This document shows positions 1 to 64,000 of a DNA stretch of 64,000 nt, piece after piece. How positions within the stretch are numbered: the stretch's first letter is position 1; each line of letters begins with the position of its first letter. This DNA is from Sorex araneus (Eukaryota; Chordata; Mammalia; Eulipotyphla; Soricidae). The notes below the pieces were generated by a model that was not told where the DNA came from, did not search any database, and saw nothing but the letters and a program-made list of their open reading frames with translations. Where the stretch lies: contig NC_073302.1 in NCBI RefSeq assembly GCF_027595985.1, positions 403,618,503 to 403,682,502 on the forward strand. Direction: 5' to 3'. Position numbers and translations under genes: made by a program.

Positions 1-630
1 TACTTGCCTTCATTTATGTGAGTAGTCATGTTTTGCCAAAAGGATATTAATGTGTTTAATAATAAGGTGTCTCCCAATAACCACTGGAAAAAACAAATAA
101 AGTACAGCCTATGCAGCATATGTTCTTCACAAAATCAGAAAAATTCTGGATTCCAAACAATTAAGCCACAGGATTTTAGCAAAGGGAGAGTGGAACTTGT
201 AGACTTTGATCTTACCGGCACATGTACAGTACAACCATCTTAAGACAGACTCCTCAAGTCACTTATTTTAACCGCAGGGAAATATTGCATCAGAGCAGAC
301 ATGCAGGGTAATCATTCTCAAGGCTGATTAACCTGAAGGCCTGGTCGCTCCTGAGGGCTGTCAGGGAGCAATGAATCGTGAGGAGAGTAACATGTGGCCA
401 GGGGCTCCCCAGCTCTCTGTGAGGAATGGAAGGGCTCCACAAAGAAGCAATCAACCAGAACAGTGGAAACTCCCTCCTTGCTGGTGTTATTCACACACGG
501 GCAATGAAAGCCCAGAACTGCAGTGCAGCCCTTAAGACAGAGATGAGAGACAGGAAGAGAAGGGAGTGGGCAGCTGTGGTTTGGGAACTGATATCCAAAT
601 CTTTCATTTAACCAAAAGGTTTTATAGAAT
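1..630. other. Unique sequence, no gene seen
   Basis: I see no recognisable repeat, RNA gene or conserved coding segment. Open frames here are 60-75 codons and overlap on both strands, as expected by chance. Confidence 0.5.
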
Positions 631-643
631 TGATCTCAGCTTT

Positions 644-810
644 TATTTTCTTTTGGGTCACACCCGGCGACGCACAGGGGTTACTCCTGGCTCTGCACTC
701 AGGAATTATTCCTGTGGTGCTGGGGTGACCATATGGGATGCTGGGAATCAAACCCAGGTTGGCTGCGTGCAAGGCAAACACCCTACCTGATGTGCTATCG
801 GTCAAGCCCC
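644..810 (-). mobile_element. A-type tRNA-derived SINE
   Basis: The reverse complement carries the tRNA-like head, the B-box region and the A-type tail. The copy is bounded by a 13-bp direct repeat, tgatctcagcttt, at 631-643 and 811-823. The T-rich left end is the complement of the A-rich tail, which indicates L1-type retroposition. Confidence 0.9.
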
Positions 811-2422
811 TGATCTCAGCTTTGTCTGAAAAAAAAAAAACAGTAGTAGTTGGGGGGAAAACAGGCGATGAAATAAGAGGTCACCTTGATAGGACATGAA
901 TTTGTTTATAGAAGACTAAAGCTAATACACAGACAGAAAATTCTTCAAGAGGTAAAGAGGTAGCAAGATTTCAAGAATATGAATAGGAAACATAATGGGG
1001 ACATATGTGGCTTTCTAAGGCTCATAAATCATTAAGAAATGAATACTAGTAAAAAAGATCATACACCACAAGGGGGATTCATCTCGGGGATGCAAGGATG
1101 GTTTAACATTCGGAAATCAATCAACATAATCCATCATATCAAAAAAAGAAAATATAAGAACCATATGATCATATCAATAGATACAAAGAAAGCATTTGAC
1201 CAGATCCAGCACCCATTTATGATGAAAACTCTCGCCAAAATGGGTATAGAAGGGGCTTTCCTCAATATAGTTAAAGCTATCTACTACAAGCATCGTCCTC
1301 AATGGGGAAAAACTAAGAGCCTTTCCTCTAAGATCAGGGACGAGACAAGGATGCCCACTCTCTCCATTTCTGTTCAATACAGTACTGGAAATACTTGCAA
1401 TAGCGGTTAGGCAAGAAAAAGATATTAAGGGCATTCAGATAGGAAAGGAAGAAATCAAGCTCTCACTGTTTGTAGATGATATGATACTATAATTAGAGAA
1501 GCCTAAAACCTCTACCAAGAAACTCCTAGAAACAATCGACTCATATAGTAAAGTTGCAGGCTATAAAACCAATACCAAAGTCCATGGCTTTCCTATACGC
1601 AAATAACAAGAGAGAAGAAAGTGACATGAAAAAAGCAATCCCGTTCACAATCATGCCTCAGAAAACCAAGTACCTTGGAAACAGTTTAACTAAGGAGGTT
1701 AAGTACTTGTGCAAAGAAAATTACAAAATGCTACTTCAAGAAATAATAGAGGACACCAGGAAATGGAAAAATATCTCCTGTTCATGGATTGGGAAAATTA
1801 ACATTGTCAACTGGCAGTACACATTCAATGCGATCCCTATAAGGATACCCATGACATTCTTCAAAGAAATGGAGCAAACACTCCTGCAATTCATGTGGAA
1901 CAATAAGCCCCCATGAATAGCTAAAGCAACTCTTTGGGAAAAGAATATGGGAGGAATCACCCTCCCTAACCTCAATCTCTACTACAAAGCAGTAATAATT
2001 AAAACAGCATGGTACTGGAACAAAGGCAGAGCCGCAGACCAATGGAACAGGGTTGAATATCCTGACACACACCCTCAAATATATGATCATCTAATCTTTG
2101 ATAAGGGAGCAAGAAATGTGAATTGGAGCAAGGAAAGCCTCTTTAACAACACTCTTTGGAGTTCTGGCAAAACTGGACAGCTACATGCAAAAAAAATGGG
2201 CTCACATCTCTCCCTAACACTATGTACAAAAGTCAGGTCAAGGTGGATTAAAGATCTCAACATTAGACCAGAATCCATAAGGTACATGGAAGACAAGGTT
2301 GGCAAAGCCCTCCACGAAATAGAAGCTAAAGGTATTTTCAAAGATGACACGCCACTGGCCAAGCAAGTGAAAACAGAGATAAACAATTGGGACTATCTTA
2401 AACTAAGAAGCTTCTGCACCTC

Positions 2423-2870
2423 CTCATTTGTGGAGTATAGAATAACATCACATGAGGCTGACACCCAAGGACAGTAGATACAAGGGCCAGGGGGATTGCT
2501 CCATAGCTGGAAGACTGCTTCATGAGTGGTGGGAAGAAGGCAGATGGAATAGAGAAGGGATCACTAAGAAAATGCTGGCTTGAGGAACCAGTTGGAATGG
2601 GAGATGCATGCCGAAAGTAGATAATGGACCAAACATGATGACCTCTCAGTGTCTGTGTTGCAAGCCATAATGCCCAAAAAGTAGAGAAAGAGTATGGGGA
2701 ATATTGTCTGCCATGGAGGCGGGGGAGGGTGGGAAAGGGGGGGTATACCAGGGATATTGGTGGTGGGGAATGTGCACTGGTGGAGGGATGGGTGTTTGAT
2801 TATTGTGATATTGTAGCCCAAACATGGAAGCTTGTAACTATCTCACGGTGATTCAATAAAATAAAAAATA
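2423..2870 (+). mobile_element. Young L1 3' end nested in older L1 ORF2
   Basis: This 448-bp, 5'-truncated L1 3' UTR ends in 'ctcacggtgattcaataaaa'. It is flanked by a 15-bp direct repeat, aagcttctgcacctc / aagcttcttcacctc, at 2408-2422 and 2871-2885; the older ORF2 resumes directly afterwards. The same 3' UTR subfamily occurs at 5897-6680, 35445-35940 and 60903-61245, so it was an active lineage. Confidence 0.92.
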
Positions 2871-3316
2871 AAGCTTCTTCACCTCAAAAGAAACAGTGAC
2901 CAAAATACAAAGACAGTCTACAGAATGGGAAAGCATATTCACCCAATACCCACCTGATAAGGGGTTGATATCAAGGATATATAAGGCACTGGTTGAACTC
3001 TACAAGAAAAAAACATCCAACCCCATCAGAAAATGGGGGTGGAAATGAACAGAAATTTTCTCAAAGAAGAAATCCGAATGGCTAAAAGACACATGAGAAA
3101 ATGCTCTACATCACTAATCATCAGGGAGATGCAGATTAAAAAAACAATGATATATCATTTCACACCACAGAGACTGGTCCACATCCAAAAGAACAAAAGC
3201 AACCGGTGTTGGCGTGGATGTGGGGAGAAAGGGATTCTCCTTCACTGCTGGTGGGAATGCTGACTGGTTCAGCCTTTCTGGAAAACATTATGGATGATTC
3301 TCAAAAAATTATAAAT

Positions 3317-3560
3317 TGAAAAATTTCACTTTTCTTTCTTTTTACTTTGATTACATTCAATATTTCAACAAAAAACTCACTATTAGGCGGGGTGGGGTGT
3401 TGGGGAGGTAGGGGGTGGCAGGGAGGTTTACTGTGGCTCTTGGTGGAATATGTGCACTGGTGAAAGGATGGGTGTTTGAGCACTGTGTAATTAAAACTTA
3501 AGCCTGAAAGCTTTGTAACTTTCCACATGGTGATTCAATAAAAAATATAAAAAAAATTTT
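3317..3560 (+). mobile_element. L1-tailed insertion (F2-type 3' end) nested in L1 ORF2
   Basis: ORF2 of the host L1 stops matching at about 3316 and resumes at about 3567 ('cccacttgacccagcaatac'). The insert contains 'tgattacattcaatatttca', a G-rich tract and the end 'cacatggtgattcaataaaa'. That 3' end is the one found in the F2 elements at 19198-19680, 28892-29626 and 59124-59772. The target duplication is blurred by A-rich sequence on both sides. Confidence 0.78.
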
Positions 3561-4349
3561 AAAAACTAGACATTGACCTCCCACTTGACCCAGCAATACC
3601 ACTCCTGGGAATGTATCCCAGAGAGGCATAAAGGTATAGTAGAAATGACGTCTGCATTTCTATGTTCACTGCAGCACTGTTCACAATAGACAAAATCTGG
3701 AAAAAAACAGAGTCCCCAAAATCAGATGACTGGTTAAAGAAACTTTGGTACATCTATACAATGGAATACTATGCAGCTGTTAGAAAAGATGAAGTCATGA
3801 AATTTGCATATAAGTGGATCAACATGGAAAGTATCATGTTAAGTGAAATGAGTCAGAAAGAGACGGGCAGACATAGAAAGATCGCACTCATCTATGGAAT
3901 ATAAAGTAACAGAGTGGGAGACTAACACCCAAGAGTGGTAGAGATAAGAACCAGGAGGTCTGCCCTTCAGCTTGGAAACTGGCCTCACATGCTGGGGGAA
4001 AAGGCAGCTCAGATAGAGAAGGGAACACTAAAGTAGAGGATGTTGGGAGGACCCACTCGGGTTGAAAGATGCGAGCTGAAAGTAGACTATAGCCCGAACA
4101 TGAGGGCCACTCAATACTCTATTACAAACTACAACAACCAAAAGGAGAGAGAACAAAAGGGAATGCCCAGCTGCAGAGGCAGGTGGGGTCATGGGGGATG
4201 GAGTGGATATGGTGGGAGGGATACTGGGAACATTGGTGGAGATAAATGGGCACTGGTGGAGGGATGTAAACCAGTTTGTAACTGTACCTCATGGTGATTT
4301 ACTAATAAAAAAAGTGAAAAAAAGAAATGAATATTAAAAAATTGCTACC

Positions 4350-4655
4350 AGGCCTGAGGATATGGCTCAGAGATCAACTGCATATGTTGGCTGGAGAAAT
4401 AGTTTCGGGAAAATACCTTCCATGTAGTCAATCCCAGTTTGATCCTTGGCACCACATAGGCCCCTCAAACATTGCAAGGAATGATCACTGAGCACACAAT
4501 AAAGACTAAGCCTTGAGCACTGGCATTTGAACCAACTCCAGCTCTCCCAGCACATGCCGCCCTGCCCCCCCCAGCCTTTCCCCCGAAAAGGCATGCCTTA
4601 TGTGCATGAGACATTGGTGCAATCCCTAGATCCACAAAAAAATAAAAATAAAAAT
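4350..4655 (+). mobile_element. Old A-related SINE, possibly two merged copies
   Basis: The segment contains 'gaggatatggctcagagatc', a degraded B-box region, 'cactgagcacacaat' and an A-rich end near 4640-4655. It is much more diverged than the 5357 or 44069 copies. A C-rich stretch at 4560-4580 separates two tail-like parts, so it may be two overlapping insertions. Confidence 0.6.
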
Positions 4656-5343
4656 TACACCACAACAAATATAAAACATACTTGTGTTGGAGCTACAAAC
4701 TAACAAAATACCTTCACTATGAGCTTTAAATGCTTACTACAGGATTTGAGTGGCCAAGAATCTTTTTATTGCTTTCGCTACTTGGCAATCTGTCCTGTCA
4801 GTCCTATTAACCATATACAGTAGAAAAATATTTGCTCCATAATGCATATCCTCATGATGAAACTGAAGACGGTGTTTAATTCTCACAGGCTCATTACTCC
4901 CATCAACAGATCTGGGTAAGATTTCACAAGGTTCCTGTTTTCGCACCCAGGCTGTGGAGGTGGAAGGGCAGCTTTCTAGCCCTCAGTCCCACTGGGAGTC
5001 CTCTAGCTGCTTCCTGACAAGCCCGAGAAAGGGCCTCTGACCTACTTTCACATGCGACAGGTTCTCATCTGACATTACCTCCAGCATCTTGCTAATTGTC
5101 TTTACTCTCAGCTTCTGGCTGTTTTCTCACTTTTTTTTCCCTTGGCTGCCTCCTGGGATTACCTTCTGTCAACCCTTGGTCTGTGCTTTACCTCCTAGCA
5201 TTAGACTGCCATCATGAATGCTATCTATCTTACTTGCTTGCTTAGTTCTCACCCAGCATCACCTGGGGTTAGATTCCATAGGAAATCCCCCAATCTCACA
5301 CTCTTCCTGAGAGATGCAGTACTATTTCCCACTGAATAGCTTT
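4656..5343. other. Unique sequence, no gene seen
   Basis: No repeat family, splice-site-bounded exon or RNA gene was recognised. Confidence 0.45.
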
Positions 5344-5356
5344 CTCCTATGCAACA

Positions 5357-5530
5357 CTCTTTTTTTTACTTTTTGGGTCACATCCGGCGATGCACAGGGG
5401 TCATTCCTGGCTCTGCACTCAGGAATTACTCCTGGCGGTGCTCAGGGGACCATATGGGATGCTGGGAATCCAACACGGGTCGGCCGTGTGCAAGGCAAAT
5501 GCCCAACCCACTGTACTATCGCTCCAGCCC
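5357..5530 (-). mobile_element. A-type SINE, young
   Basis: A near-consensus A-type copy is flanked by a perfect 13-bp duplication, ctcctatgcaaca, at 5344-5356 and 5531-5543. The poly(T) at its left end is the complement of the tail. Confidence 0.93.
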
Positions 5531-5896
5531 CTCCTATGCAACAATCTTGCCTACCCTCATCTTGATTATGGACTCATTAACTTTCAAATCATTTAAATTC
5601 TGCATAATATTTCTATTATACAGCAATATCTGTATTACTGGATGTTATTAATTGCTAACTGACTATGTGTCAGTTTGAATATCAGTTTGATTGATAGTCA
5701 ATTTTTAGCTGGTTTTCAAGCATCTGACAGCCAGTTGTGATCATGAAAACACTGGTGAGTCACGACTTGGGCTTCTGGGGGGGGAATGAAGTAGAATGTG
5801 ATAGAATGGAAAACATCAGAATTCAGTATTCAGAACAGAGTGTTGTTCTCTGAAAACTTGTGTTTAATGAGTTAGGAATCTTAGGATGATATTTTC

Positions 5897-6680
5897 TTTT
5901 TCTTTTATTTTTATTGATTCACCGTGAGATATAGTTGGAAGCTTTCACGTCTGAGTTACAATCACACAATGATCAAACACCCATCCCTCCACCAATGCAC
6001 ATTCCCCACCACGAATATCCACAGTATACCCCCACATTTACCACCCTTCCATTGCCTCTATGGAAGACAATATTCTCCATACTCTACTTTTGGGCATTAT
6101 GGTTTGCAATGCAGATAGTGAGAGGTTATCATGTTTGGTCCTTTATCTACTTTCAGCACACAACTCTCATCCCAACCGATTCCTCCAACCATCATTTTCT
6201 TAGAGATCCCTTCTCTATTCAAGCTGTCTTCTCCCCGCCTGCTCATCAGGCAGGCTTCCAACTATGGAGCAATCTTCCTGACCCTTATATCTACTGTCCT
6301 TGGGTGTCAGTCTCATGTTATGTTAATTTATATTTCACAAATTAGTGCAGTCCTTCTATATCTGTCCCTCTCTTTCTGACTCATTTCACATAGCATGATA
6401 CTCTCCATGCCTATCCACTTATATGCAAATTTCATGACTTCATCTTCCCTAACAGCTGCATAGTATTCCATTATGTAGATGTACCAAAGTTTCTCTATTC
6501 AGTCATCTGTTCTTGGGCACTTGGGTTGTTTCCAGATTTTGGCTATTGTGAACAGTGCTGCAATGAACATATAGGTTCAGATATCATTTCTACTGTGCTT
6601 TTATGCACCCTCGGGATATATTCCCAGAAGCAGTATTGCAGGGTCATATGGAAGCTCAATTTCTAGCTTTTGAAGGACTG
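5897..6680 (-). mobile_element. 5'-truncated L1 3' end, minus strand
   Basis: The left part is the complement of the L1 3' UTR ('attgattcaccgtgagatat'). The right part is antisense of the ORF2 C-terminus, including the complement of the WYIYTMEYYAAV-coding region near 6460-6500. A 16-bp duplication with one mismatch, ttaggatgatattttc / ttaggataatattttc, lies at 5881-5896 and 6681-6696. Confidence 0.93.
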
Positions 6681-6696
6681 TTAGGATAATATTTTC

Positions 6697-7244
6697 AACA
6701 CTAGTTTCATGGTCAAAAGATTCAAAAACTGAATTATATTGTAAGATGAATTAGATAAATGGGATAGATATTTGTTTTGTCTAACACATTTCCCAGCTAT
6801 ATTTCTGGCAGTAGAATCAGTTGCTTTCCATGCTCTTTGAATAGGATTGCCCCACCCACCCAGCCTTGTCATTGCTGAACTACATCACTTGATCATCATT
6901 ACTGGCTGAAGAGAGAGTAAGTGACACATGTCAGTCCAATCAGTGCTTGCTTGAGTTTTTGTTTTTGTTAGAGCCTGCAAAAACAACTCCTTTTATTCCC
7001 AATTGAGTTATTAAATTGGTAGAACATGATTTCTTAAAGGCACAGTGGACATATGTGAAACTTGATAAAAGAAATCATCTCTAGTCCCAGTGTTATCCCC
7101 AGACATTAGATGATTGGATGTACTTCCTTTGGGCGTAAGTTAGCTTGTTCGTTTGTTTAGATGTCAGACCTAAACCGTTGAGCTGCACCACTGGACTGAG
7201 CAGAGGTAGTTTAAATTGGACTTTTGCTCTTTACAAAAGACTTC
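6697..7244. other. Unique sequence, no gene seen
   Basis: Nothing recognised apart from short AT-rich runs. Confidence 0.4.
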
Positions 7245-7395
7245 AAAACAGTATAAAAGAGCATGGGACAAGGAGTGGAAAAATTTGGATTTAAGACCAA
7301 CAGTAATACACACTGACTATGTGAATCTTTGAAAAACTCAAAAGCTGTATATGTCTCAGTTTTCTCTTCCTCTGAAATAAAAGAAGTGTGTCAGA
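7245..7395 (+). repeat. Ancient MIR SINE fragment
   Basis: The order of motifs is MIR-like: a degraded 'tggatttaagacc' (tRNA B-box region), then 'ctgactatgtgaatctttga', then 'tctcagttttctcttcctctg'. The last is a strong match to the MIR core as I remember it. Divergence is high. Confidence 0.6.
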
Positions 7396-9204
7396 TGGTA
7401 GCTCACCATCTTGATCAATTTTCAGAATTCCCTGTGGAGTTTTTTAAAGTACAGATGTTTGAGGTCATAACAGATTTGCCAAATTAAAATATGAAAGAGT
7501 GTGGCCTATGTATGTATTTTTAATTAAAATATGACTGTAGGTGATTCTGATGCGCAGCCAATGTGGTAAGTGCTGGACGGGTCACCCTTAAGGCATTTTC
7601 AACCTTTTATTCCCTCGTGATTGAGACATAGTCTGAATTTTCAACAGTTGACATAGTGACAAATGCAGAATCTGGATTCACACTAATTTTGTTGGCTAGT
7701 CAGAGATAAATGATGCTATGTAAATGGTAATAATGACTAATAAAAATGTGCTATTACTATTCCTAATTAGTCTTCTAGACAAGCAACACTTACCAATGCA
7801 TCAATCACATTTCCTTAGTGCAGACACCCACAGTATGGTCTGCATCATTCAGAAAAACCTCCCCTTTTCCTGAGAAAAAAAGAGGCTTAAGAGAGGAGGC
7901 GTGTGGAAGTTTAAAAAAAAACTGTAAGAAAGTCAGATGATTAAATTTGTTTTGTGTCATTACAAATATTTCTAGCATTCAGAAGTGTCACATTTCAGTT
8001 CTTCCCTATGTCAGAGCACAAATGTAAATTAGAGATGTTAGACAAGTGATAACACAATGGCCTCAATGATATTTCTGAGCTAATTTTTTTTCTTGTCTAA
8101 AGATTTCATTCTGTATAGAAAAGGCATACTTCTTTCATTAATTAAAATCCCACAGAGATAAGTTTCATTACCCCAACAGATTTGGGTCTATTTTTCTCTT
8201 TAGTAAGCTTGAAGATAATTCATCAGTCTGATCATTGTTTTTCACAGAAACTCTAACAAGACTAGCAGGCTTGAAATTCTTTGTCTAAGAGACTGATGTC
8301 TTGGTAAATTTTCATTATGTTTTTCTGACTCCCACCCTTTGGTGAAAAAGCAATGACTTATGAGTTGCTGCAGAGACATATACAAGATCTTCCAAGTGTT
8401 CATATTCAATTCAGTGCCTTGGGGGCTCCAGGGCAATGGGCACAGAGGGGAGAAATATATGTATTGTCCATTTTTGAATGATTGATGAAGGCCTTTGGGG
8501 AAGAAGGAGGATGCATGAGAACAACTGAGCAGGCAGAATGGGGGGGGGAGCAGGATAGAAAACAATTTTGCACCTAAGGAAATAACTATTTTTGAAATGC
8601 TCGAGTAGCCTGACATCTTGACAATTTTTTTTCAGATTTAGAGGAAACCAGGGTGAGTAATTATAGGCAGTGACTGTCATTGTCAAGATATTTCTGTAAT
8701 TAGAGAAACACAAAATATGTCTTAGAGGCATCTCAAATAGAGCCACGTGGGCAACCATCAGCTAGAAAAGGTTAAGAAAGTCAGAATAGTCAAGCAACAG
8801 TGCAGAAGTTGGACACTATAGCAATGTCCTTGACAGGAGACAATGTTCTGTCACCCTTAAAGAATGGACCTTGCTTTACAGCAAATCTGGATAGATCAGT
8901 CGGGGTGCAGGGCAGGGGTGGGGGGAGAAACGGGTCCTGAAATCTGCATTAAAATAAAGAGGAACCAAAAAGGAAAGCCTACTAAATTTCTGTGCATTAA
9001 CTAGTCAGATTTCTAAAAATCCAATTTGCTTTCTAAGATAATGGGATTAAAATATACTTTGAGGAGAGGGAAAGAATTCTTTCTTTATACTCATAATATA
9101 GTTAGACTCCATTTTGCCCACCTGTAAATTTAATAAAATGGTTTGACTAAAGCAGTTCACTATTTAAGCAATCACTATTTTCATAAGCATTGATCCAAAA
9201 TCTT
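7396..9204. other. Unique sequence, no gene seen
   Basis: About 1.8 kb without recognisable repeats. Open frames of up to 124 codons occur on the minus strand (8242-8758) but overlap one another in different frames and show no domain. I see no paired splice sites around them. Confidence 0.4.
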
Positions 9205-9380
9205 TTGTTGCTTATTTGGGGGCCACACTCAGAGGTGCTTTGGGATTACTTCAGGCTTTGTGCTCAGGGATCACTTCTGGTGGAGCTTGGTTCCGGAAAC
9301 TTAAGCAGTGCCAGGGATAGAACTCAGGTCAGCTGCATGCAAGGTCAACGCTCTGCCTACTGTGCTTGTTCTCTGGTCCT
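9205..9380 (-). mobile_element. Diverged A-type SINE
   Basis: The complement still shows the A-type layout ('gtgctcagggatcacttctg', 'gcatgcaaggtcaacgc') but with many substitutions and no clear duplication, so it is an old copy. Confidence 0.75.
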
Positions 9381-9723
9381 GATGCAAATCTTAACTACAT
9401 CACAGTTTGGTAAGATAAGAAACTTTTATCCATGGCAGCATTGAGGAAACAAATATGTATGACTTGAGAAGGCTAATTGGAGAGACAAAATTCTCATAAT
9501 TTATTTAATAATGGAGAAACATTGGATGTAGCTGCCTTAAGATACCTACTCCAGATTTATGGATCTCAAATAGACATCCTGAATTCTAATTCATGGTACA
9601 TGGTCTGAACAAGTGATTTCACAACTTGAGTGGTTTTGCTTTGTTTTTAAGTTTATTATGCTAATGTTAAGAGCTTAAGGAAAAAATGCCTTTTGTAATC
9701 GCCTGCTTGATGATTTTCAGAAT

Positions 9724-9975
9724 GCTGGAGCGATAGCACAGTGGGTAGGGCTTGCACTCGGCCTTGCACACAGCAGACCCGAGTTCGATTCCTCCACCCC
9801 TCTTAAAGAGCCCGACAAGCTACTAAGAGTATCTCGCCTGCACAGCAGAGCCGGAAAAGCTACCTGTGGTGTATTCGATATGCCAAAACCAGTAACAACA
9901 AGTCTCACAATGGAGACATTACTGGTGTCCGCTCAAGCAAATCAATGAGCAAGGGGATGTCAGTTGATACAGTGA
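9724..9975 (+). mobile_element. B-type SINE (tRNA head plus RTE-like 3' end)
   Basis: The head 'gctggagcgatagcacagtg' and B box 'gagttcgattcctc' are tRNA-like. The body differs from type A ('gagcccgacaagctac', 'cagtaacaacaagtctcaca'). The 3' end 'gctcaagcaaatcaatgagc' is the segment shared with the RTE-like LINE at 59990-60325. The tail is short-repeat-like (gttgatacagtgaata), not poly(A). Confidence 0.9.
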
Positions 9976-10287
9976 ATAAAGGTCTAAGAAATCTTGTTCC
10001 ATATAACAGTTATATAGTATCCCTTCCTCCTTCTCTTTCTTTTATCTTCTCTCCTTTGCATTTTATATTTAGGAGATGAAATCTCCCAAAGCAAAATGTG
10101 AGAACAGTGTGAAAATTAGGATGAAATGGACTTTTTGTTTAGAAAAGACTTATTCATCAGTCACAAATAGATGTGACTGTAAATACTAACACCATATCTT
10201 GGTCTGAATGTAAAAGAAATTTTAAAACTAATTTTGAAAGTCAAGTTAAATTGTATTCAGAGTATTAGTGCTTAAATTCACTAAAGT

Positions 10288-10536
10288 GAAGGCTTTTACC
10301 ACAGCGGGTAGGGCGTTTGCCTTCCACACAGATGATTGAGTTTGATTCCTTCGTCCCTCTCAGAGAGCCTGGCAAGCTACTGAGAGTATCCCGCCCGCAC
10401 CGCAGAGCCTGGCAAGATACCCGTGGCGTATTCGATACGCCAAAAACAGTAACAACAAGTCTCACAATGGAGATGTTACTGGTGCCGCTCTCGAGCAAAT
10501 CAGTGAACAACGCGATGACAGTGCTACAGTGCTACA
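10288..10536 (+). mobile_element. B-type SINE with replaced 5' head
   Basis: The body and 3' end are near consensus and end in the repeated tail gtgctacagtgctac. The first 20 or so bases of the tRNA head (A-box side) are replaced by 'gaaggcttttaccacagcgg', so the internal promoter is probably damaged. Confidence 0.88.
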
Positions 10537-10915
10537 TGTAACTTAAAATAGCCAATAAAACAGTGTCCAATATTCATTTTGTGCATCAGTCAGTGGTCTC
10601 ATAACCACTACAAAATCCTATCCAGGGTTAATTTTACTGTTAGTTGGTTCAGGGGGAACTAGTTAAACATTACTACTGATGAAATGATGGTTTTGGTTGT
10701 CTCTGGAAAAAAGAAATTGACAGAGTTTAAATTGTTTTGTCCCAGTGATTTGATTAAAAATATTACAGTTCTGGTTTAAATATAAATATTAATTGCTTAT
10801 GAAATGTTTATTATAGTCTAATTTTATATCTGAGAAGTTGTGGTCACAAAGTACCTTCACATAGCTTTAATTCTGTCAAATTGATCATCCACCCAGAGCT
10901 AGGACATTATCTCAT
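10537..10915. other. Unique sequence, no gene seen
   Basis: AT-rich; nothing recognised. It ends at the target duplication of the composite insertion. Confidence 0.4.
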
Positions 10916-11086
10916 AGAAAGCTCAATACCCTTTTGGCGCCGCTGCGGATCGAGCAGGATGGAAGAGCCCAGAAGAGCGCCCTTGGACTCCAAGCAGCCC
11001 ACTGAACTAATTCTGGCACGGGATCGGAGACCCCACGGCGGGCTGCGACAGTGGAAGCAGGGCATTCCCCAATTCTTTTTTTTTTA

Positions 11087-11440
11087 AGTTTTTATTAGTT
11101 TATTTATAATTAGAGAGTCATCGTGAGGGTACAGTTACTGATCCATACATCTTTGTGCTCATGTTTCCCCCATACAAAGTTCGATAACCCATCCCTTCAC
11201 CAGTGCCCATTCTCCACCACCAGTAAACCTAACATCCCTTCCCCCCTCCCCAGTCCCGTCTCCCCCCACCCCACCCTGCCACTATGGCAGGGAATTCCCC
11301 TTTGTTCTCTCTCTCTGATTAGGTGTTGTGGCTTGCAATAAAGGTGTTGAGTGGCCATTGTGTTCAGTCTCTAGTCTGTATTCGGCCTGCATCACCCTTC
11401 CCCCACATGACCTCCAACCACATCAAAATAAGTTTTTAAG
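11087..11440 (-). repeat. L1 3'-UTR-like segment of the F1 element
   Basis: The complement contains segments in the same order as the 3' UTR of the L1 at 3904-4321: 'ggccactcaacacctttatt', a run of gagagagaacaaa, a G-rich tract, 'gggcactggtgaagggatgg', and a final 'actaataaaaactt' before poly(A). Confidence 0.82.
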
Positions 11441-12498
11441 GTTGTGCCGGTGCTGGCTCTCTGAGGTTACACAGGGCTGGCTCTCTGAGGTTACTCAGGT
11501 GCTGGCTCTCGGAGGTTGCACAGGTGCTGGCTCTCGGAGGTTGCACAGGGTTGGCTCTCTGAGGTTACACAGGTGCTGGCGCTCAGAGGTTACACAGGGC
11601 TGGCTCTCTGAGGTTACTCAGGTGCTGGCTCTCTGAGGTTACACAGGGCTGGCTCTCTGAGGTTACACAGGGCTGGCTCTCTGAGGTTACACAGGGCTGG
11701 CTCTCGGAGGTTACACAGGGCTGGTTCTCTGAGGTTACACAGGGCTGGCTCTCGGAGGTTACACAGGTGCTGTCTCTCTGAGGTTACACAGGTGCTGGCT
11801 CTCTGAGGTTACACAGGTGCTGGCTCTCTGAGGTTACACAGGGCTGGCTCTCTGAGGTTACACAGGGCTGGCTCTCTGAGGTTACTCAGGTGCTGGCTCT
11901 CTGAGGTTACACAGGGCTGGCTCTCTGAGGTTACACAGGGCTGGCTCTCGGAGGTTGCACAGGTGCTGGCTCTCTGAGGTTACTCTGGTGCTGGCTCTCG
12001 GAGGTTACTCTGGTGCTGGCTCTCTGAGGTTGCACAGGGCTGGCTCTCGGAGGTTGCACAGGTGCTGGCTCTCTGAGGTTACACAGGTGCTGGCTCTCGG
12101 AGGTTACACAGGGCTGGCTCTCTGAGGTTACACAGTGCTGGCTCTCTGAGGTTACTCAGGTGCTGGCTCTCTGAGGTTAACACAGGTGCTGGCTCTCGGA
12201 GGTTACACAGGGTTGGCTCTCGGAGGTTGCACAGGTGCTGGCTCTCGGAGGTTGCACAGGGCTGGCTCTCTGAGGTTACACAGGTGCTGGCTCTCTGAGA
12301 TTACTCAGGTGCTGGCTCTCTGAGGTTACACAGGGCTGGCTCTCTGAGGTTACACAGGGCTGGCTCTCAGAGGTTGCACAGGTGCTGGCTCTCTGAGGTT
12401 ACTCTGGTGCTGGCTCTCCGAGGTTGCACAGGTGCTGGCTCTCTGAGGTTACTCAGGTGCTGGATCTCTGAGGTTACACAGGGCTGGCTCTCTGAGAG
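11441..12498 (-). repeat. VNTR of about 43 units, 24-25 bp
   Basis: The plus-strand unit is gctggctctctgaggttacacagg. Variants swap acacagg, actcagg, actctgg and gcacagg, ctctct and ctcgg, and an optional extra t before gctgg. I counted about 43 gaggtt/gagatt landmarks. There are no unique spacers. Mixed variants in blocks suggest expansion by unequal exchange or replication slippage. Confidence 0.95.
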
Positions 12499-12799
12499 AA
12501 AAGGTCGCGCGGCCGCGCTAGCAGCCGCGCGGCTCGGATCTGTCCCAGTCTTGAATCCTGGAGCCGTGTTAGTTGCTGCCCAGTGTCGCCGAGGTTCCAT
12601 CCGGAGAAGGTGTGCAGGCGGCACCTCCTCCCTCCGGCCCCCCGGTGTTGCTGGCCCCGATTCGGGTCCGGAGCATTGTCCGGGCCGCGTTGCTCACCAG
12701 AATGCCTGCCGCTTCTCTGTGGATTGTGGCATCAAGATGGCGCCGAGGGTGGGTCGAGGGCGTGACTTCCGGGGGCCGAGACCACTCAGATTTTGGGCT
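12499..12799 (-). promoter_or_regulatory. CpG-rich putative promoter of the F1 element with YY1- and ETS-like motifs
   Basis: This 300-bp block has many CpG dinucleotides (for example 'cgcgcggccgcgctagc') in otherwise AT-rich DNA. On the plus strand AAGATGGCGCC (12734-12744) resembles a YY1 site and acttccgg (about 12764-12771) is an ETS-type site in reverse. Both lie within about 70 bp of the element's 5' end. YY1 near the 5' end is a known feature of the human L1 promoter. Promoter activity here is inferred. Confidence 0.55.
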
Positions 12800-13140
12800 G
12801 GGCATTCCCCAATTCTTTTAACCTCTCTCTCTCAACCCCTTCCTCCTGAGCACAGCACAGGGTCCATGGCTTTTTGAGCACAAAATGGAGACGCCGAGCC
12901 AGCTTTCTCTAGGTTTCTCCATCTTATGAGCACCATAAAAGGGTAAAAGTTTGTAGTGATGTTATTTCTGGTTGTACTTTCCCTGGACTTTATACAGAAA
13001 CCCAAAACCTAATGTCATCTTAGCATCAGCAATATGTAATGGTTCCTTTTTAACGGGTCAGACTTTTGTGGGAGATCCTAACAAGAATAGTAAGTCTTTT
13101 GCTGAAATATTGAAGGCAATCAAAGTGGTAGCCATCTCTC

Positions 13141-13610
13141 TAGACTGAACTAAGCCATATCTCCACGCCGGCTGAGAAGAAATATCCTTCTTTCTCGGGA
13201 AGAAACGCGGCATGGCGTCAACCATAGTATGATGTCCATTAAGAAAACACAGACCTGGTGGCGTGGGAATGGGATATAAGGGGAAAAATTATGTACATGG
13301 AACAGCGGGACGCTGGTGGAATCTCGAGCCAGAGCCGATACCAGCGCAATACCTTTGGTTCCAGAAACTGCTTGCAGACACTCTACTAGACTATCAACTA
13401 AGCCAGAGCCCCACGCCGGCTGATGACAGGAAATAACCATCTTTTTTGGTGTTTTTCCCTTTGTCAGGCAGTGTGGCGATTACTAAACAGGCGTGAACTC
13501 GGTGGCGCGGGGCAAGGGGGGAAAAAAAGAAAAGTTATGTAACAAACAGCGGGACTTAATATCTCTATATTCTTAGCAATAAAGAACTATCAACCTTGGC
13601 AATAGGACTG
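13141..13610 (+). repeat. Two diverged direct repeats of about 230 bp within the F2 composite
   Basis: Both copies start with tagact, then share 'aactaagcc', 'ccacgccggctga', 'gtggcg', 'aaaattatgt'/'aaagttatgt' and 'aacagcgggac'. The same motif order appears once in the F2 copy at 59124-59772 (antisense). Confidence 0.7.
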
Positions 13611-13902
13611 TCTTTTTCTTTTTTGGGGGAAACCCCAGCAACAATAGTGAGTTATGTGTTGAAACATGGAATGTAATCAAGATAAAGCGTAAACGAAGTG
13701 AAACTTATCACTTACAAGGGCGGGGACTGGGGAGATGGGAGGGGGCGGTAGGTAGACTGGGGTGGTTGGTGATGGAATATGGGCACTGGTAAAGGGATGG
13801 GTGTTTGAGTATTGTATAACTGACATAATCCTGAGAACTATGTAACCCTCCACAAAAAAAAAAAAGTTTGGTATATCAAAAAAAAAAAAGAAAGCTCAAT
13901 AC

Positions 13903-14386
13903 AATTTCACAATTCTCCCACATGCCAACTTGTTGAGACTATACTTTAATTCCTCAAATGTTCTTTGAAACACAAGAGTAGAGATGCTGAGGAACTATAG
14001 GTGAAAGAGATATAGTCTATCATTAAGAAGTCCAAAATTTAGTTATGAGGAAAAATTTTTACAGATGCATTGTTAAATTTTAGGTTCAAACATAGAACAA
14101 TGGCTTAGTGCTAGGAAATCTTACTCTGGAATGAAAATCAAAAGAACGTTTTTGACATTTGAGTGAGTTGTGTGGGATATACAAGAGTGTTCCAGAAAAG
14201 TGAAGCACCTATAAAAAGGCATGGATTTATACTTGAATTTGGAGGGCAACAATTTGTTTAATTTGGTTCAAAAAGTGACAGATATAGATTAGCTCAAGAT
14301 GTAGACCCAAGTATATGGAGGTCAGAGAGAGTTTACAGTTTATTCCTCAAGCAAATAATTCTTAGCCTTAAGAATGTTCACATGCA
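13903..14386. other. Unique sequence, no gene seen
   Basis: Nothing recognised. Confidence 0.4.
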
Positions 14387-14557
14387 GGGCTGGAGTGATA
14401 GGACAATAGGTAAGGTGCTGCATTGCACACATCCAAGCTGTATTTGATCTGTTGCATCCCATATAGCTCCCCAAGCATCACCAAGTGTAATTACTGAGTG
14501 CAGAACCAGGAGGAACCCCTGAGCACCACTATTGTGACCCAAAAACTGAAAAAAAAT
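14387..14557 (+). mobile_element. Diverged A-type SINE
   Basis: It begins 'gggctggagtgataggacaa', retains 'catcccatatagctcccc' and 'gtaattactgagtgcagaac', and ends in an A-rich tail. Confidence 0.85.
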
Positions 14558-16112
14558 TGAAACATATTCTATGGTGTGAAATATTTCAACATGGTTAATA
14601 AACTTCTTTCTCTTGGATTCCATTCTCCCACCATGTTCAGATTTAAAAAGTACTGTTTAAGGTTCTAAGAATCATTAAGTATTCTAAACCATAAAATGAT
14701 GTAATACAGTATTATAAAATATAAATATGATTCAGGAAGTTATCTAGGGAATTTAGTCTTAATTTATTTGTATATTAAATTATAATCCAAATTCCACATT
14801 TTAAGTGTGCAGTTTTATATTTGACAAATACATAGTTGTCTTCGTATATCAGAGTTGTTCATCTTTTCATCTGATAATGGACATTTGGGTTATTTCTTGT
14901 TTCAGATGATGATGAATAAAGATCAAGGGAAAGTCTTTCACAAGAAAAAAGAAAGAAAGATTACTTTTAAAGCAGTGTGGAGAATGTTGCTTGATCATTT
15001 CTCATGTTTCAGGTTTGGAGAGGATTAGACTAAAGGCCAAGAGATTCATTAGCTTTTCACTTAGCTCACTTTCTTTATAACTGGGCTTTCATACCCATGA
15101 GTAGAAAGAACGTTTCAGCACAGAAGTGGCATACGCATGTTTTGGGTGTCCCATCTAGCTTCTCAAAAAATGTTTTTTTATTTTTGTTTTGTTTGTTTGT
15201 TTGTTTTTGCCTGGCTCGTAAACTTTTGGCCTACTACCTAGAATTTGATTGATATCTCTCATTTTTCAGGGAATCAGAGTTATAAACTTTTCTGGCACCA
15301 TCTCTAGACTTTCCATATCAATGAATGTATCCCACAGTTTGTTTATGCTATATTCCTTCTGGCCATCTAGAAACTGGCTCCAGATGGCAAAGGAGCTATT
15401 GTAACCACTAAGGGACTCTCAGAGATGAAAGTGAGGTCCTGATGACTTTCAAGTTTACAGCTTGAGAAAGTTGGATGTTTCCCAGCATCAGTATGTAAGA
15501 GGAAGAGAAAAAGCAAAACAAAACAAACAAACAACAACAACAACAACAAAACCCAGCTAGTTCAGTGTTTCCCCTGGATATCCCAAGAGGTTACAGGTAA
15601 AAACTACATAAATGAGTGGAGGGGAGGCATGGCTCAGGACTAGGGGGCTGACCAACCAGTTGGACAGAGTGATCACAGTAGGGAAACAAGGTCGCAAGGG
15701 GGCCATGGTCAGAAATAGGTTGCACAACACTGAGCTACATAAGAGATAAGAGAGCTTCCCCTCCCTCACTCTCACTCCCAATAGACTCATTGATTAGGGA
15801 TCTTTTTCTTTTCTCACTCAGGTTCACTAGGTCATATTATACCTGTATATCAAAGGTTGATAAATTCTATCTTATGTTACATCCTTATGTCACCTTTGTA
15901 TGCAGTTTGCATGATCTCACTTGTTCTCATGTCTTTAGCCATGTCACATTTGCTTCTACCTGCTAGTAGGAAACAATACTTATTAAGTAAATGAATTGTG
16001 TAACCCAGTATTACTAAACCCAAATTTAGTTGCTTGTTGCATGAAGGTTCATTACTTGAGAAACAGGGTTGATGTGTGAAAACAGTTTTATTCAGATGCT
16101 ACCAGCCTGAGA
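14558..16112. other. Unique sequence with small simple repeats
   Basis: It contains (GTTT)n near 15187-15207, an (AAC)n tract at about 15523-15550 and a possible short antisense L1 scrap at about 14840-14930 ('tctgataatggacatttggg'). No gene was recognised. Confidence 0.4.
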
Positions 16113-16128
16113 TATGGTGGATTTTTTT

Positions 16129-16300
16129 TCTTCTTGAGTCATACCCGGCAATGCACAGGGGTTACTCCTAGCTGATGCACTCAGGAATTACTCCTGGCGG
16201 TGCTTGGGGACCATATAGGATGCTGGGAATCGAACCCGGGTCGGCCGCATGCAAGGCAAACACCCTAACGCCCTACCCGTGGTGCTATCTCTCCAGCCCC
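16129..16300 (-). mobile_element. A-type SINE, young
   Basis: Flanked by a 16-bp duplication, tatggtggattttttt, at about 16113-16128 and 16301-16316. There is a small internal duplication of 'ccctaacg ccctaccc' in the head region. Confidence 0.92.
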
Positions 16301-16557
16301 TATGGTGGATTTTTTTGTCCCACCAAAATCTATCTTACTCTCAGATTGGGATCATGGGTTTATATAGGACTGCTTGGGAAAGTAAGTTAGAAGAAATTTG
16401 GGAGTGGTGGGTCTGGGGAGATGGAAGAACCATTAAGGCAGTTTGACATCAGTCAAACAGATTGACATCAGTGGCTAATGAATTGTTCCTTGTAAAATTC
16501 TGAGATTAGTCAGTTAAACAGCTTTTATGGGGCATCTACATTTTTTTAGGTGTATTT

Positions 16558-16663
16558 AAAAACATGGACTGCTTCACGAACTTGCATGTCATCCTTGTGT
16601 AGGGGTCATGCTGTCTTCTCTGTTTCATTCCAATTTTAGCATATGTGTTGCCAAAGCGAGCAC
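16558..16663 (-). pseudogene. U6 spliceosomal RNA pseudogene
   Basis: The reverse complement follows U6 snRNA almost from end to end. It has the 5' start gtgctcgctttggcaacaca, then the 'ctaaaattggaatgaaacag' region, the '...atgacatgcaagttcgtgaa' segment and the 3' end 'gcagtccatgttt'. I count roughly a dozen substitutions and a small deletion near 16611. The changed ACAGAGA-region context and lack of an obvious upstream snRNA promoter argue for a retroposed copy, not a functional gene. Confidence 0.88.
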
Positions 16664-17071
16664 TCTACTTCTTGATATATGCGATAATGTAGAGATCTGG
16701 AATGAAAGAGGTTGATGCGCTGGGGAAAATAATATCCCCCTTTATTCTATATTTTTCATGCAGGATAAATGGAGTTAGGGCCAGAGACACTAAAGGAAAA
16801 CTCCTCTCGTGAAGGCTGGCCTTACTTGTCTGAAGAGATGATCTAATCTAGGTTTGATCTTCAAGCCCCTGTTCTCCCTTGAACATGTATCTCATTTGAT
16901 TATCTTGATGTTTCTTTGCCTGTCCACTTTAGAGAAATCTGTGTTCTCTCTCGAACACACGCTTTCTCTCTCTCCTTGCTGAAAGAGAAAGTGGAAGGGA
17001 GAAAGAGAGATCTTCATCTTCTAACCTGAACTGGAACCCAGTTGGTATTTAAAAGTAATGGTTTTATAACA
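16664..17071. other. Unique sequence
   Basis: Contains CT-rich and GA-rich runs (16935-17010) but nothing recognised as a gene or repeat family. Confidence 0.4.
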
Positions 17072-17255
17072 TTTTTTTCTTGGACAGGGGAGGGAGGGCA
17101 CACCTGGCGGTGCTTACTCCTGGCTTACTCCTGGTTCTGCACTCAGGAATCATTCCCGATGGGATTCAGAGAACCATACGTGGTGCTGTGGATTGAATCC
17201 AGGTCAGCTGCCTGCAAGGCAAACACCGTACCCTCTGTACTATCATTCTGGCCCC
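17072..17255 (-). mobile_element. Diverged A-type SINE
   Basis: The complement has the A-type landmarks (gcactcaggaat, gcctgcaaggcaaacacc, tactatcattctggcccc). A duplicated 'ttactcctgg' occurs at about 17113-17134. Confidence 0.82.
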
Positions 17256-18214
17256 TGACTTAGTCTTACCAAACTGAAAAATATCATGCTGTGTGTGTTG
17301 TTGCATTTAATAGTCTGTGACCAGAGGAGTTTTGCTGTTAAATTCATATTTCCTTTTAGGAAATTAGACTGGCTTCCGCAGTCAGTTGTTCATTTTCATA
17401 CTCTGGTCAGAAATAGAGTGCTGACTCAGATCTGGCTATTTCGTATTGAATAGGGTCACTGTAGACAAGTACTAGTTATTGAACCCCATTCTGTATGCCA
17501 AGTAGTTCCCTTAAGGATGGGTGATCACAGGAGATTATTTTCACTGGCCTATATTTAAGAACAGTAATTAAGGAGGACAGGGCACAGAATTCTGGCTCTA
17601 GACAAGTGAGGTCATAGTCAGCATTGCACACTATTTTACACATGCTGTTCTAAAAGGTCGGACTCCACAGGGAGCTTTCCACAGAGATCAGCAGCCAGTA
17701 TTCTTAAAATATCTTAGATTATTGTATTAGAATAATGAGTACAACTTTGCTCAAACAGATAGGAGGGAGCTATAGCCTCAGGTTCCATGCCTATAAAATA
17801 AGGATGATAATTCATTTCAGGACAATTTTACAATTCTTTGTGACTGGTCTAATAGAAAAAATGAGTTCACTTCATCAAAACTAAAGTAGCAGTAAACTAA
17901 ACAAAACCAGTAATTTCAGTCGCAAAGTCCAGAAATATGTTTGATTTTAATAGAACAATGTTGCTAATGTTTCTTAACTTGAAAGCATTCAGATGGATCA
18001 TCGTTCCCAACAGGTTTAACACCTAGTAGGCTTCATTAATTTATGTAAACTGCCTGGCCCTGAAGGTGTTCAAATTTGTAAGTAAGTTTATGCAAATGTA
18101 AGATATTATTATCAATTATTTAAAATAAATTCCTCGTATTACAGTGGTACATACATCAATATTAATGTCTAATAAATCATAGATAAACATCTTTCTATAG
18201 CTGTAAGTATAACC
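17256..18214. other. Unique sequence, possible MIR scrap
   Basis: A weak MIR-like segment lies at about 17755-17830 ('gcctcaggttccatgcctat'). Otherwise nothing recognised. Confidence 0.35.
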
Positions 18215-18320
18215 CATTTGACTGTGAATTCACTGAGAACTGCTGTATCTTATTCATTATTATACTTCCAAGCATAAGACAGCATCTAGGTATACAAATA
18301 CTCAATAAATACTAGCTGGG
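18215..18320 (+). repeat. Ancient LINE2 3' end
   Basis: Shows 'aactgctgtatcttattcat', then '...ctaggtatacaaatactcaa' and 'taaatactagctgggactga', the order of the L2 3' terminus in degraded form. Confidence 0.6.
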
Positions 18321-18451
18321 ACTGACTGAACCTAATGGTGGAATAACATGGGTAATTGTAACAGGGTAGTTGTTGAGAAGCAGGACATAGAAACACAAAA
18401 TATAAATGCATAAAAAGTAGAAAAATACATATATAAATTGGATTTTGCACT

Positions 18452-18622
18452 TTTTTGTTTTGGGTGTGTTGGACCACACCTTGTGGGTCTTGGGTACTAC
18501 TAACTGTACTAAGGGGTCACTATTGGTAGTGTTCAAGGAACCACATGCAATCCAGAAAATTGAACTAGGGTTGACTGTATGCAAGGCAAGTATCCTAACT
18601 TCTGTACTATCTCTCTAGCCCC
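18452..18622 (-). mobile_element. Old A-type SINE
   Basis: Highly diverged but collinear with the A-type complement ('gggtcactattggtagtgtt', 'tgcaaggcaagtatcctaac', 'tactatctctctagcccc'). Confidence 0.78.
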
Positions 18623-19187
18623 TGGACTTCAAAATTACTGAAACAATATATATTTGGCACCAAGTACACATTAGGGCACATCTATGTTTAAGCTTCATGG
18701 GATGAGGTACAGGGAAAGTGAAATGGAGCAGGTCTTCTAAAGACAAAAACATAACTCTATTCTACATTGAAAAACAAATATTAGGGCTTGTTAGATAGTT
18801 GTACTGTGCTGACAGGGATTAGTGGTATGATATACAGAGGGAGACTCCAATAGAGCTTTATGTCATCAACATCTACTGCATCCAAAAATGCCTTTTGCAT
18901 GATTAAGCTGTTGAGTTTCCCTTGGCTCTTTACCAAAAGTACCTATGTCAGGATTACGTTGCTCAGTCCTGTCTATATGGTCAACCAGTGTATTTGATTC
19001 TAATATATTTTTTCCAGATCTGCCATTCCTACTTCCCTTTGATGTCCCTCAGTAGGTAGCATATCTTGACAAGAGAGTAGATTTTAGGCACTCCATGTCA
19101 TCATCTGGACTATTGATTTAGGACATTTTGACTTCCAGAACTTGGAAGTTCTAGCACAGGAATTCAAGACACAAATATTCATTGCTC
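18623..19187. other. Unique sequence, no gene seen
   Basis: Nothing recognised. Confidence 0.4.
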
Positions 19188-19197
19188 AAAGCATGGT

Positions 19198-19680
19198 TTG
19201 GGAACCGGCTCTTATTCCCTGCCCTGAGCTCCTTAATGGCCATGATCCCAGAGGCACACGAAGGAATCTTGGAACCCAGTGGCTTTTGGCAGAAATCCTT
19301 CCAGACCAAATTATTAAAATATCAGAATTCTAAAATTGTGTGGCCGCAAATACGTTCTTCATAATCAGCAATAGAAAACAAATTATCTAATGATGCCTTT
19401 TTGGCAGGTCTGGTTGTTGGGGGGAAATTCCAAATAATAATGGTGGATCTTTTGTCGAAATATTGAATGTAATAAAAGTAGAAAGAGATTAAAGTGGAAA
19501 TCGTCTGCCACACAGGCAGGGGGAAAGGTGGGATTGGGGGCATACTGAGGTTCTTGGGGGTGGAAAATGTGCACCGGTGAAGGGATGGGTGTTTGAAAAT
19601 TGTATGGCTGAGACTTAAACCCAAAAGCTTTGTAACTGTTCTCACGGTGATTCAATAAATAAAAAAAAATTTTTTTTTTA
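19198..19680 (+). mobile_element. F2 composite retroposon, short copy
   Basis: A 10-bp duplication, aaagcatggt, lies at 19188-19197 and 19681-19690. The 3' part ('ggtctggttgttggggggaa', 'gtgcaccggtgaagggatgg', 'ctcacggtgattcaataaat') matches the F2 copies at 28892 and 59124. The 5' part aligns with their 'ggcagaaat' region. It ends in A- and T-rich tails. Confidence 0.85.
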
Positions 19681-19690
19681 AAAGCATGGT

Positions 19691-20384
19691 CCATCTGTCA
19701 GGAAGATGGCCTTCTCTCTGAGAAGATACATAGCTGTTGGTGAGAAAGGAAGGGAATGCGTGTCTACCATAATGTTGGCCAAACACACACAGGAAGTCAG
19801 ATATCATAGCAAGTTGCCTCCACTTGAAGGGGGGATCAGCAAACAATGGCCTGATTTGCATGCTACCTTTGTGTACAAATGAAGCTTTATTTGAATTTAG
19901 TAATAATATTTGTTTATTACTGCTTTTGTGCTGAAGTGGTAGAAATGAGTAGCTGTAACAGAGAACAAGTAGCAAAAAATAAAATCTGATCTCAGTATTC
20001 AGCCATTTACAGAATATTTTTCAACATTCGACCTGGAGTTTTCTTGCTTATTTTACTTGTCTGCTCTCCTCCATTACACTGTAACCTGCTTAAGAATATG
20101 TCCATATCTCCCCTATCGTGAATTATAAAACATTCCATACTGTGAAAAAGTTGAATTTATGATTGAACGACAGGCATTCATCCAGGAAATATTTTAAAGT
20201 ACACCATATGAGCAGAAAAATCAGGAGGTGATTTTTTTATGGTGATAAAAAAAGACTATTTCTATGCCTATTCTTCTCAATATGTTGATTTTGTTTTAAG
20301 TTTTACTCCACGGGGACAGCATAACAAAAACATCTCAAACTTTGTTGCAGAGGTTTTCAGGAGACGTGGTCTCTCTGAGAAAAG
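19691..20384. other. Unique sequence, no gene seen
   Basis: Nothing recognised. Minus-strand frames near 19650-19975 run into the F2 copy and are not credible. Confidence 0.4.
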
Positions 20385-20470
20385 AGACTGCTGGTTCACT
20401 GCTGGAATCCCACCTGCCGTGCTTGGCACAGAAGTGATGCTTGGTAGATATTAGTTGAATAAATGGCCTT
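20385..20470 (+). repeat. Ancient LINE2 3' end
   Basis: 'ctggttcactgctggaatcc' is followed by 'gcttggcacagaagtgatgc' and 'tagttgaataaatgg', the expected order of the L2 3' end. Confidence 0.68.
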
Positions 20471-21106
20471 TTCTGGTGGCAAACAACTTTCTTTAAAAAT
20501 ATGCTGCTTTGTTTTATAAAAACATGTAAACTTACATTTCACAATTTTTATTATTCCACAGATAATTAAATAAAACCCAGGCATGTGGTTTGGAGAATGC
20601 CAGCATATTTGCAGGGAGATCATCTGAAAATCAAGCATTAATACAAAGAACTCATTTTGGCCAGTCCCCTCTCCTATAAAGAACCCCCTCCATCCACCAG
20701 AACAAAGAAGAACATTACAGTCAGAACAAATATTGGCAGCCTCTATTTTAAAAATTGGATGTGTTTCAAAATTTTATTTGTAACTCAAGATTTTGACCTA
20801 CATTTCTTATGGAACAATCTTCTAGAGAATGGTTAGATTCTAGTAGAAAATTCTGTGACATGAAAACTTTGGAAGAAAACAAATTTGGGGTCAATTGGTC
20901 TTGGACATGTCATTAATCTGCTGGTTTGGGAAAAGTTCCTTTCGTTTTCCTAAGAAATTATGGAGATAATATTTGGGATCTCTGCTTCCTTTCTGCACAT
21001 CTCTTTAACTTCTTGAACTGTGTGCATCTAGAAACTCAGTGGTCTATTTCTCAAATCACTCAAAGCTCCAGAATAACAAAAAAAAATTATCTTTTCTCTA
21101 ATTCAT
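20471..21106. other. Unique sequence, no gene seen
   Basis: Nothing recognised. Confidence 0.4.
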
Positions 21107-21126
21107 CTGATTTTCCCTAGGTGTTT

Positions 21127-21304
21127 TTTTTTTTTTTTTTGCTTTTTGGGTCACACCTGGCAATGCACAGGGGTCATTCCTGACTCATGCAATCAGGAAT
21201 TACCCCTGGCGGTGCTCAGCGGACCATATGGGATGCTGGGATTCGAACCCGGGTCGGCCTCGTGCAAGGCAAATGCCCGACCCGCTGTGCTATCACTCCA
21301 GCCC
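21127..21304 (-). mobile_element. A-type SINE, young, long target duplication
   Basis: Near-consensus copy with a 19-bp duplication, ctgattttccctaggtgtt, at about 21107-21125 and 21305-21323. Confidence 0.94.
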
Positions 21305-21369
21305 CTGATTTTCCCTAGGTGTTAAAGAGCAAACAATTTCACTGAATTCTTGCATTGAAAAAATAGTGG

Positions 21370-21552
21370 ATCACTATTCCTTTGTTTTCTTTATACCCAA
21401 AGATTTCACTGCTTGGTATCTATCCCCAAGGCACACAAATGTCCATTTGATAAGATATATGTACACCTATGTTCATTGCAACATTATGTAGAATGGTCAG
21501 GATTTGGAAACAACCTGAGTGTCCAATGACCAAAGAGTGGATAATGAAGTGT

Positions 21553-21596
<44 letters not shown>

Positions 21597-22235
21597 TATA
21601 TGCTTATATATGCATATATAAATATGCATATATAAGCATATATGTATGCATATATAAGCATATATATATGCTCATATACACAATTCTATTGTATATATAT
21701 ATACAATAGAATTGTGTATATAAGCAGCCACAAGGCGTGATGAAATCATACAATTTGCTGCAACTTGGATAGAACTGGTGGATCTCATGTTAAGTGAAAT
21801 AAGCCAGAAGGATAAGGAAAAATACTCGGTGTTGTCACTAATTTGTATATATGAAATAACATGTCTAGGGACTGGAAGGTATCAAAGATGGGCAAAATAT
21901 TGCCTATAGGTGACAGAAACAAAAATGCCAAGACAGGAGAGAAATAGAAGGGGAAGCAAGAAGAGGAGGTCTGGAAGTAACACAGGGGCAAGTGTCAGAG
22001 GCCTTGGGCTTGTCTGTGGCGCGGAGGTGAGGTATTTCTACACATTTAGGCCACTAGCCCCAACACAACTGAAATATGTCTATCGAGGAGTTAGGTTTAG
22101 GAGGGTCAGAGACCTGGGGTCACTGGTGGAAGAACGGGGTCATGGGGTGGTGTGATTAGAGGTGGGAACACTGCAGGTCTGAAATCCCAAGTCTTTGTAA
22201 ATCATGGTGTCTAAATTTTTTAAATAATTTTACGT
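21370..22235 (+). mobile_element. Older L1, ORF2 C-terminus and 3' UTR
   Basis: Sense-strand L1 landmarks are 'tatccccaaggcacacaaat', 'cattgcaacattatgtagaa', 'ttggaaacaacctgagtgtc' and 'catgttaagtgaaataagcc'. A 3' UTR follows that ends near 'aatcatggtgtctaaatttt'. A TA-rich expansion (21555-21721) interrupts it. Confidence 0.82.
21555..21721. repeat. (TA)n microsatellite grading into palindromic AT-rich DNA
   Basis: Pure (TA)n at about 21555-21592 is followed by interspersed tgcatata units and then a 48-bp perfect palindrome at 21674-21721 with no spacer (centre 21697/21698). Confidence 0.95.
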
Positions 22236-22825
22236 TTTCAAAAAGAACTACCAGATCACCTTCGTGAATATCATCAATAAAATTAATGTGCAGTCAAGAA
22301 GAGGCTATGTCATTCTATCTCCTCTCTTCCATGGTTTCCCTTACTTAGATTTAGGAGTGAGGCGGCCATGCTGAACGGCTGCTTCCAGCGAGCTCAGTTC
22401 TTCTTTGCTTGAATTTCTATAGATCAGGAACTCTTGTGAAACCCTGAAATTGTAAATGACTGAACAAACGCTTTCCCCCTACCCCCACCCCTGTCCTCCA
22501 GGCAGAGGTTCTTCAGCTTTTATCATATCCTAAAAGTGGTAATCCAGGATTTCCAAAATAGTTAAGGATCTCTACTCTAAGCTATCACTAATTCTACATC
22601 TTCCCTGCTGGACTTCTGAACCTCAGATACTCTAAACCCTCAAGTTCTAATTGTCTTCGCTACAGACCCCCAACTACTCCGAGTGATGAGAGAAAGGGGA
22701 AGACAGACAAAGAGCAGCACAGACAACGTTTGCTACAGCAACTTAACATACAATTTTCCTTATGAAAGTGAATTTTCACTGAAGAAAAATTTAAAACATA
22801 GAAAAATGGGTGGAATATATTCCAA
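22236..22825. other. Unique sequence, no gene seen
   Basis: Nothing recognised. Confidence 0.4.
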
Positions 22826-22940
22826 CAGGCTGAGGGTGAGGACATGCTTTGTGTGCAGGAGACCTCCACTGGGATAACTCTCAATGCAGAGCTGAGAGAA
22901 GTTCCTGAGTACTGCCCAGTTCGGTCCCCAAACAGAAAGA
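22826..22940 (+). mobile_element. Old partial SINE related to type A
   Basis: Retains 'gacatgctttgtgtgcagga' and 'gttcctgagtactgcccagt' but no clear head. Confidence 0.45.
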
Positions 22941-23053
22941 GTAGAAAAAGATAGGGAGCAGGAGAAAAACACTTATGTTCTAAGTATATTTATCATTTTA
23001 CTGGCCTTATAATCATTGTTCTTTTCATTTATTTACTTTTAAAAGTATTTTAT

Positions 23054-23221
23054 GGGCTGGAGCGATAGCACAGCAGGTAGGGCGTTTGCCTTGAATGCAG
23101 CCGACCCAGGTTCGATTTCCAGCATCCCATATGGTCCCCTGAGCATTGCCAGAAGTAATTCCTGAGTGTAGAGCCAGGAGTGAGCCCTGTGCATCGCTGG
23201 GTATGACACCAAAAGAAAAAT
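23054..23221 (+). mobile_element. A-type SINE
   Basis: The head 'gggctggagcgatagcacag' and B box 'aggttcgatttcc' are intact. The tail is 'gacaccaaaagaaaaa'. AT-rich flanks make the duplication ambiguous. Confidence 0.92.
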
Positions 23222-23411
23222 ATTATTTTAAAACAAATTATTTTTTAGAACTCAAAAGCATTAATTTATGAATAAATACATACCTAAGAGAAATATTTTC
23301 ATTAATTATTAGTTGAACAATGTCTGTTCACATTGTTTCTGAATTCAAGACACTTTCTAGCATAGGTTGGTATTCAATAAGTATTAGCATGTTTTTATAT
23401 AACTATATACA

Positions 23412-23930
23412 GGATTTTAAAAAATGATTTTTATTTAATTAAAGATCTGTGATTTATAAAGTTGATAGTTGAATTTTAGGCATAGAGTCCCATCACCGGT
23501 ATCAACTTCCTTCCACCAGTATTTTCATACTCTGTTCTTTCCTCCACATCATCCCCAGTCCCTGCTTGTTCACCTTGAAAGACATATCACAAAACTTTAG
23601 TTATATAGCTTAGATATCATGTTTTTAGTGTTGCTGAGTCCAGTTTTTTGGATATATAGCTATACCACTCTCTCATTTCACCAGTATAACTGAAGTCTCG
23701 ACTATTATTTACCCGTTACTCCTGTTTCCTTCTTCCTACCCCTGTGGTTTCGTTCATTCTCTGCCCTTCTCCTCTCTAAACTCTGGGGTCAAAGGTGATA
23801 TAGGCATATCTATATACTTAGACTATAATACATTCCCTCACCCAGTTATTCTATATATCACAGATAAGTAAGATCATCCTGTGTTTATCTTTCTTCTTCT
23901 GGCTTACTTCATGCAATACGATATCTTCCT
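23412..23930 (-). mobile_element. Old L1 3' UTR and ORF2 end, minus strand
   Basis: The complement of an L1 3' UTR ('ggcatagagtcccatcaccg') passes into antisense ORF2 ('gtgtttatctttcttcttct', 'ggcttacttcatgcaatacg'). Confidence 0.65.
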
Positions 23931-24765
23931 ATACTGGTTTGTTTTGTGGTAAGTTGACCCAACTTTGGCCATGGGAATAGCCTTTAATTAAATTATGGAC
24001 TCCTATGACATAACCCAACTGGTGTGGATTATTTTGTTTTATTTTTGAAATTTGCTTTCTGGAACTACAAGATGCTACAGGCTCACTTACATTTTTTCTA
24101 TAAGTCCTAGTATTACCCATTCCTTCCAGGATTTCTGTTGTAGAAAGAATGGCATTAGAGAATGGAATCTGGAGAAAGGCATTGGAAATCTGTAGTGGGT
24201 GACAGGTTTGATTGTTGTTATAAGCATGCCAGGGCTTCTTAACACTTATCTCAGCTGCCAGAGCAAAGAAACATGTATCTGTACACTAAACCAAATGTAT
24301 TCACATATCTATAAACATTTATGTATATAGCCATCTTGTTTATAGGAAGTCAAGTATGAGCTTTTAATGATGTAGCCAACTCTTATCCATTACAAGGATT
24401 TTTCTAGATTTTTCCCCCGTGAATGTACAAGTTTCCACTCCAGCAGGAAGAAATCCTACTCTCACCATCTGCCATTCATTTACTTAATTGTCCAACTCTG
24501 GTAAACATGTTCAGAAATTTCTGATTTGTTAAGCCATAATCCTGTGGGAAACAATTTATAGACTGAGAATACATTGTTTTTGCATGGTTCCTTTCATATG
24601 TTTGCCTTTCCTTTACACTCATTTCCAAAGTTACTTAAGTCAGTACCTTTCTCACGGCTCCTTCAATGTGGTTGTTTAATATATTTGTTAGACTCCATTG
24701 TCACAGTCTGCAATTTTCTGAACATCTTCTAATCTCTAAATAACAATCTTTTAAAGAGAGAAGTC
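23931..24765. other. Unique sequence, no gene seen
   Basis: Nothing recognised. Confidence 0.4.
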
Positions 24766-24955
24766 AGAGGGTGGAGAGATAATACAGAGGCAGAGCACTT
24801 GCCTTGTAAGCAGCCAGTTTGAGCTTGAGCTCCAGCACCCACCCCATCTTTTCACCTCTCTGCCCTCCTCCCATCAGCCTCCAGCCAGCAGGGAGTAATT
24901 TCAAGGACAGAGCCAGGACAAAGCCCTAAGCACAGCCAGATGTGATTTTAAAAAA
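24766..24955 (+). mobile_element. Old A-type SINE with internal C-rich insertion
   Basis: The A-type order is kept ('ggagagataatacagaggca', 'gcacttgccttgtaagcagc', 'acagccagatgtgattttaa') with about 45 bp of pyrimidine-rich sequence at 24842-24885. Confidence 0.75.
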
Positions 24956-25039
24956 ATGTTGCCATAAAAATCCCTTTTTAAACTTTTGATGACTGCTGAT
25001 CTTTTTCTATTGTCTATACTCTTACCTTTTATGGAATAT

Positions 25040-25290
25040 GGCTGGAGTGATAGTACAGCATAGTAGGGCATTTGTTTACGTGCAGCCGACCTGGGTTCGA
25101 TTCCTCTGGCCCTTCTTGGAGAGCCCGGCAAGCTACCCAGAGTATCTCGCCAGCACGGCAGAGCTTGGCAAGCTACCCGTGGCATACTCGATATGACAAA
25201 AACAGTAACAAGAAGTCTCACAATGGAGATGTTACTGGTGCCTCCTCGAGCAAATTGATGAGCAATGAGATGCCAGTGATACAGTGATAT
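25040..25290 (+). mobile_element. B-type SINE
   Basis: The tRNA head, 'gggttcgattcctctggccc', 'gagagcccggcaagctaccc' and 'ggagatgttactggtgcctc' are followed by the tail agtgatacagtgata. That tail is the same octamer-like repeat as at the end of the RTE-like element (60300-60325). Confidence 0.92.
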
Positions 25291-25367
25291 AATAAAAATA
25301 TAATTCTAGGATATTTGGAGTCATACAATCTTTGATATTGGCTTATTCCACTTAGCAATGTGCACTT

Positions 25368-25540
25368 TTTTTTGGCTTTTTGGGTCACACCCAGCGATTC
25401 ACAGGGGTCACTCATGGCTCTTCACTCAGGAATTACTCCTGGCAGTGCTCAGAGGACTATATGGGATGCTAGGAATTGAACCTGGGTCCGCCGTGTGCAA
25501 GGCAAACACCCTATCCGCTAATACGATCACTCTAGCCTTC
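25368..25540 (-). mobile_element. A-type SINE inserted in old L1
   Basis: A 14-bp duplication, agcaatgtgcactt / agcaatgtgaactt, lies at 25354-25367 and 25541-25554. Confidence 0.92.
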
Positions 25541-25834
25541 AGCAATGTGAACTTAAGGGTTCTTCATAGCCTTGTGGTTTGAGAGCTCATTTAATTTTAT
25601 TGCTGAATAATACTTCATTGTATGGATATGTCACAGTTTGTTTATTCATCACCTATTGAGGGATGTATTCATTGCTTTAAGGTTTTAGCAATTTTGAATA
25701 AATCTGATGTAAACATTCATGTGCAAGTTTTGTGTGGACATGCATTTTCAACTCAGTTAAGGAACTGTTTATGGAGCACAGTTTCTGAATCATATGCCTG
25801 GACTATGTTTAGATTTGCAAAAAGCAGTAAAACA

Positions 25835-26248
25835 GGGGCCAGAGAGCTTGTAGGACTTTTGCCTTGCAGGCAGCCAACTTTGGTTCAATTCCCAGTACCA
25901 CATATGGTACTCCTGATTCCAGCAGGTGTGATCCCTGAGTATAGCACTGTACTGCACGGTCATCCCATTGTTCATCGAGTGGGCACCAGTAACGTCTCTA
26001 TTGTGAAACTTGTTACTGTTTTTGGCATATTGAATATGCCATGGATAGCATGCCAGGCTCTGCTGTGCGGACGGGATACTCTCAGTATCTTGCCAGTATC
26101 GGTATCTCGGTATCTTCTCAAGAAACAGAGGAATCGAACTCAGGTTGCCCATGTGCAAGGCAAATGCCCTACCCACTGTGCTATCGTTCCAGTATAAAGA
26201 CAGGAATAAATTCTGAGTACCAACAGATGTAACCTCAAAACCCAAACA
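25835..26248 (+). mobile_element. A-type SINE split by a B-type SINE
   Basis: The 5' half (25835-25943: 'ggggccagagagcttgtagg' to 'ccctgagtata') and the 3' half (about 26191-26248: 'caggaataaattctgagtac', 'gatgtaacctcaaaaccc') are one A copy. The B-type SINE lies between. Confidence 0.82.
25944..26190 (-). mobile_element. B-type SINE nested in an A-type SINE
   Basis: The complement shows the B body and the RTE-like end ('cccattgttcatcgagtggg', 'caccagtaacgtctctattg'). A short agtata repeat at 25938-25943 and 26191-26196 may be its target duplication. A local duplication of 'cggtatct' lies at about 26099-26116. Confidence 0.88.
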
Positions 26249-26300
26249 CCCTCCCCCACTAAAGAAACTATCAACTGCTTTCCAAAGTTAGCATTTTAAG

Positions 26301-26769
26301 ATATTAATGTACTCAGTATCACATCTCCTGAACCTGTTTGCTGCTCCAACCTTCCAAGTGAGATTAATCTACCAGTTGACATCTCTGAGCCCTTTTCAGA
26401 ATAGAGACAAATTCCCATTATTTCTAGCTCGGTCTTGGCAGCCTCTACACCCAACCTCTGCCATATTTAACAAGCCCAATGCTACATCGAAAGCATATGG
26501 CCATATACCCTACTGCGTGAGGGCTCTACTCATCACAATGTTCACTGTTAAACTTTCTGTCCTTGGGTGAAGATGGCCAGGAAAGATGGCATTTCTGATT
26601 GTATTTCTGTCACTCCAGAATGACAGAAATATCAAACATATTTTTCATATGCACATATGTACCATCTGAATATATTTTAGGTCAAGTGTTCATATCATTT
26701 ATTCAGACTTTTACTGGGTTTGCTCTCAGTGAAATGAATATCTCTGAATGCAGCAGCTATGTGTAATCA
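26301..26769. other. Unique sequence, no gene seen
   Basis: Contains a short inverted pair around 26592-26630 (gacagaaat / atttctgtc). Nothing else recognised. Confidence 0.4.
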
Positions 26770-26895
26770 TGGCTGGAGAGATGGTTCAAAGGACTAGAGC
26801 ACATGCTTTAAATGAGGGAGTTGCAAGTTTGATTCTGACACCATGTTGTCCTCTGAGTACCACTAGGAGTGGCTCCCAAACATTGACAAATGTGG
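26770..26895 (+). mobile_element. Old partial A-related SINE
   Basis: 'atggctggagagatggttca' and 'ctctgagtaccactaggagt' keep the A order. The tail is degraded. Confidence 0.6.
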
Positions 26896-27125
26896 CCAAC
26901 TCTTCTCCAAAAGAGTATAATCATAATAGGGATCTACTCTTAATAGTCAAAAATATAAAAAATTTCACTGAATATTATTGACTAGATCTTATGCAATTAT
27001 TGATTATATTATAAAATTTATGTAACTATCCAGGTTTTTAATTCTTTTATTTTGTTAGTTCTTTTGTTCGTTCAAGTTTCTCCCCCCCTCCAATTTTTCT
27101 TTCTTTAGTACAGCTAGAATATAAT

Positions 27126-27355
27126 TGGGCTTGAGCGATAGCACAGTGGTAGGGCATTTGCCTTGCACATGGCCGACCCGGGTTCAATTCTTTTGTCCCT
27201 CTCAGAGAACCTAGCAAACTACCGAGAGTATCCCGCCCGCACGGCAGAGCCTGGCAAGCTACCCACGGTGTATTAACCAGTAACAACAAGTCTCACAATG
27301 GAGACATTACTGGTGCCTCCTCGAGCAAATCGATGAACAACGGGATGACAGTGAC
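27126..27355 (+). mobile_element. B-type SINE with target duplication
   Basis: A perfect 10-bp duplication, agaatataat, at 27116-27125 and 27356-27365 fixes both ends. The copy stops at 'gggatgacagtgac' without poly(A). A 15-bp deletion removes 'cgatacgccaaaaac' near 27273. Confidence 0.94.
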
Positions 27356-27365
27356 AGAATATAAT

Positions 27366-27883
27366 ATATTCTATGTGTATAAAGAAGGTAAAATTGTATG
27401 AATAATTAAAAGTAAAATCAGACCTCCAACTCCAAGATTATCTCCATATTCATTCATTAAAAATAAGAAGATAGAATTAGACCAATCAAAAAAATTCAAA
27501 AGAGGAATTTAAAATTGTATTTAATAAAAAATAATAAGTAAGTTTAACTACAGAGCAATGTAATTCAAAGGAATAGAGAATAAATGTTGGCAGACCAGAA
27601 AGAGTTGTGAGTGGCAATTAATATTCATAACTGCCATCATATAGCTATAAAATACTACTGATTGTTATCGCTAGTATATAAAATGCAATTGATTTCTTCA
27701 GGATTAACACAGCAATGCCATTATAGTCTGAAATCATGTTGTAAAATTATACATCATGCTGGCCTAAAGAAAATGAAAACCAGAAAAAAATTGTTTATAT
27801 ATGTTTGCATTTAACTTACCTCAAATGTTTCCTATCTAAATTATGCATCACAATTGTGCATCACATAGTATTACTGGAACCAG
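27366..27883. other. Unique AT-rich sequence, no gene seen
   Basis: Nothing recognised. Confidence 0.4.
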
Positions 27884-27945
27884 ATCATGAACAGCTTTGT
27901 AACTCTATATCACAGTGATTCAATTTTTAAAAAATAATAAACTAG
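27884..27945 (+). mobile_element. Short L1 3'-terminal fragment
   Basis: 'gctttgtaactctatatcac' followed by 'agtgattcaatttttaaaaa' matches the L1/F2 3' terminus. Confidence 0.6.
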
Positions 27946-28049
27946 CATTGTGGCTGAAGCCACATGTAAGGCAAGTGCCTTACCTTCTATACTCTATCTG
28001 CCTCCCAATTTGTTTTACCCCAAAATTGTTTCTTAAATATTAATTCTAT

Positions 28050-28680
28050 ATTCGGGGAATGTACAAGTTATAAATTGAAGTTATCTTATTCCAATCTTGG
28101 CAGCGAAGCATTGACACATGACTTAGATTCCACTTGTCTTAGGACTCACCCACATAATACGAGGTGTAAGAAGCTCACCCTGAGCAGCAGATTCAGCATG
28201 TGGGCCAGGGAAGGTGAGAGAGGTGCTGCCACAATGAGAATGTATAGAGGAACCCCAGCTGTGGGGGAAATTAAAGGCCCTGAGCCCAGCAGCGGGTTCC
28301 TAAGAATCAACGCATCATTCCTACCAAGGCCACACTTTCCACATGACTGCTCCATGAGCAATGCAGAAACACTCAGCTAGGTCCATTCCTATCCTTGGTC
28401 CCTTGGTCACCAACTCAGTTGGACGGTTTTATTTCAAGAGAATTCTCTCAGAAACTACCTTAGAGTAAAGTCATTTAGTACACCTCTATTTACCTTTCCA
28501 CCCTTTCTCCTTTACTCAAGGGTCAAACTTGGTTGAAAGTCTGATGGCTTATTCCTACCATCCCAGCTTTTTTCTCATTTTACTCTCCCACACGTATTTC
28601 CCCGAATAAAGCCCTTGCTTGTTTAATTATGTTTTGGAGTCTGCCTCAGAAAGAGCCTGGTGTAACACTTGAAGCATTTT
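28050..28680 (+). other. Possible ancient LTR or other mid-GC repeat
   Basis: A less AT-rich block ends with AATAAA ('ccgaataaagcccttgcttg', about 28603-28622), then 'tttggagtctgcctcagaaa', a layout seen near the poly(A)/R-U5 part of mammalian LTRs. I cannot identify a family, the other end or internal genes, so unique sequence is equally possible. Confidence 0.25.
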
Positions 28681-28891
28681 CTTTAGGAAAAAGCAGTGGC
28701 TGCAAGGTTTTGTCTGGCACTGAAGTAGCAATGCTTATAGAGAAATAAAGGTTCTGGTATCAGTGCGGGGTCTGGACATGGTTTCCTTATAGGCACACTT
28801 CTACAGTATTTTTGGAACATCTTTTTCCTAGATTTATCTCAGGCCCCACTCTCTGGCTATTGCTACAATTTCATGAGCTTTTTACTCTCTT

Positions 28892-29626
28892 TCTTTTTTT
28901 CTTTCTATTTCTAGCTGCAATTTTTTTTTCTTTTTGGGTCACATCTGGCGATGCACAGGGATTACTCCTGGCTCTGCACTCAGGAACCACCCATGGCGGT
29001 GCTCAGGGGACCATATGGGATGCTGGGAATTGAACCTGGGTCGGCCAAGTGCAAGGCAAATGCCCTACCCGATGTGCTATCACTCCAGCCTCCTAGCTGC
29101 AATTTTTTTTTAACATTTTGAATTTTATTTTATCATATTGAATCACCATGAGAGAAAAAAAGAAAAAAAATGCAAAGCTTTCAGGTTTAAGTCTCAGTCA
29201 AAAAATGATTGAACCCTCATCCCTTCACCAGTGCACATGTTCCACCACCAAGAACCCCAATATAACCCCCTCCCACCCAGCTCCCACCTAAGTAGCTAAT
29301 GACCTTCATTTTATTCTCTATACTTTGAATACATTCAATATTTCAATAGAGAACTCACTAATATTGTTTGGAATTTTCCCCCAACAATCAGGCCTGCTGA
29401 AAAGGCATAATTTAATAATTTCTTTTCATTGCTGAGAATGAAGATTCTATGAGCTCTGGTTTTGGATTTCTGATGTTTTAGTTCAGTTCACAGTCTAGAT
29501 GCATTTCTGTAAGAAGCTGCTCTGGGTGCCAAAATGGGTTAGAAGACCTCTTGGATCATAGTCTTTACGAGCAGAGGGTCTGTTTCGAGAGCAGCAGCTC
29601 CGGATCTTATCTGGGTGGAGGGCATG
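28892..29626 (-). mobile_element. F2 composite retroposon carrying an A-type SINE in its tail
   Basis: A 15-bp duplication, gctttttactctctt, lies at 28877-28891 and 29627-29641. Read on the minus strand it has a 5' GC-rich start ('gatccggagctgctgctctc'), the F2 middle ('tctagactgtgaactgaact'), then 'aggcctgattgttgggggaa' and an L1-like 3' end. Beyond the usual 'tgattcaata' end there are about 60 extra bases before the duplication, split by the SINE at 28928-29092. They may be a decayed tail or a short 3' transduction. Confidence 0.82.
28928..29092 (-). mobile_element. A-type SINE, young, in the tail of an F2 element
   Basis: Near-consensus with a duplication of about 17 bp starting ctagctgcaa at 28911 and again at 29093. 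Confidence 0.92.
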
Positions 29627-29764
29627 GCTTTTTACTCTCTTAATATAAAGCTTATTTTAATCTTTATCAGTGATAATTCATTGTTTTCTTCACAACTGAA
29701 AATTCTTGATACAGAAAACATGATTAAAGTCACTAGGATACATGTAACAGGGTTCCAGCAGGGG

Positions 29765-29865
29765 TTGTGGAGAGAAAGTGCAGTGGGCAGGTGCTTGCCT
29801 TGCACACAGCCAACACAATCACACAACCAGGAATGATCCCTGAACGCAGAGCCAGGAATAAGCCT
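29765..29865 (+). mobile_element. Partial A-type SINE with internal deletion
   Basis: Head 'tgtggagagaaagtgcagtg' to 'gcacacagcc' is joined to tail 'gaatgatccctgaacgcaga'. The middle (the catcccatatggtcccc part) is missing. Confidence 0.75.
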
Positions 29866-31623
29866 ACCTATTGTTTATCTTGTCTAAAATGTTTCTCTGA
29901 CAAAAATCCAGAATAATTTTAGCCACATATTTATTTTAATCATTTGGGCACCATGTGATTATATGGGCATCATGGACTTAGCTAAATTGACACATAAAAT
30001 TAACTATTATATCATACTGATTTAGAGCTTAAATAAAGCTCTTAATGAGGATGCTAAGAATATACATGATATATTTAAGTATTATTTTTATAGATTCCTA
30101 TTTTTAGTCTTTTTATAAGTAACCCCCAAAAGTGACTGGCTAACCATGAAACTTGAATTCTCTTTCAAATGCTGAATCTTAATGATACAGATTCCCCACT
30201 ATACATATTTTGAAGCTTCTTGTTCTAATAATAATAATAATAATAATCAGTGGTCAGAACAGGAGTCACCCATTTATCATGCTCTCACTTTTTTGCCTCA
30301 GCCAATATGTTTTATTCACAGAGTCCAAGAAGGCATGTTTGGTATTCATGGCACATGCCTAAACAGAAGCTTGTGAAAGATAATGGGTAAACAGTAAGAC
30401 TCCAGAGTTCTGATCCATGGGGTTATCAGGCTATTGATCTTGCTTGTTTATATTTGTCTTGCCAAAGGAAATTCTAAGATATGTCACCTTAATGTGTGTC
30501 ACTAAGAAATAACCACAAAATAATCAGATAGATCATACACTTCAGTGAGAGGCAAACAGATAAAAATGATAGAGATTTTGTGAACATTTTTTCCCCTAGA
30601 CAAATGGAGACTTAACAATAAAAGCATCTTTAAAAAATTTAATTCAGTCAAGGTTACTTTTCATGATGTTAGGGTGAGAGAGGCCTTACAGATAATATTT
30701 TCATAAAATTTCTTTTCCATATATATACTCAAATGCAATATAAAAAGAATCAGTGAAGAATTACTCTATTGAAAGCAACTTTTTAATAATAAAATCCAGA
30801 AAAAGATGAATTAACTTTGTGCATTATGATATAATTATATGACCTTCCTTGAACTGAGAATTTAAAGGACTTTGAGAATGAAACAGAACGATAGTTTCAT
30901 AGTAGCTTTTGTAAGTTTCTCTTTAAACCCAGCTTGAATTTAATGTTGAAGCTAGTTATTAAAGGACTCACCAAAGGAGTTTGGCACTAACAAAAGTAGT
31001 ATACTAAACAGATTGGTTTAATACTAGGCTTCTTATGTCAGAATCTACCAGTGCTTTTCAATCCTGCTTCCCAGTAAGTCTGACCATTCTAGAAAGTAAA
31101 GCAACGTAACAGGAAGGCAGGGGACAGAGAGATATCCAAAAGAACTGTTATCCGAGGATGCTAAAGGTGGGGAGATGGGGCCTTGGTCTAAAGGTGGAGG
31201 GTTTGGCACTCTGGTGCTGGGCCGGTATATTAGCACTGAAAATATTAATTCATAGTGTACTAAGAGTAATATTACTAAACAGAAAGTAAACAAATTAATA
31301 ACAAACCAGATAAAGATGAATAAAATTGTCTCAAAAACAAATAACGAACAAAATAATAAAACTTGATAAACTTACAGAGAAATAAAAGAAGGTAAACTAA
31401 GAGAAAGGCAGTAAAGTCAGAAATCAGCTCTGGAAAAGATCAACAAGATCAAGAGAAAAATGAAAAAAAAATCATAAAATATTACATGGACAAAAAGAAA
31501 TTAATATCGCAGTAGGTAATATTGTAAATAGCAAAACAATAAGAGATTTTTTTGGGAACCTTGATACTTTTTAATGACTTAGATGAAACAACTAAAATGC
31601 TACAAAATATCATTTCAATTCTT
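29866..31623. other. Unique AT-rich sequence with (AAT)n
   Basis: About 1.75 kb without recognisable elements, apart from (AAT)n at about 30226-30246. Confidence 0.4.
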
Positions 31624-31637
31624 AAATAAAAATAATA

Positions 31638-31881
31638 GCACTGTAGCACTGTCATCTGTTGTTCATCAATTTGCTCGAGCAGACACAGTGACATCTCCAT
31701 TGTGAGACTTGCTGTTACTGTTTTTGGCATATGGAATACACCATGGTAGCTTGCCAGGCTCTGCTGATTGGGCGGGATACTCTTGCTAGCTTACTGGGCT
31801 CTCTGAGAGGACAGAGGAATCGAACTTGGGTCGCCCTGTGCAGGGCAAATGCCCTACCTACTGTGCTATCACTCCAGTCCA
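31638..31881 (-). mobile_element. B-type SINE with target duplication
   Basis: A 14-bp duplication, aaataaaaataata, lies at 31624-31637 and 31882-31895. The left end shows the tail repeat gcactgtagcactgt, then 'gttgttcatcaatttgctcg'. Confidence 0.93.
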
Positions 31882-31895
31882 AAATAAAAATAATA

Positions 31896-33480
31896 AAATA
31901 GTTAAAGTTGAAATCGAATTTTTTTGTTGTTGTTAGAAAAAAGGAATGGGATGTAACTCAATGGGATAGTACATGCCTCACATGTATTATTCCTGAGTTG
32001 ATCCACTGATCCACAAAACTCCAAAAAGAAAGTTATTCTGATTTCAAATTAGCTTCATGATATAGAGGGGTATGGTATGGTTTGACCCAATTAAAACAGA
32101 TGCTGAGATGGCTGGGGTGGGAAATAACAGGAGACAAGAGGAAGTCCCAGCCCAAGCAGCTCTTTCTTTATCCTTCACCGTGCCCAAGCCGACGGCAGGA
32201 CAACAGGGATCTCACCTACGCACATGATGCGGAGGCTGGAGACCAAGGAAAGCGCAGGGGGACAGGGAGACTCTGAGATGCTATCCTAGAAAGGTAGAAC
32301 AAGTTACAGAGCAGCGAGCCCCAGCATGAGGATGCACGTGACAGGGTTCCAGCTGCAGCTTCCAGACTAGAAAAGCACACACTGGATAGAGAACGGTGGC
32401 GTAGGCCAAGATTGGGTCATGGTACAAAAACAGGAAGTTGTATTCTGGTCTGGGCACCGAGGGACAGCGACGTACACAAGTGCAAGGAGAGGTCTGAACA
32501 ATGAGGAGTGGCCTGGTACTAACTGCTTTAGCGGTACAATAAACTTTGATTTCTTAAGCATCTGAGTTTTGTATGCAAAACTTTCATACAATTCTCAACC
32601 CATGAGCTCAGAAATAAATCCACTTCCACGCTAACAGTGATTTTAGAACTTTTGTCTACTTTCAGCTCCAGATATGTCCATGCAATTCATATCTATCACA
32701 GTAGATGGCAGTGTTTTAAAATGTCCTCCACTTGCAAAGCATGACAATTAGCTGAAGTCTTTAATCAGACTATTTATATTATCTATAGATGAGTCTATAC
32801 AAGGTAGTTATGCTTTAATCCTCACATTTATTACTTCCTGGGAAAATGCTAAAAGGCAATAAAATTTGAATTAACAAACATCATCTTTGTACTTAAGAGG
32901 TGCCAGGTGTTACTTGAGGAGTACTTGGAAGCCCATGAGCCATGCATGGGAGCAGGAAGACTCAATGTTAAGTTGTACTAATGACGATTATCAGCACTGG
33001 CAAATAGAGCCCAGGAAACATCATATTTTTAAAATATTTCAATAATTCACTATGTATGTCTTATATATTGTGCATTTAGTAATTCCAGAAGATGTGAAAT
33101 TCCTCTGAAAAATGTTCTTGACACAGCTTTGCATTGGCAATATTTAGAAAACGTGAGCATTGTGTAGCATAAGTAATATGTTGTTTATTTATTTTGGATA
33201 CTGTCTTTTTTGCCAACATAGCTACAATAAAAATATTTTCCCTATTTTCCCTGTAAAAAGGTGGTCCTATAATTAGAAGAATATAATTCTGGAAGGTCAG
33301 AAGTAAACCATCATAACTCCTGATTAACCAAGCATTTTGCAGAATCCCCCCTTCTCCAACCTAGAACTTTATTCTTTCCCAATACTGCCTAAATACACAG
33401 TACTAAACACTTTAATGACATGCACAAGAACTAAGCCTTGAAATCCTATTTGATATATATGGGGACACATTTTTCCGGTT
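31896..33480. other. Mostly unique; old SINE scrap and a GC-richer block
   Basis: A degraded A-like head lies at about 31940-32035. 32090-32560 is GC-richer than its surroundings and ends with AATAAA (about 32539), so a decayed LTR or retrocopy is possible, but no family or coding frame was recognised. 32560-33480 is unremarkable. Confidence 0.3.
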
Positions 33481-34470
33481 TTATGTCAAGTAGAGACCGG
33501 GTTCTGTACACGTCTTTATCAATGAAATGGTGTGTCGGATTTCGGAAGGGAGGACGTTGGGAATGATGTATCCATCCTGCGGAATACGGTATGTGGGCAG
33601 GAGGATGTGGCTGGAGATAAAACTGTTCCTTGTAACATGTGAGAGTAGAGGCGTTGGTGGTGTCAGTGTCCTTATCAACACGAACTTGGCTATGAGCATT
33701 GATTTGTTTGAATGCCTAACAACCTGAACCGGACGCTTTCATTTTAATAGATGTGGCTCATTGCTGGCAGTTTCTATCTTCGTCGTCTACGCACCAACAT
33801 CCAACTACGATGAAGAAAAAATTGAGAACTCCACATTGGGACCCATAGCCTAGAATGGAACTAACAGGGTGAGAGACTGAGTTCATCATGTTGACCAAGA
33901 CCATCCATGGTAACTCGCAGTTCCAGAAGGCCGAATCTAAACGCTGGACATGGGAGTCTCCCGGTGGACAGTTCCACAACGAAATTGACCACATCATATT
34001 CAATTGATGGTTTTGCCTGACTGATGTTGCTGTTGTCCCAAAATTCCAAACGGGATCAGACCACCATCTCCTTCGTGTGAAATTCTACTTCATGGAGCAG
34101 GGAGAAAGGGTTGCAAAGTTTAAGAAGAGAACTCTCAGAACAACCACCAACTGGGAGCTCTTTGGCACTACTGCAGCAATATGGGAAGATGCCATCATTG
34201 ACAACATCAATGAGGAATTCCATCAACTGGTTCGGCACCTCCATGATTGTGTGAGGAATGCAGAGAGAGAAAGCCACGAAAAGTCACCTGTCTTTGGAAA
34301 CTCTTGAGCTCACTTACCAATGTGGTCTCAGGGAATCACAAGCTAATGTCCGAGCTTGCAAAGCTGTGCAGAGAAGCGATAATGGAAGACCTCAAAGAGA
34401 AGAGCAGCAGTGTTGGCCGATGCGGCAGAAGACAGGAAAAGTATTCATAACAGCTGCCTGTCCTTCAGCA
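33481..34470 (+). pseudogene. RTE-like LINE remnant: endonuclease and linker region
   Basis: Pieces in shifting frames resemble an RTE-clade non-LTR retrotransposon protein. In order they read RGVGGVSVLINTNLAMSIDL (about 33646-33706), FVVYAPTSNYDE (about 33780-33815), WTWESPGGQFHNEIDHIIFN (about 33946-34005) and TGSDHHLL (about 34049-34072). The last three fit conserved APE-type endonuclease blocks (the DH of IDHI and the SDH catalytic His). A Lys/Glu-rich linker runs to about 34430 (NWELF, SELAKLCREAI, EDLKEK). Stops, deletions (for example after EEKIE at about 33826) and frameshifts make it inactive. The RT domain is absent. A relative's 3' end lies at 59990-60325. Confidence 0.8.
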
Positions 34471-34578
34471 ACTATGTTTATTATAAATAAGTATTTGTGT
34501 TCATTACATATTCCTGCTTGTTTGCTACCAAAACAACAGGTTCCCATCCTTCACCATCTTTACATTTTTTTTTGTGGT

Positions 34579-34749
34579 GGGTTGGAGCAATAGTACAGTG
34601 GGTAGGGCGTTTGCTGTGCACATGGCCAGCCCGGGTTAGATTCCCAGCATCACATATGGCCCCCAAGCACTGCCAGGTCTAATTCCTGAGTGCAAAGCCA
34701 GGAGTAACCCCTGAGCATTGCCAGGTGTGACCCAAAAAGCCAAAAAAAA
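34579..34749 (+). mobile_element. A-type SINE
   Basis: Complete head to tail, ending 'tgtgacccaaaaagccaaaa'. T-rich sequence on both sides obscures the duplication. Confidence 0.93.
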
Positions 34750-34774
34750 TTTTTTTTTGCAACACTCACAGTTA

Positions 34775-34893
34775 TCAGGTGCTACCTCTTCTTTAGGATT
34801 ACTCCCAGAGGTACACTGGATAGCAGTGCTATCCAGTTGACAGCATGCAAATCTTGCACTCTAGCTCACTGAGTTTTCTCCTCCAGTCTAATA
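34775..34893 (-). mobile_element. Possible old SINE fragment
   Basis: 'ttactcccagaggtacactg' and 'gacagcatgcaaatcttgca' are collinear with the A-type complement but very diverged. Confidence 0.4.
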
Positions 34894-35128
34894 TTTTAAT
34901 TTTTTCCTTGGGGTTCATCCCCAGCCCTCTCCCTTTTGGAAGTCACTGTTTTGTTCTTCTAGTCTAAGAATTTGTTTTTACTTTGCTTTGTTTTGTGCTT
35001 TAGTTTTCTTCCTTTATATTTCATACATAAAACAGTTCTCCTTTTTACTTATTTCACTTAGTATAATACCTTTATGGTACATTTATTTTGTTACAAGTGT
35101 TGGGATTTCACCTTTAAAAAAATAGCAC

Positions 35129-35283
35129 GGGGCTGGAGCAATTACACAGCAGGTAGGGCGTTTGCTGTACCGGGGTTTGATTCCCAGCATCCCATATTGT
35201 CCCCTGAGCACCACTAGGAGTAATTCCTGAGTGTATAGCCAGGAGTAACCCCTGTGCATAGCCAGGCCTGACCCAAAAAGCAT
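35129..35283 (+). mobile_element. A-type SINE lacking part of the B-box arm
   Basis: Near-consensus apart from a deletion of about 18 bp between gcgtttgctgt and accggggtttgattccc, which removes the 'gcacgcagccg' segment. Confidence 0.92.
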
Positions 35284-35444
35284 AATAGTATACCATTGTA
35301 TATATGCATAGCTTCTATGTCAATATCTCAGGATTTCTTTGTTTTCTCTGTCAACACTGAGCAGCATATTTTCAATTGATCCTCATTGTGCATGGTCTCC
35401 AGGCCGCTCTAGTTACCCCGTAGATATGTCACTTTTGTTTTTTT

Positions 35445-35940
35445 TTCTCTCTCTCTTTTAAAAATTTTATTGAATCACTGTGAGATAGTTGCAAGCTTTC
35501 ATGTTTGGGTTACAATATCACAATGATCAAACACCCATCCCTCCACCAGTGCACATTACCCACCACCGATATCCCTGGTATACCCCCCCACCTTTCCCAC
35601 CCTCCCTCTGCCTCTATGGCAGACAATATTCCCCATACTCTCTAGTTTTGGGCATTATGGCTTGCAACACAGACACTGAGAGGTCATCATGTTTGGTCCA
35701 TTGTCTACTTTCGGCACCGATCTCCCATCCCAACTGATTCCTCCAGCCATCATTTTCTTAGTGATCCCTTCTCTATTCCATCTGCCTTCTTCCCTCCACT
35801 TATGAAGCAGTCTTCCAGCTATGGGACAATCCTTCTGGCCCTTGTATCTATCTACTGTTCTTGCATGTTGGCCTCATGTGATATTATTCTATACTCCACA
35901 AATGAGTGCAGTCTTTCTATGTCTGTCCCTCTCTTTCTAC
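35445..35940 (-). mobile_element. Young L1 3' end, minus strand
   Basis: Antisense L1 3' UTR starts at 'ttttattgaatcactgtgag' and ends inside antisense ORF2 ('gtctgtccctctctttc'). It is very similar to the copies at 2423-2870, 5897-6680 and 60903-61245. CT-rich flanks hide the duplication. Confidence 0.88.
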
Positions 35941-35965
35941 AATAAACACAAGGGACATTCAGGTT

Positions 35966-36015
35966 TGTGTGTGTGTGTGTGTGTGTGTGTCTGTGTCTGT
36001 GTATCTGTGTGTGCC
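35966..36015. repeat. (GT)n microsatellite
   Basis: About 12 uninterrupted GT units followed by interrupted tctgtg/tatctgtg units, lying directly at the T-rich tail side of the next SINE. Confidence 0.95.
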
Positions 36016-36176
36016 AAATGCACCACATTTGGCAATGCTCAAAGGTCATTCCTGGCTCTGCACTCAGTAATTACTCCTGGCAGTGCTTGGAAGACCATAT
36101 GTAATGTCAAAGAACATCTCCAGGTCAGCTGCATACATGCCAACTGTCCTACCTACTATGCTATCTCTCCATTCCC
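36012..36176 (-). mobile_element. Diverged A-type SINE
   Basis: 'aaaggtcattcctggctctg', 'cactcagtaattactcctgg' and 'atgctatctctccattccc' are A-type complement. The (GT)n may have grown from its tail. Confidence 0.85.
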
Positions 36177-36604
36177 TTGGTTTGCTGTTTTAGTAAAAGA
36201 TATGTAAGTTGCTGCTTATTTCTATTAAATTTCTACATATTGTAACCAAATATTCTAGTTCATAGAATAAAATCTGTAATTATGCAATCTATTATGTAGT
36301 TTCCTTTTATTGAATAATAATAATTGCTAATTTTACCTTTTGAGATTTAGACGATGTGGCTTTCTGAGTCTTATCCAAAATCACTTATCCAAATAGGGCA
36401 AAATCAAATAACTTTATTTGAAATGATGCTCCACTGATGATGTTGTGTACTTAGGATTTTCTCTGGAGGTGGGTTGAGGCACAGACTATCGTTCATTAGG
36501 ATTGTACATGGTTGTAAAATTTTCCATAGCTTACTAACAATGATGTCATGTCAATAACTAATCCAAAAGGCTGCTGTAGAAATATTCATTAAATATTTAT
36601 TATA
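36177..36604. other. Unique sequence, no gene seen
   Basis: Nothing recognised. Confidence 0.4.
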
Positions 36605-36800
36605 AATTGAGATTGGAGAATGCTATTCAAGTGATAGAGTACAAATTGAAGTCATGTGAGGGTATGACCTTGAGTCCTGGCACTACTATGACCCAAAGCA
36701 TCACTGGGCTTGGTCCTGGTAGCTCCTATATATCCCTGGGTTTTATAGGATGTGAGACTAATGCCAAGGTATTGCCAGATATGACCCAATTTAAAAATTA
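36605..36800 (+). mobile_element. Possible old SINE related to type A
   Basis: 'gtgatagagtacaaattgaa', 'gagtcctggcactactatga' and 'gccagatatgacccaattta' are in the A-type order. Heavily diverged. Confidence 0.4.
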
Positions 36801-39800
36801 AAATATAAAAGCAAGAAAGACATAAATATTTATAATATTTGCATCTCACCAAACCAGAAGTATTATTTAAAAGAAAGTTATTGTTTTAAAATTATTATTC
36901 TTAGTTTAAAGTTATTCTTAGTTTAAAAATGTTAGTTTTAAACTAAAGTACTATAGTTTCTAGTCATGTCTGTTTTTTCTCACTATGTTGACTTTAATTT
37001 TTCAGAAATACTTTAATTTGCCTTTCTATTTTCTCTCTCATATGTATGTTTACCTTGAATAGTTAGGTCAGACCTCAAGCCAGAGAAGATTTCTTTGTTT
37101 GGAATTGCTTCATTGTCCTAGAGTATTTTGCTGACATGGTTCACTACATTTCTGTAGCATAGTTCACTACAGAGATGAGAAACTCTTCCTAATCTGAATT
37201 ATATGGACTCTCTCTCAAAAGTCTTACCATGTTCCACATGAGAGTCTAAAATAACATTAAAAATATACTTTTATTTTCCATTCCAAGTCCTTTAGCGAGA
37301 GTTCTGAGTACAATTTTCATTCAGTACACTAATTTCTGACACATGAGTATAAACATATTTTATTATATCCTGATTATCCATATAATGGACTTGTTTCACA
37401 TTCTATTACTAATGTCCTAAACACTTTGATTATCATCTAAATGCTTATTCACAAGATATTTCAAAGTATTGAAATATTGCCCCCAAATTTACAATTTAGG
37501 ATGTTTTTTCCAATTTCTATAGCTTGTACCAGCAGCTTGACCAAGAAAAAAAACATATGAATAAATACCACCACTTTTATACTTCTCCTCTTTTTTACTT
37601 CCATGATACATACACTAATGATTCGGATTTTAGCTTTAAAAATTACCCTAGAACCTTACAAAAAAATCTCCAGCTGCTATCTCAGCTTTTAGATTATCTG
37701 CTACTGGGTCCAATTTCCCCGGGAGCTTCTTTTATTGTTTGTTGCTTATTATTAACAGCCTCTAATCTTCATTGTTGTTTGTCCATCTTTCATCTTCCCA
37801 AGCCTTACATAGTCAACCCCCATAAGTGGCACATGAAGTTACAATTAATCCCATCTACACTACAATTTAAATCTTCTGGGTCTTTGTCCTTGATTTCTAG
37901 CTGTGAAATCGAACACTTTGATTCTTGATAAAAGAATTTCAAGCTATGGCAGGTACAGGAAAGTTTTACTTCCTGTGAAGAGATATTTTCTTCTTACTCT
38001 TGACTCATATTGTACTTATGTCTGACTCTGAAATAGGGGAGGCTGGTCAAAATGGTCAGTGAGTGGAGAATCAGACATTTAAGACAACTGCTTCAAAGAA
38101 AACTACCTGGGAAAAGTTATATTGCCTCCTCTCCAAATTTGGTCATATGTGCCAATTAGTTTAACTGATTTAGCAATTATTCTATCAATAATAACCATAA
38201 TCTATAGAAACATCCAACATAAAGAATTTTATAAGAACTCTAGGATGGAGTAAAAATTGAAGTAATCACTTAACTTCTAGAGTAACCAAAAGAAAATCAA
38301 ACAACAGACACTTTTTTTATAATTTCCTGGCCTATAATTAAGTCCCTTAAGAATTTAAGAACTATATTAAAATTGTATTTTTGTTTCAGAAGTCTCCTGG
38401 GTTATAATTATTCATGTTATTGAGTAGCATGATGAGTGAGCTGCACTTGACTAAACTGATTCTATATGCTTGATAAAAGAACAGCCCACATGAGGTTGAT
38501 TGTAATTTTTTATAAATGATTGTCAGGGATCTTAGTGGAACTGTGTGATAAGAAAATATTACTGTCTCTGGCCATGTTGAAGATCAGAAGATGATCCTTC
38601 CAACCTCAAATCTTTGCAGTCAAAAATTCTATGTAGTTCTCATATTATGACAAAGCATTAGTGATTGTCCATGTAATAGCAATGTTATTTGGAAAAGAAA
38701 AAGTGTGGGAAGTATAAAATAAGTATAAAATTCATATATTTTATAAAAATGATCTATTCCTAATTTGATTTAAGTCATGGAAAACACAGTGTATTATCTG
38801 AAAAAATTGAAACTAAAACTTTCAATATTAATTATGTTGAAGAGGTGGCATATTGAACTAATATTAGTGGTCACAGAATTGGTTGTTTGCTCAGATGCAA
38901 ATCCAGAGGGAAAATGGTTACATGAAGTATTTGTATAGGCACAGTGAAGAATCACTATTATCACATATAATGCATGAGAAAGGTTGGTAACTTGAAGTAC
39001 ACTACACTCTAATAATATAATAATAGGGCCAATTGGGAATTTTATGGGATTGATTAATTTCATAATGAAATAAACCTAAATTGCTGAAATTTTTGTGAAT
39101 CTCACAATTTTTTTCTTAGACATTTGGGATAAATATCCTCTGAAATATTCTTCCCTAGCACAGTAGGGAGGAATTACCTATACAGATATCTTTACCTTCT
39201 TTCACTTATAATTGCATATTTTCAAAGAAATTAAAACTGAGAAGTTTTTGAAATTCACTATATAAATATGAAGTCCAGTTTTCAGTGAAATTGATAACCT
39301 GTCAAAAGATATGAAATTGTCTGGTGACCACATGAAATGAATAAATGACATGTTGATCCATCTAATCCATTCACGTTAAGCAGATGACCTTCTCAGGTTC
39401 CTCGCTGGCCCTCATTCATCTTCTTCCTTTCCAACTAGGATTAACATTCAGAGACTGGAAACAATAATAGTCTTCTTAAATTCTTTCTGCTGCTATGGTA
39501 TTTTTTGCACTGCTTTCTTTCTTTTTAAAATATTTTTCCTCATAGAAATTTTAAGATTTAAAATTTTTTTCTTTATAGAATCCAATACTCAGAAATAGGT
39601 TACCTACTCCTATAATAGTTGAGAGGTTTAGTTACATAGAATATCAACAGCAACACACACAACTTTAGAGAAGTCTGTGCCAGCAAAAGTTGAGTTGAAA
39701 TTTAGAGGTTGGAGTAACCTCTAGGAGTTGGAATTTAGAGGTTCTTTAGTCCTAAAGCTCATGGGAACTTCTGGATTTAAGCAACTGAATGTTGCATTAA

Positions 39801-39867
39801 GATATCACACTGCTGATATTGCTTAAGAATTTTCTTGTCTTCATACAAAGTCCGTGACATATTGGTA
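36801..39867. other. Longest repeat-poor stretch, no gene seen
   Basis: About 3.1 kb of AT-rich sequence in which I recognise no SINE, L1 or composite element, although flanking kilobases are full of them. A 134-codon frame at 37524-37928 has no motif I know and no visible splice or polyadenylation context. Confidence 0.4.
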
Positions 39868-39896
39868 AGCAGCAGCAGCAGCAGCAGCAGCAGCAG
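39868..39896. repeat. (AGC)n trinucleotide repeat
   Basis: Nearly ten uninterrupted AGC units in non-coding sequence. Confidence 0.97.
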
Positions 39897-40056
39897 GGAC
39901 CACAAATTGAGTGGAAATCAGAAGATTGTTGAAAGTTTTTAGTTAACGCAGACCACGAGGCAAGAAGCACGTATTTAATATGATCTGAGTTCTGAAAACA
40001 CTAGTTCTTCTCAGGAAGCATCTCTGCTATAGGGAAGGGAGAGCTAGTCACAAATA

Positions 40057-40227
40057 GACATTTTCAATTGCAGATGGGCTCATGAGCTCTGGAAAAAGCA
40101 GCATCAGAAGTACTTGAGCAGTAGCAATAGGATGCATAGAATGGACATTTTCAATTGCAGATGGGCTCATGAGCTCTGGAAGAAGCAGCATCAGAAGTAC
40201 TTGAGCAGTAGCAATAGGATGCATAGA
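40057..40227. repeat. Recent tandem duplication, period 87 bp
   Basis: The segment beginning gacattttcaattgcagat at 40057 recurs at 40144 with one substitution visible in the shared part (ggaaaaagc versus ggaagaagc). Confidence 0.95.
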
Positions 40228-41258
40228 TTTGCATGCTAATGCCACTGTGCTATATTCCTTAAACTTATTAAAGAGACACTTCTGAACTTGTGTGTGAAGT
40301 TTATTCATTCAGGAAGTGACATTACTAGGAGCATTTTATCTTTTCATAAATTATGTTCTCCAATGACTAAAGATAATCTAGTTTTCTCAGAAATAAACTG
40401 TATTTTTGGCAAGCCAAACTGGCCTTGGGAGAGTGTAAAACTATAGGATAGAAAGGCAGATGACAAGCAGGATATACTGGATTGATTCTTAACTCCCAAG
40501 ACATAGAAATCAATATTTGCACCTCTTGAAAGGATAGAAGGAAAAGGAAAAAATAAATGCAGCACTGTCTTGGCATTTGCCATTAATTGTACGTTAACCC
40601 AGTTGCATATTGAAGAGTCGTTACAGTCCTTCAAGATTTATGTAACACTTATAGCGGTATGATTTATTTACAAAGAGTTCCTTTGATGTACTCTTTGAAA
40701 CAGCTTGGTAAAGTTATCTCTTCCATCCAAATAATGTTTGATTTGAATTCCAAATTAAGTCCTGAAAGGGAATGTGGACAGTAAAATGCATTTGTTCTGG
40801 ATGTGAGCCATGTGAGGATCCCAGGTCTATCAAAACCCATGTCAAGTCCTCTTTTTCTCTGAATCCCAGAAGGCCTCCTGAAACTGCCTTCTTTATCAGC
40901 ATGGTGCCTGGAGGCAGTGGTGGTGGGCATTGGGATCTTCCTCTGCCTAGAATTTGGTACTGTATGTCTTTGCAACCTAGGTATACACTGATGAATTATC
41001 TTCCTTTTTTTTACTGAATACAGACTTCATAGGTATGTTTATCAAAATGTCCTGGATCCCAGTCAAGGGCAAGTACTCTGACCCAAATCAGACCATTATA
41101 GCCTTTCTTCTGGGAATTTAACTCTTGAACTGAGGTTGAATCAAGGGACTAACCCTTTCCCAGTGGGTCTTATTACTGAGGTGTTCAGACTTCTCAGAAT
41201 ACTGTACTTTCTTAGTACAAACTTGCTTATTTGAATTTGCAGGTCAATCTAACAATGA
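40228..41258. other. Unique sequence, no gene seen
   Basis: Nothing recognised. Frames at 40344-40975 on the minus strand overlap in several phases without domains. Confidence 0.4.
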
Positions 41259-41423
41259 TTCCTTCCTTCCTTCCTTCCTTCCTTCCTTCCTTCCTTCCTT
41301 CCTTCCTTCCTTCCTTCCTTCCTTCCTTCCTTCCTTCCTTCCTTCCTTCCTTCCTTCCTTCCTTCCTTCCTTCCTCCCTTCCTTCCTTCTTTCCTGCCTT
41401 CCTTCCCTCCTTCCATTCCCTTT
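41259..41423. repeat. (TTCC)n microsatellite
   Basis: About 29 uninterrupted ttcc units (41259-41375), then interrupted units. Homopyrimidine on the plus strand. Both-strand open frames here are translations of the repeat. Confidence 0.97.
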
Positions 41424-42559
41424 CACTGTCATCCTTCCTCCCTTTCCATCCTTTTTTCTTCTTCTTTGTGTTCTTAAAATGACTATTTTCCCTCTTACTT
41501 GCAAACGAAGAAACAAAGGAGCTTTAGTGCTGAGCTGGCCTCCCAGTTTATAAACCTTTTTCTTTGGGAATTACCTGTCCCTAAAACCAGTCTTACCCAT
41601 TTATCCCAGTTTTCTCATAATCTCTAACTGACGCTCAGCAAGTGGTTGGTGTAGTATTCAGCCACCCACCTGAGGACCACTATGTTTTTCAGGAGAATAT
41701 AGTAAGGACAGAAAAAAGATGGAAAGGGGATTTTAAATAACAAATATTTCATATTTTAGATGTCAGATTGTTTTTTATTCTCTAAGATTGGAAGTACTTC
41801 CTTACACATCTGAACCCCTGAAATATCAAAATTGGATCCTGCCTCATTAGCAATTCAAATAAGGATGTTCATCATCGACCATCAGCAATTCAAATTAGCA
41901 CCTGGAACATTGCCAGAGAACTCCACACATCCTACTGTTCTCAGGAATGGTTCCTGAGTACCTCTCTCTAACAAACTGCACTCTGGGCAGGTTAAGTGGG
42001 ATGTTTTCCTTCAAAGATGGCCTAGAAATCACATTGGTGATAGTTAACTGTCCCTCTTCAAAGCATTCTCTTTCGTTATCCCTTCTTCTGCCTTTAAAGT
42101 TTTCCAGTTACTTTTCTTAACTTCTGGACTTATGAGTAGAGAGTGGCTGTGAGAACTTTCATCCAGAGAGACTATCTTTTATTAATTTCTAAATTTACTT
42201 TTTTTTCTACATTATTTCTTCATCAGTGTCTTTGATATTGCTTTTTGCTTTCCAATGGTATTGTAGCACTGTAAAACTTCTTCATCCTAACCAAAATGAA
42301 GAATATAGAAAACTTCATTATAAATCCTAAAGTGGTAGTCTTCAAACTCTGAATTAAACTCCTTTGCAAGTTTTGAAATCAACCTACTGGAATGGACCCA
42401 TGGCATAAAACAATTTGCATATGAAAACAATAGATATCTGCCACTCTCTGACTGCCCCTCCCTCTTCTGAGGGGTCCATTTACTTGCAGGTGGGAAGCCC
42501 TGTCTGCAGTTCCCACACATCTGTTCACACATCTTCTAAGCAATAACGTTAAAGTTCAT
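41424..42559. other. Unique sequence, no gene seen
   Basis: Contains a small local repeat, agcaattcaaat, at about 41850 and 41883. Nothing else recognised. Confidence 0.4.
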
Positions 42560-42850
42560 GATATTTCTATATAAAATAACTACACCCACCGACCATCAAA
42601 GTGTTCCTTTGTCTCTTCTAGTCTGGTCTTCTTCTCCGACTATTTAGTAATTGATTCTGAATGCACATGTCCACTGCTTTTCATTGTTCAATACTGCCTA
42701 TTTTCTTGTTTTGACTCTGTATTCCACATATGAGTGAGATCATCCAGCATTTGTCTTTTTTCCTCTGAATTATTTCACTTAACCTGATGCCCCTGATTTT
42801 ATCCATGCTGCAGCAAACTGCATGACAAAAAAATTTATTTTGTCTCCATG
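42560..42850 (-). mobile_element. Old L1 ORF2/3' UTR fragment, minus strand
   Basis: Antisense landmarks are 'gactctgtattccacatatg', 'agtgagatcatccagcattt' and 'ttatccatgctgcagcaaac'. Confidence 0.7.
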
Positions 42851-43082
42851 ATGTCATTATTCACAAGCTTGTTCCCTTGAACTCGGTTAGGATCTACTCA
42901 GTATGCTTGATTAGCATGATCCCTCTCTTCTCCTATTTCTTGAAAAGCACAGCATTTCTGCCATCTAGTCTTTGAATCTACTTGATGATGCAGTACATAA
43001 AGTGCAAGATGGTAATAACATTGTAGACTTTGTTCTTTAGAATCAACAGTAAAATTTCCAACGTGGGGGATGAGACATTTAA

Positions 43083-43960
43083 AAAATGTATTTATTTTAT
43101 AAAGTTGTTCATGATGATTCATTATATTCAATGTTCCAACACCAATCTCACCACTATTGCACCTTCCCACCACCACTGTCACTGTAGCACTCTCATCCTG
43201 TGTTCATAGATTTGCTCGAGCAGGCACCAGTAACGTCTCCATTGTGGGACTTGTAGTTACTGTTTTTGGCATATCAAATACGCCACAGGTAGCTTGCCAG
43301 GCTCTGTCGTGCAGGCGGGATACTTTCGGTAGCTTGCCAGGCCCTCCAGGAGGGACAGAGGAATCGAACCCAGGTCAGCCACGTGCAAGGCAAGCGCCCT
43401 ACCCGCTGTGGTATTGCTCCAGACCTTCCCAACCACCACTCAAGCCCACCCCAATAATAGGTCCTAAATAACTTATTTTATATTGCTTGTTGTGAATAAT
43501 TCACTAAAAATTATCAAAAAGATTTCTTTAGAAGAAAGTGTGTGAAGATTGTTGTATCTCACTGTGGAGCCCTTAAACCCTTGTATAAGAGATTACTAAC
43601 GTGTTGTTACATATTAAGCTGTGTGTGTTAATATTTTCTTAATCAAGATTGGTTGCCTTCTACTTTACATCCCATTTAATGTAGTGCACTATTCCTGGTA
43701 TATCTATGGTGTAGAGGTTGCGATGTTGCAAGGCCACAACTGCGACTGAGCGATCCAGGAATTCAAAATTTCTGAATGGAGGGATACAGCTGAGTTAAAT
43801 TTTTAACTGGGGCACTTTAGGGCCCTAAAACATCTCTGTAGCTTGTTTATCTCTTGAGATTTATTTATAAGTCTCTGAATCATGGTCTCAGAGTTCATGG
43901 TTCAACTGTGGAGTTGAATACCTGAACTAGGTGGGCTCCCCATTCATTTCTCTCCGACTT
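43083..43960 (-). mobile_element. F3 composite retroposon, interrupted by a B-type SINE
   Basis: On the minus strand the 3' end reads 'gtgagattggtgttggaaca', 'ttgaatataatgaatcatca', then A-rich. The middle ('acaacacgttagtaatctct', 'gagatacaacaatcttcaca') matches the plus-strand element at 49471-50142 in the same order. The right-hand (5') boundary is uncertain. Confidence 0.65.
43178..43422 (-). mobile_element. B-type SINE with target duplication, inside F3
   Basis: The duplication accttcccaccaccact / accttcccaaccaccact lies at 43161-43177 and 43423-43440. The left end carries the tail repeat gtcactgtagcact. Confidence 0.94.
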
Positions 43961-44068
43961 CTACAAGGGCCCCACACATTCCCTGTCTCTGTCGTTGTTT
44001 TTCCTCTACCAATGTGCCTTTTATTCATTTTAGACTTTCTCTCATTCTTAAAAAATTTTTCCTCTGAG

Positions 44069-44240
44069 GGGGCTGGAGTGATAGCACAGCGGGTAGGGTG
44101 TTTGCCTTGCACGCAGCCAACCCGGGTTCGATTCCCAACATCCCATATGGTCCCCTGAGCACCGCAGGAGTGATTTCCTGAGTGCAAAAGGCAGGAGTAA
44201 GCCCTGAGCATTACCAGGTGTGGCCCAAAAAAAGCAAAAA
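44069..44240 (+). mobile_element. A-type SINE, young
   Basis: Near-consensus. The surrounding aaaaatttttcctctgag (about 44050-44067) and its slightly altered copy at about 44236-44257 form the target duplication. Confidence 0.93.
44082..44135 (+). promoter_or_regulatory. Pol III internal promoter (A and B boxes) of an A-type SINE
   Basis: The A-box-like tagcacagcggg is at 44082-44093 and the B-box ggttcgattcc at 44125-44135, with about 30 bp between them, as in tRNA genes. Both are intact in this copy. Transcription is inferred. Confidence 0.75.
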
Positions 44241-44621
44241 TATTTTTTTCCTTTGAGCCTTTATTTCTGCATTCAAAGATCTCTAGTTGTTGGAATAAAT
44301 GAATATGCCCTCAATCCTCTGTTGTATTCTGCATCATTGACTCTCTTAAGCTTTTCTTCACTCAACCTAGCTCTTACCTATCCCTCAATCTCCCCAAAGT
44401 CACTAGGCCATCTTTCCTTCTACCTTATCACAGTCTCTCTTTCACCTCAAAAATAGAAATGTTCAAAGTCCTTGTCAATGTCTGTCCTTCTTTCTTCTCA
44501 AGTCTGGACTCAAAGCTTCCTGTTACCACTTGACTTTGTATGATCACTTGCTTTCTTTCATCAGTTCTTTTTCCCTGTGCAGTCATACTAATGATGATTC
44601 TGTCCCCAAACTGTCCTCCTG

Positions 44622-44802
44622 AGATTGGAAAGATAGTACAGTGGGTAGGGTGCTTGCCAAGCATGTGATCAGCTTGCCAGGGTTCTATCCCTGGCACCTC
44701 CTATGATTTCACAAGCCCAGCCAGGAGTCAAGCCTGAACACAGATCCAGGAGTAAACCCTGAGCACTGCCAGATGTGTCTCAAACCCCCCAAGCCCCCAC
44801 AA
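44622..44802 (+). mobile_element. Diverged A-type SINE
   Basis: 'gaaagatagtacagtgggta', 'gttctatccctggcacctcc' and 'gagcactgccagatgtgtct', ending C- and A-rich. Confidence 0.85.
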
Positions 44803-44900
44803 AATAGAAAAGAGTCTTTTCTTCACTTTGAAATTTCTTGGCATTCTCACTACATGTATTTATGTATTTCATTTGCTATTTTTCTTTTCAATTTATTTTT

Positions 44901-44941
<41 letters not shown>
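44901..44941. repeat. (ATC)n microsatellite
   Basis: Thirteen or so ATC units, apparently grown from the short-repeat tail of the type C element. Confidence 0.96.
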
Positions 44942-45590
44942 TCCGTTGATCGTAGAATTTCTTGAGCGGTCTCAGTAACGTCTCCATTCATCCTAACCCT
45001 GAGGCTCTCTTTACTTGTCCTTCCCAACGATGCCGCATTGGAGACTCTTTCAAGGTCAGGGTAATGAGACCCAGCTTGTTACTAGTTTGGGCATAGAATA
45101 CACCATGGGGAGCTTGCAAGACTGTCCCATGTGGGCAGAAAACTCTTGGAAGCTTGCCAGTTTTTCCCAGAGGGAGAAGGAGGCTATAAGATAAGGTAGC
45201 TTTGAGGCCTCAAGGTTACAGGAGCTTGCTTTTAAGTCTCTGGATGTGGGCCATTGATGGGATTACAAGGCACCGGGGGCAGTCCTTTGGTGTGACCACC
45301 TAGCTGCTGGAAAATGGGAAATCTGGGCAGAAGAGGCCCAGTCCCAATCCGAGCAGGCTTGGAGGTCTCAGCCCCGGGTCCCACACACCTGGGTTCCTCT
45401 GCCAGTACCTTCATGCATGAGGCTCATCCAAACATGTGGAGAGGGGCCTTGAACCTGGTTGTGGCTAAGGCTCCGGTGGCTTTGGCCACCGGGAGCTCTG
45501 CTCGGGTTGGGGAGAGAAGCTAGAGCCCATCCCCTCCGAGGCGTCCTGGGGAAGACAGCCAGGTGCACGGGCAAGAGACTCTCTGCCTTA
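44901..45590 (-). mobile_element. Type C RTE-tailed composite retroposon
   Basis: On the minus strand the 3' end is (GAT)n (44901-44941). Before it comes the segment shared with B-type SINEs and the RTE end ('ttcttgagcggtctcagtaa', 'cgtctccatt'). An insert of about 85 bp absent from B follows (44985-45062), then the B-like body (45063-45170). Further right, to about 45590, lies GC-rich sequence with no tRNA head and no coding match ('gccccgggtcccacacacct', 'ggccaccgggagctctgctc'). The last part could be the element's own 5' region or a captured flank. Confidence 0.6.
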
Positions 45591-45824
45591 AAATTAAATA
45601 AAAATGTGTATATATTTAAGGCATATAAAATGATTTTCCATAAATTTACTGGTTAAATATGTACCTGGTTAAATATGTTAAGTAACTGTAGCTGGTTACA
45701 CAGCCAAGTTAATTAACATAACATGTCACACTTGAAATCTACTTTCAACAAGTTTCTAGAACTCACTGTGGAGTTAGATTTTAGGTTCATTCATCTTAAT
45801 AATTACAACTTTGTACTCAGACCA

Positions 45825-45988
45825 ACTTTTCCCATTTTCTCTACATCCCTGCTTCTGGAAATTACCCTTTTCTCCTGATTTTCTGTACTTATGCTTTTAG
45901 ATTCTTCACATAAATGGGATCATACTATAGTTTCTACTTATATTCGATTGATTTTGCTTACTAATCTCCTAATTCATGTATATTGTTC
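45825..45988 (-). mobile_element. Old L1 fragment, minus strand
   Basis: Antisense ORF2/3' UTR landmarks are 'cccattttctctacatccct' and 'cacataaatgggatcatact'. Confidence 0.65.
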
Positions 45989-46249
45989 ACTGTATCACTG
46001 TATCAACTGTATCCCATTGTTCATCGATTGACTCGAGAGGACACCAGTAATGTCTCTATTCCTCCCAATCCTGAGATTTTAGCAGCCTCTTCTTACTCGT
46101 CTTTCCCAACGATTGGAGGCTCTTTCAGGGTCAGGGGAATGAGACCTATTGTTACTATTTTTGGCTTATCAAATACACCATGGGTAGCTTGCCAGGCTCT
46201 GCCCATGCTGGCAGGATACTCTTAGTAGCTTGCTGGGCTCCCTGATAGG
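45989..46249 (-). mobile_element. Type C element, 5'-truncated
   Basis: It starts with the tail repeat actgtatcactgtatc and has the same 85-bp insert as at 44985-45062 ('cgtctttcccaacgattgga', 'ggctctttcagggtcagggg'). It stops before any tRNA head, at 'ctgggctccctgatagg'. Confidence 0.85.
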
Positions 46250-46275
46250 TATAGATATAGATATAGATATAGATA
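46249..46275. repeat. (TATAGA)n short microsatellite
   Basis: Four hexamer units at the 5' edge of the type C copy. Confidence 0.9.
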
Positions 46276-46289
46276 CATGGAGGTATATA

Positions 46290-47235
46290 TGCTTTTTCTG
46301 TTAGAATATATCCCAAATCAAAACAATATGCTATTACCTTTATGCCTGTGAGAATGGCGTATATAAAAATGACCAAAATCCACAATTGTTCAGGCAGGGA
46401 TGAGGGAAAGGGCAAGAATGGTGAAGAAAAAGGAACCCTTGTACATTTTTGGTGAGACAGAAAATCAGTCCAATCTCTATAGGTAATAGTGTGAAGGTGA
46501 CTCAAAATATTAAAAATAGACTGTGCATTATCCCGCAATTCTATTCTAGATACATGCCTTCAAACACAGAAATATCAATTTAAAGATATATGCATATCTG
46601 TGTCTATTGCAGCACTATTTACAGTAGTCAAGGCATGAAACAACCTGAATACCTGGTTACACATGTATGAATAAAAAAGTTGTATGGACCAGAAAGATAG
46701 CACAGGGCTTAAGGCCCTTGATTTGTATATGACCCCTGTTAGATCCCTGACACAATATATGGTCCTCTGAGCACCACCAAAAAGGACCCTTGAGCACCCT
46801 CCACCCACCCTGATCATCCAATTTATAAAAATATACAATGCAATATTACTCAACTGCAAGAAAAGATGAGATTTTTGCCTGTTGCAGGAACACAGATGTA
46901 ACTGGAAGGGATTGTGTAAACTTAAGTGTTTGTGTTAAGTCAGGAAAAACACTAATAAAGAATGATCTCTACTCTATTTTCATATGTGGAAAATTGAGCA
47001 GAAAAGTAAGGCAACAAATTACCCCTCCCACACAAACAACTAAAGAAATACTTGGACTCTGCAAAACTGGATTACTGAAAATGGAAGAGAGTAGGTTAAA
47101 AAATAGAGAGGATCCATTGGTGTGTGACGAAGGGTGAGGTGAGTTGTTACTTTGGTGGTGAGTGGGTGTGGTAGCACAACTCTGTGGAAGCATAAGCTGT
47201 TTTGTAAGCCACTGGTGCCTCAAAAAATTAAATAT
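46290..47235 (+). mobile_element. Older L1, ORF2 C-terminus and 3' UTR, split by a SINE
   Basis: Sense ORF2 landmarks are 'ctgtgtctattgcagcacta', 'gcatgaaacaacctgaatac' and, after the SINE, 'acaatgcaatattactcaac'. A 3' UTR then ends near 'gcctcaaaaaattaaatata'. It is of the same age class as 21370-22235. Confidence 0.78.
46683..46822 (+). mobile_element. Old A-type SINE nested in L1
   Basis: 'accagaaagatagcacaggg', 'gatccctgacacaatatatg' and 'ctctgagcaccaccaaaaag' lie between two collinear L1 pieces. Confidence 0.78.
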
Positions 47236-47919
47236 AATCAGGTTAAGTATGATTGCCATATACTGGACACTCCAGTTCTTTCCAAATGCTCCTCTTTTCC
47301 ATCTACCCTACCAGTCTCATCACAGCGTTTGACACTGTGAAACACCTTTTCTTCACTCAGTGAATTTATTTGGCACCCACTTTCCAGGCACTATTCCGGA
47401 CGTTCACATAGATATCAATAAAACACAGCAAAAACAAAAGTCCCTTCTCTCATAGGACCTCATTCCTGGCAAGTGGGGAAAATTTGTGCGCACTTTTTAC
47501 TTCCTGGCTTGCCCTCTCCTAGACTCCTCCAAGTTTCCCTTTCAAGTTCCTCTGATAGTTTCCCAGGCTTTTTTCTCAGTTTCACCTTATTTGCTCCTTC
47601 TTCGATTGTTTATGCTCTCCATAGTCCCTCCCTTGAGCCTTCTTTTTTAGTGCTCTCCCTGCTCTCCCCAAGTCTCCCAATGTAATTTCCCCAATCTCAT
47701 GATTTCAACTTCCAGCTGCATATTCTTAATGTTCAAGTTAAGGTCTCTATTCTAACCTTCAGGTCAAACATTCTAACTATTTATTGGAAATTATGTTCTG
47801 CTGTGTCTGTGCCACAAGCTCCTCAAATTTTTTCTTACAAAATAAGATAAATAATTCTTCCCAAAATATTTCTCCCGTATCAAATTAGTAGGGTCACAAT
47901 CACATAGTTCATTAATTCT
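47236..47919. other. Unique, CT-rich; possible ancient repeat
   Basis: 47365-47480 ('cactttccaggcactattcc', 'caaaagtcccttctctcata') resembles a widespread ancient mammalian repeat, but I cannot name it securely. No gene seen. Confidence 0.35.
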
Positions 47920-48140
47920 GTCACTGTCACTGTCATCCCATTGTTCACCGATTTGCTCGAGCGGGCACCAATAACGTTTCCAGTGTGAAACTTGTTACTG
48001 TTTTTGGCATTTCGAAAATGCCATGGGTGGCTCTGCCCTGCAGGCCAGATACTCTTGGTAGCTTACCAGGCTCTCCGAGAGGGGTGGAGGAATCGAACCT
48101 GAGTCAGCCGCGTGCAAGGCAAATGCCCTTTCCACCGCAC
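47920..48140 (-). mobile_element. B-type SINE lacking the tRNA 5' end
   Basis: Tail repeat tcactgtcactgtc, 'cccattgttcaccgatttgc' and the body are present. The copy ends at 'ccctttccaccgcac', short of the 'ctatcgctccagcccc' end. Confidence 0.9.
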
Positions 48141-48187
48141 TTAAAAAGCTCAAATCGTGGTTAATTTCTATTGGTCAAAATTTTTGC

Positions 48188-48345
48188 TCAGAGTTGGGAA
48201 GATTGTTCAAAGAGTTGGAGTGCCTGTCTTGAGATACTGCATTCTATCTCTGGCACTGCATGCTCTTGTCCCTTGGCACCATAAGATGTGACCCTGGTAG
48301 CCCCCAGGACAGTCAGCTTCATCTCCAGACCTGAGCATCAAATTA
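48188..48345 (+). mobile_element. Possible old A-related SINE
   Basis: 'gttgggaagattgttcaaag', 'tctctggcactgcatgctct' and 'ccataagatgtgaccctggt' are in the expected order but heavily diverged. Confidence 0.4.
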
Positions 48346-48554
48346 TCAGGTCTGTACAGCTACTAGGGTCAAGTGCTACTAGGGAAGGCCCCTCAATTTT
48401 TTCCATATATATTTTTAAATGCATGGCTTTTTCATTTTTCTACTGTTACTACTAGGTACTGGGTCTCTTAAACTTATCCTCGATTGTTCTATTGTACCAG
48501 TATCCTAGCAGGCTCTTTGTGAGTCTAATAGCCTTTTCTCACCCTGCTCTGGTT

Positions 48555-48730
48555 GTTTTGAGATGCAAATCTGATCATGACATTTTCCTATCTAAAAGTG
48601 GTTTGTGGCTCCTAACTTTTGACAAAAGATAAGGTCCAAATTCTTAGCAGAAAACCTAAGGCCTTTCAGGATCTCTAAATCTTTCCCTCACCAGAAAGCC
48701 TCACCTTTTTTTGTTTCTTTTGGTCTAACC
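48555..48730 (+). repeat. Ancient LINE2 segment
   Basis: 'tctgatcatgacattttcct', 'taaaagtggtttgtggctcc', 'gataaggtccaaattcttag' and 'aaggcctttcaggatctcta' follow the L2 3' region as I remember it. Confidence 0.72.
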
Positions 48731-48879
48731 TTTTTTTAAAATTGGAACTAAATCAATTTCTAGCTGTTCCCTCAATTAGCCCTATCTTTGGAAAAAAAAA
48801 AAGTTAGGTGACCAATGATGGCTTAGTGTCCTCATGTCAGGTTTTGTGCTATTTCCCTTCCAAGATGTCATCATTGTTT

Positions 48880-49006
48880 GCCTATTTTGGAAATAAGAAA
48901 ATCATGTTAGAAAAATTGTAAAACATTGATCAAATTCACAGAATGACTAACTAGAATCAGTGTTCAAACTCGAGCCTTCGTGATTGTAAAGTTAAAGTGA
49001 GCTCTA
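48880..49006 (+). repeat. Ancient MIR fragment
   Basis: 'tattttggaaataagaaaat', 'gatcaaattcacagaatgac' and 'gtgttcaaactcgagccttc' are MIR-like in order. It interrupts the L2 segments on either side. Confidence 0.5.
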
Positions 49007-49024
49007 TTGGATCCGAATGTGTCC

Positions 49025-49190
49025 TAAAATGCATCCTGTCTTGTCCTTCAAAACCCAATTCCAAGGGCCACTCTTCCATGAAATGTTTTCTGACTTCCCT
49101 ATGTGGCCATTTCCTTTTCTGAGGTCCAGTGCCACAGTGGTAACTGTCATAACATTGTACCCTAGTTATATACACACACGCCTGTCATCT
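49025..49190 (+). repeat. Ancient LINE2 segment
   Basis: 'gtccttcaaaacccaattcc', 'aagggccactcttccatgaa' and 'atgttttctgacttccctat' fit L2 immediately downstream of the 48555-48730 piece. Confidence 0.7.
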
Positions 49191-49470
49191 TGTCAACCAG
49201 ATGTACCAGAGTCACATCTAACTCACCAGCAGGGAAGCCAGCTGTTGGGTGTCGAGTGGGGGTGGGGGATTTGTTTGACTGGCAGAGAAGTGTAGCACCA
49301 GGGTATAAACAACTTGCCAAGAATTGAATTCCATTTCTAATGTTTATTAACCATGCAATCTTTGTTAATTTGCTCCCCAATAACAGTAATCATTCTGTAG
49401 ACAAGATTTCTAGTACATACAAGGCAGTCAGTAAATGTTGAAAGAAAAACTTGCAAGAATAGTCAACAGT

Positions 49471-50142
49471 GCTCCCCATAGCCATGCCACCGGACCCCGA
49501 GCCAGGCTGTTTCACTCAGGGTGCCCCAGAGGGGGGCGGATGAGAGCCCTCCCCACCTCAAGGGACCCAGCCCCAGCAGCCAAAACCTTCCAAAACTCAA
49601 CCGCTGCCATGCTCGAGGCCGCTTGCTCCCCACATGCTCTGGCTGAGCCTCACACATGAATTATTCCTGGACCGTGAGACATATCATAAGACATATCTTA
49701 CCCATACTCCAAGAGTACCACACCACACTTGATGGAGTTCAAATAGTAGGCAACCTGTCATTGAGGGAAACATATGTATATATATTCATATATATATATA
49801 TATTTACAGTTATATATACAAAAGTTCACAAGGCTCAACCTTTAACAACACATTAGTGATATCTTATAGGAGCTCTTAATGGCCACTGCCAAAATAAAAC
49901 AATCTTCACACTCTTTCCTCTATGGATAAACTTTTTGTAGCATTTTCAGCGCTTTTTTCATAGCAAACAATACAAAATATATTATTTCAATAGTTCTGCT
50001 TTGGGACAGGTACTGGGGTTGGGGATGGAAACATTCCAAATATGGTGGTAGAAAGGTGTAATGGTGGTGGGATTGGTGTTTGAATATTAAATGTAATCAA
50101 ATACTGTGAGCTACCTTATAAAATAAAAAAATTAGAAAAACA
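49471..50142 (+). mobile_element. F3 composite retroposon with L1-like tail
   Basis: A 13-bp duplication with one mismatch, aatagtcaacagt / aatagtcaatagt, lies at 49458-49470 and 50143-50155. The 5' block (49471-49660) is GC-rich ('ggaccccgagccaggctgtt'). The middle matches the complement of 43083-43960 ('aacaacacattagtgatatc', 'aaaacaatcttcacactctt'). The 3' end is L1-like ('ggtggtgggattggtgtttg', 'aatattaaatgtaatcaaat') plus an A-rich tail. There is no ORF. Confidence 0.75.
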
Positions 50143-50155
50143 AATAGTCAATAGT

Positions 50156-50529
50156 TCAGAAACTTTTATAAGACACACATTTGCATTTCAAGGATATTTT
50201 CCCCCAGAACTTTACTAGTGGAGTGTAGGGGAGTTGTGCATGACTGGATGTAGGCAGAGTAGCTAGTATTATCTCACCCTTTATTTTCATATCCCCCAAT
50301 ATTTGTATTAGTGGAATCTGCTTCACCTCCATTGGAACAACCTATTGTTTGATTTCCTTAGCACCTCTATATTAGAGGCAGAGCCCAGTCCTGGGCTAAA
50401 TGGATGTTGAGAACATACACATCACCTAAATGATTTGCCAATCAAAACACTTAACTTTACAAAGGAAAAATATGTGCATTTTATTGCAGTTCACGGAAAA
50501 CACTGGGGAACTTTGTTTTACAAACTCTT
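50156..50529. other. Unique sequence, no gene seen
   Basis: Nothing recognised. Confidence 0.4.
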
Positions 50530-50706
50530 CTGTTTGTTATCGACCATACCTGGCAGTGCTCAGTGCTGTGTCCTGGCTCTGTGCTCAGGGATAACTCCTG
50601 GTTAAGTTCGGGGGACCATATGGGACACCAAGGATTGAAGCAGATTGAAGCAGGTTGACCACTTGCAAGACAAACACCCTACCCGCTATATTCTCTATCC
50701 AGTCCC
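50530..50706 (-). mobile_element. Diverged A-type SINE
   Basis: A-type complement with a duplicated 'gattgaagcag' at about 50633-50656. Confidence 0.85.
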
Positions 50707-51522
50707 CACAAACTATCATTTAAGGAAAACCTATGCTCAAATATTTTCTCATAAAGCTGACAATTGATTTAATACTTCTTTGAATCTTGCTGGCAGACTG
50801 GAAAGCATTTTGCAAACAGATTTATTACTGATACACTATGTTCAAGTCAATTAAAGTAAAATTCAATTAAAATGCAACCACCTCCAAAGTAGGGCGCAGC
50901 AGCTGTTTAACAGCTCACAGCAACACCTCACAGCAGTGCAACTTAAGCAGCAGTTGACGGACGAAAATGAAGAATTTCATTTTCTATTTAACCTACAGGA
51001 GCAACACAGAGGGGCTGAATGTAATTATCCAAATTAGAAATTTTCTGTGACACTGAGGTCACTATCCCGGTTATCCACAGAAGGGCCAGGGGATATTTAT
51101 CGATCAAATGCATCCCAGAACACTGCTTTATGTCTTTTGCTGATGGACAGTCTTTTTAGGCACGTAACCTCTAAACACTCTGATGATGAAAATTCACCAC
51201 AAAGCCAGGGATGCACCGGAGGACTTTTAACATGCAGCCCCTCTCTCTTAATTCTCCTACCCTTGGCTCAAATATGCTCCTGTTTATACTGAGTGACACA
51301 AGAAGCAAAGGATATAAAGCATGCAGTCAAAATCTAACCCTTTTGCTCAGAGCAGCAGGCATATTACTGGTATTTTATTTGATCTTGAATCTGGATGGAG
51401 ACAAAAACATTCTGTTCACTTCATTCCGTAAATTTTAGACTCAATGAAAATGAAGAGGTAAGGGTAAGGGGTGGGTCTGGGTTTCTTCTATATGGATGCA
51501 ATTTGAAAAAGAGTGACTAGAT
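50707..51522. other. Unique, repeat-free block
   Basis: 50860-51440 has balanced base composition and no recognisable repeat, unlike its surroundings. Several overlapping frames of 75-81 codons exist but none has a domain. A conserved non-coding element is possible but cannot be judged without alignment. Confidence 0.3.
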
Positions 51523-51665
51523 ATGGGGCCAGAGAGCTAGTAAATAAGAGCTTGCCTTACACACTATTAATCATTGCATATGATTCCTCAAGCACTGGGA
51601 GAAATGATTCCTGAGCACAGAACAAGGAGTAAGCCCAGAGCACTGCTGAGTGTGCCTCCTCCCCA
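51523..51665 (+). mobile_element. Diverged A-type SINE
   Basis: 'ggggccagagagctagtaaa', 'tgattcctgagcacagaaca' and 'gcccagagcactgctgagtg'. Confidence 0.8.
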
Positions 51666-51687
51666 CCAAAAGAGTTACTATACAGCA

Positions 51688-51848
51688 CTGGGGATGGAAC
51701 AATAGAGGACTTGCCTTGCATATGGCTGACCCTGGTTCAATTCCCGGCACCCCATATGGTTCCCTGAATCCTGCCAGAAGTGACACCTGAGCCCAGAACC
51801 AGAACTAAGCTCTGAGAACCAACAAGTGTGACCCAGAAATAAAAAAAG
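51688..51848 (+). mobile_element. A-type SINE
   Basis: 'gatggaacaatagaggactt', 'ggttcaattcccggcacccc' and 'aagtgtgacccagaaataaa'. It follows the previous SINE by about 20 bp in the same orientation. Confidence 0.85.
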
Positions 51849-52401
51849 CAAACAAATGAAATAATTACTGCAAAATATTTTTAAAATTACATAGATTTAA
51901 TAAAGAAAACCACCACTATACTGAAAATGCCTTGATGGAAAATAAAACTTTTCCCTTTTTTTTAGATATTTCTTTTAGATCTTATACCTCACATAAACGC
52001 TAGCTTAATCTATGGATTGCAAAGATTAAATACTTAAATATACAGGTTTTCCTTTGGGTCTGAAAAATTGAAATCTTCCTGAAGAGTTTTACAGTAGGCA
52101 CAATTAATTCCTCGGGATGAGGCAGATACAAAGTAAAACATTCATTACACACTCACAATACTCCAATGTGGTACACGATACTGTGCTGTGTGCTAGGCAG
52201 GTATAAAAATGAACACAATGATCTTGTGAGTCCTTACAGCATCTCAGGAATCTGAGGAAGTATGAAGGAACAAAAATTAAGAAGTCACACAGAATATTTA
52301 TAGTAGAGCCTGAAATCATTTTAGAACTTTTTTTTGTTTTCTGTAGTTGCCCTTCAAAAGAATTTTGAATTAGATCTTAAATATCTCAAAAAATGGGAAG
52401 A

Positions 52402-52404
<3 letters not shown>
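51849..52404. other. Unique sequence, possible ancient repeat
   Basis: 52130-52260 ('gatactgtgctgtgtgctag') is reminiscent of an ancient mammalian repeat. No gene seen. Confidence 0.35.

Positions 52405-52441
<37 letters not shown>
52405..52441. repeat. (TA)n microsatellite
   Basis: About 18 uninterrupted TA units. Confidence 0.96.
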
Positions 52442-52445
<4 letters not shown>

Positions 52446-52634
52446 ATAGAACCCAATAGGTCACCTTCGAGAAAGCAGAGAGAGACTCATTCCCGGTCAC
52501 ACAGAAGGTGGACTAAATTTGGAAGCCTTGGTGGAGCTGTCATCTCTCTCCAGACTGAGATTTCTCCTGTCACCTGACACATTTTATTATATCACTAACA
52601 TCTGTCTCCTGTATCTGCCAAGGCTTCAATTAAG

Positions 52635-53040
52635 ATGATATCCAAAGGCCCAAGATGCAACTTAATAGTAAAGCACATGCTTTGCATGCATGAGGCCTGG
52701 GACTGAGAGGTAGTGCAGTGGTTAGCATGCATAAGCCTGGTCCAGGTTTCATTCCTAGGCACCACATAGTTCCCAGAGCATCACTGGGTATACAGCCCCA
52801 ATGTCCCTGAGCACTGATGTATGTGACTGTGAGGGTCTCCAGCAACCCCAAGTTGACCCAAGTATCCCCTCTGGTATAGAAGGTCCTGAGCAGCATCACA
52901 CCCTTGGCCCTTCTGCTAAATTTATGGCCCAGCTGGCCGATAATTGCCAATGGGACACTGGGACCTACTAAGCACTGCACCGCATGGAGCAAGCCCCTAC
53001 CTCCAGCCCCGGCTCCCAAAACAATGTTATCCAATGCTGC
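52635..53040 (+). mobile_element. Old long-form SINE related to type A
   Basis: Two head-like segments ('aagcacatgctttgcatgca' and 'gagaggtagtgcagtggtta') are followed by 'ccagagcatcactgggtata'. A distinct 3' part ('gcccagctggccgataattg') follows and recurs in related form at 57730-57800. It is probably an older, longer SINE family with the tRNA head duplicated or a second copy merged. Confidence 0.55.
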
Positions 53041-53780
53041 TGTCATCTTAAGGATTCACTTTCAAAATCACTCATAATAGCAAAATTTATTTCTAGAAGG
53101 CATGTTTAAACTGAGGACCTGCTTCTTACAGTGGTTGGTCTAAAGTTGTTACTCTTTATTTTGCCTCTCCACAGGTCATTTCACAGCCTAGACACCTAGA
53201 CAGACAACGTGCATGGCAGAAACAGATTTTGTATAACTTGATGTCAGCACTCTACCCCTTCACACACCATTAATTACTCAGCAGAAGCAAGCCACTAGCT
53301 CTTGTTCACATAGTTGAGTGGAGATGGGGTATCACATAATGACATGAATTAAGGGGCAGGGATCGTTTGGACTCAGTTCCTATAGGTACTAATTATTGCA
53401 CTAGTTTCTCTTGCCATTGAGGAACATTTAATCTGGTAAGAGAAGGGGTTATGGGTACAAGTGATTTCTGCAACTTGAAAAGCAGTGCAATTGAGTAGTA
53501 TGCAATAACACAAATAAGGAAGGAGCTCGGTTTCAATCCAATTAAAGTGACTCAGATAAATAGGAGTTTTGATTTGTCACATAATATGAAGCCTAAAGTC
53601 AGGTTATTTATTACTGCCATTGGTTTGATGATCCAATTTTGACTAGAGAGTCAAGAATATTGTCACTCTTTTTGTCTTTAATTTATATATTTTTTACCTC
53701 ATCAAAACAAGACATCATGTCTTATTTTAAAGGCCTAAGAAAGGAATGGAGGCCTAGAATTTATCATACCATAGCTTTAA
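53041..53780. other. Unique sequence, no gene seen
   Basis: Nothing recognised. Confidence 0.4.
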
Positions 53781-54130
53781 TTGGGGTCCGCGTCTTCATC
53801 AGGTGTGGAGCCTCGTAGGCCACTCCAGGCATTGTTCAGCTCTACTCTACAGGTCTGGTTCAGTAGGATAGCATGGCAAAGAAGTGCTGTTTGTACCCAG
53901 CAGTGCTACAGACCACATCCAGTGGTGCTGAGGGTTGGGAGAGGAACCATGAATCAAAGTTGGGGCCTCATTGTGAGATTGTAACCCAAACATGAAAGCT
54001 TGTAACTATCTCACGGTGATTCAATAAAATTTTTATAAATTAAAAAAAAAAACAAACCAAATTTGGGGCCTCGTGCTGCAAGTCATGTGCTCAATGCTTT
54101 GATATTTTACCACCTCCTGTGTTTATTTTA
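53781..54130 (-). mobile_element. Possible old SINE, split by an 88-bp L1 end
   Basis: 'gtgctgagggttgggagagg' resumes after the L1 fragment as 'gtgctgcaagtcatgtgctc', consistent with a diverged minus-strand A-type copy. Weak. Confidence 0.35.
53970..54057 (+). mobile_element. 88-bp L1 3'-end insertion
   Basis: Only the last bases of the young L1 3' UTR ('attgtgagattgtaacccaa', 'cacggtgattcaataaaatt') plus tail are present. A 15-bp duplication with one mismatch, caaagttggggcctc / caaatttggggcctc, lies at 53955-53969 and 54058-54072. Confidence 0.92.
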
Positions 54131-54149
54131 ATATTTTATTATTTCATTT

Positions 54150-54305
54150 TACTTTTTTGTGGTGGTGCTCAGGGCTTACTCCTGGCTCTGTGCTTAGGGA
54201 TCATTCCTTGTAGGGCTTAGGGGACTATATGGGGTGCCAGGGATTGAACCAGAGACTACCATGTGCAAGACCTATGTTCTATTCACTGTATTATCACTCT
54301 GGCCC
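54150..54305 (-). mobile_element. Diverged A-type SINE
   Basis: 'gtgctcagggcttactcctg', 'tatggggtgccagggattga' and 'gtattatcactctggccc'. Confidence 0.85.
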
Positions 54306-54374
54306 ATGTGTGTTTTAACTGGGGAACAAAAGCTCATCTCAGATATTCTCTTAGGAAGTCATGAAATATCACAA

Positions 54375-54530
54375 TTAAGATGTAAATTTTAAATCCAGAA
54401 GGATGAGGTTCAAATCTCATTTGTAAATTTTGTTTATATTATTGGCTAATTTTACTATGCTCTTCTATAAAATTATTATAACAATCTACTTCACAGGATT
54501 ATTTTATAGATTAAATATTTAACCATCAAT
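54375..54530 (+). repeat. Ancient MIR fragment
   Basis: 'gaggttcaaatctcatttgt', 'tataaaattattataacaat' and 'ctacttcacaggattatttt' are in MIR order. Confidence 0.6.
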
Positions 54531-55083
54531 TAGAGCAAGAAAGAACAGAGGGTGCTGGAGAAAGCTGAAAGGTTCAGGGCTTCCCCTATCCTAAGTTCTA
54601 AGGGACTAAGGGGAAAGAACACACAAGTGTTAAATGATTGACTGTGGGAAATCATTAATAAAAAATGACAAAACACCCTTTAATAAAGCTCCCAAGGTCA
54701 GGAGAGTTCCCTGGGTATAGAACAAGTACAGCTTGGCTTAGACAATGAGGGATGCAAATGCGCGCCTAGGCAGGAAATACACTGCTAGAATTGTTCGTGA
54801 AAACAGGCTAATTTTATTAACATCTTTGCCACATAATGGAAGAACAAGGCAATCAGCTGAAGCAACTATAATGGAAAATATTACAGAAATATGAGCGAGA
54901 TAGTAGCTGTAGGGAAGAGAAGAATAAAACAGGAATAAAATTTTTTTAAAAATCCAAAAGATCTTAATAATGTAATAGAAGAATGGTTGAGGTAATATAA
55001 TTATTAATTAATAGAAATTTTATTGTTTTCATCCTTTAGTTGTTGGAAGAATGCTTGTTCTTTTCACAGTGATTCAGAAACAA
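54531..55083. other. Unique sequence, no gene seen
   Basis: Nothing recognised. Confidence 0.4.
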
Positions 55084-55236
55084 GGTCGGAGAGATAGCTA
55101 GCTGACTGGAGCACATGATTTGCGTGCAGGAGGCCCAGTTTTGATCCTTGAGTGCTACACTGCCAGAAGCAACCCCTGAGCATCAAGCTGGAAGCAGCCC
55201 CTGAGCACTTCCAGAAAAACTCCAAAAAATATAAAT
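55084..55236 (+). mobile_element. Old A-related SINE
   Basis: 'ggtcggagagatagctagct', 'tgcgtgcaggaggcccagtt' and 'cccctgagcacttccagaaa'. Confidence 0.75.
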
Positions 55237-55304
55237 TAAAAATACAATTCAGAAGTGAAGGAAGGGGCAGAAGAGAGAAAAGGGCACTTATTTTACCTAT
55301 TAAT

Positions 55305-55483
55305 TTTTTAGGGTTTTGGGGTCACACTCAGCAGTACTCAGGAACTATTCCTGGCTGTGTGATTGAGTGACTCAGGTGGTACTCAAGGGACCAGATGTGG
55401 GCTGGGTAACTGGACCATTGTTGTGACTGACACAGCTGCAGGCAAGGCAAATTCCTTGCCTCTTGTACTATCTCTGTGGTCCA
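55305..55483 (-). mobile_element. Old A-type SINE
   Basis: 'ttttggggtcacactcagca', 'tactcaggaactattcctgg' and 'cttgtactatctctgtggtc', with extra sequence at 55410-55440. Confidence 0.75.
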
Positions 55484-55649
55484 TACGGCAGCTTTTACAA
55501 AGTTATAAAACAATATGAAGATTACACCTGGGGATCAATTGTAGAGATTAATTCTTACCCTCCCTACATGGCATTTTTAAGTCAACTTCCTTCCATTAAT
55601 TCAGTAGTATATTTTAAGATAGAAAAAAATACAAACTTAATTTTGGTGG

Positions 55650-55793
55650 GAGGTTTTTTATGATACCCAAGTGTTGCAGGAGTTATTCCTGTGCTTGGAT
55701 TGACCCCTGGCATATATGATGCTAGGGATTCAACCTCCCGCTACTGCATGCAAGGTAAGTATCTCAACCTCTGTACTCTCTGACCCTTCAGTA
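55650..55793 (-). mobile_element. Old A-type SINE
   Basis: 'gcaggagttattcctgtgct', 'gatgctagggattcaacctc' and 'tgcatgcaaggtaagtatct'. Confidence 0.75.
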
Positions 55794-55927
55794 GTATATT
55801 ATGTGCCTCATTAACTAAAAAAGAATAAGTGGCAAGTGGCGAATTCTAAAGGCATCTATATTACCTAGTATTTCTGGAAGCATACATCCATTGGATTAAG
55901 CAAAAAACGGAACTGAAAAAAGCAGAA

Positions 55928-56060
55928 GAGGGTAGAGATATGGCTCAGTGGGTTAATTCACATACTTTGCATGCAGGAGGCCTTGGTTCTAACCCTATCA
56001 CTGTCTGGTCCCCTTCCAGCATCACTTGGAGTGACGGTTGTACAATATACTGCAGGATGG
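55928..56060 (+). mobile_element. Old A-related SINE ending in a microsatellite
   Basis: 'agagatatggctcagtgggt', 'tttgcatgcaggaggccttg' and 'cagcatcacttggagtgacg'. An A-rich tail region (56080-56160) then passes into (GAA)n. Confidence 0.7.
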
Positions 56061-56160
56061 GTACTGCTGGATGGGTTGCCAAACAGAACAAAATAAAATA
56101 AAACAAAATAAGAGAAACAAGAAACAACAAAATAAAACAAAACAAACAAAAACAGGAAAA

Positions 56161-56345
56161 GAAGAAGAAGAAGAAGAAGAAGAAGAAGAAGAAGAAGAAG
56201 AAGAAGAAGAAGAAGAAGAAGAAGAAGAAGAAGAAGAAGAAGAAGAAGAAGAAGAAGAAGGAGGAGGAGGAGGAGAAGGAGGAAGAGGAGGAGGAGGAGG
56301 AGGAGGAGGAGGAGGAGGAGTAGGAGGAGGAGGAGGAGGGGGAGA
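56161..56345. repeat. (GAA)n/(GGA)n purine tract
   Basis: About 33 GAA units (56161-56260) continue into GGA-rich units to about 56340. The purine-only strand spans about 190 bp. The long Ser/Phe- and Glu/Gly-rich frames here are repeat translations. Confidence 0.97.
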
Positions 56346-56811
56346 AGAAGAAAGAGAAATTAATTAAAGACTTCTTCAGATGGGGCAAAGTGTCTATAAT
56401 TTCCCAAAACAACACTTTCTTCCTAAAATGTCCTGAATAGAAGGGACAAGGAAACTGCCCATATATTTCAGAAAGGTAGCAATTCATAGAAGTTTTACCA
56501 TAGGCAGGCACAGCTTCGAATAGGTCATAAAGAATGAATACTTACCTTTACTCCTAGCCTAATCATCATTCATGTGCCAAAGAGCTGTTTATCGGATTCA
56601 GTGTATCTCCACAAACAATTCATTGTTGGGTCCCTTTTTTGTCTCTAAGTTACATACTCTTGAGACTATTAGTAGGTATTGGAATTCTCACTTTCAGGGT
56701 AAAAACACTTTTTCAAAAGTGACAATGACAGGCAAGGAAACTTCTAAAGGACCTCAGGAACAGGAAATTTATCTGACGTGGGTTAATATGAGCCCTTCTC
56801 TCGAGTTAAGA
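56346..56811. other. Unique sequence, no gene seen
   Basis: Nothing recognised. Confidence 0.4.
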
Positions 56812-57025
56812 GAGGTGTGATAGTAAAATAGATAGGGCATTTGCCTTGCATGAAGCCAACCCGAGTTCAACCCCCAACATCCCATTTGGGTCCCTGAGCA
56901 CCATCTGAGTAAACCCTAAGCACTGCACTCAGCCAACCCTGGTTCAGTCCTCATCATCCCATATGGTCCCTGAAGCACTGCCAGAGTAACTCCTGAGCAT
57001 TGTCAGGTGTGCCCACATTCCTGCA
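56812..57025 (+). mobile_element. A-type SINE with internal duplication
   Basis: The 'gccaacccgagttcaacccc' to 'catcccatttgggtccctga' part recurs downstream as 'gccaaccctggttcagtcct' to 'catcccatatggtccctgaa', so the B-box-to-body segment (about 80 bp) is duplicated in tandem. Confidence 0.85.
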
Positions 57026-57351
57026 CCCAGATAAAAAGAGCAGTTACTGATATGGTCCACATGGGTGATATGACACCATACAGTGACTCTTTTAAGTTGT
57101 TCTACTGAGTCTCCTCAAGAACCTAACTGTTTTAAGGTGAAATCTCTAAGTCACAATGACTAGGTAACTCTCACAGTTTTGAGAGACTAATAATAAACTA
57201 TGGCATACTAAAGACTGAAAGTATGAAAGAGATGAGAATGTTCTACTAGGGGGTTCATCGTCCATCAATGTCTCAGTGGCCCGAACTTCCAACTAATGCA
57301 CTACTATGTATTTATATTGCACCCAAAAGTTGTTTTAAAGAAACACTTTTA

Positions 57352-57512
57352 GGGACTGGAGTAATGGTACAGCATTTAGGGCACTTGCATGAGGTGGACT
57401 CCTCCCTGGCATCCTATATGGCCCCCTAAATACTACCAGGAGTAATTCCTGAGTGAAGAGCCATTAGTAACCCCTGAGCATTGCTGGGTATGACCTCAAA
57501 ACCAAAAACAAG
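57352..57512 (+). mobile_element. A-type SINE
   Basis: 'tagggactggagtaatggta', 'aggagtaattcctgagtgaa' and 'cattgctgggtatgacctca'. Part of the B-box arm is deleted. Confidence 0.85.
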
Positions 57513-57639
57513 AAAGATAAAAACTTTTATCCCAGAGAGGTTAACATTATAGTTAAGTATTATGGCATTATGATACAGGATATATTAAAAGATTGAGGGC
57601 TATGTCTGCTTTATATAACTTTTAATCTCTTAAATACTC

Positions 57640-57895
57640 AAAGGTTTCAGGATTCTCTGAGCATCACTGAGTGCAGCCCTGGATATTCTGGGTATCACCA
57701 GGTGGCCTGGACGATTCCCAGCAACACAAGGTATGATCAGTACCACATCCTCAGGCCTTACACTGAATTTCCAGTCAAGGAGGCCAAGAATTGCTGGGAA
57801 TATCACCGGGCTTTCCTGAGAAACACTTGAGAGTCCCCCACCAACACCCGAAATGCATACACACACAAAATAAACATTTTCAAGACCCTTATAAT
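57640..57895 (+). mobile_element. Old long-form SINE fragment
   Basis: 'ctctgagcatcactgagtgc' followed by the distinct 3' part 'ccagtcaaggaggccaagaa', related to 52920-52950 in the 52635 element. Confidence 0.5.
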
Positions 57896-58839
57896 GTTTT
57901 AATGCTGTCATTTTTAATATAACACCTGATAAGTATCAGGGGAGATATCTAAGGGGAAACTGAGAAGATCTATCATCTCTTCAGTCATATCACAATTCCG
58001 ACTCTTTACTCTGTCTCTCAGGAAACCCTGTTCTCCACATTCTTTCTCACTAGGATGAAAAGTCTGGCACTGGTCATTTATGGACAGTCTACTGATTTTG
58101 CCATAACCATTCAAAACTAACCAAACCAACACAATTAGTTCAAACATAGAACATCATAACTTTAAATTGAAAACACAGTAATTATTTTTATATCTTTTGA
58201 AAATTTTGATTACACAAACCAATGAGTGTGATCCCAAAGCAACTAAGAAGATTATGCATTCTTTGTAGTTTGTCTGGTCATGGATCATGAGAAATAAGAA
58301 ATAAGACACATTGAAAAAGTCAATGATGGAAAATAAAAATGCAAAATTAGCGCTTTTTAACAATGATAGAAACAGCTCATCAGAGAAGATCCTAGGAGTT
58401 GTCATGGTAACAGGAAAATCATAAAGTGAACCCCGAGAATCTAAGTCTTCTTTATCTCTTTCTTGGTATTGGCACTAAGTAGTAAAAAATGGTTACAGAT
58501 GATATATAAAATCCATAATGTTTATAAATTGGTCTCAATACATATAACAACCTTCAATTTCTAAGCAAATAACATGCTGATGAATGTTAATGGAGTATAG
58601 ATATCTCTGATGAATGCATTCAGGTACCATAAAATAAAATAACATGGTACATGGGTTTATGGATTATATCTCCTTATTAGACCTGTTTAGCATCATGTGT
58701 AATTTTAATTTATGAGATTTGCTTCATCTTTAAAACACTCTATTGCAATACACTTAATTTTAATCCCCATATACATTCTAAAGCCTATGCTCCACTCAGC
58801 ATACACTTACCTACTGTAGATAAAGGTAGTGAAGTATTC
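57896..58839. other. Unique sequence, no gene seen
   Basis: Nothing recognised. Confidence 0.4.
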
Positions 58840-59048
58840 TGTCGAGATAGTAAAATTTGGGATCAAATAGTCTTTAGTTCAAATTCTAACACTGACTGAC
58901 ACTCATTTGCTGGGCATTCTTGGGTATGTTGCTTATTACTTCAAAATTTCAAATTCCTTGAAATTTGAAATTATTAAATGGAGATGCTTAAATGGGGATA
59001 ATTATAATATCACATATAGGTGAGTGTAAATACTATAAAATATTAAGT
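58840..59048 (+). repeat. Ancient MIR fragment
   Basis: 'tttagttcaaattctaacac', 'cattcttgggtatgttgctt' and 'aaatggggataattataata' are in MIR order. Confidence 0.65.
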
Positions 59049-59063
59049 TAAGTAGTATAGTGG

Positions 59064-59895
59064 GGCTGGATAGATAGTATAGTGGATAAGGTACTTGACT
59101 CGCAGGATGCTGATCCAGATTATTTTTCCCTTTTTTAAAAATTTATTTTTTAATTGAATCACCATGAAAAAAGTTGCAAAGCTTTCAGGTTTAAGTCTCA
59201 GTTATACAATGATCAAACACCCATCCCTTCACCAGTGCACATGTTCCACCCTCAAGAACCCCAGTATAATCCCCATCCCACCCCATCCCCTGCCTGTGTG
59301 GCTAATGATTTTCACTTTAATCTCTCTTTACTTTGATTACATTCAATGTTTCAACAGAAAAATCTCTATTTCTATTTAGAATTTCCCCCCAACAACCAGA
59401 CCTGCTGAAGAGGCATCATTTGATAATATGTTTTCCATTGCTGAGAATGAAGAGCAAATGAGGCTTTGGATTTCTGGTATTTAGTAATTAAGTCCAGGGA
59501 AATTTCTGCCAGAAGTTGCATCACTGCAAGCTCGTACCTCTGTTTAGTGGGTTCTAAAAGATGGCAGTTGCCACGCCACTGCCGAAAGGAAAGGCTGAGG
59601 GAGAAAAACCTTTCCCCTCCCAGGGTGGCATGGGGTCATAGCTTAGTTCATAGTCTAGAGGCATTTCTGCAAGAAACCGCTGGGTGCTGAAAGTAGTCAG
59701 TGGGCCTCAGAGATCATGGTCGCTCAGGAACAGAGGAGCCATTGGTGTGTGGCCTCTCGGGGTCTCGTCTCCTGACCCAGATTTTATCCTCAGTATTCCA
59801 TATGGTCTCCTGAGCTCTGCCAGGATGGATTCCTGAATACAGACCCAGGAGTTAGACATAAGCACTACTGGGTGTGGCACAAAAACAAACAAAAA
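59064..59895 (+). mobile_element. A-type SINE split by an F2 composite retroposon
   Basis: The 5' part 59064-59116 ('ggggctggatagatagtata') and 3' part about 59777-59895 ('ttccatatggtctcctgagc', 'tgggtgtggcacaaaaacaa') are one copy. Confidence 0.85.
59124..59772 (-). mobile_element. F2 composite retroposon
   Basis: Imperfect duplication tgatccagattat / tgacccagatttta lies at about 59111-59123 and 59773-59786. Read on the minus strand, the 5' start is 'gacgagaccccgagaggcca'. The middle has 'tctagactatgaactaagct' and 'ggcagaaatttccctggact', both also in the 10930-13888 element. The end is L1-like ('gtgcactggtgaagggatgg', 'catggtgattcaattaaaaa'). Confidence 0.85.
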
Positions 59896-59989
59896 AGTTA
59901 TTAATAGCTTTTAATTTTTTGTGTTAATGTTGCTTGGTGCTATACTAGGTACTTTTTTTGTTTGTTTTTGTGCCACACCCAGTAGTGCT
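59861..59989. repeat. Inverted repeat, 38-bp arms
   Basis: 59861-59898 and 59951-59989 are reverse complements except for one extra T, separated by 52 bp. The arm is the 3' tail of the A-type SINE. Confidence 0.92.
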
Positions 59990-60325
59990 GTTGGGATGCT
60001 ATCTTGATATCTCATTTGCCAAGGCATTGAAAATCAGATGGGCTGGACACATAATGCAATTTGGAGACGATTGTTGGACTAGAGCTGTTACCCACTGGGT
60101 TCCACGGTTCCACGGAACGTCAAAAGAACACCTGGCCACCCACCTATGAGATGGTCATACTTATTCCTCAAGACCCGGAATGAACAGTTTGAGGCTCTTT
60201 GTGTTCCTGGAGTGAGCAGACGCCACTGGGCTACACTAGCACGCGACAGGGATGAATGGAGACATTATTGGCCCCACTCGAACAAATCGATGAACAACAG
60301 GATGACAAGTGATACAAGTGATTAG
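59990..60325 (+). pseudogene. RTE-like LINE 3' end
   Basis: The frames encode FAKALKIRWAGHIMQFGDD (about 60019-60075), WTRAVTHWVPR and, in another frame, HWATLARDRDEWRHYW (about 60219-60266). These blocks are typical of the RTE-clade C-terminus as I remember it. The terminal DNA, 'ctcgaacaaatcgatgaaca' and 'acaggatgacaagtgataca', is shared with B-type SINEs. The tail is a short repeat (aagtgatacaagtgat). 5'-truncated and frameshifted. Confidence 0.82.
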
Positions 60326-60550
60326 GGGTATAACAAATACCCACATGCAACACAAAATGATAATAGGGTCTTCAATAGGAAGTTTATTTCAGGAGAGAGA
60401 TGCAGCTATTAGGATGTGTGGGGTCGCTGGGACAGTGGTGGAGAGAAGTGGCCACTCTGGGGGAAGGAGTGATGAAGGATGGTGTTATGCTTGAAACCCT
60501 ATCACTAACAATATTGTAAACCATGGTGCCTAAAATAAAACTGAAAAAAA
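60326..60550 (+). mobile_element. Older L1 3' UTR fragment
   Basis: 'gatgcagctattaggatgtg', a G-rich stretch, and 'attgtaaaccatggtgccta' match the end of the 21370-22235 L1 class. Confidence 0.65.
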
Positions 60551-60902
60551 TGGGAAAGATTTGGTAAGCTCTTATGAATTGAAGTAGCAATATGGTATAC
60601 GTTCTTTCATTCTAGAAAGCAAAGTATGGTGATGAGCAGTCAAATGATATCCTATATTTATTTGATCCCAGGGCTTCTGGGAGTACAGAAAAAAAGGATT
60701 TAGGGAATAAAGAGAAGTCTAAAATTTACCAAGAGCTATAAGCTATCGGATAGGAATTATGCCTAAAAATGCTAAATATATATGCAGAAGTACAGATACT
60801 TTGTGTATAGCTTGATGAACATATGCAAAGTGAATACATTCATTTACTTAATACGAAGATTCAGAAATAAACATTATTAGCCCAATAGAAACCTTCTGGT
60901 CA

Positions 60903-61245
60903 GGCAGATGGAATAGAGAAGGGATCACTAAGAAAATGATGGCTGGAAGAACCAGTTAGGATGGGAGATGCATGCCGAAAGTAGATAGTGTACCAAACAT
61001 GATGACCTCTCAGTGTCTGTGTTGCAAGCCATAATGCCCAAAAGTAGAGAGAGAGTATGGGGAATATTGTCTGTCATAGAGGCAGGGGAAGGGAGAGAAA
61101 GGGGGGGTATACCAGGGATATTGGTGGTGGGGAATGTGCACTGGTGGAGGGATGGGTGTTTGGTCATTGTGAGATTGGAACCCAAACATGAAAGCTTGTA
61201 ACTATCTCACGGTGATTCAATAAAATTAAAAAAAAAATTTTAAAA
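60903..61245 (+). mobile_element. Young L1 3' end
   Basis: A perfect 16-bp duplication, agaaaccttctggtca, lies at 60887-60902 and 61246-61261. It ends 'cacggtgattcaataaaatt' plus a poly(A) tract. Confidence 0.96.
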
Positions 61246-61771
61246 AGAAACCTTCTGGTCACTACTGCCTTCAGTGTTAACCATTTTCTTGTCATTGCCA
61301 ATAACTTATGACTATCTTTTAATTCTATAATAGGAATCATTCAATATGCTCTCCTGTGATTATTATCTTTTCATCAGGACACTCACCCATGTTGCATGAA
61401 AGTGTGGTAAGAATTACAGTCATTGCTGTGAAGAATTCTATTTTATGAATATGATTTAAAAATGTATTTTACTGATTATGGACATTAAGATTGTTTCCAT
61501 TTTGGGTGTTTTAACATGGTTGGGCAGTAAACACTCTTGGGCCTAATTTTTTATATATACATTTATACATAATCCCATGCATGCCTGTTAGGAAAATACT
61601 TAATCATAAAAATAGTGATCATAGAGGATGTAAATGTTTATATGTACTGAAAACCTACTTTCTCCAAAGTGGTTTAACTGAATGGTAAGTACTCTCACCA
61701 GCATTAAAGGAGGTATCCAGCTATTTCTCATTCTTACTAATACTTGGTATTTCTATCTTTATTTTACCCTT

Positions 61772-61935
61772 TGTTTGTTTGAGGGCCACATTCAGCAGTG
61801 CTCAGGGTTCACACTTGGCTCTGTACCCAAAAATCACTCTTGGTGGACTCAGGGGACCATATGAAATGTCAGGGATTGAACCTGGGTCAGAAGCATGCAA
61901 GCCAAATGCCCTACCTGCTGTATTATTTTAGCCTT
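61772..61935 (-). mobile_element. Diverged A-type SINE in L1
   Basis: 'gagggccacattcagcagtg', 'cagggattgaacctgggtca' and 'atgccctacctgctgtatta'. Confidence 0.85.
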
Positions 61936-61987
61936 ACTGGTGTGGTTACAATAATATCTCATGAGGATTTTGATTTTCATTTTCTTT

Positions 61988-62138
61988 GGGCCATTCCTAA
62001 TGGTTCTTAAGGCTTACTCCTGGCTCTGCCCTAGGGATCACCCCTGGTAGGGCTTAGGGGACATGGGTACTGAGGATTAAAACTGGGTTGACTGCAGCAA
62101 AGCAAGCACTCTACTTGCTATACTATAAGTCCAGCTCC
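61988..62138 (-). mobile_element. Diverged A-type SINE in L1
   Basis: 'gcttactcctggctctgccc', 'tagggatcacccctggtagg' and 'actataagtccagctccc'. Confidence 0.82.
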
Positions 62139-62523
62139 CTGATTTTTATTTTCACGATGAATAATGAGGCTGAACCAGTTTCATATGCTTAATAGCACTT
62201 GATTCTTTTCTTTATGAAGTGCTTGGCTAGACTTTTTACACATTTTCTATCCTATTGTTTGTCTTCTTTATATTACAATTTCATTGTCAGATTCTTTTGA
62301 AATGCAAACAAATTATTTTTACTAATATGTTAGGAAGACCAGGACCAATGGTCATCAGGTGCCCAAGTAGAAAAAAATTATGCTTCTAAGAACACTTAAT
62401 GTTGATTCTGCATGTAGACATCTCAGTAGGCATCTCAGCTGCCTTCTATGTGTCACCCACGACACCTTCCAAAAATTATTAGCCTGTTTTATACTCAGAT
62501 ATAGATAATGCTAAAAGGATTGA

Positions 62524-63025
62524 ACCAGTCAGCATCCTACCAGCAGTGAAGGAAAGTCTCTTTCTTCCCACATCTGTGCCATCACTGGTTGCTTTTGTTC
62601 TTTTGGATGTGGACCGGTTTCTGTGGTGTGAAATGATATCTCATTGTTGTTTTGATCTACATCTCCCCGATGATTAGTGATGAAGAGCATCTTTTCATGT
62701 GCCTTTTGGCCATTCAGATTTCTTCTTTGAGAATGAGCTCCCATTTGACCCAGCAATACCACTTCAGGGCATATATCCCAGAGAGGCAAAAAAAAGTACA
62801 GTAGAAATGACATCTGCACTTGTATGGTCATTGCAGCACTGTTTAAAATAGCCAGAATCTGGAAAAAACCCGGGTGCCTGAGAACAGATGACTGGTTAAA
62901 GAAACTTTGGTACATCTACACAATGGAATACTATATAGCCGTTAGAAAGGATGAAGTCATGAAATTTGCATATAAATGGATCAGCATGGAAAGTATCATG
63001 TTAAGTGAAATGAGTCAGAAAGAGA
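62524..63025 (+). mobile_element. L1 ORF2 fragment with inverted 5' part
   Basis: 62740-63025 is sense ORF2 C-terminus (coding TDDWLKKLWYIYTMEYYIAV at about 62887-62946). 62524-62739 is the adjacent upstream ORF2 segment in antisense (complement codes for the GCTGGT...GGAATGCTGACTGG region). This head-to-head arrangement is the signature of twin priming. The sense part stops at 'agtcagaaagag', before the ORF2 stop and without a 3' UTR or poly(A). Confidence 0.88.
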
Positions 63026-63026
63026 G

Positions 63027-63078
63027 GCACAGCACGTGCAAGGCAAATGCCCTACCCGTTGTGCAATCGCTCCAGTCC
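63027..63078 (-). mobile_element. A-type SINE head fragment fused to L1
   Basis: Only 'gcacgtgcaaggcaaatgcc' to 'gtgcaatcgctccagtcc' remains, directly abutting the broken L1. Confidence 0.85.
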
Positions 63079-63147
63079 AATCCTCCTTCTCAATACAATA
63101 AAAAATTCTATTTGCCTACCTAGTTCAAGAGCAACAAAATCCAAACC

Positions 63148-63215
63148 ATGAGGAGTCATCCCTGAGTGCTGAGCCAGGAGTAAGCTTGAAGGCATAAGCA
63201 CATGCCGAGTGAGAT
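63148..63215 (+). mobile_element. A-type SINE tail fragment
   Basis: 'gagtcatccctgagtgctga' and 'gccaggagtaagcttgaagg'. Confidence 0.6.
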
Positions 63216-63225
63216 CCCAGATAAA

Positions 63226-63405
63226 AGCAGTGGGGTCAGAGCTTTCGTACAGGGAGTAAGGCATTTCTTTGCACATGGCCAACCTGTTTTCCATTATTGG
63301 CACCTTTAGGGTCCCCCAAGCACTCCTTGGAATGATCCTTATTCCTGAGCACTAAGCCAGGAATAAATTGTGAGCACCATTGAGTGTGCTCCCAAAATAA
63401 AAACA
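63226..63405 (+). mobile_element. Diverged A-type SINE
   Basis: 'gtggggtcagagctttcgta', 'cccccaagcactccttggaa' and 'agtgtgctcccaaaataaaa'. Confidence 0.8.
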
Positions 63406-63506
63406 AAGAAAAACTAATACTCAAAAAAAAATTCTAGCTATTAAAATATCTGGTTTATGTTATATTCTATGTATTATTTCTCTTGTCTATATGCTTTGAT
63501 AACATT

Positions 63507-63679
63507 TTTTTTTGGTATTTTGGGTCACACCCGGAGATGCACAGGGGTTATTCCTGGCTCTGCACTCAGGAATTACCCCTGGCGGAGCTCAGGGGACCAT
63601 GTGGGATGCTGGGATTGGAACCCGGGTTGGCCGCGTGCAAGGCAAACGCCCTACCCGCTGTGCTATCGCTCCAGCCCCC
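63507..63679 (-). mobile_element. A-type SINE, young
   Basis: A perfect 17-bp duplication, tatgctttgataacatt, lies at 63490-63506 and 63680-63696. Near-consensus, with intact A and B boxes on the minus strand. Confidence 0.96.
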
Positions 63680-63696
63680 TATGCTTTGATAACATT

Positions 63697-63984
63697 AAAC
63701 AGAATCATTTCTACCTTTAATTTTTTGAGCAGGAAAATTCATAGTGCAAAACAAACCAACAGCATGAACTTTGAAAAAGGGTTTGTTATTGTATTCAGGG
63801 CACAAAAATATTGACAAACCTCAATACAATACAAATTTCTGTTTGCTTACCCAGTTCAAGAGCAACAAAATCCATCTTCTGGTATCAATCATACTATTAA
63901 TAATTAAACACGATTTTATAGGCTATTAAAAGTCAAATGTTACAGTTGATAGTGTTCTCTTTTCCTTAAAACATGTTCACTTCA
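63697..63984. other. Unique sequence containing a copy of a 53-bp segment
   Basis: 63821-63873 repeats 63092-63144 with a handful of substitutions; otherwise nothing recognised. Confidence 0.7.
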
Positions 63985-64000
63985 GGGGCTGGAGCGATAG
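63985..64000 (+). mobile_element. Start of an A- or B-type SINE cut by the window edge
   Basis: The final 16 bases, ggggctggagcgatag, are the exact consensus SINE 5' end. Confidence 0.9.

Follow-up and report, generated by a model that had tools for sequence, protein, structure and literature searches.

Evidence for a young multi-copy family of VNTR composite retroposons in the shrew Sorex araneus, built on the plan of SVA and LAVA

In the literature, retroposons assembled around a variable number of tandem repeats (VNTR) are presented as restricted to hominoid primates (PMC4432496; PMC7353768). They include SVA (SINE-R-VNTR-Alu) and, in gibbons, LAVA (L1-Alu-VNTR-Alu), PVA and FVA, and in SVA and LAVA both ends of the VNTR are formed by conserved arrays of repeat units, according to Lupan et al. 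(PMC4432496). A search of full-text literature, mostly outside subscription papers, gave no composites outside hominoids among the matches listed, judged from the excerpts returned, and the accessible parts of the literature on Sorex and SVA retrotransposons (PMC4476161, PMC3935097) mention no such element. Here, we analysed a 64,000-nucleotide stretch of the S. araneus genome (the window), in which the first-pass annotation had proposed an L1-mobilised composite with the architecture of the hominoid elements.

The element in the window lies on the minus strand at 11080-12799 (1,720 bp), enclosed by an exact 20-bp target-site duplication (TSD), GGGCATTCCCCAATTCTTTT, with its 5' copy at 12800-12819 and its 3' copy at 11060-11079. 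No third plus-strand occurrence of this sequence was found within the window, stretching the duplication to 23 nt brings in one mismatch, and the site reads TT/AAAA along the element strand. In 5' to 3' order on the minus strand, the element is composed of a CpG-rich 5' block of 303 bp (12497-12799), a VNTR of about 42 units of 24/25 bp (11446-12496), a short filler that forms the fixed 3' junction from VNTR to L1 tail (11423-11445), and an L1 3'-UTR-derived tail, which we call module T1, with a short poly(A) (11080-11422) of about six A, followed by the AAAA that opens the TSD. The 5' block has a GC content of 66%, a CpG observed/expected ratio of 0.89 and 29 CpG, and corresponds to one monomer, about 297 bp long, which many other copies carry in tandem. 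It includes a motif at block positions 56-69 (12731-12744, minus strand), which we take to be YY1-like, and a GC palindrome at its 3' end (12506-12531, assigned to neither strand). Tandem Repeats Finder (TRF) reports the VNTR with period 25, 42.7 copies and 90% matches at 11449-12496, and by our own parse it contains 41 complete units, of which 21 have 25 bp, 19 have 24 bp and one has 26 bp. The region is touched by 13 open reading frames of at least 40 aa. With 167 aa, the longest is on the opposite strand and extends beyond the element; Pfam gave no match for six of the longer frames. The perfect duplication around a 1,720-bp minus-strand element, the composite build, the approximately 43 repeat units and the lack of coding capacity claimed in the first-pass annotation are thus all borne out.

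The composite is nested in an older retroposon on the plus strand, which we call X. Without the insert X measures about 1.2 kb; it is split into 10930-11059 and 12820-13888, and is flanked by its own 14-bp TSD, AGAAAGCTCAATAC, at 10916-10929 and 13889-13902. Elsewhere in the window, a U6 snRNA gene or pseudogene at 16558-16663 (minus strand) matches the whole family model with 86 bits, and is the sole Rfam match in the window at gathering score.

In order to establish whether this structure recurs, the assembly to which the window belongs (2.41 Gb, 65 contigs) was searched with both VNTR junctions. The best 40 of 1,169 first-look candidates for the 5' junction span it at 93-100%, and the best 40 of 1,488 for the tail junction at 97-100%; these places were selected by score and do not represent a rate. 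When exact patterns were counted over the whole assembly, the 5' junction was found 60 and 72 times, and the T1 tail-junction pattern, in its common form, at 83 places with up to three mismatches (64 exact), the reversed-pattern control giving none in either case. An exact 31-mer taken from the tail junction of the window occurs at three places only, since it contains a C at a position where G prevails among the copies. Merging the best-place list with the two pattern counts yielded 91 distinct 5' junctions. For 77 of them, a same-strand 3' module lies no more than 7 kb away (38 T1, 31 T2 and 8 T3, see below), and 14 have no recognised 3' end within that distance. Among the T1 links, two exceed 2 kb (2,790 and 5,560 bp) and could be spurious or due to nesting.

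In all 22 T1 copies that were read through, block and tail are 168-1,360 bp apart, and the stretch between them can be parsed into VNTR units, with no room for ORF1 or ORF2. The annotation had named many copies sharing both junctions, each with its own target duplication and a VNTR of variable length, as what an L1-mobilised composite should display, and junctions confined to this locus, or L1 reading frames between VNTR and tail, as what would speak against it. Neither junction is unique and none of these 22 copies has space for the reading frames, so that the shared junctions, the varying VNTR length and the duplications found around most of the copies examined all favour that reading. The window element is a member of a multi-copy family, and not a one-off.

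The variation is located in the middle of the VNTR, and its ends are fixed. One unit, AACCTCAGAGATCCAGCACCTGAGT, opens the VNTR as its first complete unit in 16 of the 22 copies, and among the 628 units parsed it is seen at no other place. At the other end, the sequence just before the T1 tail is common to 27 distinct tail heads with few changes, and the last units are largely shared. The family therefore has the conserved VNTR ends of the hominoid composites.

The copies bear the marks of individual insertion. Among 90 loci, 22 distinct T1 copies contain both 5' block and tail within one locus, and a TSD with a score of at least 11 was found in 20 of them, against 10 of 462 mixed pairs used as control; some accepted duplications are A-rich and weak (L052, L058, L039). 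For T2 and T3 copies, counted over 12 loci that match two short expressions (which leave out some copies, such as L046), the corresponding values are 11 of 12 and 4 of 132. A clear TSD is missing in two T1 copies and in one T2/T3 copy. Of these 20 T1 targets, 9 read TT/AAAA, presumably an insertion site of the L1-endonuclease type, and the other 11 differ. A-tail, TSD and L1-type target site are thus found together, as in the hominoid composites, and from these hallmarks we infer that the family is mobilised by L1. Two of the 22 copies, L058 and L066, have common flank sequence and are probably one insertion duplicated along with its flank, that is, one pair probably due to segmental duplication. 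In L055, a T2 composite with no clear TSD, a coding stretch resembling Reg3/pancreatitis-associated protein (PDB match, E 1.9e-20; no Pfam match for this piece) follows after position ~2350, close behind the A-tail; it could be flank or transduction.

No fewer than three distinct 3' ends, T1, T2 and T3, stand behind one and the same backbone of 5' block and VNTR, the T2 and T3 junction patterns occurring exactly at 76 and 20 places, respectively. Positions 24-366 of the window tail (11445-11080, minus strand) are 84% identical to the L1 3' UTR of L092, and positions 23-357 are 97% identical to the 3' UTR lying directly behind an L1 ORF2 C-terminus in L073. This C-terminus matches the L1 ORF2p structure in the PDB (E 1.5e-35), and the L1 ORF2 end pieces gave no match in Pfam. 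By sequence identity, therefore, the T1 tail originates from an L1 3' UTR. T2 is an end of about 86 bp with AATAAA 18 bp ahead of the A-tail, for which no match was found in the L1 pieces examined, in X or in the window, and by analogy with the PTGR2 part of PVA it may be derived from gene sequence. T3 is another L1-like 3' end, with 73% identity to the 3' UTR of L092 and 79% to that of L073. In four loci (L034, L038, L047 and L051) T2, an A-run and then T3 follow each other within one insertion, an arrangement that resembles a 3' transduction giving rise to a sub-lineage. A fourth 3' end, 92% like X, stands behind the VNTR in L045.

The 5' block is not confined to the composites. We found a sister family in the same genome, type B, which unlike the composite has no VNTR and a different 3' part, of about 300 bp; it shares with the composite the 5' block, the palindrome and the ACCTTTTCT junction (133 exact junction matches), and the 3' end of X resembles its 3' part at ~73-77% identity. 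Of 30 block loci that were fetched, all of them best hits, 23 lead to the type B 3' part and seven to the VNTR. The block core has 489 matches in total, and the first 100 lead to the VNTR (16), to type B (35), to another monomer (21) or to other sequence (28), the type B class being assigned from 100 listed of the 133 junctions and for C1-C2 places only. Seven of the 28 others are VNTR copies as well, six with a 3' module 0.4-1.3 kb downstream and one at a known 5'-junction place, which leaves 21 unclassed. Many copies have additional monomers ahead of the block, and the spacing between core matches is for the most part 295-298 bp. Over 42 distinct loci, the start of the first block match falls at positions 55-110 in 24, beside or just past the YY1-like motif, and in the remaining 18 at 187-188 (seven), at position 1 (six) or elsewhere (five), these positions being alignment starts and not always element ends. 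Such clustering would reflect initiation within monomers, and the 5' block is probably a pol II promoter.

The palindrome of the 5' block (26 bp, GCGCGGCCGC-loop-GCGGCCGCGCG) has a DNA fold of -17.3 kcal/mol, compared with -10.75 +/- 1.82 for shuffles. In some type A and type B copies it is shortened or missing, in some of them exactly, and its centre is found in both orientations. Similar palindromes exist outside the block in L005 (~182), L015 (~3048), L025 (~336) and L083 (~314), those of L005 and L025 inside X-like sequence and that of L015 close to it; L025 is a copy of X with the palindrome, and the X of the window has none. As a lead only, the palindrome may be a site of module exchange.

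Taking these findings together, we are confident that this is a young, multi-copy family of composite retroposons without recognisable genes, which would propagate through a pol II-made RNA copied by L1 in trans and which was put together from modules. The CpG-rich 5' block would most likely act as a pol II promoter, with transcription starting near the YY1-like motif within a monomer; the RNA would continue through the VNTR and be polyadenylated behind one of the several 3' modules, and the L1 machinery, supplied in trans, would then nick the target at TT/AAAA-like sites and carry out target-primed reverse transcription. As for its origin, the 5' block, which is used without VNTR in type B, may have been joined to the 24/25-bp VNTR, and the resulting backbone would then have gained its three or more 3' ends. 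Recent activity is suggested by the 22 T1 tails, which differ from their majority sequence by a mean non-CpG distance of 0.98% (range 0-2.9%), a value that overestimates youth and uniformity because the copies read are those most like the window, the whole family being likely more diverse. With such low divergence, empty sites and activity are open to testing.

A competing explanation is internal deletion: an autonomous L1 of this genome, with the 5' block as its 5' UTR, would have had its open reading frames exchanged for the VNTR. The block does occur as tandem CpG-rich monomers, as do the 5' UTRs of mouse L1, the tail is an L1 3' UTR, and the 21 unclassed contexts among the first 100 of 489 could accommodate such an L1. 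We examined one L1 upstream of ORF1, at C3:70.1 Mb (L091, with L092 taken as its 3' end; the ends of this one L1 were read), which has an open ORF1 frame of 351 aa and, upstream of it, two CpG-rich monomers spaced by 143 bp (2667-2931). A SINE-like repeat (~3025-3210) lies between these monomers and ORF1. The best match of the block in this upstream region has an E-value of 0.47, which does not support the block as the 5' UTR of this one L1, and since other, 143-bp-spaced monomers occupy that place the block is not its promoter. Against an internal-deletion origin there are also the 30 fetched block loci (best hits), every one of which leads to the VNTR or to type B and not to ORF1, and the three 3' modules behind the VNTR, one of which matches none of the L1 pieces examined. 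We therefore regard this origin as unlikely, although it retains more weight than the other two alternatives. The simplest of these, a single chimaera formed by template switching from an L1 tail with local expansion of a minisatellite, would fit the 90% likeness of the window's units, and both template switching and minisatellites are common; but dozens of dispersed copies have both junctions, most of those examined with their own TSDs, and this recurrence rules out a one-off deletion or chimaera to near certainty.

A dispersed family of composites could still be related to the hominoid elements, by common descent or horizontal transfer. The module order is the same, the VNTR ends are conserved and the 3' ends vary in both. 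On the other side, the 5' block contains no CT-hexamer (CCCTCT/AGAGGG), Rfam gave no match for 11000-12900 at E-values up to 1, Alu likeness being judged by Rfam only, and the VNTR unit is 24/25 bp long, compared with the 30-50 bp GC-rich unit reported for SVA (PMC4432496), all of this being a comparison of features. Homology is accordingly very improbable, and the claim in the first-pass annotation that VNTR and 5' sequence are unrelated to those of SVA and LAVA gains support at the level of features rather than alignments.

With SVA the shrew family shares a non-autonomous composite structure of 5' block, VNTR and 3' module, the TSD, the variable VNTR and the conserved end units (PMC4432496); it differs from SVA in the hexamer-free block, in unit length, and in a 3' end derived from L1 rather than SINE-R. 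LAVA also has L1 sequence in its 3' end, but its 3' part is U1-AluSz-U2-L1ME (PMC4432496), whereas the T1 tail of the shrew family consists of 3' UTR from an L1 of its own genome, up to the end of that UTR. A parallel to the T1, T2 and T3 modules linked to the shared 5' junction is provided by PVA and FVA, in which one 5' and VNTR backbone carries other 3' ends and PVA took up PTGR2 gene sequence, although the 5' end of the shrew family is different. In sum, the shrew family is built on the plan of SVA and LAVA, apparently from other parts, which suggests that the composite plan arose more than once. It is conceivable, though we hold it at somewhat less than an even chance, that it represents an independent radiation of VNTR composites converging on a CpG-rich promoter with a YY1 motif, a VNTR that is fixed at its ends but free in between, and 3' ends that can be swapped, with the palindrome, common to several element families, as a hinge for the exchange of promoter and body and the VNTR selected for L1 use. 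If so, it would be a second independent case, in another mammal, and a comparison of the two families could address both the role of the VNTR and whether L1 biology favours the plan of 5' block, VNTR and 3' module that they have in common.
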